A stretch of DNA of 64,000 nucleotides from Halorussus halophilus (GTDB lineage: Archaea > Halobacteriota > Halobacteria > Halobacteriales > Haladaptataceae). This document shows positions 1-64,000 of this stretch, piece after piece. The notes below the pieces were generated by a model that did not search any database, was not told where the DNA came from, and was given only the letters and a program-made list of their open reading frames with translations. The translations under genes were made by a program, and so were the position numbers. The stretch is from the NCBI RefSeq assembly GCF_008831545.1, contig NZ_CP044523.1:3410001-3474000 (forward strand), read 5' to 3'. Position 1 is the stretch's first letter. Every line of letters begins with the position of its first letter.

Positions 1-633
1 GACACTTCCGTCTCGAAGCGCGACCACGCGGTCGGCCAACTCCCACACGTCCCGCAGGTCGTGCGTGACGACGATGACGCTCGTGCCGTCTGATTTCAGC
101 CCCGCGAGTCGCTCGACTACCGAGTCGCGTGCCGGACCATCCAGTCCTGTAAAGGGTTCGTCCAGCACCAGATGGTTCGGCTCCATCGCCAGCGCGCCAG
201 CGATGGCGACTCGCTCGCGCTCGCCGCCGGACAGCGAGTCGATGCGCTCGTCGCGTCGGCCAGCCATGTTCACGGCGTCGAGTGCTTGCTCGACGCGGTA
301 GTCGATTTCGTCGTGCGAGAGACCCAAATTCTCCGGGCCGAACGCTACGTCCGCGCCGATTGTCGCGGCGACGAACCCGTCGCGCGGTTGCTGGAACACC
401 ATCCCGACGTTGGTGCGGGCGGCCACGAGGTCCTCGTGGACTGGCGTGCCATCGACCAGCACCTCGCCCGAATCGGGTTCGAGCAGACCGTTGAACTGCC
501 GGACGAGACTCGTTTTTCCGGAGCCGTTCGGTCCTGCGACGAGGACGAACTCGCCGTCATCGATGGCGAGGCTGACTTCGTCGAGTGCCACGAAATCGCC
601 GTAGCGATGCACCAACTCGCGCGTTTCGATCAT
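1..633 (-). CDS. ECF transporter ATP-binding subunit (EcfA/BioM type), 3' end outside window
   Basis: This is the ATPase of an energy-coupling-factor importer, which drives vitamin uptake at the membrane together with an S component. I translated it from the ATG at 633; 211 residues are visible and the reading frame runs off the window edge. Walker A is GPNGSGKT at residues 34-41, the Q-loop is VFQQP near 79-83, the ABC signature LSGGE lies at 134-138 and Walker B HLVLDEP at 154-160, followed by the switch histidine in VVTHD. It sits 19 bp downstream of a bioY gene on the same strand, so biotin is the likely substrate. The T component (BioN/EcfT) would be expected just left of base 1, but that is inference. 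Paralogous EcfA subunits for cobalt or other vitamins look alike; bioY is what points to biotin. Confidence 0.9.
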   Translation of the reverse strand, partial: MIETRELVHRYGDFVALDEVSLAIDDGEFVLVAGPNGSGKTSLVRQFNGLLEPDSGEVLVDGTPVHEDLVAARTNVGMVFQQPRDGFVAATIGADVAFGPENLGLSHDEIDYRVEQALDAVNMAGRRDERIDSLSGGERERVAIAGALAMEPNHLVLDEPFTGLDGPARDSVVERLAGLKSDGTSVIVVTHDLRDVWELADRVVALRDGSV

Positions 634-652
634 CTGAATTGCTACTCACTCT

Positions 653-1234
653 TCACTCGGCGGCGATTTGGTCGCTGTTGACGATGCCGACTGCGGCGGC
701 GATTTTGAACGCTTCGGCGGGGATGAACGCCAACGCGCCCGCGACGAACGCTTTCTGGAGGCTCATGCCCAGGACGAGCGAGAGACCGACGACGCCGAAG
801 GCGTAGATGACGGCGGTACCGACGACCATTGCTCCGACGAGTCGAACCACGTTGCGCTCTCCCGGATTCGTCAGTCGGAGGCCACCGTGAACGATGACGC
901 CGACCAGAAACGCGGCGACGGGATACGACCAGAGATAGCCACCCGACTGACCGAACAGTACACCGACACCACTCGACCCGCCAGCGAAGATTGGCGCACC
1001 GACCGCACCCGCGACCAGATACAGCCCCATCGACGTGCCGCCCCAGATAGGGCCGAGCAGAATCCCGGCCAAAAAGACCCCAAGTACCTGCAAACTGATA
1101 GTTACTGGCGACACTGGATTGGGGAACGACACGTACGCGAACGCGCCAGTGAGCGCGGCCAGCAGTGCCGCGCGAGCGACGTTCTCGACGGCTTCCTCGC
1201 CAACTAACTCGACGGTTTCCGTTTCGGTACTCAT
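653..1234 (-). CDS. bioY: Biotin transporter substrate-binding S component BioY
   Basis: BioY is the membrane S component that binds biotin for an ECF-type importer. The 193-residue protein has a short polar N-terminus followed by about six hydrophobic segments. It shows BioY-type motifs such as NPVSPVTISLQVLGVFLAG near the first helices and a GGYLWSYPVAAFLVG segment in the middle. Length fits the family (about 180-200). It is followed at 19 bp by the ECF ATPase, forming an operon. No biotin biosynthesis gene is visible nearby, so the cell may rely on scavenging here, which is inference. Confidence 0.92.
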   Translation of the reverse strand: MSTETETVELVGEEAVENVARAALLAALTGAFAYVSFPNPVSPVTISLQVLGVFLAGILLGPIWGGTSMGLYLVAGAVGAPIFAGGSSGVGVLFGQSGGYLWSYPVAAFLVGVIVHGGLRLTNPGERNVVRLVGAMVVGTAVIYAFGVVGLSLVLGMSLQKAFVAGALAFIPAEAFKIAAAVGIVNSDQIAAE

Positions 1235-1315
1235 ACAGTCTCGTCGCTCGTCAACGGAAATGAAAACTTCGGTTGACGACGCAGTCGCGTGGTGGTCGTT
1301 CTCATCGCCGACAGG

Positions 1316-1322
1316 TTTAAAT
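1316..1322 (+). promoter_or_regulatory. TATA box for the cmi4-like gene
   Basis: TTTAAAT lies 36 bp before the ATG at 1355. With the usual archaeal spacing of about 27 bp, transcription would start near 1346, giving a leader of roughly 9 nt. Confidence 0.6.
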
Positions 1323-1354
1323 CACACCGTCACGTGGGGCCAAAACCATAGAGC

Positions 1355-1957
1355 ATGGACGAGAAGACTGAGGAACTGCGTGACATCTTCATGGACGTCA
1401 CCGACGAATCCACCGTCACCGAACGACAAGAGGAGTCCCACGGCTCGCTCAGTTCGGAGGCGGAGGTCGAGGAACGACTCCGCGAAGTCGTTGCTCGGAT
1501 GCGCGACCGGTACGACTTCGGCACGACGCTGACCGACGAGGAACTCGTAACCGTCGTCCGCGGCTTCTACGCCGGGGACTCCGACGCCGACATCGCCCGC
1601 GAGCTAGACGACGAATCGCTCGGCAAGACCGTCTCGCGCGCCCGTATCGACTTACATCTACTCCGCGAGACTGACTTCGACGCGCCGTTCGACCTCGACG
1701 AACTGCGAGAACTGCTGGAGGACGAGGTCACGAACGCCGAGGCCGCCGAGCAACTGGACGTGAGCGAATCGACCGTTCGGAAGTACCGCCGCGTAGTCGA
1801 AACCGAACAAGAACGCCTGACGGTCAGCGACCAGTTCCGCGACGAGTTCGAGAACATCCTGAAAGACCGCGAACTCACCGACCGAATGACCGAGGAGGCC
1901 CAAAAAGACGGGTTAGAGGACGCGACCGAGGGCATGGAGACGAACGTTTCCTTCTAG
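1355..1957 (+). CDS. HTH-containing conserved haloarchaeal protein, conditioned medium-induced protein 4 (Cmi4) family
   Basis: This is an acidic, soluble 200-residue protein without membrane segments. Residues about 55-110 and 120-150 look like two helical DNA-binding-like units; the second reads AEAAEQLDVSESTVRKYRRVV, a convincing helix-turn-helix. The start MDEKTEELRDIFMDVTD and overall organisation match, from memory, the haloarchaeal family named conditioned medium-induced protein 4. Its biochemical role is unknown to me; a transcriptional or cell-density-linked function is only suggested by the name and the HTH. It stands alone between the divergent biotin genes and a membrane protein. 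Confidence 0.75.
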   Translation: MDEKTEELRDIFMDVTDESTVTERQEESHGSLSSEAEVEERLREVVARMRDRYDFGTTLTDEELVTVVRGFYAGDSDADIARELDDESLGKTVSRARIDLHLLRETDFDAPFDLDELRELLEDEVTNAEAAEQLDVSESTVRKYRRVVETEQERLTVSDQFRDEFENILKDRELTDRMTEEAQKDGLEDATEGMETNVSF

Positions 1958-2037
1958 ACGACCTTTTCCTGCGGGGTGGGCGCAGAGCGCCAACCCGCTG
2001 GCAAAACGTCGATGAAAAGCACTGCGTCACCCGCGAC

Positions 2038-2108
2038 AGAGCGCGCGAAGCGCGCTCTTCTACGGGTTCCTTGGCCCGCTCGCTCGGCGGCGCGCAAGGC
2101 GCGCCGCC
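2038..2108. repeat. Palindromic repeat element with two perfect hairpins
   Basis: The gap between the cmi4-like gene and the next gene holds two strong hairpins. The first, at 2038-2058, has 9-bp perfect arms (AGAGCGCGC) around a 3-nt loop. The second, at 2086-2108, has 10-bp perfect arms (GGCGGCGCGC) around a 3-nt loop. The linker at 2057-2082 (cttct...ccttggcccgctcg) closely resembles 49672-49695 inside the lysK gene, which is also followed by two palindromes. This indicates a dispersed non-coding element rather than a simple terminator, although the hairpins could still end transcription of the upstream gene. Confidence 0.6.
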
Positions 2109-2244
2109 TGCGCTCGCGGTAGATTTCGGTGTCTTCTGGTGGACGACTGGTCGGCTGAAATTGGTGGGTAGTTCCTAAGCGAAATCAGGAGTTTGAGAAG
2201 CGTGGCCGAAAGCTTATGCCACGGTTCAGACAATAGTCGCGTCG

Positions 2245-2718
2245 ATGCCCTCCAACTGGAGATCCACTCTTCTCGCGGCCGTTCGCGTCGTGTTCGTCGT
2301 CACCGGCGTCGGGGTTACGGCCATGACCGTTCATACGTTGGTGACGATGCCACCACCGCCGCCAGAGAGTGACGGGTTCGCGCACGGAATGGCGGCGATT
2401 ATCGGTGGTCTACTCATAGTCCTGATGCTCGGACTCGCCGCGGTTGGCGTCAGTCTCCCCGCGCTACTCGGACGCGACGACCCCCTCGGGTTCAACGAGT
2501 ACCAACGCCTCGCGCTGAAGGGAGCAGGTGTCCTGATTGGGGGCGGACTCGCCGTCGGGCTTCTGCTGGGTTTCGTCGTCGGACTTCAGTACGGCATCAT
2601 CCTCTGGTTCGGACTCGTCGTGCTGGCCATCTGTGTGGTCTTTGCGACCCTCGTCTGGCGACTGGTCGAGGCCCTCGTTCGCCTACTGTCCCGGACGCTC
2701 CAAGAGGGTACGTCGTAG
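2245..2718 (+). CDS. Small integral membrane protein, function unknown
   Basis: This 157-residue protein has about four hydrophobic segments: residues 8-30, 48-72, 90-112 and 115-140. A polar proline-rich loop (PPPPPES) follows the first helix, and a basic/polar tail follows the last. I recognise no functional domain. The ATG at 2245 is supported by a TATA-like CTTATG at 2213-2218, which is correct for a leaderless transcript. It is followed after 60 bp by a separate promoter for the Cas4-like gene, so the two are probably not one operon. Confidence 0.7.
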   Translation: MPSNWRSTLLAAVRVVFVVTGVGVTAMTVHTLVTMPPPPPESDGFAHGMAAIIGGLLIVLMLGLAAVGVSLPALLGRDDPLGFNEYQRLALKGAGVLIGGGLAVGLLLGFVVGLQYGIILWFGLVVLAICVVFATLVWRLVEALVRLLSRTLQEGTS

Positions 2719-2778
2719 TCGCTGAAGTTCGAGAGGCCGTCCGTAGATTCAAATACCGAGGCGGCACCAACTCGCTGC

Positions 2779-3444
2779 GTGTCCAAAGTCCCCTTCAGCG
2801 AACTCTCGACAGCGGCGTACTGCCCCCGGAAACTCTACTACCAGCGCCGCGACGAGTTCGAGATGCCCGAGGAAGTCGAGGCCCGCCGAAAGCTGGCGTT
2901 TCGGTACGGCGACCTGCTTGACGCCTCGGCTTCGGAACTTTCTGGCCTCCCACTCCACGTCTCGCCCGAGGAGTTCCGACGAAATCTCGACCGCTCCCGC
3001 GACCGATTTTCGGCGGTGTGGCCCGCAATTCGGAATCCGAACGAGCGCGAGCGACTGACGACCGGTCGTGAATGTCGTGGCATCGTCCACAAGGTGCTGG
3101 ACCTCGGGGTACCGACGCCATCGATGGTCTTCACCGGAGACCCACCAGAAAATGGTGTCTGGGAAGGCCAGAGCGTCCGGGCAGTCGCGGCGGCCAAGGC
3201 ACTCTCGTGGGAACACGAACAGTCAGTCGAGCGCGCGTTCGTTGAGTATCCCGCCCACGGAATCGTCCGCGAAATAGACCTGCACACGCGCCGAAAGGCG
3301 GCGTTCCGGCAGGCGCTCGAAGCCGCCCAATCGATAGACGGGCCACCGCCGCGACTCAGCGGCGACTCGAAGTGCGAGCCCTGCGACTACCGAGAGGAGT
3401 GTGGCGTCAAGACGCGGTCGCTCAGGTCGATGCTGGGGTTGTGA
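2779..3444 (+). CDS. Solo Cas4/RecB-like protein with Fe-S cysteines
   Basis: This 221-residue protein belongs to the stand-alone Cas4-like group of PD-(D/E)XK nucleases common in haloarchaea. It has the four cysteines expected for a Cas4 [4Fe-4S] cluster: C15 in TAAYCPRKLYYQRR and C199, C202, C208 at the C-terminus (CEPCDYREEC). The canonical nuclease core is not clear, however. Where G-x-x-D and E-x-K are expected I read RGIVHKVLD and VWEGQSVRA, so the catalytic lysine seems absent. No CRISPR array or other cas gene is in the window. The GTG start at 2779 is supported by a TATA-like TTCAAATA at 2748-2755, the right spacing for a leaderless mRNA. It may bind DNA without cutting it; this is inference. 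Confidence 0.75.
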   Translation: MSKVPFSELSTAAYCPRKLYYQRRDEFEMPEEVEARRKLAFRYGDLLDASASELSGLPLHVSPEEFRRNLDRSRDRFSAVWPAIRNPNERERLTTGRECRGIVHKVLDLGVPTPSMVFTGDPPENGVWEGQSVRAVAAAKALSWEHEQSVERAFVEYPAHGIVREIDLHTRRKAAFRQALEAAQSIDGPPPRLSGDSKCEPCDYREECGVKTRSLRSMLGL

Positions 3445-3447
3445 CGG

Positions 3448-4050
3448 TTACGTCTGCTTGGCCAGCCACGCCTCCACCGCCTCGGCGTTCGCGCCTCGGC
3501 GGTGAATCTCGCCCGTCTCGACGTTGACGACCGTGCTTCCAGTTCCGCCGTCCGTCTCGCCGCCGTCCAGAATCACCGCCACGGCGTCCCGAATCTCCGA
3601 ATCGAGGTCCGCAATTTTGGTCGCGCTCGGGCGACCGCTCACGTTTGCGCTCGTGCTGGTAACGGGAGTCGGTGCGGCCTCTCGAAGCAGTGCGAGCGCG
3701 CCCTCGTGGTCGGGTACCCGAACGCCAACGCGGCTCCGACCGCCGGTCAGCACGTCCGGCACCTCGTCGGTCTTCTCGCAGAGGACCGTCACCGGGCCGG
3801 GCAGAAATTCGCGCATGAACGTCTCCTCGCGGTCGCTCGCGTGAACGTAGTTCAGGGCGCTGTCAACGTCCGGTACCGCGAGCGAGACCGGCTTGTCGCG
3901 GTCGCGTCGTTTGGCGTCGAAGACGCGCTTGACGGCCGTCTCGTTCAGTGCGTCCGCGCCGAGTCCGTAGACCGTCTCGGTCGGGTACACGACGAGGTCG
4001 CCGTCGTGGATGGCTTCGACTGCGCGTTCGATGTCCGCGTCGCTCATCAC
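3448..4050 (-). CDS. L-threonylcarbamoyladenylate synthase (TsaC/Sua5 family)
   Basis: This enzyme condenses threonine, bicarbonate and ATP to threonylcarbamoyl-AMP, the first step of t6A37 modification of ANN-decoding tRNAs. The 200-residue protein has only the YrdC domain, with the typical PTETVYGLG motif at residues 22-30, KRRDRDKP near 46-53 and STSANVSG near 131-138. It lacks the C-terminal Sua5 domain, so it is the short TsaC type. Two adjacent methionine codons begin the ORF (4050 and 4047); either could be used. It is convergent with the Cas4-like gene, 3 bp away. Confidence 0.9.
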   Translation of the reverse strand: MMSDADIERAVEAIHDGDLVVYPTETVYGLGADALNETAVKRVFDAKRRDRDKPVSLAVPDVDSALNYVHASDREETFMREFLPGPVTVLCEKTDEVPDVLTGGRSRVGVRVPDHEGALALLREAAPTPVTSTSANVSGRPSATKIADLDSEIRDAVAVILDGGETDGGTGSTVVNVETGEIHRRGANAEAVEAWLAKQT

Positions 4051-4090
4051 TTACTCGTCGGGCGCTTTCGAAGAAAAATGTAGTGTTCCG

Positions 4091-4831
4091 CTACAGCGAC
4101 CCGATGCCGCTGTAGTTTTTCGCCAACCCTGCGTGGTTGTCTATCTCGTCGTACAAGTCGCCGGGCACGTACTGGTGCGCGCCGTTCTGCTCGACGGTAA
4201 AGTGGACGTGCGGGCCGGTCGAGTTGCCCGTACTCCCCATCTCGCCGATGTGGTCCCCGAAGTTCACGCTCTGGCCTTCGCTGACGAGGATGTCACTGAG
4301 GTGGCAGTACATCGTCCGATAGCCGTTCGCGTGGTCTATCTTGATGTAGTAGCCACAGCCACCCGACTCGTAGTCGGTGACGGCGACCGTGCCGCCTCGT
4401 GCGGCGTAGACGTTCGTCCCAGTGTCGTTGGCGATGTCCAGCGCGAGGTGGCCGCTCTTGTGTTCCTGAGTGACCTGTCCGACGCAGGGGTAGCCGAAGT
4501 CCGCGTGGGCGAGCCAGTTGTCGCCTTCGGCAGACCAACCGGTCACGCGACCGTTGTTGCCGTCGCCGTTGTACTGGACCTTCCACCACGTGTAGCCGTC
4601 GGCGTTCGTCGGGCCGTCGATGATGTAGCCGCCGGTGTACTGCTCGGCGACTGCCTTACGACCGTAGCCCGTTCCGGGACCGTTACGGACGCTGAGGCCA
4701 GTCGTCGTGTAGACGGGGAGGCCGACGTAGTGGGCCGCGGCACTTCCGGAGGCGGCCGTCAGGCCGACTCCACCCACGATGCTCGCGCTCGATGCTTTCA
4801 GGAAACTTCGTCTGCTGATTTCGTCTTTCAT
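4091..4831 (-). CDS. Tat-exported SH3b/M23 family metallopeptidase
   Basis: The 246-residue protein starts with a twin-arginine signal (ISRRSFLKAS) and a hydrophobic stretch ending in SAAA, so it should be exported folded. Residues about 35-105 form an SH3b-like segment (LSVRNGPGTGYGRKAV). The rest is an M23/LytM zinc peptidase domain with HLALDIA and the terminal HVHF signature. Bacterial relatives cleave peptidoglycan cross-links, which haloarchaea lack, so the substrate is unknown; cell-surface proteins or competing bacteria are guesses. ATG 4831 is preferred over an upstream TTG at 4849 because GAGGT lies just before it and the Tat motif then sits correctly. A TATA-like AATTTTATT lies at about 4867-4875. 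Confidence 0.88.
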   Translation of the reverse strand: MKDEISRRSFLKASSASIVGGVGLTAASGSAAAHYVGLPVYTTTGLSVRNGPGTGYGRKAVAEQYTGGYIIDGPTNADGYTWWKVQYNGDGNNGRVTGWSAEGDNWLAHADFGYPCVGQVTQEHKSGHLALDIANDTGTNVYAARGGTVAVTDYESGGCGYYIKIDHANGYRTMYCHLSDILVSEGQSVNFGDHIGEMGSTGNSTGPHVHFTVEQNGAHQYVPGDLYDEIDNHAGLAKNYSGIGSL

Positions 4832-4926
4832 CGTGAGACCTCGAATCAAGGTCCCTTCTACAGAGGAATAAAATTCTCCTAGGACTAATCTAGAAATTAA
4901 GTCTTAGAACGTATTGATGTACTTCT

Positions 4927-5445
4927 TTACAGATTCTCGACGGCGGATTCGACTTCGTCGTAGTCGGGGAAGTCGGGCCACTCCTGGGCGACCCACGCGT
5001 ACTCGACGGTTCGGTCTTCGTCTAGTAGGAAGACCGCCGGGCGCGGTTCGCTGACTCCGGCCATCCCGTCCAAGTCGTGGACGATGCCGTACTCCTCTGC
5101 GACGCCGTTCTGCGGGTCGCTGAACAGTCGGTAGTCCATGCCGCGCTCCTCGATTAGTTGCTTGTGCGCGTAGGGGTCCGAGATGGAGAGGCCGACGACG
5201 GTGAGGTCGCCTTCCCCGTTGCGACCCCATCCTCGGTCCCGAATCTCGTTCCAGACGTACGTCGCGGGAAACGCCCCGTCCATGGTGTAGAAGACCAACA
5301 GTACCGGTCCCTCGTCCGTGAGGTCCGACAGCGACGCGTCTTCCCAGAACTCCTCGTTGACCAGCGGGCGCGTGAAGTCGGGCGCAGTGTCGCCCACGTC
5401 TACGTGGTCTGTGTCGGGGAGAGTCACGACGTCGAAATCGACCAT
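4927..5445 (-). CDS. Redoxin-fold (AhpC/TSA-like) protein lacking cysteine
   Basis: This 172-residue protein has a thioredoxin/peroxiredoxin-like layout: VGDTAPDFTRPLV, then VLLVFYTMDGAFPATYVW, then a D-P-x-G-like segment SDPQNGVAEEYG. The position of the peroxidatic cysteine is occupied by A/T, and there is no cysteine anywhere in the chain. It therefore cannot use the usual peroxiredoxin chemistry. I chose ATG 5445, not 5466: GGAGGT sits 7 nt upstream of 5445, whereas 5466 lies inside the preceding glutaredoxin gene. The two are coupled: the glutaredoxin stop lies 1 nt before this ATG. A redox or chaperone-like role is only inferred from the neighbour. Confidence 0.8.
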   Translation of the reverse strand: MVDFDVVTLPDTDHVDVGDTAPDFTRPLVNEEFWEDASLSDLTDEGPVLLVFYTMDGAFPATYVWNEIRDRGWGRNGEGDLTVVGLSISDPYAHKQLIEERGMDYRLFSDPQNGVAEEYGIVHDLDGMAGVSEPRPAVFLLDEDRTVEYAWVAQEWPDFPDYDEVESAVENL

Positions 5446-5446
5446 C

Positions 5447-5722
5447 TCAGGCACCTCCAGTCCCATAGGTCGCGTCGAGGTACTCGACGATGTTCGCGCT
5501 CTCGCTCATCGTGACGCCGGTGTTCTCGTCTACGATTGCTGGGACGGTGCGCTTGCCGCTGATTCGCTTGACGACGTTCCGGTCGCTGTGCATCGGTTCG
5601 ACGAACCGGGAGTCGTAGTCGAGGTCGTACTCCTGTAGCTTCTTGACGACGCGTTCACAGTACGGGCACGCTTGGAGACGGTACAGCGTGATATCGCCAC
5701 TGTCACCGGTTGACGCACTCAT
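5447..5722 (-). CDS. Glutaredoxin-like thiol oxidoreductase
   Basis: This small 91-residue glutaredoxin-fold protein has the dithiol motif C-P-Y-C in RLQACPYCERVVKKL and a cis-proline TVPAIV segment near residue 62. The N-terminus is acidic and serine-rich as usual in haloarchaea. Haloarchaea use gamma-glutamylcysteine rather than glutathione, so that thiol or a thioredoxin is the likely partner; this comes from general knowledge. The ATG at 5722 is chosen because the upstream part of the frame has no domain. It is translationally coupled to the cysteine-free redoxin gene. Confidence 0.88.
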   Translation of the reverse strand: MSASTGDSGDITLYRLQACPYCERVVKKLQEYDLDYDSRFVEPMHSDRNVVKRISGKRTVPAIVDENTGVTMSESANIVEYLDATYGTGGA

Positions 5723-5835
5723 ACTCTCTTCTTTGTGTGAACTAGCCGTAAGGCCTTCGCTCGCGGCAGTCTCACACGACCTCTCGGATAAAGAGTAAAG
5801 AGTTAATCGTCCCCATTGTAAAGTTGGGATACTGA

Positions 5836-7242
5836 ATGGCACCACGCTCTACGTCCGCCGTTATGTTCGCACAAGAGGCTCCTCCCCCTGAGTACTTCGG
5901 TATAGTCTTCGGAGACAGTCTCGTCACGTGGCTCGGAGCAGGAGCTATCGTCGTTCTCATCGGTCTCTCGGCGTTCTTCTCGTCGTCCGAGATTGCGATG
6001 TTCTCGCTTGCGAAACACCGAGTGGATGCGCTGGTCGAGGACGGCGTTCCCGGTTCGGAGACGGTCGCCGCGCTGAAGAACGACCCCCACCGCTTGCTCA
6101 TCACCATCCTCGTCGGTAACAACATCGTCAACATCGCGATGTCGTCGATAGCGACCGGTGTCCTCGCGCTCCACATGAACCAAGGCACCGCAGTCGCCGT
6201 CGCCACCTTCGGCATCACCGCGCTCGTCTTGCTGTTCGGCGAGAGCGCGCCGAAGTCCTACGCCGTCGAGAACACCGAATCGTGGTCGCTCCGCATCGCC
6301 AAGCCGCTCAAATTCTCCGAGTACGCGCTGTTGCCCTTGGTCGTCCTGTTCGACCACCTCACTCGTCTCGTCAATCGAGTCACGGGTGGCCGCTCGGCCA
6401 TCGAAACTTCCTACGTCACTCGCGACGAGATTCAGAACCTCATCGAGACTGGCGAGCGCGAGGGCGTCATCGAGGAAGACGAACGCGAGATGCTCCAGCG
6501 CATCTTCCGGTTCAACAACACCATCGCCAAGGAGGTCATGACGCCGCGCCTCGATATGACCGCGGTGCCGAAAGACGCCACCATCGAGGAGGCGATTCAG
6601 ACGTGCATCCAGAGCGACCACGAGCGCGTCCCCATCTACGAAGGCAGTCTCGACAACGTCATCGGCATCGTCCACATCCGAGATTTGGTCCGGGAACACA
6701 ACTACGGCGAGCGCCCGGACCTCGAACTCGAAGACGTGATTCAACCGACCCTGCACGTCCCCGAGAGCAAGAACGTAGACGAACTGCTCACCGAGATGCG
6801 GGAGAACCGCATGCAGATGGTCATCGTCATCGACGAGTTCGGGACCACTGAGGGGCTCATCACCATGGAGGACATGGTCGAGGAAATCGTCGGCGACATC
6901 CTCGAAGGCGAGGAAGAAGAGCCAGTCGAGTACGTTGACGACGACACGGTCATCGTCCGCGGCGAACTCAACATAGACGAGGTCAACGACGCGCTCGACA
7001 TCGAACTCCCCGAAGGCGAAGAGTTCGAGACCATCGCAGGCTTCATCTTCAACCGCGCGGGCCGCCTCGTGGAGGAAGGCGAAGACATCACCTACGACGG
7101 CGTGCGCCTGTACGTCGAACAGGTCGAAAACACCCGCATCATGAAAGCGCGCGTGACGAAACTGGACGACGAAGAACGCGCGGAAGTCGAGAGCGAAGAA
7201 GAAATCGAGATAGAAGAGGGCGTCGAACCGGAGAGCAATTAA
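5836..7242 (+). CDS. CNNM/CorC family membrane protein with CBS domains
   Basis: This 468-residue protein belongs to the hemolysin C/CorC/CNNM family, implicated in magnesium or other cation efflux. An N-terminal DUF21 membrane domain (about residues 20-190) contains three or four helices, including FSSSEIAMFSLAKHR. It is followed by a pair of CBS domains (about 215-335; EVMTPRLDMTAVP and GIVHIRDLV) that usually bind adenine nucleotides, and a C-terminal CorC_HlyC domain (about 350-430; FETIAGFIFNRAGR). The tail is extremely acidic. The ATG at 5836 is used; an in-frame ATG at 5863 is a possible alternative. A TATA-like GAGTTAATC lies about 30 bp upstream. Confidence 0.9.
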   Translation: MAPRSTSAVMFAQEAPPPEYFGIVFGDSLVTWLGAGAIVVLIGLSAFFSSSEIAMFSLAKHRVDALVEDGVPGSETVAALKNDPHRLLITILVGNNIVNIAMSSIATGVLALHMNQGTAVAVATFGITALVLLFGESAPKSYAVENTESWSLRIAKPLKFSEYALLPLVVLFDHLTRLVNRVTGGRSAIETSYVTRDEIQNLIETGEREGVIEEDEREMLQRIFRFNNTIAKEVMTPRLDMTAVPKDATIEEAIQTCIQSDHERVPIYEGSLDNVIGIVHIRDLVREHNYGERPDLELEDVIQPTLHVPESKNVDELLTEMRENRMQMVIVIDEFGTTEGLITMEDMVEEIVGDILEGEEEEPVEYVDDDTVIVRGELNIDEVNDALDIELPEGEEFETIAGFIFNRAGRLVEEGEDITYDGVRLYVEQVENTRIMKARVTKLDDEERAEVESEEEIEIEEGVEPESN

Positions 7243-7270
7243 GGGTCGAAGCCGCCCGAAAGACCACTGT

Positions 7271-8776
7271 TTACTTCTCCGTCTTCTGCATCTGCGTTAC
7301 GTTCTCGAACTCGAACTGCGCGCCACCGTCGGCGCTCTCTGTTAGCTCACACGTCCACTCGTACACCGTCGCCATCTCTTGGACGAACGTAAGCCCGAGC
7401 CCCATTCCTCCGTGATTGGCCGCTGTCGTGTATCCCGTGCCGAAGACTCCCTCTCGGGCTTCTTCGGGGATGCCAGTTCCGTCGTCAGCCACGTAGAACC
7501 CCGTCGGGAGTTCGCCGACGGAGACGGTGACGTCTGTCTTGCCGTCCTCCACGTCGTCGTCCGACAGATTATGGCTCGTGGAGCCATGCTCCACGGCGTT
7601 CTCGAAGAGATTCCTGAACAGGTGCTGAACGTACGTTTTGTCCGCGTTCACCGTCTGGTCCGTCGTCACCTCCAGCGTCGCATTCGCCGCGTCCACTTCG
7701 TCCCACGCGCGCTGTGCGGCGTCTTCGAGTCGCACCTGCGTGTTCTCGGAAATCGCCTCCTGGCCGCGCGTGATGACTAACATGACCTCGATGATGTTCT
7801 CGATACGACTGAACGCTTCGGTGACGTATTCGACCGCTTCCGGACTCGCTTCCGTCGGGAGTTGCTGGCTGTAGATTTGCCCGATTGCGACGGGATTGCG
7901 CAGTTCGTGGGCTATCATGCCTGCGAAGCTGTCGAGTCGCTCGTTCTGCCGTTCGAGTCGCTGTTCGCGCTCATTGCGCTTTGTGACGTCACGGACGACG
8001 ACGACCTTGTCGTGGCTAGCGCCCTCTTGCTCCGGGAGCGGTGCAATCGTCCACTCCACATCGACGACATCTCCGGAGGCCGTTTCCAATGTAGTCTCGT
8101 ACGTCTTTCCGCCTGCGACGCCGTTGGCCAAGTGACGTTGGACCTCCTCGGCTATCTCGTCTAAATCCGTCCGCTCGTCTGCGACGAGCGACACGTGCGA
8201 ACCGACGAGTTCCTCCCGTTCGTAGCCGACAAGTTCGAGGTAGGCTTCGTTGGCCAACGTGAAGTTGTTGTCCTCGTCGGCTACGAAGATACCGTCGTTG
8301 ACGGTTTCGACGATGGTTTGGTAGCGTTCGAGTTCCCGACTGTATCGCTCCGCTTCGCGCTGTTTTTCCTCGGCGTCTAGCGCTCGGTTTCGCGCTCGCG
8401 CGTCGTGATACCCCATTCCGAGTCCAGCGACGCTGGCGAGTGCGGGGAGGACGACCAAGGCCGACACGAGGTCGTCTACGCTCCCGGCGAGCAGGCCGAA
8501 AGAGACGATACCGAACATCGCCCCGATGCCGCGCACGCACCAACTGCCGACGACGTCGTAGAGGTCCGCGCGGACGTTCGTTTGTGGAAGGCGATATCCT
8601 GTGTAGCAGAGGACGAGGCCGCTCGCACCGACCAAAACAGGAGGCGTCAGAATCTCGCCGACTGCTCCGTCTCCCACGACTGGGAATCCCACGGCGAACG
8701 CGAGGTACAGTCCCCCGAGGGTGAAGACGACACGCCGCCCGCCGACGGCCGAGACGATTCGTGACAAGTATCCCAT
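7271..8776 (-). CDS. Membrane PAS-domain sensor histidine kinase
   Basis: This is a 501-residue two-component sensor kinase. Four hydrophobic helices occupy about residues 14-125, followed by a short coiled coil, then a PAS domain (about 150-270; VNDGIFVADEDNNFTLAN) and a HisKA region with the phospho-acceptor histidine in MIAHELRNP near residue 290. The HATPase domain has an N-box FENAVEHG and G-boxes DDGTGIP and GGMGLGL. No response regulator lies next to it, so it is an orphan kinase in this window. Several haloarchaeal kinases of this layout sense light, redox or small ligands through PAS; the signal here cannot be told. Confidence 0.9.
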   Translation of the reverse strand: MGYLSRIVSAVGGRRVVFTLGGLYLAFAVGFPVVGDGAVGEILTPPVLVGASGLVLCYTGYRLPQTNVRADLYDVVGSWCVRGIGAMFGIVSFGLLAGSVDDLVSALVVLPALASVAGLGMGYHDARARNRALDAEEKQREAERYSRELERYQTIVETVNDGIFVADEDNNFTLANEAYLELVGYEREELVGSHVSLVADERTDLDEIAEEVQRHLANGVAGGKTYETTLETASGDVVDVEWTIAPLPEQEGASHDKVVVVRDVTKRNEREQRLERQNERLDSFAGMIAHELRNPVAIGQIYSQQLPTEASPEAVEYVTEAFSRIENIIEVMLVITRGQEAISENTQVRLEDAAQRAWDEVDAANATLEVTTDQTVNADKTYVQHLFRNLFENAVEHGSTSHNLSDDDVEDGKTDVTVSVGELPTGFYVADDGTGIPEEAREGVFGTGYTTAANHGGMGLGLTFVQEMATVYEWTCELTESADGGAQFEFENVTQMQKTEK

Positions 8777-8865
8777 CGGTCAGTGCGAGGCAGTGAGTCG
8801 TAATGACGATTGGGGTTTCTCCACGGCTACTGTCGGGAATTTGCTGTTCTCAGCACGTCGAGACG

Positions 8866-10056
8866 CTACAACGCGCTGTCTATCGCCGTGAAGGCTCCGT
8901 AGCCGACGCCAATCGCAAGCACCAGCGACCCCAACCACGCCAGCACGGTGTAGACCATCTTCTTCCTGCTCACGCCACCACCGCCAGCGGCGTACCCGCT
9001 CCCGATAATCGCGCTCACGATAATCTCGTTGAACGAGACGGGGATGCCGAAGAAGACGGCGCTCTGAGCGATGGCGAACGAGGGAATCAGCGCGGCGATG
9101 GAGCGGCGCGGTCCGAGCGCCGAGTAGTCCTGCGCGAGCGCCTTTATCATCCGCGGTGCGCCGGTCCACGACCCGGCGAGTAGGCCGATGCCGCCCCCAA
9201 CGAGAACCGGAATCAGCGGAATGGCGTACGGGTCTAGCAACGGAACCAGCGGGCCGATAGCCAGACCGACCTGACTCCCACCCGCGGAGAACGCGACGAG
9301 GCTCCCGAGCGCGAGCAGGAAGTGTCGCTGTCCCGCGTCGGCGTCTTGCTCCATGTCCCAGAACAACAGCGCGGCGACGCCGCCAGCGATGACCAGCGAG
9401 GCGGCGACGCGCCCGGTGTCGATTCCGCTGACGACCGGTAACGAGAGACCACGCGAGAGAGCGAACGCGAGCGAACGACTGGTGTCGCCCGTGCCGAAAA
9501 TCGTGAACCTGATGTTGGCGACGATGAGGCCGACGAACCCGGCGAGTATCGGAATAGCGACTCGTTCGGTGATTCGCTCCGACCGGAGCAGTTTCGCGGT
9601 TCCGTAGGCGATGGAACCGCCGACGAACGGCGTCAGAATCCACAGCGCCGAAATCTGGCGATACTTCGCCCACGCGGGGTCGCCGCCCATCGCCAACCCG
9701 ACGCCGACGATAGCGCCGGTGACGGTGAACGCCGTCGCAATCGGATAGCCCGTGAAGACGCCGAACGCGACCAGCAGGGCCGCGACTATCAGGCCAGTCG
9801 TCGCGGCGGGTGCGGTAAGTTGCACGCCCTCGATGAGTTGCGTTCCGACCGCTTCGGAGACGTTTGCACCCTGCAACACCGCTCCGAGAAAGCCGAGCAG
9901 ACCGACGACGAAGCCCGCTCGCATCACCGAAATTGCGTTCGCACCGACCGCCGGAGCGAACGGCGTGGACCCCGAGGAGCCTGCGCCGATAGCCCACGCC
10001 ATGAACAGACTGGCGACTCCGGCGATTACCAACGTCGCGACGCCACCTACAGCCAT
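8866..10056 (-). CDS. Inorganic phosphate transporter, PiT family
   Basis: This 396-residue, strongly hydrophobic PiT-type permease imports phosphate with a cation. The duplicated PiT signature is present: GANAISVMRAG near the start, then an internal repeat beginning ISRS-like in TSRSLAFALSRGLS. The GYPIATAFTVTGAIVGVGLA segment is typical. It is more distant from the pair at 34.5-37.2 kb than those are from each other. It lies alone, 90 bp from the histidine kinase gene on the same strand; a functional link between kinase and phosphate is possible but unsupported. Confidence 0.88.
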   Translation of the reverse strand: MAVGGVATLVIAGVASLFMAWAIGAGSSGSTPFAPAVGANAISVMRAGFVVGLLGFLGAVLQGANVSEAVGTQLIEGVQLTAPAATTGLIVAALLVAFGVFTGYPIATAFTVTGAIVGVGLAMGGDPAWAKYRQISALWILTPFVGGSIAYGTAKLLRSERITERVAIPILAGFVGLIVANIRFTIFGTGDTSRSLAFALSRGLSLPVVSGIDTGRVAASLVIAGGVAALLFWDMEQDADAGQRHFLLALGSLVAFSAGGSQVGLAIGPLVPLLDPYAIPLIPVLVGGGIGLLAGSWTGAPRMIKALAQDYSALGPRRSIAALIPSFAIAQSAVFFGIPVSFNEIIVSAIIGSGYAAGGGGVSRKKMVYTVLAWLGSLVLAIGVGYGAFTAIDSAL

Positions 10057-10124
10057 GCCCGAAACGTGTCGCCGACAGTAGAATAGTGTACCGGCCTGCG
10101 GTCGAGAACGTGGGTTCGCTCCTC

Positions 10125-10811
10125 TCAGGTCGTCGTCGATTTCGGTTCGTCCTCGTCTTCGGGGGCTTCGACGCCTTCGGCGACCTCCACCGTGTCGGTT
10201 CGCTTCTCGGTATCGACGTGCCAGCGGTCGATTTCGTCCTCGTAGGCCGCCAACTTCTCGCTGACCATCGTTTTCAACTCGTCGTCGTTGACGTTGACTT
10301 CGAAGACGAAGGTCTCTTCGCCGTCGCCCCGCCCGGTCTGCTGGACGTTGGCGCTGATGAGGTCGTTGTCGAAGTAGTACGGCGCGAGGCGAGTCATGAC
10401 CTTCTGGTACACTGTGTCTTCGACCTTCCTGATGGCCTTCCGACTCGCGGAGTCAGCCGCGCGAGCGACGTAGCTCACCGAGTCCTGCCAGCTATCGACC
10501 GCCTCGTCGGTCTTCTCCTCCTCTAACTTCTGGTAGGACTCGCTTATCTTCTCGCCCGCGGTCTTCAGGTCGTCGTCGGGTGTCTTACCTGCCTGTTCGC
10601 CTTTTCCCTCGCCAGTACTGGCCTGTTCGGCGGTCTTGGCAGAGACGTCTTCGCCGAGGCGTTCGTGGGACTTGGGTCGCCACTCGTTCCACTCGTCGTA
10701 CGCGTCGCCGGACGCACCCGCTTCACGGAGTGCCTCCGTGATGCGCTCGCCGTGTTCGACGATGTCGCCCCAATCGCCCCGGAGTTTGAAGCCGGAAACG
10801 CTCTCTTCCAT
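10125..10811 (-). CDS. DUF5828-like conserved haloarchaeal protein
   Basis: This soluble, highly acidic 228-residue protein has no enzymatic motif that I recognise. The N-terminal part (EESVSGFKLRGDWGDIVEHGERI) and overall length resemble, from memory, haloarchaeal family DUF5828. A low-complexity linker (about residues 55-85) separates it from a helical C-terminal domain rich in K/E. The start at 10811 is supported by a TATA box (TATATCAAAGG on the coding strand, about 10835-10845) at leaderless distance; the ORF extends further upstream but without domain content. Confidence 0.7.
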   Translation of the reverse strand: MEESVSGFKLRGDWGDIVEHGERITEALREAGASGDAYDEWNEWRPKSHERLGEDVSAKTAEQASTGEGKGEQAGKTPDDDLKTAGEKISESYQKLEEEKTDEAVDSWQDSVSYVARAADSASRKAIRKVEDTVYQKVMTRLAPYYFDNDLISANVQQTGRGDGEETFVFEVNVNDDELKTMVSEKLAAYEDEIDRWHVDTEKRTDTVEVAEGVEAPEDEDEPKSTTT

Positions 10812-10957
10812 TGATACGGACCCTAGCCGTCCTTTGATATACGCTTGTCGCCCGATGCTTCTCAGCTGTCTGATTTCTCTCGTCGCCTGTGTCCAGTCGT
10901 CGCCAGCGACGTCGCCGCCGACCAACTGGTCGTCTGACCGTCGTCGCTCTTCGACAG

Positions 10958-11185
10958 TTACCGACCGTAGGTCAGTTTCGTCGCTACGTCGTCGATTCGC
11001 TGCTTGAGTCGGCCGAGCAGTATCTGGGGTTTGTGGACGAGTTCCATCTCATCTTCGCTCACTTCGATGCGCTCGCCCTCGAAAGGGTTGTGACCGACGG
11101 GTTCGCTCTCCTCGTCTTCGGTCGTCATCGAGACGACGCTGGACATGGCACAGCGACCGCAGGACTCCGCTTTCTTTCCACCCAT
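10958..11185 (-). CDS. Small conserved protein with N-terminal CGRC motif
   Basis: This 75-residue protein begins with a possible metal or redox motif (ESCGRCAM), followed by an acidic middle and a basic C-terminal helix (LLGRLKQRIDDVATKL). I do not recognise the family. The ATG at 11185 fits a TATA-like CTTAAG at 11221-11226; an in-frame ATG at 11128 would remove the cysteine pair and is a possible alternative. It neighbours the DUF5828-like gene on the same strand. Confidence 0.55.
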   Translation of the reverse strand: MGGKKAESCGRCAMSSVVSMTTEDEESEPVGHNPFEGERIEVSEDEMELVHKPQILLGRLKQRIDDVATKLTYGR

Positions 11186-11221
11186 GCGTTACACTCACAC
11201 GGTGGTTGTTCGTCTTCGCCC

Positions 11222-11896
11222 TTAAGGTTTCGTGCTACGGGGTGCGAACGCGGCGCGGAGTACCTTCGATTCGGCCTTCCGCAGATGTTCTGCCGCCGTA
11301 CTCGGCGCACAACCCATCTCCGCCGCGATTGCTTCGTAGTCGCCTTCGCGGGGGATGTCGTAGTAGCCGACTTCGAGTGCGACCTCGACTGCCTCGCGCT
11401 GCCGCGGAGAGAGCAACGTCTCGGCCAGTGAGGGCGTCGCTCCCATGCCACTCACCTCGCCGATGGTCACCTCGAACGGCGATGGAACCTCCTCGACGGC
11501 GGCCTGTATCTCCTCGATTGGCCCGAACACCGAGAGTGTCACAGAGCCGTCTCCGTTGTAGTTTAGGGGCGGTAAGACGAGCAGACTGCCGCGAGTGAAG
11601 GTTCCGAAGAGTTGACTCGACACCTCGTTCAACTCGTTCTGGAGGTACGCGTAGGTGCGGTCCTCGCCCGCCGACACTACTTCGAAGTCCAGTACTTCCG
11701 CAACCTCGCGTAACTCCGCTCGAAACGTCTCGACGTCGCCCTCCGCGTACACCATAAGCCCCAGGCGGTCGCCCGAGACGTTCCAGTGCAGACCGACCAC
11801 GCGGTCGAGGTACGGCGCGCTCGACAGCACCCGGTACATCGTGGGTACCTCGCTCTCGGGGCCGACTGGCGTGACGGTCAGTCGGACGTGTCTCAT
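11222..11896 (-). CDS. HTH_10 (bacterio-opsin activator type) transcriptional regulator
   Basis: This 224-residue DNA-binding regulator has an N-terminal sensor-like region (about 1-150) of the bat type and a C-terminal HTH_10 domain. The latter contains LSPRQREAVEVALEVGYYDIPR and the recognition-helix region EMGCAPSTAAEHLRKAE. Such proteins regulate carotenoid, retinal or stress genes in haloarchaea; the target here is unknown. The ATG at 11896 is chosen because a TATA box (CTTAAAC on the plus strand at 11922-11928) sits 27 bp upstream. It is divergent from the epimerase gene, a possible target. Confidence 0.87.
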   Translation of the reverse strand: MRHVRLTVTPVGPESEVPTMYRVLSSAPYLDRVVGLHWNVSGDRLGLMVYAEGDVETFRAELREVAEVLDFEVVSAGEDRTYAYLQNELNEVSSQLFGTFTRGSLLVLPPLNYNGDGSVTLSVFGPIEEIQAAVEEVPSPFEVTIGEVSGMGATPSLAETLLSPRQREAVEVALEVGYYDIPREGDYEAIAAEMGCAPSTAAEHLRKAESKVLRAAFAPRSTKP

Positions 11897-11985
11897 CCTG
11901 CGGACTCTTCGCTCTCCTCGACTTAAACCCCCCGTAGCGTTCTGGCAGTAACGACACGACACTGGCGAGTCTATCTGGAGGTATC

Positions 11986-13008
11986 ATGCGAATATTCGTC
12001 GCAGGAGCAACTGGCGTCATCGGTCGTCGGCTGGTCGAACTGCTCACCGACCGCGGACACGAAGTACTCGGACTCGTTCGGGACGACGACGGAGCGGCAA
12101 TCGTCGAATCGAGGGGCGGCACGGCTCGATACGGGGACGTTCTCGACCTCGACACGCTCGCCCCCGCGATGGCGGGTGCAGACGTAGTTATCAACGCGGC
12201 CACTGCGCTCCCGGTGAAAGACAAACCGACGGACGAGGACTGGGCCAAAAACGACCGAGTTCGAGTGGACGGCACGCAGAACTTGCTGGCTGCCGCCGAC
12301 GATAGCGTCGAACGGTTCCTCTTCCCGAGCATCGTCTGGGTCGCTCGGCAACCCGACGGTTCTCGGTTCCACGAGAACGCCGAGCGCCACCCCGACCGCG
12401 CCACGAAGTCGGCGGCCGAGGTCGAAGACATCCTCCACGAGGCGGCCTCCGAGAAGGGCTTCGACCTGACGATTCTGCGACTCGGCTTCCTCTACGCGCC
12501 GGACGCTGGTCACACCCACCAGATGGCCGAACAACTCCTGTCGGGCGATCTTCCCGTGGTCGGCGGCGGTCTCCTCGGCCGCCGCGACTCGGAGTTGTCG
12601 TTGCTTCACGCCGACGACGCGGCCGAGGCGTTCGTCGAGGCAATCGATGAGAATGCGACCGGACTCTACCACGTCGTGGACGACCAGCCAGTGACCGTGG
12701 CCGACTTCTTCACGACGTTCGCGGAGCAGTTGGACGCACCGAAGCCGAGTCGAATCCCGGTCTGGCTCGCCCGATTCTTCGTCGGCACGGAACAGGTGAA
12801 CGTCCTCACGAAGCCGTTCCCCACCGACGCAGACCAGTTCCGCAGCGATGTCGGGTGGGAACCGACGTATCCCACCTATCGAGAGGGGCTTGCGAAAGTC
12901 GTCGAGACGTGGGAGAACGACGGCACGATTCGAAAGACTCCGTCCGGGTACGAATGGGTCGGAGGACAGACTCCCCGTCAGCAGAGGTCCGCGAAGCCTG
13001 CTCAGTGA
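11986..13008 (+). CDS. NAD(P)-dependent epimerase/dehydratase (extended SDR)
   Basis: This 340-residue Rossmann-fold protein has the GxxGxxG nucleotide motif GATGVIG at residues 7-13. It resembles the NAD-dependent epimerase/dehydratase group, but the usual YxxxK is not obvious, so it is probably an atypical SDR. Substrates could be nucleotide sugars, flavonoid-like compounds or unknown. GGAGGT lies 3 nt before the ATG. It is divergent from the HTH_10 regulator gene with about 90 bp between them. Confidence 0.83.
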   Translation: MRIFVAGATGVIGRRLVELLTDRGHEVLGLVRDDDGAAIVESRGGTARYGDVLDLDTLAPAMAGADVVINAATALPVKDKPTDEDWAKNDRVRVDGTQNLLAAADDSVERFLFPSIVWVARQPDGSRFHENAERHPDRATKSAAEVEDILHEAASEKGFDLTILRLGFLYAPDAGHTHQMAEQLLSGDLPVVGGGLLGRRDSELSLLHADDAAEAFVEAIDENATGLYHVVDDQPVTVADFFTTFAEQLDAPKPSRIPVWLARFFVGTEQVNVLTKPFPTDADQFRSDVGWEPTYPTYREGLAKVVETWENDGTIRKTPSGYEWVGGQTPRQQRSAKPAQ

Positions 13009-13103
13009 CCGCCACCGACTCGTCTGAATCGACCGGACAGCCCCGAAGTTAGTGACCTGCCGCCGTCCGAGGCTATTTACTCCCCCATGTTCTGTGGTCC
13101 CAC

Positions 13104-13478
13104 ATGGGATACCACGTCATCGACCCGGCGTCGGTCGAACCGACGCCAGACCGCCCGTGCGTACAGCGAGCGGTCGGCGACGAAGCGGGCTTGGAGAACG
13201 TCGCGGTCAACGTCTACGAGGTCGCGCCCGGCGAGCAGATTCCGCTGGCGTACCACTACCACGACGAGCAGGAGGAGGTCTTCTACGTCACCGAGGGCGA
13301 CCTGCACGTCGAGACGCCCGACGAGGAGTACGTCGTCCCGGCGGGACAGGTGTTCGTCGCCGAACCGGACAGCCCGCAGTTGGCGTACAACCCCGAATCG
13401 GCCGACGAGACGGTCCGAGCACTCGCGCTCGGTGCGCCGTCCGTGGACGACGCCCACGCGTACGACCCCGACTCATGA
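13104..13478 (+). CDS. Cupin-domain protein
   Basis: This 124-residue single-domain cupin has metal-binding motif 1 residues in YHYHDEQEEVFYVTEGDLHV (about residues 49-70) and motif 2 around PAGQVFVAEPDSP. The fold would hold a divalent metal; catalytic or regulatory role is open. A TATA-like TATTTA at 13074-13079 is 27 bp from the ATG, indicating a leaderless mRNA. The stop overlaps the next start (ATGA), so the two proteins are co-translated. Confidence 0.86.
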   Translation: MGYHVIDPASVEPTPDRPCVQRAVGDEAGLENVAVNVYEVAPGEQIPLAYHYHDEQEEVFYVTEGDLHVETPDEEYVVPAGQVFVAEPDSPQLAYNPESADETVRALALGAPSVDDAHAYDPDS

Positions 13479-14113
13479 CCGACGACGGGTCCGACCGAGT
13501 AGAGACCGAAATCGATTCGAAACCCCCGGAAGACGCCGACATTCCGGACGTGCCCGACTGGGACGACGAGTACGTAGACCGCGTGAGCGACCGGCTGATG
13601 TTCAACTACGACCTCGAAAAGGACTACCACGCGCGCGGTCGCTCGTTCACACTCTACGGCGCGATGCGCGTCGAGTCCCAGAAGCAGTTTCTCCACCGGT
13701 CTATCAACTACGCTAATCACGAGAGCCGTGAACACCTGTTCGTCCGACGCGTCTCGTCGGTTTCGAAACCCGACCTCGAATCGCTGGTCGAGTTCGGCCA
13801 CGACCTCGCAGACGAGTGGATAGACGCCGACGAGGAACACTACGGGACCGACTTCACCTTCGCCGTCGTCGCCCCCGAGATTCCGGCCGACGTGCGTGAG
13901 TTCGTCTCCGGGTTCCGCGACAGAAATCTGCTCAAGTACGGCTACTACGGCCACTACGAGGTGAACCTGCTCGTCGTCGCCCCCGAGGAAGAAGCGGTGG
14001 TCGCCAGCCCCAACGCCGACGTGTCCGTCGCGTTCCAGACGTGGACGGACGTACCCGAGCCACCCACCCAGCGCGGACTGCTCGCTCGACTGGTCTCCCG
14101 GATTCGGGGCTGA
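13475..14113 (+). CDS. Conserved haloarchaeal protein coupled to cupin gene, function unknown
   Basis: This acidic, soluble 212-residue protein has no membrane segment. I recognise no family. It contains a histidine- and aromatic-rich centre (SESREHLFVRR, RDRNLLKYGYYGHYEVNLLVV). The frame is open far upstream, but the ATG at 13475 overlaps the cupin stop by 4 nt and is the natural start. Tight coupling suggests the two act together. Confidence 0.75.
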   Translation: MTDDGSDRVETEIDSKPPEDADIPDVPDWDDEYVDRVSDRLMFNYDLEKDYHARGRSFTLYGAMRVESQKQFLHRSINYANHESREHLFVRRVSSVSKPDLESLVEFGHDLADEWIDADEEHYGTDFTFAVVAPEIPADVREFVSGFRDRNLLKYGYYGHYEVNLLVVAPEEEAVVASPNADVSVAFQTWTDVPEPPTQRGLLARLVSRIRG

Positions 14114-14256
14114 TTTCGCTCGAAATCTGGGCTGACCGGGCGGTTCGCTCTCTTTCGCTCGCTTCTCTTCTCGCTAAAGTCAACGTAGCTGACCGCGAGC
14201 GCGTGCTACGACTCGTGGACGGGGTTCGGCACGAAAAATAATCGTTCAGTTCGCAG

Positions 14257-16044
14257 TTAGTCGTCGCTCGGTTCCTCTCCGCCATCCGCGACGGCCGTTC
14301 CGCGGCCGCGTCTGACCTCTCGGATGTTTTCCCAGCCCATCTTCACCAGCGACAGCGCGATGCCGATGAGGACGAGCGCGAGGACGATTTGGACGACTGC
14401 GGACGCCGTCTGCACCGCCGTCATCTGCGTCCCACCGTCCTTGATGAACTTCACGTAGAGGTTGTCGTGGAACGCCAACCAGCCCAGTCCGAGGATGGTG
14501 ATGAACGTCATCACCGCCATCGGGACGCCAGTCGAGATGAGTTGCTTGGAGTCGTCCCAGTTGGCCAGCCACACCGTCGCGGTGAGGAGCGCCAGCGCCG
14601 CCAGCAGTTGGTTCGCGCCGCCGAACAACTGCCAGAGGGTGAGCCACGACCCGCTGGTGATGAGGACGTACGCCGGGATGCCCTGAATCGCCGCGTTCGA
14701 GTAGCGGTTCGTCGCCGCCGACTCGACGCTCGATTCGGGCGTGCCGACGATTTCCTCCATCATGTACCGACCGAGACGGACAGCGGTGTCCGTCGAAGTC
14801 AGGAGGAAGCTAACCAGCACGAGCGCCATGAACGGAGCGCCGTACTCCGCCGGGATGCCGAACGACGTGAGGATGATGCCGCCGCCCGTCGCGAAGTTCG
14901 GCAGTGCTTGTCCGATGCCGCCGCCTTCGACCGTGATGCCCGCGACTGCGAGCGAGGCGAGTGCGACGGTCGCCAGTAGCCCTTCGCCGAGCATACCGCC
15001 GTAGCCGATGGCGCGAGCGTCGGATTCGGTGTTCAACTGCTTGGCCGTCGTGCCCGAAGACACGAGCGAGTGGAAGCCACTGATGGTCCCACACGCGATT
15101 GTGATGAACAGCATGGGGAACAGCGGCGTGACGCCGGTCGAACCCCAGAAGCCGTTGTACGCGTCGATGTTGATTGTCAGCGGTTCGCTCGACGTACCGA
15201 GAATCGTACCGACGATGATGGCCAGCAGTGCGCCGCCGACGCCCGCGTAGAGCAGGAACGACGACAGGTAGTCACGCGGTTGGAGTAGCATCCAGACCGG
15301 GAGCGCGCTAGCGATGCCCGCGTACAGGATGACGATGGGAATCCACAGCGAGATGTTCGCACTGCCGAGTACCGTCGGAATGAACGCCGGAGCGGTCGAA
15401 CCGCTGGCGAGCGTAATCGGGTACTGGATGCCGACCCAGACGCTGGCGAACACCGCGGCGACGAACGCCACGGTGCCGGGGATGAACGGCAGATCGAACT
15501 GGTAGAGATACAGTCCGAACACGAGTGCCAACGCGATGTACAGCATGCTCGCAGTCGCCGCGCTCGGGAACGCGTCGAACACGATGGCGACGACCAACGC
15601 GAACACTGCCAGCACGAGGATGATGGTCAAGAACGCGAACCACAACAGCATGTTCTTGCCGCGTTCGCCCACGTACTCACCGATGATGTACCCGATGGAC
15701 TTCCCTTCGTGGCGCAGACTGCTCGACAGCGACACGAAGTCGTGGACCGACCCCATCAGGGGGTTCCCGATGGCAATCCACAGGAGTGCGGGTACCCAAC
15801 CCCACACGACGCCTGCCGTGATGGGTCCGACGATGGGGGCCCCGCCCGCGATGCTCGAATAGTGATGCCCGAGGAGCACCGGCTTCTTCGCCGGAACGTA
15901 CTCCTGTCCGTCTTCGTATTTGTGCGCCGGTGTCTCGCGGTCGTCGTCTAGTTCGACGAACTGAGCGAGGTATCTGGAGTAACCCAGATAGCCCACGCTG
16001 AACAACGCGAGTACCGCCACGACAAGCCAGATAACCTGTACCAT
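14257..16044 (-). CDS. CstA family peptide/pyruvate transporter
   Basis: This 595-residue polytopic membrane protein is of the carbon starvation protein A family, known in bacteria to import peptides or pyruvate under starvation. More than a dozen hydrophobic segments are visible. Family motifs include HHYSSIAGGAPIVGPI near residue 60 and GNPLMGSVHDFVSL near 95. The C-terminal half keeps the SGFHSLVSSGTTAKQL segment. The ATG at 16044 is preferred over one five codons upstream. A TTAAAG box at 16083-16088 on the plus strand marks the promoter. It is convergent with the cupin operon across a short AT-rich gap. Confidence 0.9.
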   Translation of the reverse strand: MVQVIWLVVAVLALFSVGYLGYSRYLAQFVELDDDRETPAHKYEDGQEYVPAKKPVLLGHHYSSIAGGAPIVGPITAGVVWGWVPALLWIAIGNPLMGSVHDFVSLSSSLRHEGKSIGYIIGEYVGERGKNMLLWFAFLTIILVLAVFALVVAIVFDAFPSAATASMLYIALALVFGLYLYQFDLPFIPGTVAFVAAVFASVWVGIQYPITLASGSTAPAFIPTVLGSANISLWIPIVILYAGIASALPVWMLLQPRDYLSSFLLYAGVGGALLAIIVGTILGTSSEPLTINIDAYNGFWGSTGVTPLFPMLFITIACGTISGFHSLVSSGTTAKQLNTESDARAIGYGGMLGEGLLATVALASLAVAGITVEGGGIGQALPNFATGGGIILTSFGIPAEYGAPFMALVLVSFLLTSTDTAVRLGRYMMEEIVGTPESSVESAATNRYSNAAIQGIPAYVLITSGSWLTLWQLFGGANQLLAALALLTATVWLANWDDSKQLISTGVPMAVMTFITILGLGWLAFHDNLYVKFIKDGGTQMTAVQTASAVVQIVLALVLIGIALSLVKMGWENIREVRRGRGTAVADGGEEPSDD

Positions 16045-16082
16045 GGTGTGGTACCTCAAGCCACAGAACGGAAAACAGGTTC

Positions 16083-16088
16083 TTAAAG
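16083..16088 (-). promoter_or_regulatory. TATA box for cstA-like gene
   Basis: CTTTAAGA on the minus strand would place the transcription start near 16059, leaving a 15-nt leader before the ATG at 16044. The surrounding 16.06-16.22 kb gap is unusually AT-rich. Confidence 0.55.
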
Positions 16089-16218
16089 CTTGGTTTCTGT
16101 TTTCGCTAAAGTTGATAGTTAGATGGTCGTATTCGACGCCAGTAGCTGTCGATTATCGGATTCTCTACCTATTTATGGGCAAAAAATGACAATAACTCCG
16201 ACTTGAATACTTTCTGGT

Positions 16219-17187
16219 TCAGGCGCGAACCTCGCGCGCAACCTCGATGTCCAGTTCTGCCGCGACCTCGTCCAACAGCGAACCTTTCACTTCCTCGACT
16301 CGCTGGCCGATTTCGGCGACGATTGGCTCCTCGAACTCCGAGCTAATTCGCTCGATTCGCTCTTGTTCTGTCTCGTATCGCTGGCGAAGATAGGTGGCTC
16401 CAGTTCCTTCCTCGCCTTCGTCGGGTGCCGGTGCGACCTTGTTGACGACCAACCCCTCGACGCCGAGTTCGTAGTCGGTCAGGTCCGAGAGTGCGCGGCG
16501 CGTCTCCCGAATCGACAGTTCGTCGGGGTTCAACACGAGGAAGAACGCCGCGTCGTTGCGAAGTGTCTCGCCAGCGAACTCGAACATCTCCTTCCGTTCG
16601 AGGAGTCGGGCGATGATGGGGTCCTCTTCGGCGCGTCTGCGCGCCTCTCGTTCGCCGATGGCGGCCTTCTCGAAGAGGTCGATGCTCTGTTCGCGCTTGC
16701 TCACTAACCGGTCTATCCAGCTTTCGAGGAAGTCCGGGAGCGACAGTAGTCTGAGCGTACCGCCCGTCGGTGACGTGTCGAAGACGACGCGGTCGTACTC
16801 TTCGGAGTTGCGCATCACGTCGATGAACCGGTCGAACAGCGCGGATTCGTACGCACCGGGCGTCCGATGTGCCAACTCGATTTGGCGGTCGATTTCGTTG
16901 ACGATGGCCGGACTCACTTGGTCGCTCATCGTCCGCTTTATCTGTTGCATGTGGCGCTCGACTTCCTCGTCGGGGTCGAGTTCCATCGCGTCCAGATTCT
17001 CGTAACCAGCGACGGGTTCGGGGTCGTCGTCGAACTGCTGGTCGAACACGTCCGACGTGCTGTGAGCCGGGTCCGTCGAGACTACGAGCGTTCGCAGGCC
17101 CTCGCGGGCACATTTCAGGCCGTACGCGCACGAGACGGTCGTTTTGCCGACGCCACCCTTGCCGCCGAAGAAGACGAATTTGTCCAT
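16219..17187 (-). CDS. ArsA/Get3-type P-loop ATPase
   Basis: This 322-residue single-domain ATPase of the ArsA/TRC40 family has the deviant Walker A GGKGGVGKT at residues 8-16, switch I STDPAHST, and DTSPTGGTLRLLSLP near residue 135. Family members either drive arsenite efflux or chaperone tail-anchored membrane proteins. There is no ArsB, ArsR or arsenate reductase nearby, and it has only one ATPase half, so the Get3-like chaperone role is favoured. It starts 1 nt after the stop of a small upstream gene, suggesting a partner protein. Confidence 0.88.
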   Translation of the reverse strand: MDKFVFFGGKGGVGKTTVSCAYGLKCAREGLRTLVVSTDPAHSTSDVFDQQFDDDPEPVAGYENLDAMELDPDEEVERHMQQIKRTMSDQVSPAIVNEIDRQIELAHRTPGAYESALFDRFIDVMRNSEEYDRVVFDTSPTGGTLRLLSLPDFLESWIDRLVSKREQSIDLFEKAAIGEREARRRAEEDPIIARLLERKEMFEFAGETLRNDAAFFLVLNPDELSIRETRRALSDLTDYELGVEGLVVNKVAPAPDEGEEGTGATYLRQRYETEQERIERISSEFEEPIVAEIGQRVEEVKGSLLDEVAAELDIEVAREVRA

Positions 17188-17188
17188 G

Positions 17189-17485
17189 TTAGAAGTGATA
17201 CTGCTGGCCCTTGCGTTCGATGAGCGATTCGCGGTCCCACATCCGACGCTCCCACTGCTGGAACTCCTCGCCGAGATAGGGGAGCAGTTCGGCGGTGTAG
17301 TAGGAGATGGGACTCGGAATCCCGAAGGCGTCGGCGAAGCAGGCGAACATGAACTCGTCGTCGTTGTCCTCTGCTTCCTTCTCGATGAGTTCGAACGCCG
17401 GATGCTCGATCATCCCGTGATAGAGTCCGTGGAGCCACTCTTCGAGGGTCTCACGATACGCCTCGATTCGCTCGGCAAGTGTCAT
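17189..17485 (-). CDS. Small conserved protein encoded directly before the ArsA-type ATPase
   Basis: This acidic helical protein of 98 residues, rich in aromatic residues, ends in RMWDRESLIERKGQQYHF. I recognise no domain. Its stop codon is separated by a single base from the ATPase start, so the pair forms an operon with likely translational coupling. A role as cofactor or client adaptor of the ATPase is inference from context only. Confidence 0.72.
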   Translation of the reverse strand: MTLAERIEAYRETLEEWLHGLYHGMIEHPAFELIEKEAEDNDDEFMFACFADAFGIPSPISYYTAELLPYLGEEFQQWERRMWDRESLIERKGQQYHF

Positions 17486-17571
17486 CGTCTCTCAAACAGG
17501 CCCCTGTGGACAAAAGGTTGCCGCCGTCGGCAGAACGGTCGAAACGAACGTTTTCGCGTCGTATTACCACC

Positions 17572-17814
17572 TCAACAGGCACATCCCGCCGAAGACGGTG
17601 ACCGCTCGAACTCCATCTCGTCGCCGCATTCCGGGCAGTCCAGAGCGTTCCTCCCCTCGCCCTCTCCTTCGATATCGACTTCCACGTCGCGGATTCGCTC
17701 GTTGCAGTCGTGACACCAGTACGCTCCTGCAGACTGTTCGGCTGTCACGTCCCCGCGATCCGCAGACTCTGTGGAAGCCTGCAACAGTTTCTTGACTGTG
17801 GTTAACACACTCAT
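17572..17814 (-). CDS. Zinc-ribbon small protein
   Basis: This 80-residue protein has two CxxC knuckles, WCHDC and DCPECG, that should hold one zinc ion. An acidic linker and a final GCAC tail follow. The N-terminal helix (MSVLTTVKKLLQ) resembles that of other haloarchaeal zinc-ribbon microproteins in this window. Such proteins are common in haloarchaea and their roles are mostly unknown; some affect biofilm and swarming. A TATA-like CCTTTTTACG lies about 30 bp upstream. Confidence 0.78.
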   Translation of the reverse strand: MSVLTTVKKLLQASTESADRGDVTAEQSAGAYWCHDCNERIRDVEVDIEGEGEGRNALDCPECGDEMEFERSPSSAGCAC

Positions 17815-17901
17815 TGCTGTCCGTTTCCGGATACTCGCGTAAAAAGGCTCGGCCGGTCGTGCGTGCTGGTTGCACGAGCGCCACGGCTCGCGCTACAGTT
17901 G

Positions 17902-18309
17902 TTACAGTTGCTCCGCTAGCCTGTCCAGTGAGCGCTCTAGCTCGCCGCGGCGCTTCCACGCCGCGACTCGGTCGGTGAGTCCGGCGACGGGCAGGCCGAG
18001 ACTGACTTCCGAGCGCGTCGTCACTCGACTTCCTTCGTTCTCGGAGACGACGCTCACCGTCGTCTCCATCGCGTCGAACGGGCCTGTCTCTCCGCGCTGG
18101 CGGTAGGTGAGTCCGGTTTCGTGGTCTTCGAAGACGAGTTCTATCGTCAGGCCGCCCGCACTGGCAGTGACGACCGCACCCGCTTCGGTCTTCGTGACCT
18201 CCTGTACCTCGAAACTCCCTTCGAACTCCACGACCGACGTTGGTGTCAGCTCTCGTTGGACGACCACGGGTGGCGCCGCGACGAACTTCGACACCTCGAC
18301 TTGGCGCAT
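17902..18309 (-). CDS. SRPBCC-fold protein
   Basis: This 135-residue protein begins MRQVEVSKFVAAPP, typical of the START/SRPBCC (polyketide cyclase/CoA-binding-like) fold that binds hydrophobic ligands in a helix-grip pocket. There is no membrane segment. Ligand and process are unknown. It is separated by about 50 bp from the small membrane protein gene upstream on the same strand. Confidence 0.75.
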   Translation of the reverse strand: MRQVEVSKFVAAPPVVVQRELTPTSVVEFEGSFEVQEVTKTEAGAVVTASAGGLTIELVFEDHETGLTYRQRGETGPFDAMETTVSVVSENEGSRVTTRSEVSLGLPVAGLTDRVAAWKRRGELERSLDRLAEQL

Positions 18310-18358
18310 CGCCGAATGCTACGCACGGGAGTAGGAAAGCGTTCGGGTCTGTTCGACG

Positions 18359-18682
18359 CTACAACCGGCCGAGAAGTGGAAGAGATAGGAGTGTGACTAT
18401 GCCGCCGACGACGAGCACCGCCAAGATAATTTTGCGCAATCGGAGCGTGGCCGGGACTTCCCCCTTCAGTTCTGGCTTGACGGTCCAGACGAACGTGTGG
18501 TACGCGCCCGCCGTCGCACCGAGGAACACCACTGTCGTCACCGCGAGCGCGCCCGGTAGTTCGACCCCGAACGTCAGCAGGTAGATAGGACCACAACTGT
18601 AACAGAGCAGAAAGACGAGCGCTTCGACGACGAGAAACGGAACCGGATCAACGGGCGTTCCGGACCTGTTCCGTAGACGCAT
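18359..18682 (-). CDS. Small membrane protein with three helices
   Basis: This 107-residue protein has hydrophobic segments at about residues 14-38, 44-66 and 84-104. I recognise no family. The frame is open further upstream to 18805, but that extension overlaps the divergent small gene at 18765. The ATG at 18682 starts a hydrophobic protein and is preceded immediately by GGAGGT; the spacing is too short for good use, so the start remains uncertain. Confidence 0.6.
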   Translation of the reverse strand: MRLRNRSGTPVDPVPFLVVEALVFLLCYSCGPIYLLTFGVELPGALAVTTVVFLGATAGAYHTFVWTVKPELKGEVPATLRLRKIILAVLVVGGIVTLLSLPLLGRL

Positions 18683-18764
18683 ACCTCCTGTAAGGGGTCC
18701 GGGACCTTCGCTGTACCGACAGTTGTCGCAAAAGAGATAAGAGCCTCTGAGACGACGGCCAACC

Positions 18765-18944
18765 ATGGCCGACTCACAGGGCGACCCGCGAGTGTTGTTC
18801 GTCATGAACCTCGTGCTGTCGTCGGTGTTCGCCTACGCCGTCGTCTGGGGGCTGGCGTTCATCGAGATGATAGCGTTCAGTTGGCAGACGGTCGCCCTCG
18901 TCGCCGCATTTTTGATGCTCGTCACCACAGTGGTCATCCGTTGA
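18765..18944 (+). CDS. 59-residue two-helix membrane microprotein
   Basis: A short ORF from ATG 18765 to TGA 18942-18944 encodes 59 residues: a polar start (MADSQGDPR), then two hydrophobic helices (about 11-33 and 38-58) ending in R. Hydrophobic pattern and GC-rich third positions look like real coding sequence, and the other strand has no better explanation once the neighbouring gene begins at 18682. Function unknown. Confidence 0.6.
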   Translation: MADSQGDPRVLFVMNLVLSSVFAYAVVWGLAFIEMIAFSWQTVALVAAFLMLVTTVVIR

Positions 18945-18969
18945 CCACGCTGCTTCACCGGGGCGAAAG

Positions 18970-18976
18970 TTTATAA
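18970..18976 (+). promoter_or_regulatory. TATA box, leaderless zinc-ribbon gene
   Basis: TTTATAA is centred 27 bp before the ATG at 19000, so the mRNA should begin at or beside the start codon. Confidence 0.7.
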
Positions 18977-18999
18977 CGAATCCGCGAAACCGAGGACTA

Positions 19000-19530
19000 A
19001 TGCCCAAATCGAGCGTCAGTACCTCCGCTTGCCCTCACTGCGAGGAGTCACTGGACTACCTTGGGCGAGGCTGTGAGGCGTGCGGGCAGCGAGTTCCGTG
19101 GACGTGGACCGAGCAGTGCTGGGTCTGCGAGGAACAAGTCGATTACACCGACTCGTGCTGTCCGCACTGTCAGGTTCGACTCCCCATCTGGGACGGCATC
19201 GTCGCGCGCGTCAGAGGCGAACGTCCTCACACCGACCTCCGGATTTCGAAGGACGCAGTACCGCATCCGCTCGACGCCGGATTCGTGCGCCACACCGGCG
19301 ACCCACGGGGGCAGCACGCCGACTACCGACGGCCGCTCCCCGACGGCAGAGGCGTCCACGTCAAAGAGTACGCAGACTGCTACGCCGTCCACTGGGACAA
19401 GGTAGACCCGCTCGAAAGCTGGTTGGGCCACCTCGTCGCAGACGCACCTCACTGGTTCCTCGTCGGTGGATTCCTCGCGTTCAAGTTCGGTCGCTCCGCG
19501 CGGCTACTCGCTGGCTATATTAAGAGATAA
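19000..19530 (+). CDS. Double zinc-ribbon protein with C-terminal hydrophobic segment
   Basis: The 176-residue protein has eight or more N-terminal cysteines in CxxC pairs (CPHCEE, CEACGQ, CWVCEE, CCPHCQ), enough for two zinc ribbons within residues 10-60. A middle domain (about 75-145) has conserved-looking H/D residues, and a weak hydrophobic segment ([14 protein letters not shown]) lies near the end. The family is haloarchaeal and uncharacterised to me. Its last codons contain the TATA box of the following upp gene. Confidence 0.72.
19516..19524 (+). promoter_or_regulatory. TATA box of upp inside the preceding gene
   Basis: TATATTAAG lies within the last codons of the zinc-ribbon gene. 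It would start transcription near 19547, 12 nt before the upp ATG at 19559, giving upp its own promoter. Confidence 0.6.
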
Positions 19531-19558
19531 GCCTTCGCGGCATAGCCATAGAACAAGG

Positions 19559-20236
19559 ATGACCATCGAAGACCGCGGTGACGCGAAACTCGTCACGCAC
19601 GCCTTGGCACAGGACACGCTCTCGAAGATTCGAGACACGAAGACAGAACAGGTCGGATTCCGCAAGGGTCTCGTCAAACTCGGCCGCATCTCCGGCTACG
19701 AAATCATCGACGGCGCGATGGACACCGAGTTCGTCTCCATCCAGACGCCACTGACTGAGACGACCGGCCAGCGCGTCAAAGGACTGGACGACGTCGTCAT
19801 CATCAACGTCCTGCGTGCCGCGACACCGTTCGTGGAGGGCCTGCTGAAGGCGTTCCCCCGCGCGAAGCAGGGCGTCATCAGCGCGGGCCGCGACGAGGAA
19901 GCCGGGATGAACGAAGACGGCGAGTTCCCCATTACCATCGACTACGTCAAACTCCCCGAAATCACCGAGAAGGACACCGTCATCGTGGCCGACCCGATGC
20001 TCGCCACCGGCTCGACGATGTGTACCGTCCTCGACCACGTTCTGGCGGAGGCCGACGACTTCGAGAACCTCTTCGTCCTCTCGGCGGTCAGCGCGCCCGA
20101 TGGCCTGCTCCGCGTCGGCGAGCAGTTCCCCGAAGCCGACCTGCTCACCGTGAGCATCGACGACCATCTGGACGACGACGGCTTCATCGTGCCCGGACTC
20201 GGCGACGCTGGCGACCGCGCGTTCCGCACGACGTAG
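19559..20236 (+). CDS. upp: Uracil phosphoribosyltransferase
   Basis: UPRT joins uracil and PRPP to UMP in pyrimidine salvage. The 225-residue protein has the PRPP-binding loop [14 protein letters not shown] near residue 140 and the uracil-site segment [12 protein letters not shown] at the C-terminus. The frame is open upstream, but homologous sequence begins [14 protein letters not shown] at 19559. A five-T run at 20257-20261 separates it from the convergent stress-protein gene. Confidence 0.95.
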
Positions 20237-20256
20237 AAATCAGCGACGTTCTCGTA

Positions 20257-20261
20257 TTTTT
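20257..20261. terminator. T-tract between convergent upp and usp genes
   Basis: TTTTT follows the upp stop by about 20 bp. Archaeal transcription commonly ends at such T-tracts; no hairpin accompanies it. Confidence 0.4.
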
Positions 20262-20262
20262 C

Positions 20263-21123
20263 TCACCACCGGAACAGTCGCGACACCGCCGACGCTTTCC
20301 CGCGTTTCGCCATCACAATCGTCCCCGAGGCGTTCCGCCCGACCTCGCGCGGCGTCGAACCCACGACGCGCCTGCGAATCCGGCCAGTACGAGTCGCTCC
20401 CAACACGGTCACGTCTCTATCGTGCGACTCCATCACGATGACATCCGCCACGTCGCCGACCCGAACCGTCGTCTCGACCGGCAGGTCGAACGCTCGCTTG
20501 CGCTCCGCGAGCAACTTCTCGGCTTCTTCCACGTCGCGCCGGGAGTCCACGACTCTCAAGAGGTCGATACGAGCGTCGTTGGAGAATGCGATGGCTCGCG
20601 CGACCTCACCCGCGAGTTCCGCGTGGGGACTCTCCGCGATTGGGAGCAACACTGCTTCGACGCCGTCTGCCGTCGCACCGATTTTCTCGACCAACACGTC
20701 GCAGGGGACGCGACTCACGATTCGGTCTACGTTCGTGCCGAGAACCGCGTCCTCCCGCGTTCGCTCCTGCCAGCCGACGACCAGACCGTCACAATCGAAC
20801 TCCTCCACGGCGTGGAGGACGCCCTGCCAGACCGACGGCGCGACGAAGAGGCGTCCCGTGACGGCGACGCCAGTGCCGGAGACGGTTTCGACTGCTCGGT
20901 CCAGAATCGCGCGCCGCTCGCCGCCGAAGTCGCGGGTGATGACTTCGTCGGTGAAGAGCGCGAGCGGCGACTCTCGGGGCGTCACGACGACCCCGACGAC
21001 CAACAGTTCGCCACCCCGGTCGCGGGCCACGTCGGCGGCCGTTCGAGTCAACTGCTCGGCGTGACTCGGGTTGCCGACGGCCACTGCTATTCGACTCCCG
21101 TCGTTCAAGTCAGCCCCACCCAT
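20263..21123 (-). CDS. Tandem universal stress protein (two UspA domains)
   Basis: This 286-residue protein has two UspA-like Rossmann halves: residues about 10-145, beginning RIAVAVGNPSHAEQ, and about 150-280. The second ends with the ATP-binding type signature GATRTGRIRRRVVGSTP and IVMAKRG. Usp proteins are induced by stress and bind ATP or other nucleotides; precise action is unknown. The ATG at 21123 is used because the 33 upstream codons have no similarity to the fold; a TATA-like GACTTTTGG lies about 27 bp before it. Confidence 0.85.
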   Translation of the reverse strand: MGGADLNDGSRIAVAVGNPSHAEQLTRTAADVARDRGGELLVVGVVVTPRESPLALFTDEVITRDFGGERRAILDRAVETVSGTGVAVTGRLFVAPSVWQGVLHAVEEFDCDGLVVGWQERTREDAVLGTNVDRIVSRVPCDVLVEKIGATADGVEAVLLPIAESPHAELAGEVARAIAFSNDARIDLLRVVDSRRDVEEAEKLLAERKRAFDLPVETTVRVGDVADVIVMESHDRDVTVLGATRTGRIRRRVVGSTPREVGRNASGTIVMAKRGKASAVSRLFRW

Positions 21124-21202
21124 CAGTAGTATGTCACCGAGCGCGACCAAAAGTCTTGGTGTATGTTGACAATCGACGTATCGCCGTCTCGGCAGGAGTA
21201 CA

Positions 21203-21210
21203 TTCATATG
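21203..21210 (+). promoter_or_regulatory. TATA box, leaderless zinc-finger gene
   Basis: TTCATATG is centred 27 bp upstream of the ATG at 21234. Confidence 0.6.
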
Positions 21211-21233
21211 GTCCCGCTGCACACCTCCCGCCC

Positions 21234-21458
21234 ATGAGCGACGAGGAGGAACGAGAGCCTTGCCACGACTGCGGTGACCCCCTCACGGACGCACTGGCAC
21301 GAACGATTCGACTGACCGTGGACCGCTCGCAGATAGACAGCCAGCGACTCTGTCCGGAGTGTTTCGCTGATTGGATAGACCGCTACGACGAGGAGATGCG
21401 AGCGGAACCCGAAGAGACGGTCATCGAGGACGAAGAGTCAGAAATTATCGTCGATTGA
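21234..21458 (+). CDS. Small CxxC/CxxC zinc-finger protein
   Basis: This 74-residue acidic protein has two zinc knuckles, PCHDCGDPL and LCPECF, separated by about 25 residues with DALARTIRLTVDRSQIDSQR between them. This is a conserved haloarchaeal microprotein type. No function is assigned. The start at 21234 is supported by the TATA box; the upstream extension of the frame is not protein-like. Confidence 0.78.
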   Translation: MSDEEEREPCHDCGDPLTDALARTIRLTVDRSQIDSQRLCPECFADWIDRYDEEMRAEPEETVIEDEESEIIVD

Positions 21459-21535
21459 CGTGACCGTATTCTGAAATGCACAGCGGAGAGACGATTTGTT
21501 TCGGGTCCGTGAGCCGACGGGCCTGCCTGCTGTCG

Positions 21536-21557
21536 AACCCCTTCGTATCGACTGGAA
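21536..21557 (-). other. ORB-like origin recognition box 1
   Basis: The minus strand reads TTCCAGTCGATACGAAGGGG followed by TT. This differs at two positions from the archaeal ORB form CTCCAGTGGAAACGAAGGGG as I remember it beyond its first base, and it includes the haloarchaeal G-string. Confidence 0.55.
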
Positions 21558-21668
21558 AAGTCGCCGCTTTCGTGCAGTTATCTCCCGGGGAACTCCTAAC
21601 GAAAAGTACCCTTGTGGGAAAAAATAGCCCTCTGTAGCAGTTCGTAGCCGTCTGTATCGACGACCGTC

Positions 21669-21693
21669 GAACCCCTTCGTTTCGGGTGTGGAA
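21669..21693 (-). other. ORB-like origin recognition box 2
   Basis: The minus strand reads CACACCCGAAACGAAGGGG preceded by GTTC and followed by TT. It shares the core ACGAAGGGGTTCGAC with box 1, 133 bp away in the same orientation. Confidence 0.55.
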
Positions 21694-21781
21694 CCCATAG
21701 CAAGCGTCGGGGAAGACCGCGAAAGTGAGGCTCCCGAAGCGAACCCCAGTTCGGTACTGTGCGCTACGGAGTTCTCTGGAA

Positions 21782-23881
21782 CTATTCGTCTGAGTCGTCC
21801 TGCTCGTCTTTGTCTTCTTCTCCTTCTCTTTCTTCGTCCTCTGTCGCTGACAGTCCGTCGTCACCGCGTTCGAGAGCCTTCGGCACGTCGTGGTACTCCG
21901 AGTAGCCGTCGAACCAGCGGACGATGCGCTCCAGTCGATCCACGACGTGGCCGGGTTCGCCGCTGCGCGAGAGTTCGTGACCTTCGCGCGGGTACCGAAC
22001 CAGTCTGGTCTCCACGTCGTTCTTCTTGTAGAGCAGATACAGCATCTCGGCGTTGTTCACCGGCACCCGATAGTCGTCGTCGCTGTGAATCAGTAGCGTC
22101 GGCGTCTCGACTTCCGAGGCGAACGCAGTCGGCGACTGCTCCCAGAGGAATTCGGGGTCTTCGAGCGGCGTGGTGTCGAAGTCCCACTCGATTAGCTTGA
22201 ACGCGTCTGTCGAACCGTAGAAGCTGTTGAGGTCGTAGACGCCGCGCTGGGAGACTGCCGCCTCGAAGCGGTCGGTATGCCCGACCAGCCACGAGGTCAT
22301 GTAGCCACCGTAGCTGCCACCAGTGACGAAGGTGTTGTCTTCGTCCACGTAATCTCGACTTTCCACTTCGTCCACGCCAGCGAGGACATCTTCGGTGGCA
22401 ACCGTGCCCCACTTGCCCTCGCCGAGCGCGGCCATGAACTCCTCGCCGTACCCCGTCGAACCACGGGGATTCGACCAGAAGACGACGTAGCCTCGCGCCG
22501 CGAGCAGTTGGAATTCGTGCCACATCGTGTGGCTGGTGGACCACATCGAGTGGGGACCGCCGTGGATTTCGACCGCGAGCGGGTAACTCTCGTCGGGGTC
22601 GAAATTAGGGGGCGTCAGCAGCCAACCCTGCACCTCTGCCCCATCTCCGCCTTCGAACCAGAACTCCTCTGGCTGACAGACCGCGCGGTCGTCAAGGTAC
22701 TCGCGGTTGACTCGCGTGAGACGGTTGCTCTCCGCACCGCGGAGCGTCGAGACGAACACGTCGCCGGGGTGGTCCCACTCCGAGCGAGCGAACGCGACGG
22801 CGTTCTCGCCGACCGACATGTTCGAGACGTGGCCGTCCTCGACCACGCGCTGGGGGTCCTCGCTTTCGTCGCCCGGTACGCGCCAGATAGGGACCGTCCC
22901 CTCGTCCGGCGTGGCGAAGAAGAGGTCTTCCTCGCTCGGCCCCCACTGGGGCGCTATCTCGATGGAGACGGTTCGGTCTAGCGTCGCCGTCGGCGTCGTC
23001 GTCTCGCCGGTCGCACTGTCGAACACCTTCAGTTCGGTCTGTTGTAGCGTCGCGTTCTCTTCGGGCGTGTAAGCGTAGGCGACTCGACCATCTTCGGTCG
23101 CGGCGAGTCGCGGGTGCCAGCACGTCGTCTGGAACAGCGTGGAGGTCTCCCCGCCGTCGAGGTCGTGTTTGACTACGTCCACGACGATGTTGTCGTCGGG
23201 GTCGCCGGTTCGCTTGACGCCGTAGTAGAGCGTGTCGGCGTCGGCCCACTCGGGGCACATGTGGTTGTACTCGCCGTCGGTGAGTCGTTCGACGGCCTCC
23301 CCGTCCGCGTCGGCACCATCTCCACCGTCCTCCGCGTCGAGGTCCGTGACGTAGACGTGACTCCACCGACCGTCGAAGTAGTTCTCGCCCGCTCGGTACA
23401 CCTTCCGGTCGATGACTCGCGGGTCCGGCGGTTCGGGTTCGTACTCTTCGTCGCCGAGCGAGATGTCGCGTTCCTCCTCGCGGTCCTCGTCGGTACTCGA
23501 CTGCACGAACGCGATTCGGCGTCCATCCGGCGACCACGTTAACTCGGAGACGCCGCCCGCTACGTCGGTTACTTGCCGGGCCTCGCCGCCGTCCGTCGGC
23601 ATGACCCACAGTTGCGGACGGTCGTCGTCCGCACCACGGGTGCTGACGAACGCGAGTCGATCGCCGCTCGGACTCCACCGCGGTTGGCTATCGACGCCCT
23701 CCGCGACGGTGAACTGGCGCGGTTCGTCGCCGCCGACCGGGACGACGTACACAGTCGCCTCGTAAGATTGCTCGTCGTCCGGGTCCTTCCGGACGAAGGC
23801 TACTCGCTCGCCGTTCGGGGAGATTCGTGGCTCTTCCACCTGCACGATGTCGTGATAGTCAGTCGCTTGCACGGTGTTCAT
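21782..23881 (-). CDS. S9 family serine peptidase (acylaminoacyl-peptidase-like)
   Basis: This 699-residue prolyl-oligopeptidase-family enzyme is predicted to cleave short peptides or remove acylated N-terminal residues. The N-terminal half (about 1-420) is a beta-propeller with repeated WD40/TolB-like strands such as RWSPSGDRLAFVS and TWSPDGRRIAFVQ. The C-terminal alpha/beta hydrolase has the nucleophile in GGSYGGYM near residue 523, Asp in HSDDDYRVP near 600 and His in EGHELSRSG near 635. An extremely acidic tail follows. No signal peptide is seen at ATG 23881, so it is likely cytoplasmic; upstream codons to 24109 are not part of the family. Confidence 0.92.
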   Translation of the reverse strand: MNTVQATDYHDIVQVEEPRISPNGERVAFVRKDPDDEQSYEATVYVVPVGGDEPRQFTVAEGVDSQPRWSPSGDRLAFVSTRGADDDRPQLWVMPTDGGEARQVTDVAGGVSELTWSPDGRRIAFVQSSTDEDREEERDISLGDEEYEPEPPDPRVIDRKVYRAGENYFDGRWSHVYVTDLDAEDGGDGADADGEAVERLTDGEYNHMCPEWADADTLYYGVKRTGDPDDNIVVDVVKHDLDGGETSTLFQTTCWHPRLAATEDGRVAYAYTPEENATLQQTELKVFDSATGETTTPTATLDRTVSIEIAPQWGPSEEDLFFATPDEGTVPIWRVPGDESEDPQRVVEDGHVSNMSVGENAVAFARSEWDHPGDVFVSTLRGAESNRLTRVNREYLDDRAVCQPEEFWFEGGDGAEVQGWLLTPPNFDPDESYPLAVEIHGGPHSMWSTSHTMWHEFQLLAARGYVVFWSNPRGSTGYGEEFMAALGEGKWGTVATEDVLAGVDEVESRDYVDEDNTFVTGGSYGGYMTSWLVGHTDRFEAAVSQRGVYDLNSFYGSTDAFKLIEWDFDTTPLEDPEFLWEQSPTAFASEVETPTLLIHSDDDYRVPVNNAEMLYLLYKKNDVETRLVRYPREGHELSRSGEPGHVVDRLERIVRWFDGYSEYHDVPKALERGDDGLSATEDEEREGEEDKDEQDDSDE

Positions 23882-24141
23882 ATGCTCGACCTGTTCGTGA
23901 ACTCGCAATAGGCTTTCGATTCGAAATACGTTTCGGCCGGTAACGCGTCGTGTCGTCAGCGTAATCGACGTTTCGGGGACTGCGGTCCGGACTCCGTGAG
24001 GATACTCCGAGCTTTGTTCGTTGCGCGTCGAGTCGCATCGCTGGAAACGAGCCATTGTTCGCGCTTGCTCGATGGCTTCGATTCTTTTGCCGACAAAGAG
24101 GTGAGACAACGCCGAATTTCCGGCCCGAAGCGTCGGCGGGG

Positions 24142-24147
24142 TATATG
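24142..24147 (+). promoter_or_regulatory. TATA box of the TAXI-TRAP operon
   Basis: GTATATG is centred about 28 bp upstream of ATG 24173, consistent with an almost leaderless mRNA. The 290-bp gap between the divergent peptidase and this operon otherwise shows nothing recognisable. Confidence 0.6.
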
Positions 24148-24172
24148 TTGTCTGGTGAATACGTACTCTGTC

Positions 24173-25222
24173 ATGGTGGGGGACACCAACAGACGCGACG
24201 TACTGAAAGCGACTGGTGCGGCCGGACTCGCCGGACTACTCGGTTTCGCAGGTACAGGCATCGCACAAGACCAACGCCTCTCGTGGCACGCTGGCGGGAC
24301 CGGTGGGACGTACTTCCCGCTCTCGAACGAGTTCAAGACGATTATCGAAGGGAACTCCGATTTCACGATTCAGGTCCAGTCCACGGGCGCGAGCGTGGAG
24401 AACGTCGGCAGTCTCGCGCGCGGTGACGCCGATTTCGCACTCATCCAGAACGACGTAGCGTTCTTCGCGTACAACGGCACGGGCATCGAAGCGTTCCAAG
24501 ACAACGCCGTAGAGAGTCTTCGCGGTGTGGCGACGCTCTATCCGGAGACGATTCACGTCGTCACGCGGCCAGACACGGGCATCGAGACGCTCTCGGACTT
24601 AGAGGGTGCGACCATCAACACGGGCGACCTCGGGAGCGGGACGCAGGTCAACGCGCTCCAGATTCTCGAAACGGTCGGCATCGAGAACTTCGAAGAGCAG
24701 AACGCCAGCTTCTCGCAGGCGGCCGACCAGCTTCGTGACGGCGACATCGACGCCGCGTTCGTCGTCGGCGGGTGGCCGTTGGGCGCAATCGAGGAACTGG
24801 CGACCACTTCGAACATCAGTCTCGTGGAGGTCTCCGGCGAGAACCGCCAAGCTATCCTCGACGCCTCGTCGTGGTTCGCCGAGGACACGATTCCGGCGGG
24901 CACGTACAACGGCGTAGACGAGGACGTACAGACAGTCTCCGTGCAGGCGATGATAGCGACCCGCGAAGACCTCTCGGCCGATACCGTCGAGACGGTCACG
25001 AACGCTATCTTCAACAATCTCGACCAGATCACTATCAAGTCCGACTTCATCAGCGCGGACTCCGCACTCGACGGTATGTCCATCCCGCTCCACCCCGGAG
25101 CGCGGGCGGTCTTCGGCTCTGCGACGACTGCGCCGGGCAACGGAACGGCGACGACGGGGATGGGAACCGAGACCAGCATGGGCAACGAGACAGCGAGCGG
25201 CAACATGACAGGACCGAACTAA
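24173..25222 (+). CDS. TRAP transporter solute receptor, TAXI family
   Basis: This 349-residue extracytoplasmic solute-binding protein belongs to a TRAP-type secondary importer. The Tat signal NRRDVLKATGAAGLAGLLG spans residues 5-23. The mature start LSWHAGGTGGTYFPLS is the TAXI hallmark, followed by STGASVENV and ADFALIQNDVAFFA. Substrates of TAXI systems include glutamate and other dicarboxylic or amino acids, but they cannot be predicted here. The C-terminal 30 residues are a low-complexity G/T/N tail with repeated GNxT-like motifs, possibly glycosylated. It heads an operon with a DUF1850 protein and the fused permease. Confidence 0.93.
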   Translation: MVGDTNRRDVLKATGAAGLAGLLGFAGTGIAQDQRLSWHAGGTGGTYFPLSNEFKTIIEGNSDFTIQVQSTGASVENVGSLARGDADFALIQNDVAFFAYNGTGIEAFQDNAVESLRGVATLYPETIHVVTRPDTGIETLSDLEGATINTGDLGSGTQVNALQILETVGIENFEEQNASFSQAADQLRDGDIDAAFVVGGWPLGAIEELATTSNISLVEVSGENRQAILDASSWFAEDTIPAGTYNGVDEDVQTVSVQAMIATREDLSADTVETVTNAIFNNLDQITIKSDFISADSALDGMSIPLHPGARAVFGSATTAPGNGTATTGMGTETSMGNETASGNMTGPN

Positions 25223-25231
25223 AGTAGCACC

Positions 25232-25810
25232 GTGAAACGACTCTCCCTCCTGCTCGTCGCGTGCCTGCTGGTCGCGGCCGTCGCCGGAGTCGGTGCGGTC
25301 TCGAACGGCGACGAGCGCGTGCTCATCGTCGAAGACGCAGGGACGGGCGAACGGTTGCTGACCGCGCCCGTCTCGGAGGGAACCAGAGTCGCACTCAACT
25401 ACACGCACAGCGTCGAGAAGACGCCCGTTCTGGACGTGTACGCGGTCGAAGGGACGAAGTTGGAGATGGTCCGGATGGAGTTTCACTCCTACGGAGCGGG
25501 GCTTCCGTCGCGCGCAGATGTGAACGTCACTGACAACGGGACGTTCGTCTTCGACCCCGAGGGCGTCTACGACCACGTCTACGTCAAGCCCGGTCGGATT
25601 GCGAACCACCATCTCACGGTCGGCGAGCGCACCTACGACCTCGTCGCCCTCTCGGACGCCCGGTCGGTGAAAATCTACGTCACGTATCGGTCGGCACTGG
25701 CGAAAGCAGTATACGAACTGACCGGCGGCGACGGACTCTCGACGAACGGCGACCTCTCGGCGAACGGTGGATTGGCAGGGAGCGCGGACTATCGGCGAGG
25801 AGTGGACTGA
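25232..25810 (+). CDS. DUF1850 protein of TRAP-TAXI operon
   Basis: This 192-residue secreted protein has a signal peptide (MKRLSLLLVACLLVAAVAGV) and a DUF1850 domain with NYTHSVEKTPVLDVY near residue 56 and EFHSYGAGLPS near 85. DUF1850 proteins regularly occur between TAXI receptors and fused permeases and are presumed accessory subunits. The GTG start is 9 bp after the receptor gene. The C-terminus runs into a DNA direct-repeat region. Confidence 0.85.
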   Translation: MKRLSLLLVACLLVAAVAGVGAVSNGDERVLIVEDAGTGERLLTAPVSEGTRVALNYTHSVEKTPVLDVYAVEGTKLEMVRMEFHSYGAGLPSRADVNVTDNGTFVFDPEGVYDHVYVKPGRIANHHLTVGERTYDLVALSDARSVKIYVTYRSALAKAVYELTGGDGLSTNGDLSANGGLAGSADYRRGVD

Positions 25811-25859
25811 CGACGAGGGCGAACTGCGACGAACGCGGACTGACGACGAGAGCGAACTG
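25804..25859. repeat. 23-bp imperfect direct repeat around DUF1850 stop
   Basis: GGACTGACGACGAG(G/A)GCGAACTG occurs at 25804-25826 and 25837-25859 with one mismatch, at a 33-bp period. The first copy contains the TGA stop of the DUF1850 gene. The repeat fills the gap before the permease gene and may reflect slippage duplication. Confidence 0.65.
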
Positions 25860-25861
25860 AC

Positions 25862-28567
25862 ATGACGACGAACGAATCGAACGACGCGACCATCCCCGAA
25901 GAGGAACAGCAAGAACTCATCGAAGAACTGGAACACAAGCGGTCGCTCCGCGGGTGGGCGGCGATACTCGTCTCCGCAATCGCTATCTCGTTCTCCGCGT
26001 TCCAGATGTGGCTGGCCGCCCGCGGGTTCGTCTTCGACGTGACGCTCCCAGTCGTCGGCACCGTCCAAATCGCTGCCCTTCAGTTGCTCCAAATCAACGC
26101 CATCCACGTCGGGTTCGCGCTCGTGTTGACTTTCTTGCTGTTCCCACCGACGACAGGTGACGGGTTCCTGACCCGGCGTCTCGCCCGATTCGTCCCCGGC
26201 GTCGAACGACGGTTCGGCCCGGACAGCGGCGTGACTCGCGGGGCGGAGTACCTTCGAGGGGCCACTCGCTGGCTCTTTCTCGACCCCGAGCGACGACGAA
26301 TCACGCCGTTCGACGCCGTCCTCGTGCTGTTCGCGTTTCTCTCGACCTCCTACATGATAACCGACTTCGAGGAGATTCGGCGGATGCGCGCGCTCGGCCT
26401 GAGTTTCGGTCGGACTATCGACGAGGTGTACCCGTTTCTGGACCTCGTGACCGATTTATTCACTGCGGCCGGGATACCCCTGAACGACATGTCCTACGCC
26501 TTCCTGCTCGGTGCCATCGGCGTCTTGCTCGTCCTCGAAGCCACTCGGCGCGCACTCGGCGTCTACCTGATGGTCATCGTCGCGTCGTTCATCGTCTACG
26601 CGCGGTGGGGCTACCTTATCCCGCTCGACGCGCCCTACATCGGCGTCCTCTCCATTCCACGCCTCGGCTGGTCGTCCATCGTCCAGAACCTGTGGTACAA
26701 CACCGAGAACGGCGTCTTCGGCATCCCCGTCACGGTGAGCGTGCGGTTCATCTACATCTTCATCCTCTTCGGGGCGTTCCTCGAAATGAGCGGCGCGGGC
26801 AAGTGGTTCATCGACCTCGCGTACTCCGCGACCGGCCGGAGAAAAGGCGGCCCGGCGAAAGCCAGCATCATCGCCAGCGGGTTCATGGGTACCATCAGCG
26901 GCTCCTCGATAGCGAACACCGTCACGACCGGCGCGTTCACGATTCCGCTGATGAAGCGGTCGGGCTACAGTCCGGAGTTCTCCGGCGCTGTCGAAGCCTC
27001 GGCTTCCTCCGGCGGCCAGATTTTGCCACCAGTCATGGGTGCGGCCGCGTTCCTCATCGTGGAGTACACGCTGACGCCGTTCCGCGACGTCATCATGGCC
27101 GCCGCGATTCCCGCGTTCGTGTTCTTCTTCGGGGTCTGGGTGATGGTCCACCTCGAAGCCTCCAAGCGAAACATCGGGGGCCTGACCGACGCCGACCTCG
27201 TCGCGTGGCGCGCCCACATCACCCGCGGGTGGTTCTACCTCGTGCCCATCTTCCTGTTGCTGTACTACCTCATCGTCGAACGCCTCTCCGTCGCGCGGTC
27301 TGCGTGGTTTACGCTGGTCGCAATTGGCGCACTCGTCGCGCTCGTCGCGGCGTACGACGAAGAGACGCGAGTTCCCTTGCTAGGAACTATCACGGCACTG
27401 TTTCTACTGGAGTTTGGCGCGTTCCTGACGACCGGCGTCGGACTGGTCGATGCGATTACTGGAGGGGCGGCGGCAGGCGGCGGCCGCTCAGTGGTCGATG
27501 CCGCGCTCGCCGCGGGCGGCAAACTCGGCTGGTACACGCTCGCTATCAGCCTCGCTACGATGCTCCTCCGACCGTACATGGAGGCTCCGCTGCTCGACTA
27601 CGACGGGCAGGTTGACGACGCCGTGGAAAAAGCCGCGAACACACTCTCCCGGCCACGACTCGCAGACAACCAGCCGTTCAACTACGGCGGGTTCGTCCTG
27701 AAGTCGATGGACTCCGGCGCGCGAACCGCGACCACCGTCGTCGTCGCGGTGGCCGCCGCAGGTATCATTCCCGGCGTCATCAGCGTCAGCGGTCTCGGAC
27801 CGAACCTGACCGCGCTCATCCGAACCATCGCTGGCGGTTCTATCGTCGTCCTGCTCGTGCTGACCGCCGTCTCCTCTATCGTTCTCGGGATGGGGATGCC
27901 AACCACCGTGACGTACATCATCCTCGTCTCGATGCTCGGCCCGGCTATCAGCGAGTTCGGTATCCCGATTCTGGCCGCACACCTGTTCATCCTCTACTTC
28001 GGCGTCATCGCCGACATCACGCCACCGGTGGCAGTCGCGGCGTACGCGGCCTCCGGCATCGCCCAATCTGACCAGTTCGATACAGGCGTGACTGCCTTTT
28101 CCTTGTCACTCAACAAGGCCATCGTCCCCTTCGCGTTCGTGTTGACGCCCGGCATCCTCCTCTTGCGAGGCGTCGGCACCGGACAGGAAGTCCACGTCGT
28201 CGGCGTCTCCGACATCCTCGACTTCGGGTGGTTCGTCCCGCAGGTCGTGATTCCAGTTATCGGCGTGTTGGTCGGCGTCCTCGCACTCGGTGCGACGGTC
28301 ATCGGCTACCTATATACCGACGTGAGTCGGGCGGACCGCGCGTGGTTCGCGTTGGCGGCACTGCTGTTGATGGCTCCGTTACTGCTGTTCAACACCGCGA
28401 ACTCGGTTTTGAGCCTACTGGGCGTCGTCCAGAACGTCGAAGCCGGTCTGTTCGACCTGCTGCTGCGAGCGGTCGGCGGCCTGCTGTTCGGTGCGCTCGT
28501 GGTGAAGAATCGCCGTCGGGCGGACACCGAACAGGCCGCAGAACGTGGCGCGACCGAGGCCGCTTGA
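25862..28567 (+). CDS. TRAP transporter fused permease (4TM/12TM)
   Basis: The 901-residue polytopic protein fuses the small (DctQ-like) and large (DctM-like) TRAP membrane subunits, as usual for TAXI systems. An N-terminal cytosolic helix precedes about 18-20 hydrophobic segments. Core signatures are SGAGKWFIDLAYSATGRRKGG near residue 310, GTISGSSIANTVTTG near 345, and PVMGAAAFLIVEY near 390. The second half contains GMGMPTTVTYIILV near 680. It works with the receptor and DUF1850 protein as a sodium- or proton-driven importer. A divergent copy-free stretch separates it from the convergent ABC ATPase gene. Confidence 0.94.
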   Translation: MTTNESNDATIPEEEQQELIEELEHKRSLRGWAAILVSAIAISFSAFQMWLAARGFVFDVTLPVVGTVQIAALQLLQINAIHVGFALVLTFLLFPPTTGDGFLTRRLARFVPGVERRFGPDSGVTRGAEYLRGATRWLFLDPERRRITPFDAVLVLFAFLSTSYMITDFEEIRRMRALGLSFGRTIDEVYPFLDLVTDLFTAAGIPLNDMSYAFLLGAIGVLLVLEATRRALGVYLMVIVASFIVYARWGYLIPLDAPYIGVLSIPRLGWSSIVQNLWYNTENGVFGIPVTVSVRFIYIFILFGAFLEMSGAGKWFIDLAYSATGRRKGGPAKASIIASGFMGTISGSSIANTVTTGAFTIPLMKRSGYSPEFSGAVEASASSGGQILPPVMGAAAFLIVEYTLTPFRDVIMAAAIPAFVFFFGVWVMVHLEASKRNIGGLTDADLVAWRAHITRGWFYLVPIFLLLYYLIVERLSVARSAWFTLVAIGALVALVAAYDEETRVPLLGTITALFLLEFGAFLTTGVGLVDAITGGAAAGGGRSVVDAALAAGGKLGWYTLAISLATMLLRPYMEAPLLDYDGQVDDAVEKAANTLSRPRLADNQPFNYGGFVLKSMDSGARTATTVVVAVAAAGIIPGVISVSGLGPNLTALIRTIAGGSIVVLLVLTAVSSIVLGMGMPTTVTYIILVSMLGPAISEFGIPILAAHLFILYFGVIADITPPVAVAAYAASGIAQSDQFDTGVTAFSLSLNKAIVPFAFVLTPGILLLRGVGTGQEVHVVGVSDILDFGWFVPQVVIPVIGVLVGVLALGATVIGYLYTDVSRADRAWFALAALLLMAPLLLFNTANSVLSLLGVVQNVEAGLFDLLLRAVGGLLFGALVVKNRRRADTEQAAERGATEAA

Positions 28568-28592
28568 GCGAGAGTGGAGTCTGATTGCCGAT

Positions 28593-29660
28593 TCAGTCGA
28601 AAACGACGGGCGCGCCGTCGTTCACGCCGAACGCCGCGCGCTCGCCTTGCGAGACCGGCGTGTCTCGGCCCTGCATGACGACGCGAATGTCCGAGAACGC
28701 GTCCGAATCGGGGTCTACGACGTAGTGCGTCTGGTCGCCTTGGAAGTATCGTTCGATGACCTGTCCCTCGAAATCACCACCGCCAGTAGCGAACGAGAAG
28801 TCCTCCGGTCGAATCGAGACGGTCACGTCGCCGTCGGCGACGTACTTCGTCGTCTCGAACTCGAAGCCGTCGCCGTTTCCGACTTCGACTGCGGCCCCGC
28901 CGCTCGTCTCTGTGGCAGTGCCGTCGAAGAGGTTGGTGTCGCCGATGAAGTCAGCGACGAACGCGCTCGCGGGTTCGCGGTAAATCTCCTCGGGCGTGCC
29001 GACCTGCTCGATGCGGCCGTCGTTCATCACCGCGAGTCGGTCCGAGAGGGTCATAGCAACCTCTTGGTCGTGGGTGACGTAGAAGAACGCGCCTTGGGTC
29101 TTCTCGTGAATCTTGCGTAGTTCGACCTGCATCTGCTTGCGGAGTTTCCGGTCGAGACTCGACAGCGGCTCGTCGAACAGGAGGACGCTCGGTTCGTTGA
29201 CCAGTGCCCGCGCCAACGCGACGCGCTGTTGCTGGCCGCCCGATAGGTCTTCGGGGTTGCGGTCGGCGTACCCGTCGAGGTCTACGAGTTCGAGGTACTC
29301 CTCGGCTTTCTCTTGGCGGTCGCTCTCCCCGTATCCTGCCTTTTTCAGCCCGTAACCGACGTTCTTCCCGACGGTCATGTGCGGGAACAGCGCGTGATGC
29401 TGGAAGACGAGATTCGTGTCGCGGACGTCCGGAGGCACGCCAGCCATGTCTTGGTCGTCGATGTAGACCGACCCTTTCGTCGGTGTCTCGAAACCGCTTA
29501 TCATCCGCAAGGTCGTCGTCTTCCCACAGCCAGACGGCCCGACCAGCGAGAAGAACTCGCCCCGCTCGACGGCGAGGTTGACCTCTTTGACTGCCGTTAC
29601 GTCACCGAACTCTTTTCGAACTCCATCGAGTTCGACGAGACCCTCGTCGTTTGGTGTCAT
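28593..29660 (-). CDS. ABC transporter ATPase, PotA/spermidine-putrescine type
   Basis: The 355-residue ATPase has Walker A GPSGCGKT near residues 40-47, Q-loop VFQHHALFPHMTV, signature LSGGQQQRV and Walker B VLLFDEPLSSLD, and a C-terminal TOBE-type domain (about 240-355). This layout is typical of PotA and related CUT1/iron ATPases. It is transcribed divergently from the receptor and permeases at 29.8-32.8 kb, with which it forms one importer. A TATA-like element (cataaac on the plus strand, 29684-29690) lies 27 bp before its ATG. Confidence 0.92.
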   Translation of the reverse strand: MTPNDEGLVELDGVRKEFGDVTAVKEVNLAVERGEFFSLVGPSGCGKTTTLRMISGFETPTKGSVYIDDQDMAGVPPDVRDTNLVFQHHALFPHMTVGKNVGYGLKKAGYGESDRQEKAEEYLELVDLDGYADRNPEDLSGGQQQRVALARALVNEPSVLLFDEPLSSLDRKLRKQMQVELRKIHEKTQGAFFYVTHDQEVAMTLSDRLAVMNDGRIEQVGTPEEIYREPASAFVADFIGDTNLFDGTATETSGGAAVEVGNGDGFEFETTKYVADGDVTVSIRPEDFSFATGGGDFEGQVIERYFQGDQTHYVVDPDSDAFSDIRVVMQGRDTPVSQGERAAFGVNDGAPVVFD

Positions 29661-29837
29661 GCCATACCATGCTCAGTACTACCCATAAACAGTTTCGGAT
29701 TCTCCAACGATAGTAACATTATTTGAACAGATACTGGTGAAAATTCTTGAAATTTCGTATAAGTTATGTTAGGGGCAATTAAAATACTGCATTGTAAAGT
29801 AAGAGTTAAGAAGTTCCTCTGTATGTTTTGCCATACC
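29661..29837. promoter_or_regulatory. Divergent promoter region of the Pot-like transporter with repeated GCCATACCATG
   Basis: The AT-rich gap between potA-like and potD-like genes carries the 11-mer GCCATACCATG at 29661-29671 and again at 29830-29840, directly abutting both start codons. A TATA box for the ATPase gene lies at 29684-29690, and a weaker one (GAGTTAAG, about 29805-29812) serves the receptor gene. The twin 11-mers could be binding sites of a shared regulator. Confidence 0.45.
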
Positions 29838-30980
29838 ATGTCACAGATGACAGGCGAGAGTGAAACTACCCCGGAGACGAATCGTTCGCGGGACACTGGG
29901 CGTCGGACGTTTCTCAAGGCGGCCGGCGCGACGGGTGCTGTCGGTCTGAGTGCAGGTTGTCTCGGCGGTGGCGGCGGCAGTGGCGGCACGCCGACCATCA
30001 ACATCCTGACGTGGGAGGAGTACGCGGACCTGAAAAAACAGATAGAGAGTCGTCTCGACGTGAAGGTCAAATTCACGAAGTCCACCTCCTCCTCGAAGAT
30101 GTTCTCCTCGTGGAACTCGGGGCAGAACGAGCAGTACGATATCGCGGTCCCGAACAACAACTACGTCCCGAAGATGATGGACGCGGGACTGGTGGACCCG
30201 ATGCCCAAGGACGTGGTGTCAAACTACAGCGACATCTACAAGACGTTCAAAGGATTCGCCGACAACCAGTTTACGAAAGACGGAAAGCAGTACGGCGTCC
30301 CGATTCGCTTCGGTTGGTACGGCTACTCCTACAACTCGAACAAGGTCGAGGACCACGACCCGACGTACGAGATGCTGTTCAAGGACAAGTACAAGGGCAA
30401 AATCGTCATGTACGACAACCACTTCAAGGCGATGAGTGCGGCCGCCCTCCACCTCGGCATGGGTGACGCCTTCAAGGGGAAGAAGGTCAGTCTCTCCCAA
30501 CAGCAAATCGACAAGGTCAAACAAGCCCTCATAGACCAGAAACCGCTCCTACAGGGGTACATCGCCGCCGACCCGACCTACATCAAGTCGCTCAAGCAGG
30601 GCAACTTCGTCATCGGCCAATCCGGCCGCAACGAAATCGTGGAGATGTGGGCCAACGGCACCGACTGGCCAGAGATGGCCGCACCGAAAGAAGGCGCGCT
30701 CGCGTGGTTCGAGTCGGCCGTCGTCTCGAAAGCCTCGCAGAACAAGGAGATGGCGTGGAAGGTCATCAACGAGTTCATCGCGCCGAAACTCGGCGCGAAA
30801 CTCGGTAAGGTCGGCTACTCGCCGAGTTGCAACCCCAATATCAAAAAACACCTCAACGAGGAACAGAACAAGATGTTCGGTTCCATCGACCCCTCGCGCT
30901 TGGACGGCATGATTCCGTTCAAGGCCGTCGAGAACGAGGACGCGTGGATTACTGCGTGGGAGGAGGTCAAGACCGCCTAA
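29838..30980 (+). CDS. ABC transporter substrate-binding protein, PotD-like Tat lipoprotein
   Basis: The 380-residue receptor has a Tat signal (GRRTFLKAAGATGAVGL) and a lipobox ending at SAGC, so it should be a lipid-anchored surface protein. The mature part begins after a glycine-rich linker with INILTWEEYADL, typical of polyamine-binding proteins (PotD/PotF class). The GKIVMYDNHFKAM and GNFVIGQSGR segments fit the fold. The ATG at 29838 is used since the 24 upstream codons are not signal-like. Substrate is likely a polyamine or similar cation, by family. Its codons are somewhat AT-richer than neighbours. Confidence 0.9.
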   Translation: MSQMTGESETTPETNRSRDTGRRTFLKAAGATGAVGLSAGCLGGGGGSGGTPTINILTWEEYADLKKQIESRLDVKVKFTKSTSSSKMFSSWNSGQNEQYDIAVPNNNYVPKMMDAGLVDPMPKDVVSNYSDIYKTFKGFADNQFTKDGKQYGVPIRFGWYGYSYNSNKVEDHDPTYEMLFKDKYKGKIVMYDNHFKAMSAAALHLGMGDAFKGKKVSLSQQQIDKVKQALIDQKPLLQGYIAADPTYIKSLKQGNFVIGQSGRNEIVEMWANGTDWPEMAAPKEGALAWFESAVVSKASQNKEMAWKVINEFIAPKLGAKLGKVGYSPSCNPNIKKHLNEEQNKMFGSIDPSRLDGMIPFKAVENEDAWITAWEEVKTA

Positions 30981-30987
30981 CCGTGTC

Positions 30988-31920
30988 ATGTCCGTAGAAA
31001 CCTCTCAATCGTCGGACTCGATGCGTGAGCGGCTGGTGTCGCAGTTCACCTCGCACCGGAATCAACTCGGACTCACCGTCGGTCCGGGGTTGCTCTGGCT
31101 AGTCATGCTGCTGCTCGCGCCACTGACGTTCATGGTGACGGTCAGCTTCATGAATGTCAACGACGCCTACCAAATCGTCTGGCAACCGTCGTTGGACAAC
31201 TATTCGCAGTTGTTCGCTGGCGAGGGGTCGTTCTGGCAGACGCCGTTCTTCCAGTCGCTCCTGCTGTCGTACTTCATCGCGGGCGTGACGACGGTCCTCT
31301 GTCTCGTCTTGGCGTTTCCGCTGGCGTATCTGCTGGCGCGCAAGGGCGGACGGACGTTCAAGGTCATCATCTTCCTCGTGTTGCTCCCGTTCTTCACGAT
31401 GTACCTCGTGCGGGCGTACTCGTGGTACCTGATGTTCGGCCCGAGCGGCGTCATCAACAAGTTGCTGATGCAAATCGGTCTCATCAACAGTCCGCTCGGA
31501 CTGTTCAACTACGGCATTCCGGCCATCGTGGTCGGACTCACACACGCGTACTTCCCGTACATGCTCCTCTCGCTGTACGCCAGTCTCGACGGACTCGACT
31601 TCTCGCTCATCGAAGCCTCCCGCGACCTGGGTGCGAGTCGGTTCGACGCGCTGAAAGACATCATCCTCCCGCTCGTCCTGCCGGGCATGATTAGCGGGAG
31701 TCTGTTCGTGTTCGTCCCGAGTCTCGGGGCGTTCATCACGCCGCGGTTCCTCGGGCAGGGGAAGGTACTGATGATAGGCCAACTCATCGAGAGTCGCATC
31801 AACTCGCTGTACGCCGTCGGCTACGGGAGTGCCGCGTCGATGTTCATCGTGTTGTCGATAGTCCTCGCGTTCGCACTCGCGTTCCGCTACGTCAGCGTGG
31901 ACGAACTGGGAGGTGTCTGA
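30988..31920 (+). CDS. ABC transporter permease, PotB type
   Basis: This 310-residue membrane subunit has six helices and the cytoplasmic EAA loop EASRDLGASRFDALKDIILP near residue 210, which docks on the ATPase. It begins 7 bp after the receptor gene. The N-terminal 30 residues are cytosolic. It pairs with the next gene as a heterodimeric pore. Confidence 0.93.
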   Translation: MSVETSQSSDSMRERLVSQFTSHRNQLGLTVGPGLLWLVMLLLAPLTFMVTVSFMNVNDAYQIVWQPSLDNYSQLFAGEGSFWQTPFFQSLLLSYFIAGVTTVLCLVLAFPLAYLLARKGGRTFKVIIFLVLLPFFTMYLVRAYSWYLMFGPSGVINKLLMQIGLINSPLGLFNYGIPAIVVGLTHAYFPYMLLSLYASLDGLDFSLIEASRDLGASRFDALKDIILPLVLPGMISGSLFVFVPSLGAFITPRFLGQGKVLMIGQLIESRINSLYAVGYGSAASMFIVLSIVLAFALAFRYVSVDELGGV

Positions 31921-31921
31921 G

Positions 31922-32836
31922 ATGGCGACCGAGACCGACACCGACCCAAGCACGGATACCGACCGCGGCCGCAACACCGACCACAGTACCTCGACCAACG
32001 TGAACACCGGATTCCTCGACCACGAGATGAAAGAGCGACTGCTCAGTCGCGGCCTGTACGTCGTCGCTGGCGCGCTCCTCGTCTTCCTCTGGATTCCACT
32101 GCTCGTGATGATGTTCCTCTCGTTCGCACAGAACGCGAGTACGCTCCTGCCATTCCAAGGATTCACGTTCGCCCACTACGCCGCGACGTTCGCGGACGGC
32201 ACGCTGATGACCGCGTTGTGGCACAGCGTCCAGATTGCGACGCTTTCGGCGCTCGTGGCGACTGTCCTCGGCGTCCTCGCCAGCTTCGCGCTGGCGCGGT
32301 ACGACTTCCCGCTCAAAGAGTTCTACCGCACGTTCGGCATCCTGCCGATGGTGATTCCGGGCGTCGTGCTGGGCATCGCACTGCTCATCTACTTCCGGAC
32401 ACTGCTCGGCATCACACCGGGATTCCTGACCGTCGTGTTGACCCACAGCGTCTACGGCTTCCCGTTCGTGTTGCTGATGGTCTCGTCCAGACTCTACACG
32501 TTCGACGAGTCGTTAGAAGAGGCCGCACGTGACCTTGGAGCGGACCCCATCGAGACGTTCCGGGACGTGACTCTTCCCATCGTCGCACCCGCCATCGGTG
32601 CAGGATTCCTCTTCGCGTGGATTCGCTCCTTCGAGGACTTCATCCGCGTCTACTTCGTCAAGGGAACGATGGACGTGCTGACCACGTCGATGTTCTCGAT
32701 GATCAAGTACGGGACCGCGCCGAAGATGAACGCTATCTCGTCGTTCATCGTCTTCGTCATTGCCGCAGTGCTGGCGGTTGCGATGAACGTCGGCAACGTC
32801 ACTGGTTACGTCGCGGGCACGCAGGGCGACGAGTAG
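31922..32836 (+). CDS. ABC transporter permease, PotC type
   Basis: This 304-residue second permease has an acidic, threonine-rich cytosolic N-terminus (about 40 residues), six helices and the EAA loop EAARDLGADPIETFRDVTLP near residue 200. The ATG at 31922 follows the potB-like stop by 1 bp; an in-frame GTG at 31913 overlaps that gene and is less likely. It completes the Pot-like importer with the divergent ATPase. Confidence 0.93.
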   Translation: MATETDTDPSTDTDRGRNTDHSTSTNVNTGFLDHEMKERLLSRGLYVVAGALLVFLWIPLLVMMFLSFAQNASTLLPFQGFTFAHYAATFADGTLMTALWHSVQIATLSALVATVLGVLASFALARYDFPLKEFYRTFGILPMVIPGVVLGIALLIYFRTLLGITPGFLTVVLTHSVYGFPFVLLMVSSRLYTFDESLEEAARDLGADPIETFRDVTLPIVAPAIGAGFLFAWIRSFEDFIRVYFVKGTMDVLTTSMFSMIKYGTAPKMNAISSFIVFVIAAVLAVAMNVGNVTGYVAGTQGDE

Positions 32837-32854
32837 TCTCGTTCACTCGCTGTT

Positions 32855-32860
32855 CTTTTT
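32855..32860. terminator. T6 tract between convergent genes
   Basis: TTTTTT occurs 19 bp after the potC-like stop, in the 27-bp gap to the convergent prepilin peptidase gene. It is suitable as an intrinsic archaeal terminator for the transporter operon. Confidence 0.5.
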
Positions 32861-32863
32861 TGC

Positions 32864-33874
32864 TCAGACCAGTCCGAGCAGGCCCAACAGCCCGAACAGC
32901 AGGTCGCCGTACGTCAGCGAGACTACCAAGCCGAAGAACAGCGGAACGATGAAGGGGATGCCTGGCGAGACCCAGACGCGCTCCTCGCGGGTCAGCACCT
33001 CAAGCCCCCCTCGCAGACGCTCGGGCGTGGTACCGTAGGCGCTCCCCTGAATGTCGTTCAGGAACTTCTCTGCGCCCCACGGGTCGTTCTCGGGCACGTC
33101 GATTGCCGGGACGTAGTTCGTCCGCTTGTGTTCGCCGCCGTCAGCGCGCGTCACCGCACCGTCACCCGGCGAGTTCGGATTCGCGGGGAGCGTCGCCGGG
33201 TCCCGGAAGTGGTCGGTCTGTTCGCGCAGGTCCCCCAAGGTCAGGCCGCGCCAGCGCAGATACATCCGCACGGCGTCTAAGTCTACGCCGTTGCCCGAGA
33301 GACCGTCTTCGGATTCGAGCAGTTTCCCGTGCGCTCGCGGAATCTCGTCCCACCTGACTGGCTTCCCGATGGCCATCATCTTCGAGAACCGTCCGGCGAC
33401 GACGTTCCGAAGCAAGATTGCGAGCGGGAACAGCGCACCGAGCAAGACCGTGTTGGTCAGGATGGTGAGCGAGAACACGCCCAACGTGGTGGTCTGGTGA
33501 GGGAGTTTCAGTCCGAGCGTCGGCAACTCGTAGACTGGGAAGGTCGGGAAGAGCGCGGCGACGACGAGGAACGCCTTCGCGTCCGCGCCGCCGAACGCAC
33601 GGAACCACCAGAAAGCGATGACTAGCGGCGCGACGAAGCCGAGGCTCACGGCCGTCCGAATCCCGAACGCTCGGGTCTGGAACGCGGTGCCGATGACTGC
33701 CAGCCAGCCCTCCCAGAACAGGAGGACGACGGCGAGTATCGCCAGCGGATACCACGTCTGGTTCGGGACGCGTCGCGTCTCGATGTCTCGCCACGACGCC
33801 CAACCTAAGATAGGGACCGCGAGGAGTCGGAGGAGGTCGGGTATCGAAGCGTCGATGAAACCGAAAGCGGGCAT
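32864..33874 (-). CDS. Prepilin/preflagellin peptidase (A24, PibD-like)
   Basis: This 336-residue aspartic membrane peptidase processes type IV pilin and archaellin precursors before assembly. Catalytic aspartates are D30 in SWRDIETRRVPN and D in the family signature GGADAK near residue 97. Hydrophobic helices fill residues 12-160, then a soluble insertion of about 130 residues precedes two final helices. This large soluble segment is longer than in minimal PibD proteins and occurs in several haloarchaea. A TATA box TATATAAAA at 33909-33917 (plus strand) precedes the ATG. Confidence 0.9.
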   Translation of the reverse strand: MPAFGFIDASIPDLLRLLAVPILGWASWRDIETRRVPNQTWYPLAILAVVLLFWEGWLAVIGTAFQTRAFGIRTAVSLGFVAPLVIAFWWFRAFGGADAKAFLVVAALFPTFPVYELPTLGLKLPHQTTTLGVFSLTILTNTVLLGALFPLAILLRNVVAGRFSKMMAIGKPVRWDEIPRAHGKLLESEDGLSGNGVDLDAVRMYLRWRGLTLGDLREQTDHFRDPATLPANPNSPGDGAVTRADGGEHKRTNYVPAIDVPENDPWGAEKFLNDIQGSAYGTTPERLRGGLEVLTREERVWVSPGIPFIVPLFFGLVVSLTYGDLLFGLLGLLGLV

Positions 33875-33973
33875 CTATCTGTTCGTGCCCGAGTTAGTTT
33901 CGGCCACCTATATAAAACTACGAGTATGTGACGGCAGAGTAGAACGTCGCCCCGATACGAGGTCGGGCGGTCG

Positions 33974-33995
33974 TCTCCAGTCGAAACGGAGGGGG
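33974..33995 (+). other. ORB-like motif between pibD and ferredoxin genes
   Basis: The plus strand reads CTCCAGTCGAAACGGAGGGG followed by GT, two mismatches from the ORB form CTCCAGTGGAAACGAAGGGG. It lies in the 226-bp intergenic gap (33875-34100), which otherwise holds only the TATA box of the peptidase gene. Confidence 0.5.
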
Positions 33996-34100
33996 TGAAT
34001 CGAGTGTTAGTCAGCACTTTCGTACAACTGTTACGACACGAAAAGCGGGCGACAATGGGGAGTCACCCACGAAAAATCGTCGAGAAACTGTTTCGACGCG

Positions 34101-34490
34101 TTAGATGACGCGGTTCTGCAGGTAGTCGAGGTGCTTGGCGTTGTAGACGATCTTGACCTCGTCGGTGGCCGCGCTACCGATGCAGGTCAGGCGGACGTTC
34201 TTCTCGTCCACTTCCTCGTCGCTGAGGATCTGCTGCATGTCCATGTCGATTTCGCCCTCTTTGACGATGGCTGCACAGTTTGCACACGCGCCAGCGCGGC
34301 ACGAGAAGGGCCAGTCGTAGCCCTGTGCCTCTGCGGCTTCGAGGATGTACTCGCCCTCGTTGACATCGAGGCTGCCGTAGTCCTCGTCGCTGAGGCCCGC
34401 GTCGGCGGCTTCGTCGAAGAGGTCGTCGTCGTCCATGTCCCAGCCCTGGTCGTCCAGCACTTCGTAGTTGAGGTATTCTACGGTTGGCAT
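34101..34490 (-). CDS. [2Fe-2S] ferredoxin, halobacterial type
   Basis: The 129-residue plant-type ferredoxin has cluster ligands in [11 protein letters not shown] (C-x4-C-x2-C) and a fourth cysteine in RLTCIGS about 37 residues later. An acidic insertion ([15 protein letters not shown], about residues 16-30) near the N-terminus is typical of halophile ferredoxins. It serves as electron carrier for 2-oxoacid:ferredoxin oxidoreductases in haloarchaea, by family knowledge. ATG 34490 is chosen over an adjacent upstream GTG. It stands alone. Confidence 0.95.
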
Positions 34491-34541
34491 CACGCGGGGA
34501 TTCTACACCGGTACGGTTAGTAGTTGCTGTTTCCCACGAGC

Positions 34542-35738
34542 TTACTGATAAATCGGGAAGAATTCGAACAGGAGGAACGACGCGACCGCGGAGATTGACG
34601 GGGTCAGAATCCACAGCATGATGACCCGCCCGGTCGCCGCGGGGTCGAACAGGTCCTTCCCTTGCAGTTGTTTGGGGTCCTCTTCGCCGATTTTCGCCAC
34701 TTCGTCCTCCGGTTCGGCCGCGAGCGCGCCGACAGACATCTTCGACTCCTCGCCGGATTTCTCTCCCTGCTCGCCGCGAACTGCCGCCGCCGCGGCGTCT
34801 TTGACCGTCGTCGAGCGCGTCGCTCGGCCCCAGCCGAGACCGATGATGCACATCGTCGCGCTCACCGCCAGACTCGCCGGGATGCCGAGATACGAGAGGA
34901 ACGTGATGAGACTCGCGCTGACGACCTCCACAATGAGTGCGGCCAGTATGGGCAGGTCGGTGAGGTCGTTGCCGACCGTGTCGAGGGTGCGCCGGGCGAT
35001 GGTGAACGCGCCGAGCGCGATGGCTCCCGCCGCCAGAAAGATACCTTGGTTCATTTCGACTGCTCCGCTCCCGACGAGCGGTGCGACGGCGTTGGCGACG
35101 TTGCTCGCGCCCGCAGAGAACGCCATGTAGCAGGCGATGATGACCACCAGAATGCTACTGACGAGTTCTCTCCGCGTCGTGTTCGCACCCGCCGTCGGAA
35201 TCGGAATGGAGGCGACGCGGTTGTACTCCAACAACGGACCTTCCGATTGGTCGATGCGGAACCACGCGTCGAGATAGGGGTAGAGATACCGGCCGATGAC
35301 CGCACAGACCCAGAACGCCACGATAGGCGCGACGAGCCACCACGAGACGATGCCGCCCATCACGCCCCAGTTGATGTCGCCCGCCGCGACTCCGAGTCCG
35401 GCGATTGCGCCGACCGCGGTCATGGAGGTCGAGGCTGGGACGCCGAAGAGGTTCGAGACGAGCAGTGCGAGGCCGACGAAGAAGAGGACCCCGACGCTCG
35501 CACCGAGGGTGAACAGTTCCGAGGGGACGATTTGTCCACCCATCGTCTCGACAACGTTTCGGCCGACCGTCCAACCACCCAAGAGAGCGAAGGTCGCCAT
35601 CATCGTGGCCGCCCCAAGTTTCGAGATGACGCCACTGCCGACCGCGGGGCCGAACGCGACACCGGTGGAAGACCCACCGATGTTGAACCCGACGAAGACG
35701 GCGACCGCGAGACCGACGAGTAAGAGTAGACTAATCAC
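34542..35738 (-). CDS. Inorganic phosphate transporter, PiT family (copy A)
   Basis: This 398-residue PiT permease has the family motif GFNIGGSSTGVAFGPAVGSG at the N-terminus and the internal repeat GASNVANAVAPLVGSG near residue 230. A cytosolic loop of about 60 acidic/alanine-rich residues (325-370) precedes the last helix. The GTG start at 35738 matches a TTTAAA box at 35763-35768 (plus strand), 27 bp upstream; the protein then starts directly with its first helix. It is the last of three related sequences on this strand; copy B at 36.1-37.2 kb is its closest paralogue here. Confidence 0.9.
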   Translation of the reverse strand: MISLLLLVGLAVAVFVGFNIGGSSTGVAFGPAVGSGVISKLGAATMMATFALLGGWTVGRNVVETMGGQIVPSELFTLGASVGVLFFVGLALLVSNLFGVPASTSMTAVGAIAGLGVAAGDINWGVMGGIVSWWLVAPIVAFWVCAVIGRYLYPYLDAWFRIDQSEGPLLEYNRVASIPIPTAGANTTRRELVSSILVVIIACYMAFSAGASNVANAVAPLVGSGAVEMNQGIFLAAGAIALGAFTIARRTLDTVGNDLTDLPILAALIVEVVSASLITFLSYLGIPASLAVSATMCIIGLGWGRATRSTTVKDAAAAAVRGEQGEKSGEESKMSVGALAAEPEDEVAKIGEEDPKQLQGKDLFDPAATGRVIMLWILTPSISAVASFLLFEFFPIYQ

Positions 35739-35838
35739 AGTCAGTACAAGGCAGGAGGGCGGTTTAAATTCCACTATCTGAAAACCAGGACGGAGTCGAT
35801 TGCGAGCGAAATAAAACTCCGACGTTCACGACCGTCGC

Positions 35839-36018
35839 TCACGTCGCGAAGAGCGGCACGAACGAGAACAGCACGTAGGAGGCGGCCGCCGAGAGCGACT
35901 TCGAGGTCACGTCACTCCCGACGACCGGGCCGAGCGCCACGCCCGTGGAGGACCCACCGATGTTGAAGCCGACGAAGACGGCGACGGCTACGCCGACGAG
36001 TAAGAGGGGACCAATCAC
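35839..36018 (-). pseudogene. PiT permease remnant with internal deletion
   Basis: A 59-codon ORF joins the first about 40 residues of a PiT permease (VAVFVGFNIGGSSTGVALGP, ending GSDVTSK) directly to its last about 19 residues (SLSAAASYVLFSFVPLFAT, matching the ends ISAVASFLLFEFFPIYQ and VATVSAYLVFRYVPIA of copies A and B). About 330 residues are missing but the frame is kept. It lies between the two intact copies, and GTG 36018 aligns with their GTG starts. No good TATA box is seen upstream. It is best read as a third tandem copy that lost its middle; expression of a two-helix peptide is not excluded. Confidence 0.8.
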
Positions 36019-36095
36019 AGGTCCGACTTCCACCTGTCAGAAAGTAACCGTACCGGCCAGCGAAATTCAGGGGGACCGGAACGACACTGATGTTC

Positions 36096-37220
36096 TCACG
36101 CAATCGGCACGTACCGAAAGACCAGATACGCCGACACTGTCGCCACCGCCGGAACCAGATTTTGGAGGACGATGACCCTGGCAGTCGTCGCAGGCTGGTA
36201 CAGTTCCGCTATCGCCGGGTCGCCGTCTTCGCCGCCATCGACCGCTCCGGCGACGCTCGACGCCGGAACCGAGGGCGTCTCCGGCACGGCTTCTGCGACA
36301 GTCGCGCGACCCCAGCCAAGTCCGACGACGCTCATCGTGGCGATGACGACGAAACTGGCTGGAATGCCGAGTGCCGACAACACCGTCACGATGGAGGCGC
36401 TCACGACGGCGACGACGAGGGCCGCCACGAGTGGAAGGTCAGTCAAGTCGTTGCCGACCGTATCGAGGGTGCGCCGGGCGATAGTGAACGCACCGAGTGC
36501 GGTCGCACCGGCCGCGAGCAGGATACCCTGATTCATAGTAATCGCGCCGTTGCCGACGAGCGGTGCGACGGCGTTGGCGACGTTGCTCGCGCCCGCCGAG
36601 AACGCCATGTAACAGCCGATTGCGACCACGAGGGCCGTGCCGCCGAACTCCCGCAGCGTGGTGTTCGACTGGAGTTTCGGCCGCGGGACGGCGCTTGATT
36701 TGTCCAGCACGAGTAGTGGTCCCTTGCTCTGTCTGATGGCGATTCGCTCGTCTAATTCGTCGTACCAGTAGCGACCGACCATCCCGCTGACCCAGAAGCC
36801 GACGACCGGCGCGACGAGCCACCAGCCGACGATTTCCACGACCGTCTGGACGTTCAGTTGTCCGATGGCCAGTCCCAATCCGATGATGGCTCCGACAGCA
36901 GTCATGGAGGTCGAGGCGGGCACGCCGAAGACGTTGCCGACGAACAGCGCGAGTCCGATGAACAGCAGGACGACGATGCTGACCTCCATGGTGAATGGGT
37001 CGCCCCTGACGAGGCCGCTCTGGAGCGTGTCCACGACGCGGCGGCCGACGGTCCACCCGCCGACGAAGAAGAAGACGCTCATCAGTGCGGCCGCACCGAC
37101 TTTCGAGACAGTGTCGCTCCCGACCGCGGGGCCAAACGCGACGCCCGTGTTCGACCCACCGATGTTGAAGCCGACGAAGACGGCGACTGCGAGACCGACG
37201 AGCAGGAGGAGACTGGTCAC
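36096..37220 (-). CDS. Inorganic phosphate transporter, PiT family (copy B)
   Basis: This 374-residue PiT permease is closely related to copy A, sharing GFNIGGSNTGVAFGPAVGSD, VFGVPASTSMTAVGAI and GASNVANAVAPLVGNG. The cytosolic loop before the last helix is shorter than in copy A. GTG 37220 is chosen because CTTAAG at 37245-37250 lies 27 bp upstream and the protein then starts in the first helix as copy A does; the frame extends further upstream without homology. It is divergent from serA. Confidence 0.9.
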   Translation of the reverse strand: MTSLLLLVGLAVAVFVGFNIGGSNTGVAFGPAVGSDTVSKVGAAALMSVFFFVGGWTVGRRVVDTLQSGLVRGDPFTMEVSIVVLLFIGLALFVGNVFGVPASTSMTAVGAIIGLGLAIGQLNVQTVVEIVGWWLVAPVVGFWVSGMVGRYWYDELDERIAIRQSKGPLLVLDKSSAVPRPKLQSNTTLREFGGTALVVAIGCYMAFSAGASNVANAVAPLVGNGAITMNQGILLAAGATALGAFTIARRTLDTVGNDLTDLPLVAALVVAVVSASIVTVLSALGIPASFVVIATMSVVGLGWGRATVAEAVPETPSVPASSVAGAVDGGEDGDPAIAELYQPATTARVIVLQNLVPAVATVSAYLVFRYVPIA

Positions 37221-37244
37221 GACACAGGTTTCACAGGCATCGCG

Positions 37245-37250
37245 CTTAAG
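37245..37250 (-). promoter_or_regulatory. TATA-like box of PiT copy B
   Basis: CTTAAG is centred 27 bp before GTG 37220. Together with TTTAAA at 35763-35768 before copy A it shows that both permease genes are separately transcribed, leaderless units. Confidence 0.55.
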
Positions 37251-37335
37251 TGCTAACTCTTCACAGCTCCTCGCGAGCGCGGCAAATTGTACAGACGGGC
37301 AAAGGGTTATCCCGTCTGAACCGGTGGTGATATTT

Positions 37336-38925
37336 ATGAAAGTCCTCGTCACGGACCCTATCGCCGATGCAGGGTTAGACCGGCTTCGCGAGGCTGGTCA
37401 CGAAGTCGAAACCGCATACGACGTAGAGGGCGACGCGTTGCTCTCTGCGGTCGCGGACGCAAACGGACTCATCGTCCGCTCTGGCACGGACGTTTCCGAG
37501 GAGGTCTTCGAGGCCGCTTCGGAACTCGTCATCGTCGGCCGCGCAGGTATCGGCGTAGACAACATCGACATCGACGCGGCGACCGAACACGGCGTCATCG
37601 TCGCTAACGCCCCGGAGGGCAACGTCCGGGCCGCCGCAGAGCACACAGTCGCGATGGCGTTCGCCGCCGCACGGTCGATTCCGCAAGCCCACGTCCGACT
37701 CAAGGGTGGCGAGTGGGCGAAGGGCGACTACCTCGGCACCGAGGTCAACGGCAAGACGCTCGGTGTCGTCGGCCTCGGCCGCGTCGGACAGGAAGTCGCG
37801 AAGAAACTCGACTCGCTGGGGATGGACCTCGTCGCGTACGACCCCTACATCAGCGAGGACCGCGCTGCCCAACTCGGTGCGGAACTGGTCAGCTTAGACG
37901 ACTGTCTCGCCCGTGCGGACTTCCTTACGGTTCACACGCCGCTCACCCCCGAAACTGAAAATCTCATCAGCGACGAGGAACTCGCGGAACTCGAAGACGG
38001 GTATCTGGTCAACTGCGCTCGCGGCGGTGTCGTAGACGAAGCGGCACTCGCGGAAGCCGTCGAAGACGGCGTTCTCGCTGGTGCCGCAGTGGACGTGTTC
38101 GCCGACGAACCGGTCTCGGAGGACAACCCGCTCCTCTCGGTAGACGACGTAGTCGTCACGCCCCACCTCGGTGCGAGTACCTCCGCGGCACAGGAGAACG
38201 TCGCAACCAGCACCGCCGACCAAGTGGTCGCCGCGTTCGCCGAAGAACCGGTCGTCAACGCGCTGAACGCGCCCTCCATCGACGAGAGCGCGTTCCCGCG
38301 CGTCGAACCATACATCGGCCTCGCCGAAACCGCGGGGAAAATCGCCACGCAACTGCTGGACCAGCGCATCGAGTCCATCGAAGTCCACTACGAGGGCGAC
38401 ATCGCCGAAGAGGACGTAGAACTCGTCACCGCCAGCGCGCAGAAGGGCGTCTTCCAACCGCTCGAATGGCAGGTCAACGCCGTCAACGCGCCCCAAATCG
38501 CGGAGGACCGCGGCGTCGAAGTCACCGAGAGCAAGACTCGTCAGACCGACGACTTCCAGAGTCTCGTCCGCGTCACCGTCCGGAGTGACGACGACGAGAT
38601 TAGCGTCGAAGGCACGCTGTTCGCGGGTGACGACCCCCGAATCGTTCGCATCGACGATTACCGCGTCGATGCCATCCCGCACGGTCACATGCTCGTCGCG
38701 CGAAACGAGGACGCACCGGGCGTCATCGGGTTCATCGGCACCGTGCTGGGCGACCACCAAGTCAACATCGCGGGGATGTTCAACGCCCGCGAGACTATCG
38801 GCGGGGAGGCACTGAGTGTCTACACACTGGACGAACAGGTGTCCGACGAAGCCAAGCAAGCACTCGAAAGCGACGAGCGCATCATCGGCGTGCAGTACAT
38901 CGAACTGAACGGTACTGGAGAGTAG
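37336..38925 (+). CDS. serA: D-3-phosphoglycerate dehydrogenase
   Basis: SerA oxidises 3-phosphoglycerate to 3-phosphohydroxypyruvate, the entry to serine synthesis. The 529-residue protein has the substrate domain, NAD-binding GLGRVG near residue 146, catalytic Arg in NCARGGVVDE near 228 and His277 in TPHLGAST. An allosteric substrate-binding domain and a C-terminal ACT domain (about 455-529; GVIGFIGTVLGDHQVNIAGM) follow. Full length equals the long bacterial type, so serine feedback is likely. The frame is open far upstream, but ATG 37336 starts the family-typical MKVLVTDPIADAG. Confidence 0.96.
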   Translation: MKVLVTDPIADAGLDRLREAGHEVETAYDVEGDALLSAVADANGLIVRSGTDVSEEVFEAASELVIVGRAGIGVDNIDIDAATEHGVIVANAPEGNVRAAAEHTVAMAFAAARSIPQAHVRLKGGEWAKGDYLGTEVNGKTLGVVGLGRVGQEVAKKLDSLGMDLVAYDPYISEDRAAQLGAELVSLDDCLARADFLTVHTPLTPETENLISDEELAELEDGYLVNCARGGVVDEAALAEAVEDGVLAGAAVDVFADEPVSEDNPLLSVDDVVVTPHLGASTSAAQENVATSTADQVVAAFAEEPVVNALNAPSIDESAFPRVEPYIGLAETAGKIATQLLDQRIESIEVHYEGDIAEEDVELVTASAQKGVFQPLEWQVNAVNAPQIAEDRGVEVTESKTRQTDDFQSLVRVTVRSDDDEISVEGTLFAGDDPRIVRIDDYRVDAIPHGHMLVARNEDAPGVIGFIGTVLGDHQVNIAGMFNARETIGGEALSVYTLDEQVSDEAKQALESDERIIGVQYIELNGTGE

Positions 38926-39090
38926 TCGAGCCAGTTCGCCCCACCGAGTTTACCCTACTTATCGCAGTACGGAACCGCGACACTGTCCTGGACCGCGTCC
39001 GTGGTCGGCGTGCAACTGTCGGCGTTATCTCATTTTTGTCGCTCGCTAAGTATCCAATAACAAAGACTGAGACGTGCGTTACTTGGAGCC

Positions 39091-40194
39091 ATGTCTCGAC
39101 AGCAACCGCGCGACTTGACCGACGACTACTCGGTCAGATGGTTCGAGTCAGGCGACCGGTCGGGGTTCCTGTCGCTCTGTGACGTGCAGTGGGACTGGAC
39201 ACCGACCGCCGACTGGTTCGACTGGAAGTACGTCGAGGACCCGTATCTCTCGCACGTCCCCATCACCGTCGCGGAGCGAGACGGCGAAATCGTCGGGGCA
39301 CAAGGCTACCTTCCCTGTCGGATTCGGCGTGGCGAGATGTCTGTCCTCGCACTCCAACCGACGGACGCGGTGGTTCACCCCGACCACCGCAGAAACGGTC
39401 TCTACACTCGTATCACCAAGCAAGCCATCGACCGGTACACCGACGGCGACCCGGCGTTCTTCTTCAACTTCCCCAACGAGTCGGCGTTCGGTGCCCAGCA
39501 GAAACTCGGCTGGGTGGCAGTAGACGAAGTCACGAACTACTACCGACTCCAACGCCCTGCCGAAGTCCTCGACTCAGTCGGCGTCGGCAGTGCGGCGCGA
39601 GCACTCGGCCGCGCAGCAGATTCGGTAGCCAGTGCGTACCTCGGTGCCCGCGACCTGTCTGCGAGCGTAGCGGAGGACGTTGACGTTACCACCCACTCGA
39701 CTGTCCCTGCCCAGACGCTGGCGTCGCTGTACGACTCTGCCCCACCAGCGAAACTGCACGTCCACCGCGATTCGCAGTTCTACCGCTGGACGTTCGACGC
39801 GCCGAACTACGACCACACGACGTACGTCGCGCGCCGCGAGGGCCGCCCGATTGGAGCCCTCACCACCAGAACTCGAGACGGGAAGAAAGTCCTCATCGCG
39901 GACGCGCTCCCGCCGAACTCTCACTCCGAGGCGTTCACGAAGTTGCTCGCCGTCCTCCTCGAAGACAACGAGGACGCGAACATCATCGCGGTGTCCGACT
40001 CGACGCTGCCGCGCGAACTGCTCGCCAAATTCGGTTTCGTGAGCGACGAACGACCGCTCCTCTCGCGGGTCTGCGTGCCGAAGTATATGGCCGTGCGTCC
40101 GCTGTCCCGCGTGGCCGATTCGACTCCGTTCTCTCCGGCCGAACTCACCGACGAAGACTGTTGGCGAGTCACCTTCGTCGAACAGATGGACTGA
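39091..40194 (+). CDS. GNAT family N-acetyltransferase
   Basis: This 367-residue acyltransferase-like protein has an N-terminal GNAT fold (about residues 10-150) with the acetyl-CoA loop region QPTDAVVHPDHRRNGLYTRI, matching R/Q-x-x-G-x-G/A-like motif A in relaxed form. A second GNAT-like half (about 205-340) follows. This tandem organisation resembles Eis-type or haloarchaeal lipid/sugar acyltransferases. The substrate is unknown. It stands alone with about 165 bp of unremarkable sequence upstream. Confidence 0.82.
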   Translation: MSRQQPRDLTDDYSVRWFESGDRSGFLSLCDVQWDWTPTADWFDWKYVEDPYLSHVPITVAERDGEIVGAQGYLPCRIRRGEMSVLALQPTDAVVHPDHRRNGLYTRITKQAIDRYTDGDPAFFFNFPNESAFGAQQKLGWVAVDEVTNYYRLQRPAEVLDSVGVGSAARALGRAADSVASAYLGARDLSASVAEDVDVTTHSTVPAQTLASLYDSAPPAKLHVHRDSQFYRWTFDAPNYDHTTYVARREGRPIGALTTRTRDGKKVLIADALPPNSHSEAFTKLLAVLLEDNEDANIIAVSDSTLPRELLAKFGFVSDERPLLSRVCVPKYMAVRPLSRVADSTPFSPAELTDEDCWRVTFVEQMD

Positions 40195-40293
40195 ACGTTC
40201 GACGGTCGCGCTCTTCTGTCGGGAATCAAACGTTCGAAACCCGACGACGGCCGTCGCTTATTTTGGTGTGGTCCGCAAATCCAAGCCTGGCCA

Positions 40294-40467
40294 ATGAGTA
40301 TCCTCAACGACATCGGGAGACGAGCAAAAGAATTCACGAAACTCGGCGCGTCAGCGGAAAACGACACGGACAGAGCCTATGCGTGCGTCAACTGCGGTGC
40401 TGGGTTCGACGCGGACCACGCGTGGTGTCCGAGTTGCGACACTGATGGTGTAACCGAGCTGAAGTAA
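40294..40467 (+). CDS. 57-residue zinc-ribbon microprotein
   Basis: An ORF from ATG 40294 to TAA 40465-40467 encodes 57 residues: an N-terminal amphipathic helix (MSILNDIGRRAKEFTKLG) and a zinc ribbon with ACVNCGAGF and WCPSCDTD. The layout matches the other zinc microproteins here (for example at 61404). A TATA-like CTTATTTTGG lies about 32 bp upstream. Function unknown. Confidence 0.78.
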   Translation: MSILNDIGRRAKEFTKLGASAENDTDRAYACVNCGAGFDADHAWCPSCDTDGVTELK

Positions 40468-40550
40468 CCGAGTCGAAGACGACCGGCACCTACACCTGGC
40501 GCTCTGCCGCAACGACCGAACTCAAATACCTGCACCCGTTTCCTTCGAGC

Positions 40551-41798
40551 GTGTCCCACGGCCACGCCGAGGAGTCGAGCGACGACCGAGAGCGACTGCT
40601 CACCGGTTACTCCGGTCGATTGCTCCTCGTGGCCTCGCTCGGATGGACGGCCATCCAGACCGGTCGCCTCGTCCTCTCGCCGCTGTTGCCGACGGTGATG
40701 GACGAACTCGCCATCACCGAACTCCAATCCGGAATGGCCTTCTCGCTGTTGTGGGGGCTGTACGCGCTCGGCCAGTTTCCGAGCGGTCGCCTCTCGGACG
40801 CACTCACTCGGAAGACGCTGCTGGTCGCCGGACTCTCCCTGCTCGCGGTCGGCTTCTCTATTCTCGCTACCGCTTCGGGCTACTCCGTCTTCTTGCTCGG
40901 TGCCGCCGTCGTCGGTGCCGGTGCAGGTCTCTACCCAACTCCGGCGCGTGCGCTCGTTTCGGACTTGTTCGTAGAGCGTCGCGGGCAGGCGTTCGGTCTG
41001 CACACCGCTTCCGGTGACGTGGGTGGTGCCACGGCGGCCGGACTCGCAGTAGCCGTCCTCGCAATCGCCACGTGGCGTGCGGCGTACATTCCGGTCGTCG
41101 CCGTCGTAGTGTTCGTCGCGCTCGCGCTCCATCTGTGGGGTCGTGAGAGCTACACGCTCCCACAATTCGACCCCGAATCGCTCGCGGACGCCGCGAGCGA
41201 CACCACCGACACGGCCCGCCGACTGCTCGGCAACCGGCGACTGCGGTGGCTTTTGCTCGCGTACTCGCTGTACGCCTTCACGTGGCAGAGCGCGGCGGGG
41301 TTCCTGCCGACGTTCCTCCAGCGGGCGAAGGACTTCCCGCCCGGACTCGCCAGCGGCGGGTTCGCCGCGCTGTTCGTCGTCGGCGCGCTCGTCAAACCGT
41401 TGGCTGGGTCGCTCGGCGACAGATTCGGTCGGTCTCGGGTCGCAGCGGCCGCGCTCGCGCTCGCCACGCTCGCGCTCGCTGGAATCTTGTCGGTCTCTGG
41501 CACCGCGCTCGTCGCAGGTGGTGTCGTCGTCTTCGCGGCGGGCCTGATGGCGTACCCGCCGGTGATGCAGGCGTTCCTGATGGACGCGTTTCCGGACGGA
41601 AGCATGGGTGGAGACCTCGGTGCGACTCGCACCGTCTACATCGGTCTCGGCAGTCTCGGGACAACGTACGTCGGCTTCGTCGCCGGACGAGCCTCCTACA
41701 CCGTGGCGTTCGCGGGCTTGCTGGCCTGCTTACTCGTCAGTGGTGCAATCGTCGTCTGGCTCGCACGGACTGGCCGAGAAGCAGAACCGAAGGGGTAG
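40551..41798 (+). CDS. MFS transporter
   Basis: This 415-residue major facilitator superfamily protein has 12 predicted helices. The loop 2-3 motif A reads GRLSDALTRKTLL near residue 83, and a second, GSLGDRFGRSRV, lies near 285. Substrate is unknown; it resembles the sugar-phosphate/nitrate-like or drug antiporter groups only generally. The GTG start 40551 is supported by an AAATACC TATA-like box about 28 bp upstream. Confidence 0.9.
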   Translation: MSHGHAEESSDDRERLLTGYSGRLLLVASLGWTAIQTGRLVLSPLLPTVMDELAITELQSGMAFSLLWGLYALGQFPSGRLSDALTRKTLLVAGLSLLAVGFSILATASGYSVFLLGAAVVGAGAGLYPTPARALVSDLFVERRGQAFGLHTASGDVGGATAAGLAVAVLAIATWRAAYIPVVAVVVFVALALHLWGRESYTLPQFDPESLADAASDTTDTARRLLGNRRLRWLLLAYSLYAFTWQSAAGFLPTFLQRAKDFPPGLASGGFAALFVVGALVKPLAGSLGDRFGRSRVAAAALALATLALAGILSVSGTALVAGGVVVFAAGLMAYPPVMQAFLMDAFPDGSMGGDLGATRTVYIGLGSLGTTYVGFVAGRASYTVAFAGLLACLLVSGAIVVWLARTGREAEPKG

Positions 41799-41826
41799 TG
41801 AGCGCGTGGAGAGGGAGACAGGCGAG

Positions 41827-42240
41827 TCAGAAACCGAGCCAGTCTTTCAGTCGCGCGAGCAGACCGGGCGTCTGCTTAGTTCCGGTCCACTGCACGTCGC
41901 TGGTGTCGCTCTGTTGGTCGGCGATTGCTCGCTGATACGACTCCGTGCGCTCTTCTAAGATTCGCTCGTTCCGGGTGACGACGGCGTCGAGTTGGGACTC
42001 TTTGCGGTCAAGTTGGTTTTCGAGGCAGGCGACTTCGTCTTCGAGTTGCGCCCGTTCGGCCAGTAAGTCCTCGTACCGCTGTTCGTATCGTTCGTAAAGC
42101 TCTGCGCGGCCTTCTTCGAGTTCGGGCCGGATTCGGTCGTGTACACGTTGCGGGCAGACCACCACGACCAGTTCGTCGTCTCCGTCGTGTGCCATCGAGG
42201 GGGCCGCATCGTGAGCCTGGTTTGGGGTATCGGCGCTCAC
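41827..42240 (-). CDS. Coiled-coil protein, function unknown
   Basis: About 137 residues. A short N-terminal part (DDELVVVVCPQRVHDRI) precedes a long predicted coiled coil (residues 45-105, rich in E, R, L and Q) and an amphipathic end (LLARLKDWLGF) that could touch membranes. Start codon is uncertain: GTG 42240 fits the TTTTTTACC box about 28 bp upstream, while ATG 42195 is a shorter alternative. No domain recognised. Confidence 0.6.
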   Translation of the reverse strand: MSADTPNQAHDAAPSMAHDGDDELVVVVCPQRVHDRIRPELEEGRAELYERYEQRYEDLLAERAQLEDEVACLENQLDRKESQLDAVVTRNERILEERTESYQRAIADQQSDTSDVQWTGTKQTPGLLARLKDWLGF

Positions 42241-42344
42241 GAAAATATACACGGTCCCAAGGGGTAAAAAATCGCGTCAGACAAGCGAACGACGGCGTCA
42301 GACGCCTGTCTCGCGGCAGTCGTCCGCCTTTCGTGGTCCAGTAT

Positions 42345-43604
42345 CTACTCTCCGAGATGTTCCAGCACGCCCTCGGTGTCGGCCGGAACCGGTTCGGGGT
42401 CCGCACCGGCGGCCGCCGCGGCGTCGGGATCTTTCAGCAAGTGACCGGTCGTCAGGCAGACGACCTGCTCCTCACTCCCAATCTCGCCCGACTCGCGGAG
42501 TTTCCGGAGTCCCGCGACGGAGGCCGCGCTGGCAGGTTCGACGCCGACGCCATCCCGTGCGAGTGCGCGCTGGGCGTCGGTAATCTCTTCGTCGGAGACT
42601 GCCACCGCAGTCCCACCGGTCTCTCGAATCCCCGGTAGTGCCTTCGGCGCGTTGACTGGGTTGCCGATTCGGATGGCGGTCGCGCGGGTCTCGACTTCGT
42701 CCCAGCGCCGAACTTCGTCGTTGCCCTCCTCGATGGCTTCGACCATGGGGGCCGCGCCCTCGGCCTGTACGCCGGTCAGGGTCGGTACTTCTTCGACCGA
42801 CAACTCCCCGGCCGCGACGAGTTCTCTGAACGCCTTGTAGAGCGCCGCGGTGTTGCCCGCGTTGCCCACGGGGAGGACGATTCGGTCCGGCAGGTCGCCG
42901 GTCTGGTCCCGAAACTGCTCGATAATTTCGAGGCCGATGGTCTTCTGGCCCTCCAGTCGGAAGGGGTTCAGCGAGTTGAGAAGGTACGCTTCCCCGCGCT
43001 CGGCGAGGTCCGAGACGATGTCGAGACAGGCGTCGAAGTTGCCATCGACTTCCAGAATCCGCGCGCCGTGGAGACTTGCTTGCGCGACCTTTCCGGCGGC
43101 GACTTTTCCGGCAGGAAGCAGGACGAGAACTTCAGTGCCCGCTCGCGCGCCGTAGCAGGCCAGCGCCGCGCTCGTGTTGCCAGTCGAGGCGCAGGCGAGA
43201 CGACCGACGCCCAGTTCCTCGGCGACTCTCACGCCGACGGTCATGCCTCTGTCTTTGAAACTTCCCGTCGGGTTCATGCCCTCGTGTTTGACTCTGAGGT
43301 CGGCCACGCCGACTTCGTCCTCGATGGTCGGGACAGCGTAGAGTGGCGTGTTGCCCTCTTCGATGCTGACGCCTGCGTCGAAGGGAAGCGCGTCGGCGTA
43401 GCGCCAGACGCCAGTTCCCTCGAACTCGTCGAACGTCGGATGCTCGTCGTAGCGAACTTCCAGCAGGCCGTCACAGTCGGGACAGCGATACCGGACTTCT
43501 TCGAACGGCGCGCCCATCCACTCACACTCGATGCAGGCCAACCAGACGCCGTCGTCGGCGACTGCGGGGGCTTCCGAACGGTCCCCAGACAAATCGAGAC
43601 TCAT
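42345..43604 (-). CDS. thrC: Threonine synthase
   Basis: ThrC converts O-phosphohomoserine to threonine with PLP. The 419-residue protein begins with a zinc-ribbon extension (CIECEW and CPDCDG, about residues 24-45) found in archaeal/plant-type threonine synthases. The PLP lysine lies in MNPTGSFKDRGM near residue 117 and the phosphate loop in PVGNAGNTAALYKA. No other threonine gene is adjacent. TATA-like GACTTTTACC lies about 27 bp upstream. Confidence 0.93.
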   Translation of the reverse strand: MSLDLSGDRSEAPAVADDGVWLACIECEWMGAPFEEVRYRCPDCDGLLEVRYDEHPTFDEFEGTGVWRYADALPFDAGVSIEEGNTPLYAVPTIEDEVGVADLRVKHEGMNPTGSFKDRGMTVGVRVAEELGVGRLACASTGNTSAALACYGARAGTEVLVLLPAGKVAAGKVAQASLHGARILEVDGNFDACLDIVSDLAERGEAYLLNSLNPFRLEGQKTIGLEIIEQFRDQTGDLPDRIVLPVGNAGNTAALYKAFRELVAAGELSVEEVPTLTGVQAEGAAPMVEAIEEGNDEVRRWDEVETRATAIRIGNPVNAPKALPGIRETGGTAVAVSDEEITDAQRALARDGVGVEPASAASVAGLRKLRESGEIGSEEQVVCLTTGHLLKDPDAAAAAGADPEPVPADTEGVLEHLGE

Positions 43605-43773
43605 CGTTCTGCGGGAGGGTAGCGACGGGTAAAAGTCAGTGGGTTAGTGGTAGTATTGCGACTGTGACGCTCTAACACGAGTTGGAAAAGGTCTAATAGA
43701 GATTCAGATGGGTAAACTCAGGCAGGACCGTTCAAATCGGGCGTCGAAAGAAAAAGCTGTCCGAATTCTTGCC

Positions 43774-43797
43774 CATATATCTTTGCACTGTGTGCAA
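43774..43797 (+). promoter_or_regulatory. TATA box followed by perfect palindrome (candidate operator)
   Basis: CATATATC at 43774-43781 is followed directly by TTGCAC-tgt-GTGCAA (43783-43797), a perfect 6-3-6 inverted repeat. Transcription would begin about 43804, some 48 nt before the ATG at 43852. A protein bound there would block the promoter, so this is a candidate repressor site for the small membrane protein gene. Confidence 0.5.
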
Positions 43798-43851
43798 CCC
43801 GCCGCACGCGCGCCGAACGGCCATCTTCACGTCCGTCGTAGCTATCACTGC

Positions 43852-44313
43852 ATGTCCTCAGAGACCACGACAGCGGCCGGAACGGCGACTCGAACGACCG
43901 CGTTGAAAGGCGGTGTCCTCGCGGGACTCCTTGGCGGAGTCGCGATGGGTGTGATGCTCACCACCCAGATGAACCCAGTAATCAGCAAGGCCATCCCAGC
44001 GATGTACGGCCTCAGCGGCATCGCCGCAGGATGGGTCGTTCACCTCTTCCACGCGCTCGTCCTCGGCGTCGTCTTCGCGGCCATTGCAAGCTCACTGAAC
44101 ATCGATTCCACGGCCAAGAGCGTCGGTCTCGGCGTCGGCTTCGGTCTGCTCACGTGGGCCGTCCTCGCAGTCCTCGTGATGCCCATCTGGCTCGGTGCCG
44201 TGGGCTTCCCGAACGCGCCTGACGTTCCGAACGTCAGTTCGAAGAGCTTCGTGGGCCACGTCGTCTACGGCCTCGTTCTCGGCGTCGTCTTCCCCTACGT
44301 CGAGACCCTCTGA
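43852..44313 (+). CDS. DUF6789-like small membrane protein (intact copy)
   Basis: This 153-residue protein has four hydrophobic helices and glycine-rich motifs (GGVLAGLLGGVAMGVML, AGWVVHLFHALVLGVV, VMPIWLGAVGFPNAPDVPN, GHVVYGLVLGVVF). It resembles, from memory, family DUF6789. A paralogue with the same motifs, now broken, lies at 47347. Function unknown; location is the cytoplasmic membrane. The start is set at ATG 43852, after a Thr-rich polar N-terminus; the frame upstream lacks such character. Confidence 0.75.
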   Translation: MSSETTTAAGTATRTTALKGGVLAGLLGGVAMGVMLTTQMNPVISKAIPAMYGLSGIAAGWVVHLFHALVLGVVFAAIASSLNIDSTAKSVGLGVGFGLLTWAVLAVLVMPIWLGAVGFPNAPDVPNVSSKSFVGHVVYGLVLGVVFPYVETL

Positions 44314-44314
44314 A

Positions 44315-45331
44315 TTAGAGCGCCAGCACCAACGCTTCTCCGTCTCGCTCGAACGTCGTGCCGAACGGTTTCGACAGCTTTCGCATCCGCTGTCGAGTCC
44401 ACTCCGCGCCGCCGTCGCTCGCTAGATGGACGGCGCAGTCGTCGATTTCTGTTGGCGTCAGTCGTAGCTCCGTCACTTCCCACTTCCCTTTCTCCTCCAC
44501 TACCACCTCGAACAGAAAGCTCCGGTCGTTTCGAAGCGCGGGGTCTACCGCGTAGTCGTCCACGAAGTCGCCACAGTCGTATAATACGAGCGACCCGTCG
44601 TACACCTCGACTGCCTGAAACACGTGCGCGCTGTGGCCGTGAATCACGTCTACGCCCTGTTCTGTGAGCCAGTGGGCGAGTTCGCTGAAGTGGCGCGGCG
44701 GCGCTTCGACCATGTTCGGTCCCCAGTGGAGCGAGGCGACGAGCAGGTCGGGGTCAGACTCCTTGGCACTGGCCAACTGCTCGGCCAGCACCGCTCGACT
44801 CCCTGTTTCGTCCCGCGAGTCGAGATACGCAACGCCCGGTTGCTCCGTTTTCGCGGCGAACTCGGGCGTGTTGTCCGTCGCCGAGACGAACGCGACTCGG
44901 AGGTCGTCGTCGCTGTCTGCACTTGTACTGAGTTCGATTTTCGCTGGCTCTCGGGCCTCCGCAAGCGTCTCTCCCGCCCCCGAGCGAGCGATTCCCGCGC
45001 CATCGAGGTGGTCGAGCGTGTCGAGCAGTGCCGTCTCCCCGTAATCCAGCAGATGGTTGTTCGCCAGCGTCGCCCAATCGACGCCCACCGATTCGAGCGC
45101 GGGAACTGCCCACTCCGGATGTGCTCGAAAGTGAAACGGTCGATACGTCCGCGTCCACTGCTTGCCTCGCGTCGAGAGACAGCACTCCAGATTGACGAAC
45201 AAGCCGTCGAGCGAACACAATTGATCGAAGACGTTCCCCCAGACCGCGTTCGCTGGTCTCCTCTCGAATCGCTGTCGCTCGTCCACTAACCGGCCGAGCA
45301 TCACGTCGCCGGTGAAGCCTAGTCGCACCAT
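44315..45331 (-). CDS. CapA family metallophosphatase-like protein
   Basis: This 338-residue protein is of the CapA/PgsA fold (poly-gamma-glutamate synthesis protein, calcineurin-like). The family start MVRLGFTGDVMLGR is at 45331, with metal-binding residues in GDVMLGR, NLE and LANNHLLDYGE near 90, and HGHSAHVFQ near 230. Haloarchaea of some genera make poly-gamma-glutamate, but no capB or capC is here, so the role is open. It is convergent with the membrane-protein gene, the two stops being 1 nt apart. Confidence 0.87.
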   Translation of the reverse strand: MVRLGFTGDVMLGRLVDERQRFERRPANAVWGNVFDQLCSLDGLFVNLECCLSTRGKQWTRTYRPFHFRAHPEWAVPALESVGVDWATLANNHLLDYGETALLDTLDHLDGAGIARSGAGETLAEAREPAKIELSTSADSDDDLRVAFVSATDNTPEFAAKTEQPGVAYLDSRDETGSRAVLAEQLASAKESDPDLLVASLHWGPNMVEAPPRHFSELAHWLTEQGVDVIHGHSAHVFQAVEVYDGSLVLYDCGDFVDDYAVDPALRNDRSFLFEVVVEEKGKWEVTELRLTPTEIDDCAVHLASDGGAEWTRQRMRKLSKPFGTTFERDGEALVLAL

Positions 45332-45694
45332 TCGGTTCCAACCCCCTTCGTTTCGTTTGGAGACCACCGGGCTTCTATCTGTCTGCCGGGAGGGTTCGAC
45401 CCGACGAATCGCTGCGTACGATAGCAATCACTCGAAAGCTAATCGCTCGTCGCTTCGTCAAGCAAGGCGGCAGAGTGAACGTCGAAGATGGCCTCGCCGA
45501 TATCACATCAGTGAGAAGATACTACCGGGCAACGTCGTCTCGGGAGCAACCACGCAACGACTGCTCGGGTCGCTCCGATTTAGTCTGGATAGCGAATTGC
45601 GCACCACGAGCAACTCGTGTTGTAGGCTCGTTCGAGACTCTCAGCGTCTGTGTCGGCCCAACGTACGAACTGAAGTCTACTATGGAGAAGAGAT
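45332..45694. other. Gap with ORB-like motif, no convincing gene
   Basis: The ORFs here lack recognisable domains and have atypical, lower-GC composition. The only structured signal is an ORB-like motif at 45340-45363 beside the CapA-like start. The rest shows nothing I can support and could be decayed DNA. Confidence 0.5.
45340..45363 (-). other. ORB-like motif upstream of capA-like gene
   Basis: The minus strand reads CTCCAAACGAAACGAAGGGG followed by GTT, matching the ORB form in CTCCA and GAAACGAAGGGG. Confidence 0.5.
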
Positions 45695-45985
45695 TTACTG
45701 GGATTTCTCCTTCGTCATTCGCCAGTACAGATACTGCTCGAACAGTGGAGACGTATTATCGTGGCCACACTCCGGACAGTCTAATCCCGCAACGTTGTTG
45801 ACTCCGACCGGCACGTCGAATCCGCAGTCGTTCCGACAGGTGATGGTGTCATATCGGTTACTTACTTCCGCGAGCACGTCGTCGTAATGGTTGTTTACCA
45901 AATGTGTTCTCGCTTCCTGCTTGAATGGCTCCAACGTCTCGGACTCCACGTTCGAATCGCAAAAATCACAATCAATTCGAAACAT
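45695..45985 (-). CDS. Zinc-finger protein coupled to HalOD1 gene
   Basis: This 96-residue protein has an N-terminal C2H2-like segment (FRIDCDFCDSN and, further on, ARTHLVNNH) and a C-terminal ribbon (CRNDCGF and CPECGHDN). It could bind two zinc ions. The ATG at 45985 overlaps the end of the HalOD1 gene by 14 nt, so translation is probably coupled. Composition is lower in GC than the surrounding genome. Function unknown; DNA binding is possible. Confidence 0.68.
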   Translation of the reverse strand: MFRIDCDFCDSNVESETLEPFKQEARTHLVNNHYDDVLAEVSNRYDTITCRNDCGFDVPVGVNNVAGLDCPECGHDNTSPLFEQYLYWRMTKEKSQ

Positions 45986-46319
45986 TCGCTCTAGAAGCTT
46001 TCTCGCTAAGAGTGATGGTTTCGGTGCCATCAGTCGTGATGTGATACCCCTCGTAATCGAAGGAAACAGTGCCACTCGTGTGAGTTACTCCCGTATCGGT
46101 GGACGAACGAAACAGCGAGTTCAGGGCTTCCGTGTCGATTCTCGAAAAGAGTGGTACCAACTTCGATTGGTCCGTTTCTCTCTCGGTCCGCACAGCACGA
46201 ACGACAGCTTCAGTAACCGCTTCATCGGACTGTATTAGGTATTCTTCCCTCTCCCCTTCTTGCGTCTGTGTATTGGCTGTTTTCGACTGTTTAGTTTCAG
46301 TTGCGTTTGAACCCGTCAT
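45972..46319 (-). CDS. HalOD1 output-domain protein
   Basis: This 115-residue protein has a haloarchaeal output domain 1 at residues about 35-110, recognisable by EAVVRAVRTERETD, SRIDTEALNSLF and GTVSFDYEGYHITTD. HalOD1 is often fused to response-regulator receivers; here it is alone after a Q/T-rich N-terminus. It is probably a signalling or gene-control module. TATA-like CTTACATAG lies about 27 bp upstream. It overlaps the following zinc-finger gene. Confidence 0.82.
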   Translation of the reverse strand: MTGSNATETKQSKTANTQTQEGEREEYLIQSDEAVTEAVVRAVRTERETDQSKLVPLFSRIDTEALNSLFRSSTDTGVTHTSGTVSFDYEGYHITTDGTETITLSEKASRANVSN

Positions 46320-46404
46320 CGGAAATCATAGCTCGTTACTATGTAAGGGCGTAAACCGATTGAGTTCCCGAACCGCATATGCAGGTCTTATAAGTAGGGT
46401 GAGG

Positions 46405-47049
46405 TCACTCGATGTCCAACGTATCACCGATGAGGTTACTATTCCCTCGTCGCAATCGGTCGGTGAACGATTGGCGTGAGATGCCGATTTCCGCGGCCAA
46501 CTCTTCGAGATTGGTTTGTGCAGGAACCTCGTAGTACCCGTTGTTGTACGCTAATAGTAAGGCTTCGCGCTGGTCCGACGTGAGACTGTATTGCCCCTTA
46601 TTGTTTGCTTCACCGACCGAATGAAGACGGGTTAACTCGACACGGATGTCGTGGGCCGTACAGTACTGCTGGAAGTTCTTTATCTGGTCGTTTACTTCCG
46701 CACGGAACTCGAACTCCCAATTCTCCTGCGTTCCGGTCGCGGCAAGTAGCGTGAGATCCGAATCTATGATTCCAGTGAGGACGCCTTCGGTGTTGATGTC
46801 CCAGTCGGCACGAAACAATCCCTGTTCGCCAAGGTCGTCGATGACGGTGAACGAATCTAACGCTCCCTGGTCTTCGAGCGTCTTCTGAACGCGTTCGACG
46901 GGCACGTTTCGCACCCAGAAATACGGCAAGATAGCTTTCTTCGTAGGGACGACGCGCTCGATTTCGATAGTCACGTCCGGAATCGCATCGAAAATACCCC
47001 CGAGAGGGAAATCCTCGGACGGAATTGAAAATTCGGCGATGATTGCCAT
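46405..47049 (-). CDS. HTH_10 transcriptional regulator (accessory type)
   Basis: This 214-residue regulator has a bat-type N-terminal region (about 1-150) and an HTH_10 domain (YSLTSDQREALLLAYNNGYYEVP, then LAAEIGISRQSFTDRLRRG). Codon composition is clearly AT-richer than core genes, hinting at acquisition. Leaderless start ATG 47049 fits CATAATAG at 47073-47080 (plus strand), 27 bp upstream. Targets unknown; the HalOD1 pair downstream and the broken membrane gene divergent from it are candidates. Confidence 0.85.
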   Translation of the reverse strand: MAIIAEFSIPSEDFPLGGIFDAIPDVTIEIERVVPTKKAILPYFWVRNVPVERVQKTLEDQGALDSFTVIDDLGEQGLFRADWDINTEGVLTGIIDSDLTLLAATGTQENWEFEFRAEVNDQIKNFQQYCTAHDIRVELTRLHSVGEANNKGQYSLTSDQREALLLAYNNGYYEVPAQTNLEELAAEIGISRQSFTDRLRRGNSNLIGDTLDIE

Positions 47050-47346
47050 GCTTAGCTAACGACTTCATCCTCCATAATAGTGTCCAACGTGTGATTCGAG
47101 AGTCCCAGCTACTCTGTTCACTCGCTGACCGTCCTGCTCTTATCGGAATCGACATCTCTTGACAGCGATTAGATAGGTTGTGCTATCACGGTGGAGAGCT
47201 TACCTGCACGAACTTTTTGTTCGACTACGTGGCAGGCCTCGATAGAGAGTAATCGAACGTAGTCGCTCTGTAAGTCTTCGTTGTCGCTCTGAACGTCTCG
47301 AAACGAACGTCGTTGTTTTTCTCGCTCCACAGCGTCACAGAGTGAC

Positions 47347-47857
47347 ATGGCAGAGACTGAAACCGGAGTCCAACGAGAGACGGCCCTCCAGAACCGCTGG
47401 GTCAGCGGTGCCGTCGGCGGACTCGTCGGCGGCATCATCTTCGGACTGCTGATACAGTTCGTGATGGGTATCATGCCCGTCATCGGGGCGCTGTACGGTG
47501 TCGAGAGTCTCGTCGCGGGATGGGTCGCTCACCTCTTCCACAGCGTGGTGTTCGGTCTGACAGCGTGGTGTTCGGTCTGACAGCGTGGTGTTCGGTCTGG
47601 TCTACGCCGCTGTCGTGGGCGTGCCGAGTCTGTCGCAGTACGCCACCAAAGAGACGACCGGCGCGGCCCTCGGGGCGGCCTACGGCGTCGTCCTCTGGTT
47701 CGTCGCCGCCGGGTTCGTCATGCCAATCTGGCTCGACGCCGTGGGGTTCTCGAACCCACCGCCAGTTCCGAACCTCAGCGCGATGAGTCTCGTGGGTCAT
47801 CTCGTCTACGGGGTCCTCCTCGGCGCACTCTTCGCCACGATGAGTCAGCGACGCTAA
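47347..47857 (+). pseudogene. DUF6789-like membrane protein gene, frameshifted by tandem repeats
   Basis: This paralogue of the gene at 43852 shares AGWVAHLFH, VMPIWLDAVGFSNPPPVPN and GHLVYGVLLGALF. Reading from ATG 47347, the frame stops at TGA 47578-47580 within three perfect 20-bp repeats (47540-47599); the rest continues in another frame to 47857. Removing two of the three copies (40 bp) restores one 156-codon ORF through HSVVFGLVYAAVVG. The gene is therefore inactive in this clone, but could revert by repeat loss. The 296-bp gap before it contains only the HTH_10 promoter and no convincing gene. Confidence 0.85.
47540..47599. repeat. Perfect 3 x 20-bp tandem repeat
   Basis: The unit ACAGCGTGGTGTTCGGTCTG occurs three times without mismatch (47540-47559, 47560-47579, 47580-47599). 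One copy would keep the membrane-protein frame. Two copies add 20 bp and shift it; three or more bring in the TGA stop. Confidence 0.95.
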
Positions 47858-47873
47858 AATCCGATTTTCTGGG

Positions 47874-48863
47874 TTACTTCGCATCCAGCAGATGTGCTAA
47901 CAGTGCCTTCTGGGTGTGCATGCGGTTCTCCGCTTGACTCCAGACGACGGCGCTCTCGCTCTCCAGCACGCCGCCCGTAATCTCTTCGCCGCGATGGGCG
48001 GGCAGACAGTGCATGACGATTGGGTCGTCTGCGGATTCGAGCAACTCCGCGTTCACCTGATAGCCGTCGAAGTCGCCGAGTTTCGCCTCCCGCTCGTCTT
48101 CTTGGCCCATGCTGACCCACACGTCGGTGTACACCACGTCGGCGTCCGTGACTGCTTCCTCGGGGTCGTGAGTAACTTCCGGAGCATCACCTTCGCCGTC
48201 ACTGTATTCGGCGGCACGCGCCAGAACCTCCTCGTCTGGCTCGTACCCTTCCGGCGTGGCCATCGTCAACTCGACGCCGGTCATCGCACACCCGACCGCG
48301 AACGACTGGGCGACGTTGTTGCCGTCGCCGACCCACGCGGCGGTCACGTCCTCGAACCCGCCGAACTGCTCGTAGATAGTGAACAGGTCCGCCAGCGTCT
48401 GGCAGGGGTGGGCGTCGTCGGAGAGTCCGTTGACGACCGGCACCGTCGCGTACTCGGCCATCGTCTCGATGGCTTCGTGGTCGAAGACGCGGGCCATCAC
48501 GGCATCGACGTACCGCGAGAGGACGCGGGCGGTGTCCGAGACTGGTTCCCCGCGGTCCAAGTGCGTGTTCTGCGGGCCGAGGAAGACGGCGTGGCCGCCC
48601 AGTTGAGTCATCCCCGCTTCGAAGGAGACGCGCGTTCTGGTGCTGGGTTTCTCGAAGAGCATCCCCAAACTCTTGTTCGGCAGGACGGCGTGGCTCTCCC
48701 CCTCGTAGTGCGCCTGCTTCAACTCGGCGGCAGTCGAGAGGACTTCCGCAAGGCCGTCTTCTCCGATGTCGTCCACGTCGAGGAAGTGGTTCGGTTGGTG
48801 GTCGTTGGTCGGTGGAATCGTCGGTTCGGTCGAATCGTCGTTCTGGGTCGCGTACTTGCTCAT
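47874..48863 (-). CDS. argF: Ornithine carbamoyltransferase
   Basis: ArgF forms citrulline from ornithine and carbamoyl phosphate. The 329-residue protein has the carbamoyl-phosphate motif STRTRVSF near residue 73 and the ornithine-side motif HCLPAHRGEE near 280. The ATG at 48863 overlaps the stop of the lysK-type gene by 4 nt; the longer upstream frame is an artefact. It is the last gene of the lysW-to-argF operon. Confidence 0.95.
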   Translation of the reverse strand: MSKYATQNDDSTEPTIPPTNDHQPNHFLDVDDIGEDGLAEVLSTAAELKQAHYEGESHAVLPNKSLGMLFEKPSTRTRVSFEAGMTQLGGHAVFLGPQNTHLDRGEPVSDTARVLSRYVDAVMARVFDHEAIETMAEYATVPVVNGLSDDAHPCQTLADLFTIYEQFGGFEDVTAAWVGDGNNVAQSFAVGCAMTGVELTMATPEGYEPDEEVLARAAEYSDGEGDAPEVTHDPEEAVTDADVVYTDVWVSMGQEDEREAKLGDFDGYQVNAELLESADDPIVMHCLPAHRGEEITGGVLESESAVVWSQAENRMHTQKALLAHLLDAK

Positions 48864-50047
48864 GATTGCAGGTCGGTGGCGACGGATTCGAGGACGCTCG
48901 TCGCGCGCTCGAACTCGTCGAGGTCGAGGTGTTCGTTCGGTGCGTGGTCCAACTCGGAGTCGCCGGGACCGTAGGTCGCCATCGGGCAGTCCCACGTTCC
49001 GGCGTAGAGGTTCATGTCGCTGGTTCCGGTCTTGCGTAGTAGTCGAGGGTCGCCCCCGACTCGTCGAATCCCGACTCGGAACGCTCGCGCGACCTCGGTC
49101 CGCGGACTCTCCATCACCGGGGGAATCGGTTCGGCCCACTCGACCTCGCCACTCGACAATTCAGTCTCCACGAGTCCCTGAATCGATTCGGCCGTCTCGC
49201 TCGGCGGAATCCGGAACTGCACACCGACGGTCGCTTCGACCGAAAGACCGTCTTTGGCGGTGCCACCCGAGAACTCGACGGGTTTGGCCGTCACCTGCTC
49301 GAAGATGGACGTGTCATCGTACGTCCCAGTGGTGTCGAACTTCGATTCGAGCCGTTGCCACCACGCCATCGCCTCCTGAAGCGCGTTCGCCTCCGGGCGC
49401 GAGGTGTGCACCGAGTCCGTGCTGACGGTGTACTCTCCGGCCAGAAAACCACGGTAGCCGAGCGTGATTCCGTCCGTGCCGGAGGGTTCGCCGTTCACCA
49501 CGGCGTCGGGTGCCTCGCGGTCCTCCACGAGGTAGCGCGCGCCGCGGGAGTCCGTTTCCTCGCCGACGACACCGACGAAACTGACGCCCGTCCTGACGGC
49601 CGCGACGGCCATCGCGGCGAGCGGTCCCGTGGCATCGACGCTCCCGCGGCCCCAGAGTACTCCGGCGGTTTCTTCTCGCGGGCCTTGCCCGCTCGAACGG
49701 CCCGAGGCGCGTCGCGCCTCGCTGTCACCGCCTTCGTCTCGTTGCTCCTGCGGAGCAACGCGAACCGGAATCTCGCCGGGCACCGTATCGACGTGCGAAG
49801 TCAACAGCACCGAGTCGTCACCGGGTGCGCGAACGTTGCCCACCTCGTCTATCCAGACCTCGCGGTCGTGAGTCTCGAAGAAGGCCGCAAGCCGCTCGGC
49901 GGCCTCCTGTTCCTCGCCGGTGGGCGACGGAATCGACACGAGGTCCACGAGCAACTCTTGGGCTTCCTCGTCGCCGACGTTCTGGCCGCCGACCGTCTCG
50001 CGCTCGGTTGCACTCGCGCTCAGGTCGCCCTCCGCGTCCGAGGTCAT
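48860..50047 (-). CDS. [LysW]-ornithine/lysine hydrolase (LysK/ArgE-like)
   Basis: This 395-residue M20-family metallopeptidase releases ornithine (or lysine) from the LysW carrier. Metal-binding motifs are TSHVDTVPGE near residue 83, RGSVDATGPL near 134, and GEETDSRG near 165. Between IPVRVAP and GVLWGRG is an unusual charged stretch of about 30 residues that coincides with two perfect DNA palindromes (49703-49721, 49741-49759); it looks like an in-frame insertion of the repeat family seen at 2.04 kb. Start and stop overlap neighbours by 4 nt. Confidence 0.9.
   Translation of the reverse strand: MTSDAEGDLSASATERETVGGQNVGDEEAQELLVDLVSIPSPTGEEQEAAERLAAFFETHDREVWIDEVGNVRAPGDDSVLLTSHVDTVPGEIPVRVAPQEQRDEGGDSEARRASGRSSGQGPREETAGVLWGRGSVDATGPLAAMAVAAVRTGVSFVGVVGEETDSRGARYLVEDREAPDAVVNGEPSGTDGITLGYRGFLAGEYTVSTDSVHTSRPEANALQEAMAWWQRLESKFDTTGTYDDTSIFEQVTAKPVEFSGGTAKDGLSVEATVGVQFRIPPSETAESIQGLVETELSSGEVEWAEPIPPVMESPRTEVARAFRVGIRRVGGDPRLLRKTGTSDMNLYAGTWDCPMATYGPGDSELDHAPNEHLDLDEFERATSVLESVATDLQS
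49672..49759. repeat. Palindromic repeat element inside the lysK-type gene
   Basis: The segment carries the linker cttct...ccttgcccgctcg (49672-49695), similar to 2057-2082. It also holds a perfect 9-bp palindrome CGAGGCGCG around T (49703-49721) and an 8-bp stem GTTGCTCC around TGC (49741-49759). It encodes the charged insertion without breaking the frame. Confidence 0.6.
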
Positions 50048-51180
50048 GCGGTCGCCTCCGTCAGCACGTCTTCGAGTGCTTCGACCACGTGGTCGGCGTG
50101 GGCTTCGGTCACGGTCAACGGCGGAAGCAGGCGCACAACGGTTCTGCCCGCGGGGAGCGCCAGCACGCCGTGGTTCATTGCCAGCCCCTTCAGCAGACGG
50201 TTCGCGCCGCGTTTCACTTCGACGCCGACCATCAGTCCCTCGCCGCGAACCGACCGAATCGGCAAGTCGCCACCCCCCAGTTTCGACTGGAGGTGACTGC
50301 CGATTTCTGCCGCGTTGCCGACTAACTCCTCGTCTACGATTGTCGAGAGCGTGGCTTCCGCGGCGGCGCTGACGACCGGCCCGCCGGAGAACGTCGAACC
50401 GTGCGGTCCGGCGTCCTCGGCTATCCAGTCGGCACAGAGCGTCGCACCGATTGGGAGTCCGCCACCGAGACCCTTCGCGCTCGTCAGGATGTCCGGAACG
50501 ACGCCGTACTGTTCGCAGGCCCAGAACGTCCCCGTCCTGCCGAGGCCGGTCTGTATCTCGTCGAAGACGAGCGCCGAGCCGGTTTCCTCGGTCACCTCGC
50601 GCGCGGCTTGCAGGTAGCCCTCCGGCGCGGGGTTCACGCCGCCTTCGCCTTGAATCGGTTCGAGCAGAACGGCGGCAGTGTCGTCGTCAACTGCCTCGTT
50701 CAGGGCCTCTTCGTCACCGAAGGGAACGAATTCGAAATCGCCTGCCAAGGGTTCGAACGGCGTCTTGTACTTGGGTTTCCACGTCGCCGCGAGTGACCCC
50801 ATCGTCCGGCCGTGGAAGCCGCGCTGTGCGGCGACGACTTTCGAGTTGCCGGTCGCGCTCCGGGCGAATTTGAGCGCGGCTTCGTTTGCTTCAGTACCTG
50901 AATTGCAGAGCCAGACGTTTTCGAGGTTACCGGGTGCAACCGTCGCTAACTTCTCGTAGAGCGCGTCGCGCGCGGAGTTGGGGTAGCTGGCCTGCACGAA
51001 TGTCAGCTTCTCGACCTGCGATTTCACCGCCGAGACGACTTCGGGATGGCAGTGGCCGACTGCCGCCACGCCGTAACTCGCGCCGAAGTCGAGATACTCG
51101 TTGTCGGCGTCGTCGTACAGGTACACGTCCTCACCGCGCTCGATTTGGATGGGTTTCTCGCTGTAGACGAAACTGCTCAT
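50044..51180 (-). CDS. [LysW]-glutamate/aminoadipate semialdehyde aminotransferase (ArgD/LysJ)
   Basis: This class-III PLP aminotransferase of 378 residues converts carrier-bound glutamate semialdehyde to carrier-bound ornithine. Motifs are NSGTEANEAALKFAR near residue 95, FDEIQTGLGRTG near 215 and the PLP lysine in TSAKGLGGGLP near 243. The ATG at 51180 overlaps the argB-type stop by 4 nt, and its own stop overlaps the next gene in the same way. Confidence 0.93.
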   Translation of the reverse strand: MSSFVYSEKPIQIERGEDVYLYDDADNEYLDFGASYGVAAVGHCHPEVVSAVKSQVEKLTFVQASYPNSARDALYEKLATVAPGNLENVWLCNSGTEANEAALKFARSATGNSKVVAAQRGFHGRTMGSLAATWKPKYKTPFEPLAGDFEFVPFGDEEALNEAVDDDTAAVLLEPIQGEGGVNPAPEGYLQAAREVTEETGSALVFDEIQTGLGRTGTFWACEQYGVVPDILTSAKGLGGGLPIGATLCADWIAEDAGPHGSTFSGGPVVSAAAEATLSTIVDEELVGNAAEIGSHLQSKLGGGDLPIRSVRGEGLMVGVEVKRGANRLLKGLAMNHGVLALPAGRTVVRLLPPLTVTEAHADHVVEALEDVLTEATA

Positions 51181-52154
51181 TGCTCCATCACTCCTGCGCC
51201 GACCGCGCCGGGTTCGAACGTCGTCCCGTGACCGGTCTGGGCGGCCGTAATCGGGTCGCGGTTGTTCGCGTCCGCGACAGTGACGCTGTTCGCGCCGCCT
51301 TCCAGTGCCTCGATGGCCGCCATGACCTTCTTCGTCATGAAGCCTTCTGCGGCGTCTTCGACCGCGTCCAAATCGCTCGGCGTCTGGACAGTCTCGATGA
51401 GCGAGTCTGTGTCCTCGGGGTCTTCCAAAATCCCTGGTACGTCGGTCAGCACCACGAGGTCGCCGCCGAGCGCGCCAGCGATTGCGGCGGCCGCGCGGTC
51501 GGCGTCGGCGTTGACCGCGGTCCAACTCCCATCCTTCTCCTGCCCGGCCATCGGAACCGTCACGGTCGGCACGTACCCGCCCGCGAGCAGGGTGTTCAGC
51601 AGGTCGGTGTTGACCGACTCGATTTTGCCGGAGTGGTCGCCGCGCTTGATTTTCTTGCGGCCGTCTTCGACCACCTTGACCGCCGACTTGCGTGGGCCGG
51701 TCAGGAGTTTGCCATCGACGCCCGATAGTCCAACCGCGTTGACTCCCTGATTCTGGAGGCCCGAAACGAGGTCGGTGTTCACCTTGCCGGGAAGCACCAT
51801 CTCGAAGACCTCCATCGTCGTCTCGTCGGTGAACCGGCCGACGACGCCGCTTTCCGATTCGACGTACTCGGGTTCTTCGCCCAGCTTTTCGAGGGTGTCG
51901 TCCACGGCTGTCGAACCGCCGTGGACGACTACCACGTCCTCGCCGTTGGCCGTGAGGTGCGCGATGTCGGCGAGTGCGCCCGCGGGGTCAACCGCTCGGG
52001 CACCACCGATTTTCACGACGACGGGTGGGTTCTCGTCGATTCCACTGCCATCCGCTCGAAGCCCATCATCTCCAAGGTCGTTGTCGATGAGTTGCTCGTG
52101 CGCCGTTTCGAGTTCCTCTTTCGTGTACTCGTCCGCGTTTTGGTCTCCAGTCAT
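51177..52154 (-). CDS. [LysW]-glutamate/aminoadipate kinase (ArgB/LysZ)
   Basis: This 325-residue amino-acid kinase has the N-terminal phosphate loop VVVKIGGARAVDPAG after an acidic extension of about 45 residues and VVVHGGSTAVDD near 75. It phosphorylates the gamma-carboxyl of LysW-bound glutamate. The acidic N-terminal extension is longer than in bacterial ArgB. It overlaps both neighbours by 4 nt. Confidence 0.93.
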   Translation of the reverse strand: MTGDQNADEYTKEELETAHEQLIDNDLGDDGLRADGSGIDENPPVVVKIGGARAVDPAGALADIAHLTANGEDVVVVHGGSTAVDDTLEKLGEEPEYVESESGVVGRFTDETTMEVFEMVLPGKVNTDLVSGLQNQGVNAVGLSGVDGKLLTGPRKSAVKVVEDGRKKIKRGDHSGKIESVNTDLLNTLLAGGYVPTVTVPMAGQEKDGSWTAVNADADRAAAAIAGALGGDLVVLTDVPGILEDPEDTDSLIETVQTPSDLDAVEDAAEGFMTKKVMAAIEALEGGANSVTVADANNRDPITAAQTGHGTTFEPGAVGAGVMEQ

Positions 52155-53236
52155 GGGCTACCCACGGGATGCAGTCCCTGAAACTCCAGTCCGGCCGTCT
52201 CTTCGAAGCCGAGCGCGACGTTGGCGGCGTGAACCGCCTGCCCGGCCGAGCCTTTCACCATGTTGTCGATGGCCGAGAAGACGACCAGTCGGCCGTTGCT
52301 CGGGTCAACTTCGAAACCGACCTCCGCGTAGTTCGTGCCCGCGACGGCCTTCGGTTCGGGGTAGCGATAGACGCCGCTTCCCCCGGCGGCCATGCGGACG
52401 AACGGTTCGTTCTCGTAGGCTCCGCGGAAGGCTCCCCAGAGGTCGCCCGTCGAGACAGGCTCGTCAGGAAATACGTGACAGGTCGCGCTCGCGCCGCGAA
52501 CCATGTCCACGGCGTGGGCGGTGAACGACACGCTGGTGCCCAGTTCCTGCTCGATTTCGGCCTCGTGGCGGTGGCCCGTCGCCGCGTAGGGGCGCACGAC
52601 GCCCGAGCGCTCGGCGTGCGAAGACGCCTTGCTCGCGCCCGCGCCGCCCTCCGAAGAGCCGACTTTCACGTCTACGACTATGTCGCTCTGGCCTTCCAGA
52701 ATCCCCGCGTCGAACAGTGGGTAGAGTCCCAGAAGGGTCGCCGTGGCGTTACAGCCACCTGCGGCGATGAGATTCGCGCCTGCCAGTTCCTCGCGGTGGA
52801 GTTCTGGCAGGGCGTAGACGGCTTTGTCCAGATACTCGGTCGCAGTGTGACCGTCGTACCACTCGTCGTACTGTGCCTCTGTTTCGAGGCGGAAGTCAGC
52901 CGAGAGGTCCACGACCGTTTCGGCGGCCTCCTCGAACTCCTCGATGTACTCCATCGAGACGCCGTGGGGAGTCGCAGCGAACAGCACGTCCACCGACTCG
53001 TAGTCGCCGGGTTCGGTGAAGCGCAGGTCGGTCCCGCGCAGGTTCGGGTGGACAGAGCCGACCGACTTTCCGGCGTACTCTCTGCTCGTCGCCTCCGCGA
53101 GGTCGAAGTTCGGGTGGCCCGCGAGGATGCGCAGGAGTTCGCCGCCCGTGAAGCCGCTCGCGCCGACGACGGTCGCGGTGACGGACTCGGCGTCCGTTCC
53201 GGCCTCGTCAGCGCTCGCCACGTCTGCTTCCGCCAT
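52151..53236 (-). CDS. argC: [LysW]-glutamyl phosphate reductase (ArgC/LysY)
   Basis: This 361-residue NADPH-dependent reductase forms the semialdehyde. GASGFTGGELLRIL gives the nucleotide-binding site near residue 25, and the catalytic cysteine is in AAGGCNATATLLGLYP near 160. The ATG at 53236 overlaps the lysX-type stop by 4 nt. A short alanine/serine-rich acidic leader (about 20 residues) precedes the fold. Confidence 0.94.
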   Translation of the reverse strand: MAEADVASADEAGTDAESVTATVVGASGFTGGELLRILAGHPNFDLAEATSREYAGKSVGSVHPNLRGTDLRFTEPGDYESVDVLFAATPHGVSMEYIEEFEEAAETVVDLSADFRLETEAQYDEWYDGHTATEYLDKAVYALPELHREELAGANLIAAGGCNATATLLGLYPLFDAGILEGQSDIVVDVKVGSSEGGAGASKASSHAERSGVVRPYAATGHRHEAEIEQELGTSVSFTAHAVDMVRGASATCHVFPDEPVSTGDLWGAFRGAYENEPFVRMAAGGSGVYRYPEPKAVAGTNYAEVGFEVDPSNGRLVVFSAIDNMVKGSAGQAVHAANVALGFEETAGLEFQGLHPVGSP

Positions 53237-54108
53237 CAGGCGAACACCTCCTGCTCCTGTTTCGCGCCAGCTTTCACTTCCAGCCAATCGACTACCGTCG
53301 CGGGCACGTCCGTCTCGACGGCATCGTTCAGCGACTTGAACTCGACTGTGTGGTTGACTTCGTGGACAGTATAACCATCGTCAGTCTCCATGAGGTCCAC
53401 TCCGAGCAAGCCACCGCCAACCGCGTCGCTGGCTTTCTCGACTAGCTCTTTTGCCTCGTCGTCCAACTCGAATTCGTCGGTCTCCGCGCCCTTCGCGGCG
53501 TTCGTCAGCCAGTGGTCCGACGAGCGGACCATCGCGGCGACGGGTTCGCCGTCGGTCGCCAGCACGCGGATGTCGCGGCCGGGCTTGTCCACGTACTCCT
53601 GCACGTAGAACACTTTGTGCTCGTAGTGGCCGAGCGTGGCCTTGTGTTCGAGAATCGCCTCGGCCGCGCTCTCGCACTCGATTTTCGCCATCAGGCGACC
53701 CCACGACCCCACGACGGGCTTCAGCACGCAGGGGTAGCCAAAGGACTCGATGGCCTCCATCGCGGCGTCCTTGGTGAACGCGACTTTCGTCTCGGGCGTG
53801 GGAACGCCCGCGCCTTCCAGCGCCAGACTGTTCTGGACCTTGTCCGCGCAGGTCTGGGCGGTGTCGGGCGAGTTGACCACGGGCACGCCGTAGGCCTCGC
53901 AGAACTGCGTGGCGTAGACGCTGCGACTCGTGGCCAGACAGCGGTCTACCACGACGTCCAGTTCCCCGAGGACTTCGGGCGTCTCAGACAGCCCGAAGTT
54001 GAGTTTGCGAACGTCTATCTTCACCACGTCGTGGCCGCGCTCGCGTAGCTCGTTCAGGAGCAACTTCTCGTCCTTGCGAATCCGGGAGTAGAGTATTCCA
54101 ACCTTCAC
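53236..54108 (-). CDS. Glutamate-LysW ligase (LysX/ArgX family)
   Basis: This 290-residue ATP-grasp enzyme attaches glutamate to the C-terminal glutamate of LysW, starting the carrier pathway. ATP-grasp features include KPVVGSWGRLMAKI near residue 130 and the metal-binding segment EVNHTVEFKSLN near 260. GTG 54108 is preferred over GTG 54117 because GAGGTGG lies 6 nt upstream of it. Whether it also accepts aminoadipate for lysine cannot be told; the argininosuccinate genes next door favour arginine. Confidence 0.93.
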   Translation of the reverse strand: MKVGILYSRIRKDEKLLLNELRERGHDVVKIDVRKLNFGLSETPEVLGELDVVVDRCLATSRSVYATQFCEAYGVPVVNSPDTAQTCADKVQNSLALEGAGVPTPETKVAFTKDAAMEAIESFGYPCVLKPVVGSWGRLMAKIECESAAEAILEHKATLGHYEHKVFYVQEYVDKPGRDIRVLATDGEPVAAMVRSSDHWLTNAAKGAETDEFELDDEAKELVEKASDAVGGGLLGVDLMETDDGYTVHEVNHTVEFKSLNDAVETDVPATVVDWLEVKAGAKQEQEVFA

Positions 54109-54165
54109 GCAGACCACCTCGTGGTGAGCGCAGACTCGAAAGAGGGAGCTATTTCGACGTGCAAT

Positions 54166-54330
54166 TTACTCCCCCCAGTCCTCTTCGAGCTCCGGGGCTC
54201 GGTCGAGGACTGGCGGGTTCTGGTCTACGAGTTCGAGTTCCGCGCCGCAGGTCGTGCAATCGACTATCTCTCCTACCTCTGCATTGTCGTGGAGGGTCAC
54301 GTCTGCTCCACACTGTACGCATTCGGCCAT
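54166..54330 (-). CDS. lysW: Amino-group carrier protein LysW/ArgW
   Basis: This 54-residue carrier has zinc knuckles C4xxC7 and C25xxC28 and the family-defining C-terminus EDWGE, whose last glutamate receives the substrate. Every intermediate from glutamate to ornithine is handled on it. The ATG at 54330 is used rather than one 6 codons upstream. A TATA box (TTAAAG, plus 54359-54364) marks the promoter of the lysW-to-argF operon. Confidence 0.96.
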   Translation of the reverse strand: MAECVQCGADVTLHDNAEVGEIVDCTTCGAELELVDQNPPVLDRAPELEEDWGE

Positions 54331-54358
54331 TGTACTTCTCCGTACCACTCTGCCCCAC

Positions 54359-54475
54359 TTAAAGGCTTCGAACTTGTCAAACAGATTACAACGTCTAAAA
54401 GCGTCGCTATCGGCGTTTTTCGGGCGAATACTGCGTCAAACGAAGTCCATTGCTGGAGTTCGCTGATTTATAAAT
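54359..54475 (-). promoter_or_regulatory. Tandem TATA boxes before lysW
   Basis: CTTTAAG (54359-54364) lies 27-31 bp upstream of the lysW ATG and is the likely main promoter. A second, palindromic ATTTATAAAT at 54466-54475 could serve as a distal promoter on either strand. Confidence 0.5.
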
Positions 54476-54477
54476 GT

Positions 54478-54493
54478 GGTCCCGGAAGGGACC
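54478..54493. terminator. Hairpin after argH
   Basis: GGTCCC-GGAA-GGGACC forms a perfect 6-bp stem with tetraloop 10 bp beyond the argH stop. It may end argGH transcription or stabilise its 3' end; there is no T-tract. Confidence 0.45.
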
Positions 54494-54502
54494 GGCCGTG
54501 GT

Positions 54503-55963
54503 TTAATCATATTTGTTCATCACCTCCGTGAGTGCTGCCGACGCGCTCGTCAGGGACTCGCGCTCGTCGGCCAGTTGGTCGCCGTCGGCCGTGACGCCGA
54601 CTTCGGCAGCAGCGACCTGTTCGGCCACCGCGCCGGGCGCGGGGCCGCCGGTCGAATCGCGCATCGCCACGCTCTCGGCGGGGTCCAGCGCGGCCTCGAC
54701 GGCGGCGGGTTCGACGTAGTTCGACAGCGAGTTGCCGAGTACGTCTTCGGCTGCAGAATCGAGCGCGGCGTAGTCTGCCCCATTCTCCGAGGCGATTGCG
54801 ACCATCTCGTGCGCCTTTCTGAACGGCACGCCCTGCATCGCCAGCAGGTCGGCGACTCCCGTCGCCGTCGAGAAGCCCTCGCCTGCGGCCTCGGCAAGTG
54901 CGTCCTCGTCCCACGAGGCCGTCGCAACCGCGCCTGCAGCGACTTCCACCGCGTCGGTCACGGCGTCTGCGGCGTCCCACGCGTGGGGCGTCGCGTTCTG
55001 CAAGTCGCGGTTGTACGCGCGGGGAAGTCCCTTCAGCGTCGTCAGCAGGCCGTTGAGTCCTGCCGACGCGTCGCCCGCGATGGAGCGGACGAGTTCCAGC
55101 GTGTCGGGGTTCTTCTTCTGGGGCATGATCGAGGAGGTCGAGGAGTAGTCGTCGCTCAGTTCCACGAGGCCCTTGTTCGAGAAGACGACCAAGTCTTCGG
55201 CGAGGCCAGAGACGGTCGTGGCGAGGTTCGCCAGCGCGGCGACGACCTCCACGAGGAAGTCGCGCGCCGAGGCGGCGTCCATCGAGTTCGCCACGAAACC
55301 GTCGAAGCCAAGCAACTCGGCGGTGCGTTCGCGGTCCACGTCGAAGGGCGTCCCGGCGAACGCCGCCGCACCGAGCGGCGAGCGATTCACGCGCTCGTAC
55401 GCGTCGAACAGACGCTCGGTGTCGCGGGCGACTGCCTGCTCGTAGGAGAGCAGGTAGTGACCCACGGTCGTGGGTTGGGCAGGCTGAAGGTGCGTGTAGC
55501 CGGGCATCACCGTCTCGGCGTGCTCGGTCGCCATGTCGGCCAGCGTCTCGCGGAGCGCCAGTGTCGTCTCGACTGCACTCAGCACGTCCTCGCGCAAGCG
55601 GTAGCGAATGCAGGTCGCCACCTCGTCGTTGCGCGAGCGCGCGGTGTGCATCTTCCCGCCAACGTCGCCAATCTTCGAGACGACCGCCGTCTCGATGGCG
55701 GCGTGAACGTCCTCGCCGTCGGGCAGGGAGTCGAAGCCTGCTTGCTCCACCGCTTCGAGGGCACCGAGGATGGTGCTTGCTTCGTCGTCACCGACGATGC
55801 CCTGCTCGGCGAGCATCACGACGTGCGCGCGGTCAACTGCGAGGTCCGCTTCGAAGATGCGGTCGTCGTCGTCCATCGAGGAGAGGAACCCGCGGGCGGG
55901 GCCGCCGCTGAAGCGGTCGCGGCGGACCACGTCGCTGGTCTCGGGCGCGGATTCCTGCTTCAT
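54503..55963 (-). CDS. argH: Argininosuccinate lyase
   Basis: ArgH splits argininosuccinate into arginine and fumarate. The 486-residue fumarase-superfamily protein has HTARSRNDEVAT near residue 105 and the signature loop SSIMPQKKNPD near 276. It starts 3 bp after argG ends, forming an operon with it. Alanine-rich C-terminus as common in haloarchaea. Confidence 0.96.
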   Translation of the reverse strand: MKQESAPETSDVVRRDRFSGGPARGFLSSMDDDDRIFEADLAVDRAHVVMLAEQGIVGDDEASTILGALEAVEQAGFDSLPDGEDVHAAIETAVVSKIGDVGGKMHTARSRNDEVATCIRYRLREDVLSAVETTLALRETLADMATEHAETVMPGYTHLQPAQPTTVGHYLLSYEQAVARDTERLFDAYERVNRSPLGAAAFAGTPFDVDRERTAELLGFDGFVANSMDAASARDFLVEVVAALANLATTVSGLAEDLVVFSNKGLVELSDDYSSTSSIMPQKKNPDTLELVRSIAGDASAGLNGLLTTLKGLPRAYNRDLQNATPHAWDAADAVTDAVEVAAGAVATASWDEDALAEAAGEGFSTATGVADLLAMQGVPFRKAHEMVAIASENGADYAALDSAAEDVLGNSLSNYVEPAAVEAALDPAESVAMRDSTGGPAPGAVAEQVAAAEVGVTADGDQLADERESLTSASAALTEVMNKYD

Positions 55964-55966
55964 GGA

Positions 55967-57253
55967 TTACTGCTCACCTTGCTCGTCGTCGCTGTCCTGC
56001 TTGCCGTTTCCATCCGCGAGCAGTTCGGCCTTCTTCGCCTCGCCCTTCGCCGCGACTTCGTTTGCGAGGCGCGACTGGAAGCCGTGGTACTTCGCCACGC
56101 CCGTCGCGTCGGCCTGCTCGATGCCGTCCACCGTCTCGGTGTTGAAGGAGGCGGCCGACTCGGAGTACACCGCGTACTCGCTCTCGCGGGCGACCGGACG
56201 GGCCTGCCCGCCCTCGAACTTGACCGTGACGGTGCCAGTGACCTTCTCCTGCGTGGCGTCTACGAACCCATCCAGCGCGCCCACGAGTGGTGCGGAGATG
56301 AGACCCTGATACGCCTTCTCGGCCCATTTTTGGTCGATTTGTTTCTTGAACGAGCGTTCTTCCTCGGTCAGCACGAGGCCTTCCAGTGCCTCGTGGGCGT
56401 TCAGCAGGGTCGTCGCCGCGGGGTGTTCGTAGTTCTCGCGCACCTTCAGACCGAGCATGCGGTCTTCCATCATGTCGGTGCGCCCGACGCCGTGACTTCC
56501 GGCGAGTTCGTTGAGTTCTTCGACCAGTTCGACGGCGTCTTTCTCTTCCCCATCGAGTGCCTTCGGGACGCCGTCCTCGAAGGTGATTTCGAGTAGTTCG
56601 GTCTCTTGTTGGCCAGGGGCGTCGGTCAGTTCGTAGATGTCTTCGGGGGGAACGTAGCCGGGGTCTTCCAGGTTCGCGCCTTCGACCGAGCGACTCCAGA
56701 TGTTCGTGTCGATGCTCCAGTCGCCCTCGTTGCCGCCCTCGACGGGGAGGTCCTTCTCGTCGGCGTACTCCATCTCCCACTCGCGGGTGAGACCGAGTTC
56801 GCGGACGGGCGCGATGACTTCGAGGTCGGACTCGCGCCAGACGGCCTCGAAGCGCAGTTGGTCGTTGCCTTTGCCGGTGCAACCGTGCGCGATGGCCGCG
56901 CAGTCGTTCTCTTCCGCGACTTCCAGAATCGCCTCGGCGATGACCGGGCGGGCGAGCGCGGTGCCGAGCGGGTAGCCCTGATACGTCGCGTTTGCCTTCA
57001 CCGAGTCGAGGCAGAGTTGCGCGAACTCGGCTTTGGCGTCTACGACGTAGTGTTCGAGACCGAGCGCATCGGCGGTTTCCTCTGCCTCTTCGAACTCGGC
57101 CTCGGGTTGGCCTACGTCAACGGTGACGCCGATTACTTCGTCGTGACCGTACTCCTCTTCGAGGAGCGGGACGCAGACTGTCGTGTCGAGGCCGCCGGAG
57201 AAGGCGAGCGCTACTTTCGAATTTGCTTCCGTGCTTGGTGTCGTACTCGTCAT
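55967..57253 (-). CDS. argG: Argininosuccinate synthase
   Basis: ArgG joins citrulline and aspartate with ATP. The 428-residue protein has the N-type ATP loop ALAFSGGLDTTVCVP near residue 15 and AIAHGCTGKGNDQLRFE near 115. A polar, D/Q-rich tail of about 30 residues follows the fold. It has no TATA box directly upstream; the nearest good promoter is at 57515-57520, before the Arg-rich leader ORF, leaving a leader of about 235 nt. Confidence 0.96.
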   Translation of the reverse strand: MTSTTPSTEANSKVALAFSGGLDTTVCVPLLEEEYGHDEVIGVTVDVGQPEAEFEEAEETADALGLEHYVVDAKAEFAQLCLDSVKANATYQGYPLGTALARPVIAEAILEVAEENDCAAIAHGCTGKGNDQLRFEAVWRESDLEVIAPVRELGLTREWEMEYADEKDLPVEGGNEGDWSIDTNIWSRSVEGANLEDPGYVPPEDIYELTDAPGQQETELLEITFEDGVPKALDGEEKDAVELVEELNELAGSHGVGRTDMMEDRMLGLKVRENYEHPAATTLLNAHEALEGLVLTEEERSFKKQIDQKWAEKAYQGLISAPLVGALDGFVDATQEKVTGTVTVKFEGGQARPVARESEYAVYSESAASFNTETVDGIEQADATGVAKYHGFQSRLANEVAAKGEAKKAELLADGNGKQDSDDEQGEQ

Positions 57254-57389
57254 GGTTGTCTTGATTTGTCGGGTGGTGTCAGCTGTCGTGTCTGACCGGA
57301 ACGTCGTATCTGGCAGGGTTGGGTAGTTCGCAGACGATACGCGTGGCGTCGGCGGCGAAAGTCGTCAGAACGATGGAATTGGTATTAGT

Positions 57390-57406
57390 GGGGCTAGAAA
57401 GGCCCC
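57390..57406 (-). promoter_or_regulatory. Hairpin overlapping the leader-peptide stop
   Basis: The minus strand carries GGGGC-CTTTCTA-GCCCC, a 5-bp GC stem that begins one codon after the three arginine codons and spans the TAG stop. A ribosome paused at those codons would mask it, so it may act as a switch. Confidence 0.45.
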
Positions 57407-57489
57407 GGTCGTCGTCGCGGCGAGAAGGAGCCAGACCCGTCGCTCTCCATAGCGGAGGCGACCATCGTGGTCAGACGGGTCTGCGTCAT
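57394..57489 (-). CDS. Candidate arginine leader peptide upstream of argGH
   Basis: A 31-residue ORF begins at ATG 57489 and ends at TAG 57394. GGAGGT lies 4 nt before the ATG (57494-57499) and TTTAAA at 57515-57520. The peptide contains four arginines, and its end reads SPRRRPGPF, with the three consecutive arginines all encoded by CGA, a codon that looks uncommon in this window. It is the first ORF of the argG transcript, about 140 bp before argG. Amino-acid-rich leader peptides act in bacterial attenuation; in archaea this would be unusual. A conserved microprotein with its own role is the alternative. Confidence 0.6.
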   Translation of the reverse strand: MTQTRLTTMVASAMESDGSGSFSPRRRPGPF

Positions 57490-57514
57490 TACTACCTCCT
57501 TGTGACGCGAGGGG

Positions 57515-57520
57515 TTTAAA
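57515..57520 (-). promoter_or_regulatory. TATA box of the leader-argGH transcript
   Basis: TTTAAA is centred 28 bp from the leader ATG. Transcription would start at about 57490-57493, so the Shine-Dalgarno sequence may be only partly included. Confidence 0.6.
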
Positions 57521-57650
57521 GTCTATCGGGGCGGCAACGTTTGCATTCGAAAGAAAAACAAGTCATCCGGCGATAACTTCGAATCGACTGGCCGACCGAA
57601 CACTGTCGCCGCGTCGCTACTTTCATAGCCGCGTCGTCCCAACCGCAAGC

Positions 57651-58157
57651 GTGTACAGCCTCAACGTGTCCGTTCCGGGGGATATCAGCCGTCTCGCCGA
57701 GACGCTTCGCCCGGACCTGTTCGGCTTCGACGCCATTCGGGAGCGCCACACGCTGGTCGGCAAACGCCTCGGCGATTCGCCACCGGGCGGCGTTTCTCGC
57801 CTCCGGGAACAGTTGCGGACCGCGCTCGCGGGCACGCCAGCCTTCGAAGTGCGGGTTAGTGGGTTCGATTACTTCGAGCGGCCTGCTCGTGGTGACGGAC
57901 CAGTCGTGTATCTGACCGTGGAGAGTCCGGGGCTTCTGGAACTGCACGAGCAGCTCTCTGCGGAATTTTCGGTTGCTAAGGGTATCGAGGGCGAAGACTA
58001 CGTACCGCACATCACGTTGGCGCGTGGTGGGTCAATCGAGAAGGCTCGGGAGTTGGCTGATCGGGAGATAGAGCCGATTACTTGGTCTGTGTCGAAACTG
58101 GTGCTGTGGGACGCGAACTACGACGAGTCGGTTTCGGAATTCTCTCTGCCTCGGTGA
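57651..58157 (+). CDS. 2H phosphoesterase (RNA 2',3'-cyclic phosphodiesterase/2'-5' RNA ligase-like)
   Basis: This 168-residue member of the 2H superfamily has two catalytic HxT/HxL-type motifs: H33-T-L in RERHTLVG and H120-I-T-L in VPHITLARG. Members open cyclic phosphates on RNA or ligate tRNA halves. The GTG start 57651 is used. It stands alone; the following 200 bp hold no gene, only a TGTTCACGA word repeated three times between about 58235 and 58300. Confidence 0.82.
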   Translation: MYSLNVSVPGDISRLAETLRPDLFGFDAIRERHTLVGKRLGDSPPGGVSRLREQLRTALAGTPAFEVRVSGFDYFERPARGDGPVVYLTVESPGLLELHEQLSAEFSVAKGIEGEDYVPHITLARGGSIEKARELADREIEPITWSVSKLVLWDANYDESVSEFSLPR

Positions 58158-58360
58158 CGTGGGTGTTGTTTGTTGGGTTATTTCTGGTGGTGATTATTCT
58201 CGCTCTGTTGTTTCGAGAAGCTAGCTCTGCCTGTTCACGATTCTCCTTCTCGGCTGTGCTGTTCACGAACCGCTATTTCGTCTATGTTGTTCACGACTCC
58301 TCCCCTAGTCCCCGATTCACAATCGCCGTGAATCGAATCAATCTCACACCAAACCCCAAT

Positions 58361-60541
58361 TCAAGGAGTCGGAGGCTCCCCGTCCCACGCGTCCTTGTCG
58401 CCGTAGAAGTTCAGCATCGCGAACTTCAGCTTTTCAGGCCCGATGTCGAGCATCTCGCTGCGCTCCTCCGGCGGGAAGGTATCCCGGACGCTGTACTTGC
58501 CCATCTCCTTGCGTCCTTCCTCAGTATACCGCTTATCGACCAACGCACGCACTCCGAAGTCCTCCGGCGAGCGAATCACGCGGCCGAGCGCCTGTCTCGT
58601 CTTGCGAATCGTCGGAATCTCGACGGCGTACTCCCAGCCAGAGTCCCTGCCGGAGCGGTCGGCGAAGGTGCGGTCGTAGGCGTCTTGCACCGCGTCCATC
58701 CGGTCGTCAAGATGCGGGTACGGTACGCCGACAACGACCACTGTGCGGGCGTCGTCGGCGTCGAAGCTGACGCCCTCCGCGAGCGTGCCCCAGAGCGAGG
58801 TGAAGAGTGCGGCGTCGTCGTCCGCGACGAATTCCTGTCGAAGTTCCTCGGCGCGTTGGCCAGGTTCGTCGAAGTAGAGTTTCGCGTCCGTCTCTCGGCC
58901 GAGGCGGTCGTAGTATCGCTCTGCCTCCGAATAGCTCGGGAAGAACAGCAGAGTGTTTCCAGCCGTGAACTCCACCGCGTCCGACAACACTCCCGCAATC
59001 GCCTCCTGGGTCTCGGGATTGTCCCGCTCGCTGGAGAAGAGCGCGGGCGTCTGCACGGCGAAGGTGCGCCGATTCTCTTCGGGGAACTGGAGGCCATAGG
59101 CCATCGAAACGGGGTCTTCGAGACCCAACACGTCCGAAAGCACGTCGAACGGTCGGAGCGTCGCGCTCATCAACACCGTCGAGTAGACCTCTTCGAAGAG
59201 ATCCTTCGTGACCTCGCGGGGAATGCAGGTGTACAGTTCAGCGCGGCCGTACACTTCCTCGGTGGCTTCGTCGCGGCGCACCGAGACCACTGGGTACTGG
59301 CCCAACTCGGCCCCCTCGGCCATGAACGACTGGACGAACGTCGCGGCCTGCAAGGTCTGGCACTCCTGTCGCGTCGTCGCGTCGCCCTCCTTGTAGGCGT
59401 CCTCGTACTCCTCGTCCATCTCACGGCCGAGATGCACCGCCAGTTCGAGTTCCGTGTCGATGCCCTTGCCGGTGTACTGCTGGAGGAAGTTGAGCGTCAA
59501 GTCGTCGCGCTTGTTCTCGTTGGCGATGGCAACGTCCTGCCAGTTGTCGCCGACCTTCTCTCTGTCACCGAACCCGAAGTTGTCCTCGTAGGTTTCCGAG
59601 AGTGCGCGACGAAACGCGGAGATGACGTTGTACGCCGGTTCGCTTCTTGCATCGTCCGAATCCTGTAGCTCGTCCAGCGCCGAATCGAGGGTGTTCTCCG
59701 TCAGGGTACGAGTCGCGTGTTCGCGGGCAGTGTCCTCGATGTTGTGCGCCTCGTCGAAGATGGCGATGACGTCCTCCGGGTCCCGGTCCAGCCATCGGAA
59801 GAACTGCTCGCGTATCATCGGGTCGAGCAGGTGGTGGTAGTTGCAGACGACCAAATCGACGCCCTCCATCCCGTCTTTCAGCAGTTCGTATCCGCAGAGC
59901 GTCTGCTGTTCGGCGTACTCGTAGATGTCGTCGGGCGTCCGAACGTCGTCGTAGAGCCACGAGTAGAACTCCTCGTTGTCCCCGACGAGGTTGTTGTAGT
60001 AGTACTCGCAGGTGTTCTGGTCTTTCAGGCTCTCGACGGTCTCTTGGACTTGTTTCAGTTCGTCCATCACCGCGCTTCGGGCTTCCGCGGCGCGCTCGTC
60101 GCCCTCTTGGCTGGCTTCGAGCAACTCCTCTTGCCGTTCCTCTAACTCCTTCAGGTCTCGCTCCTCGTCTACGACTTCGTAGGTGTTGTCGCGCAGAACC
60201 TGACACTCCTCGAAGCCCACGTCGATGTGACACATCGACCCCTTCCCGCGGAAGACGACCGCCCGAATCGGCTCTTCTTTGGTTATCTGGCGGGCTTCGG
60301 CGACGAACTGGCGCATCTGCTGGTGGACGTTGGTCGTGATGACGACCGTCTTGTCCTCCTCGCGGGCGTACTCCAGCGCGGGCACGAGCGACGAGAGCGT
60401 CTTGCCCGTCCCGCAGGCCCCCTCGAAGAGTACGTCCTGTCCGCGGGCGAAGGCGTTGTAGATTCGGTCCATCGCCTCCCGCTGGTTGTCGTACGGCTCT
60501 TCGTAAGGGAAAAAACGCGTGTAGCCGTTCGTCTCTGCCAC
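58361..60541 (-). CDS. XPD/DinG-type superfamily 2 DNA helicase
   Basis: This 726-residue Rad3-family helicase has Walker A GACGTGKT at residues 41-48 and the Walker B box FDEAHN near 255. Several cysteines between about residues 100 and 225 (SMCHIDVGFEEC, NTCEYYY, TLCGYEL) are arranged as in an iron-sulfur domain. C-terminal motifs V-VI include LWGTLAEGVSFDADDARTV and RQALGRVIRSPEDFG. It probably unwinds DNA 5' to 3' in repair. GTG 60541 is chosen because TTTAAAT (60567-60573) lies about 28 bp upstream; an upstream GTG at 60586 is the alternative. Confidence 0.9.
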   Translation of the reverse strand: MAETNGYTRFFPYEEPYDNQREAMDRIYNAFARGQDVLFEGACGTGKTLSSLVPALEYAREEDKTVVITTNVHQQMRQFVAEARQITKEEPIRAVVFRGKGSMCHIDVGFEECQVLRDNTYEVVDEERDLKELEERQEELLEASQEGDERAAEARSAVMDELKQVQETVESLKDQNTCEYYYNNLVGDNEEFYSWLYDDVRTPDDIYEYAEQQTLCGYELLKDGMEGVDLVVCNYHHLLDPMIREQFFRWLDRDPEDVIAIFDEAHNIEDTAREHATRTLTENTLDSALDELQDSDDARSEPAYNVISAFRRALSETYEDNFGFGDREKVGDNWQDVAIANENKRDDLTLNFLQQYTGKGIDTELELAVHLGREMDEEYEDAYKEGDATTRQECQTLQAATFVQSFMAEGAELGQYPVVSVRRDEATEEVYGRAELYTCIPREVTKDLFEEVYSTVLMSATLRPFDVLSDVLGLEDPVSMAYGLQFPEENRRTFAVQTPALFSSERDNPETQEAIAGVLSDAVEFTAGNTLLFFPSYSEAERYYDRLGRETDAKLYFDEPGQRAEELRQEFVADDDAALFTSLWGTLAEGVSFDADDARTVVVVGVPYPHLDDRMDAVQDAYDRTFADRSGRDSGWEYAVEIPTIRKTRQALGRVIRSPEDFGVRALVDKRYTEEGRKEMGKYSVRDTFPPEERSEMLDIGPEKLKFAMLNFYGDKDAWDGEPPTP

Positions 60542-60566
60542 ACCGTGGAATTTGCCCGGCTTCGGG

Positions 60567-60633
60567 TTTAAATGCTCGCTCTGCACTGGAAGTTATCAGA
60601 ACTGTCTCATTCGCAGGCCGACGAGACTTTAGG
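60567..60633. promoter_or_regulatory. Divergent promoters of helicase and methyltransferase genes
   Basis: TTTAAAT at 60567-60573 serves the helicase (GTG 60541, minus strand). CTTTAGG at 60627-60633 lies 27 bp before GTG 60656 of the methyltransferase. Both imply leaderless mRNAs. Confidence 0.55.
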
Positions 60634-60655
60634 TGTCGCGCGTCTCTCCGTTGCT

Positions 60656-61300
60656 GTGGATTCTAACGACGTTCTCGACGAATGGGAAGACAGGTCGGGG
60701 GAGTATTCGCCGACCTACTACGCCTACTACGGGCCGGACGAGATGAGCGAGGCGATTCGGGAGCGAATCGCCGAAGTCGTCGGTTCAGACCCCGCTATCC
60801 TCGAACTCGGCTGTAGCTCCGGCCGCCACCTCTCGCACCTCTACGACCACGGCTACGAGAACCTGCACGGCATCGAGGTCAACCCCGACGCCTTCGACGT
60901 GATGGCGGAGAACTACCCCGAACTCGCCGACGCCGGGACGTTCTACGCCGACGCCATCGAGAACGTCGTCCCGGACTTCGAGGACGACAAGTTCGACGTC
61001 GTCTTTTCGGTCGAAACGCTCCAGCATATTCATCCTGACAACGACTGGGTCTTCTCGGACGTTACTCGCATCGCGTCCGAACTGCTCGTCACCGTCGAGA
61101 ACGAGGGGCCCGAAGAGAACGGCGAAGCGGACCAGCAAACGGACGGGGCGCAGTCCGACGACGTAGCCGTGAACCACGTCCGGGGTGACTTCCCGCTGTA
61201 CTACCGCGATTGGAAGGAGGTCTTCACCGAGCGCGGATTCACCGAAATCGACTCCGAGTCGGGCAAGCGTGACCGACTCCGTGCGTTCCGACCTGCGTAG
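60656..61300 (+). CDS. Class I SAM-dependent methyltransferase
   Basis: This 214-residue Rossmann-fold methyltransferase has motif I ILELGCSSGRHLSHLY at about residues 45-60 and acidic motif II GIEVNPDAF near 75. The later DVVFSVETLQHIHPDNDWV corresponds to motif IV. The substrate is unknown. GTG 60656 is preferred from the promoter spacing over ATG 60572, which lies inside the helicase promoter. An acidic Q/D-rich loop (about 160-175) is inserted late in the fold. Confidence 0.85.
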   Translation: MDSNDVLDEWEDRSGEYSPTYYAYYGPDEMSEAIRERIAEVVGSDPAILELGCSSGRHLSHLYDHGYENLHGIEVNPDAFDVMAENYPELADAGTFYADAIENVVPDFEDDKFDVVFSVETLQHIHPDNDWVFSDVTRIASELLVTVENEGPEENGEADQQTDGAQSDDVAVNHVRGDFPLYYRDWKEVFTERGFTEIDSESGKRDRLRAFRPA

Positions 61301-61403
61301 ATTTTCGACCCGAACCCTTCCTCGCCACGCGGCACACAGTGACCCGCTACGACTCTCGACCCTACGAAGATTTTTGCGTCTCGATGCTCCTGTATCTACT
61401 ACG

Positions 61404-61733
61404 ATGGGACTCTTCGAAAATCTCGGCCGGAAAGTCGAGAAGTTCAAACAACAGTCCGAGGAAGTGGCCGCCGAGTCGGCGACATACGAGTGTCGAAACT
61501 GTGGCGAACGATTCTACACCGCACGCGAGGAGTGCGACGAGTGCGGTGGCGACGTAGTTTCGCGAAAGAGCGAGAGGGAAGCGACTGGAGGCGAAGAGAG
61601 TGGAGACGGACCGGGTGAGAATGAGGCAAGTGGAGACGGAGAGAGTGGGAACGAAGCAAGTGGAGACGGAGAGAGTGGGAACGAAGCAAGCGAAGATGGA
61701 ACGAGCGAGGACGACAAGAACGCCGACGAGTAA
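61404..61733 (+). CDS. Zinc-ribbon protein with acidic repeat tail
   Basis: This 109-residue protein has an N-terminal amphipathic helix (GLFENLGRKVEKFKQQS) and a zinc ribbon (YECRNCGERF and ECDECGGD, residues about 29-50). A disordered tail of about 55 residues is made of E, S, G, N and D. The tail contains two identical ASGDGESGNE decapeptides encoded by a perfect 30-bp tandem repeat. Frame upstream of ATG 61404 is not used. Function unknown. Confidence 0.78.
   Translation: MGLFENLGRKVEKFKQQSEEVAAESATYECRNCGERFYTAREECDECGGDVVSRKSEREATGGEESGDGPGENEASGDGESGNEASGDGESGNEASEDGTSEDDKNADE
61626..61685. repeat. Perfect 2 x 30-bp tandem repeat in coding sequence
   Basis: A 30-bp unit beginning GCAAGTGGAGACGGAGAGAG occupies 61626-61655 and again 61656-61685. 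The length is a multiple of three, so copy-number change lengthens the acidic tail without frameshift. Confidence 0.92.
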
Positions 61734-61736
61734 CTC

Positions 61737-62678
61737 TCAGCGCTCCGGTTCGATGTAGACCTTCGCTACGTCTTCGTTGGCCTCCATCAGGGCGTTCTCG
61801 ATGGCCGTGATGCGGTCGTCCATCTCACCCGTCGGGACGCCCTTCTCGAAGGCCACGTCGGCGGTGACGATGACATCTTCCGGCCCGAAGATGACCGTCC
61901 GGAAATCGACGATACCGGTCACGCCCTCCCACTGTTCGACGATTCGACGGAGTTCCTGTTCGTCCGACTCCGGGAGACTCTCGCCGAGGAGTAGGCGTTT
62001 GTTCTCCCACGCGAGCGCGACCGCGAAGCCCATGAGCATGATACCGATGAGGAGCGCGCCGACTGCGTCGTAGAAGGGATTCCCAGTGGCTCGGGAGAGA
62101 TAGACACCGAAGAGGGCGATACCGGCCCCGGCCATCGCGATTGTGTCTTCGGTGAACGCGGTGAGCGTCGTCACGTTGCTGGTCTTTCGGAACGCCTCGG
62201 TGAGGCCGCTCCACTCGTGTTCTTCGATGTCCTTCTGCATCCCGGCGTAGGCTTTCTTGAGCGCGTACCCCTCGAAGAGGATTGCACCGATTAGGACGCT
62301 GTAGTTGACCCACACTGCAGGGAACGTGTAGCCGAACAACTGGATCGGGTCGATGTGCTCGACGTGAGGGTGCATAATCGCGTTGTACCCGTGCTTCGCA
62401 CTCTCCCAGCCAGCGATGCCGAACAGCAGGACGCTGACCAGAAAGCTGTAGAAGAACTCCGCTTTTCCGTACCCGAAGGGGTGGCCGCGACTCGCGTCCT
62501 TCTTGCTGTAGCGAATGCCGATGAGAAGGAACACTTGGTTCCCGGTGTCCGAAATCGAGTGATACGTCTCCGAGAGCATCGCCGCACTCCCAGTCAGCGT
62601 GAAGCCGATGAACTTCAAGATGGCTATCGCGCCGTTGGCTATCAGGGCGGCGATGACGACCGACTTACTTTCCGCCAT
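61737..62678 (-). CDS. Cation diffusion facilitator family transporter
   Basis: This 313-residue CDF protein probably exports zinc, manganese or other divalent ions by proton antiport. Six hydrophobic segments are visible. The usual HxxxD-type site reads MLSETYHSISDTGNQ, as in the ZnT9-like subgroup, and a soluble C-terminal domain of about 90 residues (ELRRIVEQWEGVTGIVDFRT) follows. ATG 62678 is used. It is divergent from the phosphoesterase gene and convergent with the zinc-ribbon gene 3 bp away. Confidence 0.88.
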   Translation of the reverse strand: MAESKSVVIAALIANGAIAILKFIGFTLTGSAAMLSETYHSISDTGNQVFLLIGIRYSKKDASRGHPFGYGKAEFFYSFLVSVLLFGIAGWESAKHGYNAIMHPHVEHIDPIQLFGYTFPAVWVNYSVLIGAILFEGYALKKAYAGMQKDIEEHEWSGLTEAFRKTSNVTTLTAFTEDTIAMAGAGIALFGVYLSRATGNPFYDAVGALLIGIMLMGFAVALAWENKRLLLGESLPESDEQELRRIVEQWEGVTGIVDFRTVIFGPEDVIVTADVAFEKGVPTGEMDDRITAIENALMEANEDVAKVYIEPER

Positions 62679-62768
62679 TGTTGTGGCTTTCTCGGCCGTC
62701 CGATATGAAAGTAGTACAAGCGGAACGCTCCGACAGTATGAGGAAGCCCCCGTTCGTACGACGACGCA

Positions 62769-63287
62769 ATGATAACTATTCTCTCGGACACGCACAGCGC
62801 GGCGGGCCATCGATTAGAGGGTCGTGCCGCGGAAGCCGTCCGCGAAGCGGACCTCGTCGTCCACGCGGGAGACTTCTACACCGAATCCGCGCTGGACGCG
62901 TTCGAAGACGCGAGCAACCACCTCTACGGCGTCTACGGCAACAACGCCACCGATGGCGTTCGAGACCGTCTCCCTCCGGAGCGGACGTTCGAAGCTCACG
63001 GACTCCGGTTCGTCCTGACCCACGGGCAGAACCGTGGGGCGACCGGTCTCTCGCTACTGGGCCGTCAGCAGGACGCCGACGTAGTCGTCTTCGGACACTC
63101 GCATCGCCACCACGCCAGCGACGCAGGGGACGTGCTACTGCTCAATCCCGGCAGTCACGCCCAACCGCGCGGCGGCTTGCCGACGCATGTCGAACTCCGC
63201 GTTGCGGACGATGGTGCGGACTACCGCGTCACTGGGGAGATTCGACACCGCGACGGCTCGACAGTCGAAGAATTCCGAATCGAGTAG
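62769..63287 (+). CDS. YfcE/MJ0936-type metallophosphoesterase
   Basis: This 172-residue calcineurin-like phosphodiesterase has a complete two-metal site: D7 and H9 in LSDTH, D35 in HAGDF, N in GNNA near 59, H in THGQN near 85 and GHSHRHH near 110, followed by LLNPGSH. The family hydrolyses phosphodiesters; the natural substrate is unknown. It is compact and full length for the family. Confidence 0.92.
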   Translation: MITILSDTHSAAGHRLEGRAAEAVREADLVVHAGDFYTESALDAFEDASNHLYGVYGNNATDGVRDRLPPERTFEAHGLRFVLTHGQNRGATGLSLLGRQQDADVVVFGHSHRHHASDAGDVLLLNPGSHAQPRGGLPTHVELRVADDGADYRVTGEIRHRDGSTVEEFRIE

Positions 63288-63449
63288 GAGAGCGAGCGCT
63301 CGAAGCGCAACCAAAAGCGTTCGAGAAAAACCACGGCGTGTTCGAATCGTACCGAAAGGCGTTCGGGGGAGGGCCGAAGCGGGGCGGTACACCTCTACCT
63401 ACACGCCGGTATATCAAGTAGTTCCCGTAAGCTCAAAAACTCATTTTAG

Positions 63450-64000
63450 TTACTCACTTCGGTTCGCGTACCACCACGCGAACCCGAGCGAGAGGACCAG
63501 TGCGCCGCCTAAGAAGAAGAGGACGCCCGGTGGAAGCACTGAGCTTGCGGCGTCGGCCGCGGTCTGGGTAGACTCCGTAGACATCGTGCCCATGCCACCG
63601 TCGCTCGAACTACTCGAACCACCGGTCATACCGAACAGCGCGCCGACGCCGTCACCGAAGGCTTCCTGCACCGCGAGACTCAGCAGGCCGAGCGCGCCGA
63701 ACGCACCGAGCAAGCGCGAGAGCGCCGCCTTCAGTCCGGTCGTCTTCTCCTCGTTGCCCGCGAAGACGACCAGCGGCTGGTCGGCGGGCGCGTACACCTT
63801 CATCTCGCGGCCCTTCTCCGAGTAGATGGTGTCGATGACCTGTATCACGTCGGCGTCTTCGAGGTTGCCGAGGTGGTACTGGGCGTTCTGGAGCGACGTG
63901 TCGATTTCCTCTGCGAGTGCCGACGGCGTGGCCGGGTCCTCGTGGAGTGCCGCGAGTAGTTCGCGGGCCGTCTCCGAAGAGAGTGCCCCGAGCAGGTTGT
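63450..64000 (-). CDS. Membrane-anchored winged-helix (ArsR-like) regulator, N-terminus outside window
   Basis: The frame enters from the right edge; about 182 residues are visible. A winged-helix part (LLAALHEDPATPSALAEEI, then NAQYHLGNLEDADVIQVI, and YSEKGREMKVYAP as the wing) is followed by two hydrophobic segments (about 20 residues each) flanking an S/G/T-rich exterior loop. The C-terminus is WWYANRSE. This haloarchaeal architecture suggests a DNA-binding protein tethered to the membrane, perhaps responding to envelope state; that is inference. The start codon is not in the window. Confidence 0.82.
   Translation of the reverse strand, partial: NLLGALSSETARELLAALHEDPATPSALAEEIDTSLQNAQYHLGNLEDADVIQVIDTIYSEKGREMKVYAPADQPLVVFAGNEEKTTGLKAALSRLLGAFGALGLLSLAVQEAFGDGVGALFGMTGGSSSSSDGGMGTMSTESTQTAADAASSVLPPGVLFFLGGALVLSLGFAWWYANRSE

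Follow-up and report, generated by a model that had tools for sequence, protein, structure and literature searches.

An arginine-codon leader upstream of haloarchaeal argG with the anatomy of a putative attenuator

The argG gene of Halorussus halophilus is preceded by a short open reading frame (ORF) whose last codons include a run of rare arginine codons next to a small hairpin. This arrangement is best explained as a leader-peptide attenuator that senses arginine and acts in cis on argGH, an explanation to which we assign a probability of about three in four in the absence of expression, ribosome-profiling or 3'-end data. The explanation is based on the anatomy of the leader, its conservation, reading frame, codon bias and covariation, and on the occurrence of the same device at ilvB. 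Translation of the leader, ribosome stalling, the direction of control, the response to arginine, and the termination of transcription as the output are inferred. Judged from comparative sequence data alone, the leader is real, conserved, and very probably functional. If the inferred function is correct, the argG leader would work like a bacterial amino-acid attenuator and would be new in Archaea; no reports of archaeal amino-acid attenuators (arginine, ilvB, leader peptide) were found in the openly licensed literature.

Layout and promoters of the argG leader

The window analyzed here is a 64,000-nucleotide stretch of the H. halophilus genome. The argG locus lies on its minus strand and contains the following features, listed in the direction of transcription.

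57515 to 57520, minus strand: TATA box TTTAAA of the leader promoter, identified in the sequence, with the same spacing to the leader ATG over 84 loci
57494 to 57499, minus strand: GGAGGT motif, probably at or upstream of the transcription start
57394 to 57489, minus strand: leader ORF of 31 codons, MTQTRLTTMVASAMESDGSGSFSPRRRPGPF followed by a stop, from the ORF list and the sequence, with a counterpart at 88 of 88 haloarchaeal argG loci
57432 to 57483, minus strand: hairpin I inside the ORF, 10 bp, with the arms CAGACCCGTC (57474-57483) and GACGGGTCTG (57432-57441), from RNA folds and an arm-mixing test
57409 to 57417, minus strand: putative regulatory Arg codons CGA CGA CGA, from the CGA share at the leader end compared with argG
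57390 to 57406, minus strand: hairpin II, GGGGC (57402-57406), loop CTTTCTA and GCCCC (57390-57394), with TAG at the edge of the loop and the 3' arm, from the sequence and covariation
57372 to 57389, minus strand: G-less tract ACTAATACCAATTCCATC, 18 nt, directly after hairpin II, from G-free runs compared with background
57254 to 57371, minus strand: untranslated stretch from the putative attenuator to argG, without a TATA-like word in its sequence
55967 to 57253, minus strand: argG, argininosuccinate synthase, the putatively regulated gene, an ORF that is the single-copy argG match in its own genome
54503 to 55963, minus strand: argH from the ORF list, presumably argininosuccinate lyase, which follows argG in the operon; the name comes from position and sequence recognition, with no search behind it

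The first-pass annotation had described a 31-codon ORF before argG with a CGA triplet, a PGPF end, and a TAG stop codon. The ORF is present on the minus strand at the same coordinates, and its C-terminus reads SP-RRR-PGPF before the stop (57394-57396). The TATA box upstream of the ORF and the 5-bp GC hairpin GGGGC/GCCCC at its stop were likewise found. No TATA-like words occur in the 141-nt spacer that separates the leader stop from the argG ATG (57253), in agreement with the earlier statement that argG lacks a nearby TATA box. Hairpin I and the G-less tract are two elements that the annotation did not contain.

The spacing between the TATA box and the leader ATG is 31 nt, with a 10-90% range of 30-33 (84 loci). 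Because of this spacing, the promoter points to a leaderless or near-leaderless leader transcript that would start at about the ATG. The GGAGGT motif, which had been put forward as a Shine-Dalgarno sequence, is probably not one, since the TATA spacing over the 84 loci places the start near the ATG and the motif is generally absent from the sequences of relatives that were inspected.

In addition to the leader promoter, 40 of the 79 named argG genes have a TATA box of their own about 32 nt before the argG start. At these loci the leader cannot be the whole control, and some argG mRNA bypasses it. No second promoter of this kind was found in the other half of the named argG genes or at the argG of the window; Haloarcula vallismortis (L103) is an example of a species with the leader and without the second promoter. 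Where present, the TATA box belonging to argG itself is of the GAATTTAATA type, positioned about 30-35 nt before the start (L040-L112), and is often accompanied by the upstream words GTAGCGTCCAGTATC or TATAGGCATCTCT, which may represent a regulator site.

Conservation, reading frame, and RNA structure

Eighty named argG loci from 84,980 species genomes, together with nine relatives, provided 88 usable upstream regions. The named loci are the best 80 of 124, and the sampling therefore leans to relatives of this argG. A short ORF with an Arg-rich end is located upstream of argG in all 88 haloarchaeal regions, with ends such as RRRPGR, RRPRRPGR, RRRAL, and RRRPAL, and a perfect stem is present near the leader stop in 84 of them. 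A strict signature, which requires four or more Arg among the final 12 codons plus a GC stem of 5 bp over the stop, occurs in 64 of 79 argG regions compared with 4 of 542 other genes of the same loci. By this comparison, the leader signature at argG is more than chance; the counts from argG loci are not independent, because the loci share descent.

An Arg-rich leader was also identified in 10 of 10 further haloarchaeal argG loci, taken from 80 genomes sampled across the phylum, and the leader is kept in the distant genera Haloferax, Haloarcula, Natrinema, and Halobacterium. In a search of 59 relatives at the peptide level, matches fell directly upstream of argG. A 52-position sequence model built from 61 sequences matches 56 of the 59 relatives, and the three without a match all belong to one deep lineage. 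In nearly all core genomes, the model matches best at a site immediately upstream of argG, and other matches score about 20 bits or lower. In essentially all core haloarchaeal families, the Arg codons, their frame, and the hairpin are kept while the rest of the leader varies, a comparison that could have overturned the first-pass annotation and did not. Palindromic repeat-like inserts lengthen the leader ORF, with the frame kept, to 57 codons in Halocatena pleomorpha (L053) and 87 codons in archaeon YIM A00010 (L047).

Apart from two ORFs resembling chance, no Arg leader was detected in 19 argG loci of other classes. The leader was likewise not seen in six deep-branching genomes of the same order (G028, G044, G057, G036, G051, and G038; loci L250-L255). 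Since these deep-branching relatives lack it, the device probably arose within Halobacteria. In about 0.9 Mb comprising the argG loci and the window, the combined signature of hairpin, stop, G-less tract, and TATA box was not found at genes other than argG.

The last 14 codons of the leader contain three to seven Arg codons (84 loci). CGA accounts for 67% of the Arg codons in this part (n = 378) and for 12% in the rest of the leader; its share inside argG is 1.8% (n = 1435). The CGA bias at the leader end fits the theory that attenuators require a particular synonymous codon (PMC1183508). The reading frame was examined by placing the ATG solely by its distance from the TATA box and the Arg codon solely by its nearness to the hairpin, and the leader ATG and the Arg run share an uninterrupted frame in all 58 cases. 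The leader thus behaves like a translated, codon-reading ORF, with translation itself inferred.

The CGA run and hairpin II are separated by two bases in the window. In 84 of 84 loci, 1-5 nt separate the start of the last Arg codon from the 5' arm of hairpin II, so that a ribosome with CGA in its A site would cover this arm, and the first base of the stop codon is positioned within the loop in 80 of 84. Hairpin II is formed by perfect stems of 14 arm types. Among 28 sequences with equal loops, 21 have GC as the middle pair and seven have CG, which is a double compensatory change, and the covariation score of these sequences was matched by none of 500 shuffles. RNAalifold detected no pair in the mixed alignment, because loops of 3-8 nt misaligned the hairpins. 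The sequence of hairpin I differs among genera. The pairing score of its own arms is 24.3, compared with 19.4 for arms mixed between species (Wilcoxon p ~4e-10), a p-value that is indicative only, since the species are related.

The G-less tract is about 15-18 nt long, and a G-free run of at least 13 nt follows hairpin II in 86% of loci compared with 6% of background positions. A U-tract, which is the usual archaeal termination signal, was not found after hairpin II; the tract is composed of C, U, and A without a U-run. RNA folds did not reveal a consistent alternative pairing that could act as an antiterminator, and hairpins I and II fold together; this search was not exhaustive.

Leaders at ilvB, pheS, and trpS

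The whole 4.45-Mb genome of H. halophilus was searched with patterns only. The pattern GGGG-N5-9-CCCC followed by 14 G-less bases occurs at two sites, one at argG and the other before ilvB (G000:C1:1648614-1648641). A control with the reversed pattern gives three sites, and the pattern of hairpin and tract alone is therefore no proof. The ilvB leader ORF of the same genome, MRQRTTAGRLRSVVSGVAVERVEIIVGA, ends in ..IIVGA, and its TGA is positioned within the loop of GTAGGGGC-TTGA-GCCCCTAC, with a G-less tract next to it (L285). The leader device is present in 22 of 30 ilvB loci (L272-L297). The rare codons ATT (31 of 43) and GTA (23 of 53) are found before the ilvB hairpin, and their shares in ilvB itself are 16% and 8%. 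No stems of the GGGCC type with the same device were found elsewhere in the H. halophilus genome. The logic common to argG and ilvB would be that rare codons for the amino acid of the operon are located beside a hairpin that can fold only in ribosome-free RNA.

A conserved leader ending in GFGFFFA(A/S) precedes pheS in most genera (L116-L143; L334 in H. halophilus) and has a different, longer downstream structure. An early CCGAACCCC in the pheS leader could base-pair with GGGGTTCGG over the first Phe codon. The motif WRW or RWRW occurs in a short leader before one type of trpS (L148, L150-L161), for example MESALRTWRWQTPGEPTVS in L150. The stop-loop hairpin was not seen at the pheS or trpS leaders, and no Trp leader was found before trpCBA.

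In Haloferax volcanii, pheS and a trpS are reported to have long 5' UTRs that contain upstream ORFs of 26 and 23 codons (PMC4983044). These ORFs resemble the leaders described here: they are short, archaeal, located in long 5' UTRs whose transcription starts have been mapped, and belong to amino-acid-related genes. The relatives analyzed here have Phe and Trp leaders; it is not established that these are the same ORFs. In contrast to the present analysis, the table of that study gives lengths and isoelectric points only, without an attenuator interpretation, and argG is not among the 16 uORF-bearing long 5' UTRs that it lists for H. volcanii (PMC4983044).

Proposed mechanism and alternatives

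In the proposed mechanism, transcription would start at or adjoining the leader ATG, and a ribosome would trail the RNA polymerase on the leaderless message. Attenuation requires close coupling of translation and transcription. When Arg-tRNA is scarce, the ribosome would stall in the rare CGA run, which ends 1-5 nt short of the 5' arm of hairpin II, and the ribosome's footprint over the arm would prevent the hairpin from forming, so that argG would be transcribed. When Arg-tRNA is ample, the ribosome would run to the stop codon in the hairpin loop and depart. Hairpin II could then fold ahead of the G-less tract and cut off either transcription or access to the downstream message. Termination might be achieved either by the polymerase itself with the aid of the hairpin or via the factor FttA/aCPSF1, which has been proposed as a competitor of coupled ribosomes (PMC8116511). 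It is possible, as a speculation, that hairpin I slows the polymerase or the first ribosome.

The interpretation of the leader as ribosome-mediated attenuation, suggested in the first-pass annotation by analogy with bacteria, is supported by the kept Arg codons, frame, and hairpin and by the ilvB leader; the layout is not that of the bacterial trp attenuator, as neither a U-tract nor an antiterminator was seen. Membership in the bacterial trp type was rejected after the U-tract had been tested for and found absent. Like the bacterial trp, his, leu, and ilv attenuators, the argG leader has a short ORF behind a promoter, a run of preferentially rare codons for the amino acid that is produced, and a hairpin downstream. 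The differences are that it is archaeal, with predicted leaderless initiation, that its regulatory codons adjoin a single hairpin that holds the stop codon within its loop, that no antiterminator pairing was found, and that the G-less tract replaces the U-tract. The ilvB-II motif of the Corynebacterium ilvBNC leader also contains a conserved uORF with branched-chain codons before ilvB and has two stems and one motif per genome (PMC10272879). However, it is bacterial, has a U-rich intrinsic terminator and a predicted antiterminator, and has no homology to the haloarchaeal leader as far as seen. The missing U-tract, the failure of the folds to reveal a consistent antiterminator, the 40 of 79 argG genes with their own TATA box, and the absence of argG from the uORF table (PMC4983044) count against the attenuator.

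Of the alternatives, the one that survives best is unlikely but not negligible. It retains the sensor and changes the output: the ribosome would govern the translation or stability of the argG message rather than termination, and hairpin II would act as a site of processing or a barrier to translation. The absence of a U-tract behind hairpin II agrees with such an output, as does the long untranslated stretch, without an evident ribosome-binding site, in the argG message from the leader promoter. However, hairpins are able to terminate transcription in H. volcanii, where a hairpin inserted into a reporter ended 59% of the transcripts in vivo (PMC7237163). Furthermore, the leader showed no conserved pairing with the argG start, and at loci with a second promoter argG can start leaderless downstream of the device.

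It is improbable that the leader is a stand-alone small gene or an attenuated RNA that acts in trans through its peptide or the RNA itself, as has been described for the trp leader of Sinorhizobium (PMC7298713). The retention of the leader at the 40 of 79 loci where argG has its own promoter could be explained in this way, whereas the position of the leader, always 90-220 nt upstream of argG in the 88 regions, counts against it. In addition, the Arg codons are kept while the remaining peptide is not, and the corresponding leader at ilvB carries that operon's amino acids.

In the fungal arginine attenuator peptide (arg-2 / CPA1 uORF), a conserved peptide sequence senses arginine. The haloarchaeal leader is similar to it as a uORF tied to arginine supply before an arginine-biosynthesis gene, and its nascent chain would end in a distinctive run of Arg followed by Pro-Gly, as might be expected of an arrest peptide binding arginine within the ribosome. 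Nevertheless, this explanation is scarcely credible: the haloarchaeal leader keeps only the Arg codons near its end, its N-terminal peptide is not conserved, and its length ranges from 22 to 87 aa (88 regions). The residues after the Arg run vary with the hairpin arm (PGR, PGF, RAL, or PAL), the rare-codon bias points to tRNA sensing, and the ilvB device carries Ile/Val instead of Arg. A pure RNA element (a riboswitch or protein site), in which the ORF and Arg codons would be by-products of the CGACGACGACC motif, could explain the strong conservation of CGACGACGACCGGG at the nucleotide level and is just as implausible, given the 58 of 58 leaders that are open and in frame with an independently placed ATG, the synonymous CGA/CGG variation, the survival of the frame through the large inserts in Halocatena pleomorpha and YIM A00010, and the lack of an Rfam match up to E 10.

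The arginine-sensing attenuator remains the preferred explanation of the argG leader. The chances appear evenly divided for a wider proposal, in which core Halobacteria would use codon-run leader attenuators in general, with Arg codons at argG, Ile/Val codons at ilvB, and probably Phe codons at pheS and Trp codons at one trpS. These attenuators would act on a terminator unlike known ones, namely a short GC hairpin whose loop contains the stop codon, followed by a G-less C/U/A tract and switched by the stalled ribosome itself without an antiterminator. Whether archaea regulate genes by attenuation is an open question on which the argG leader bears. The conserved codon-specific leaders at argG, ilvB, pheS, and one trpS, found in tractable haloarchaea, would make archaeal coupling and regulated termination directly testable. 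If the interpretation is true, the attenuator would provide repressor-free control of arginine and branched-chain amino acid synthesis and would be a natural reporter of aminoacyl-tRNA supply.
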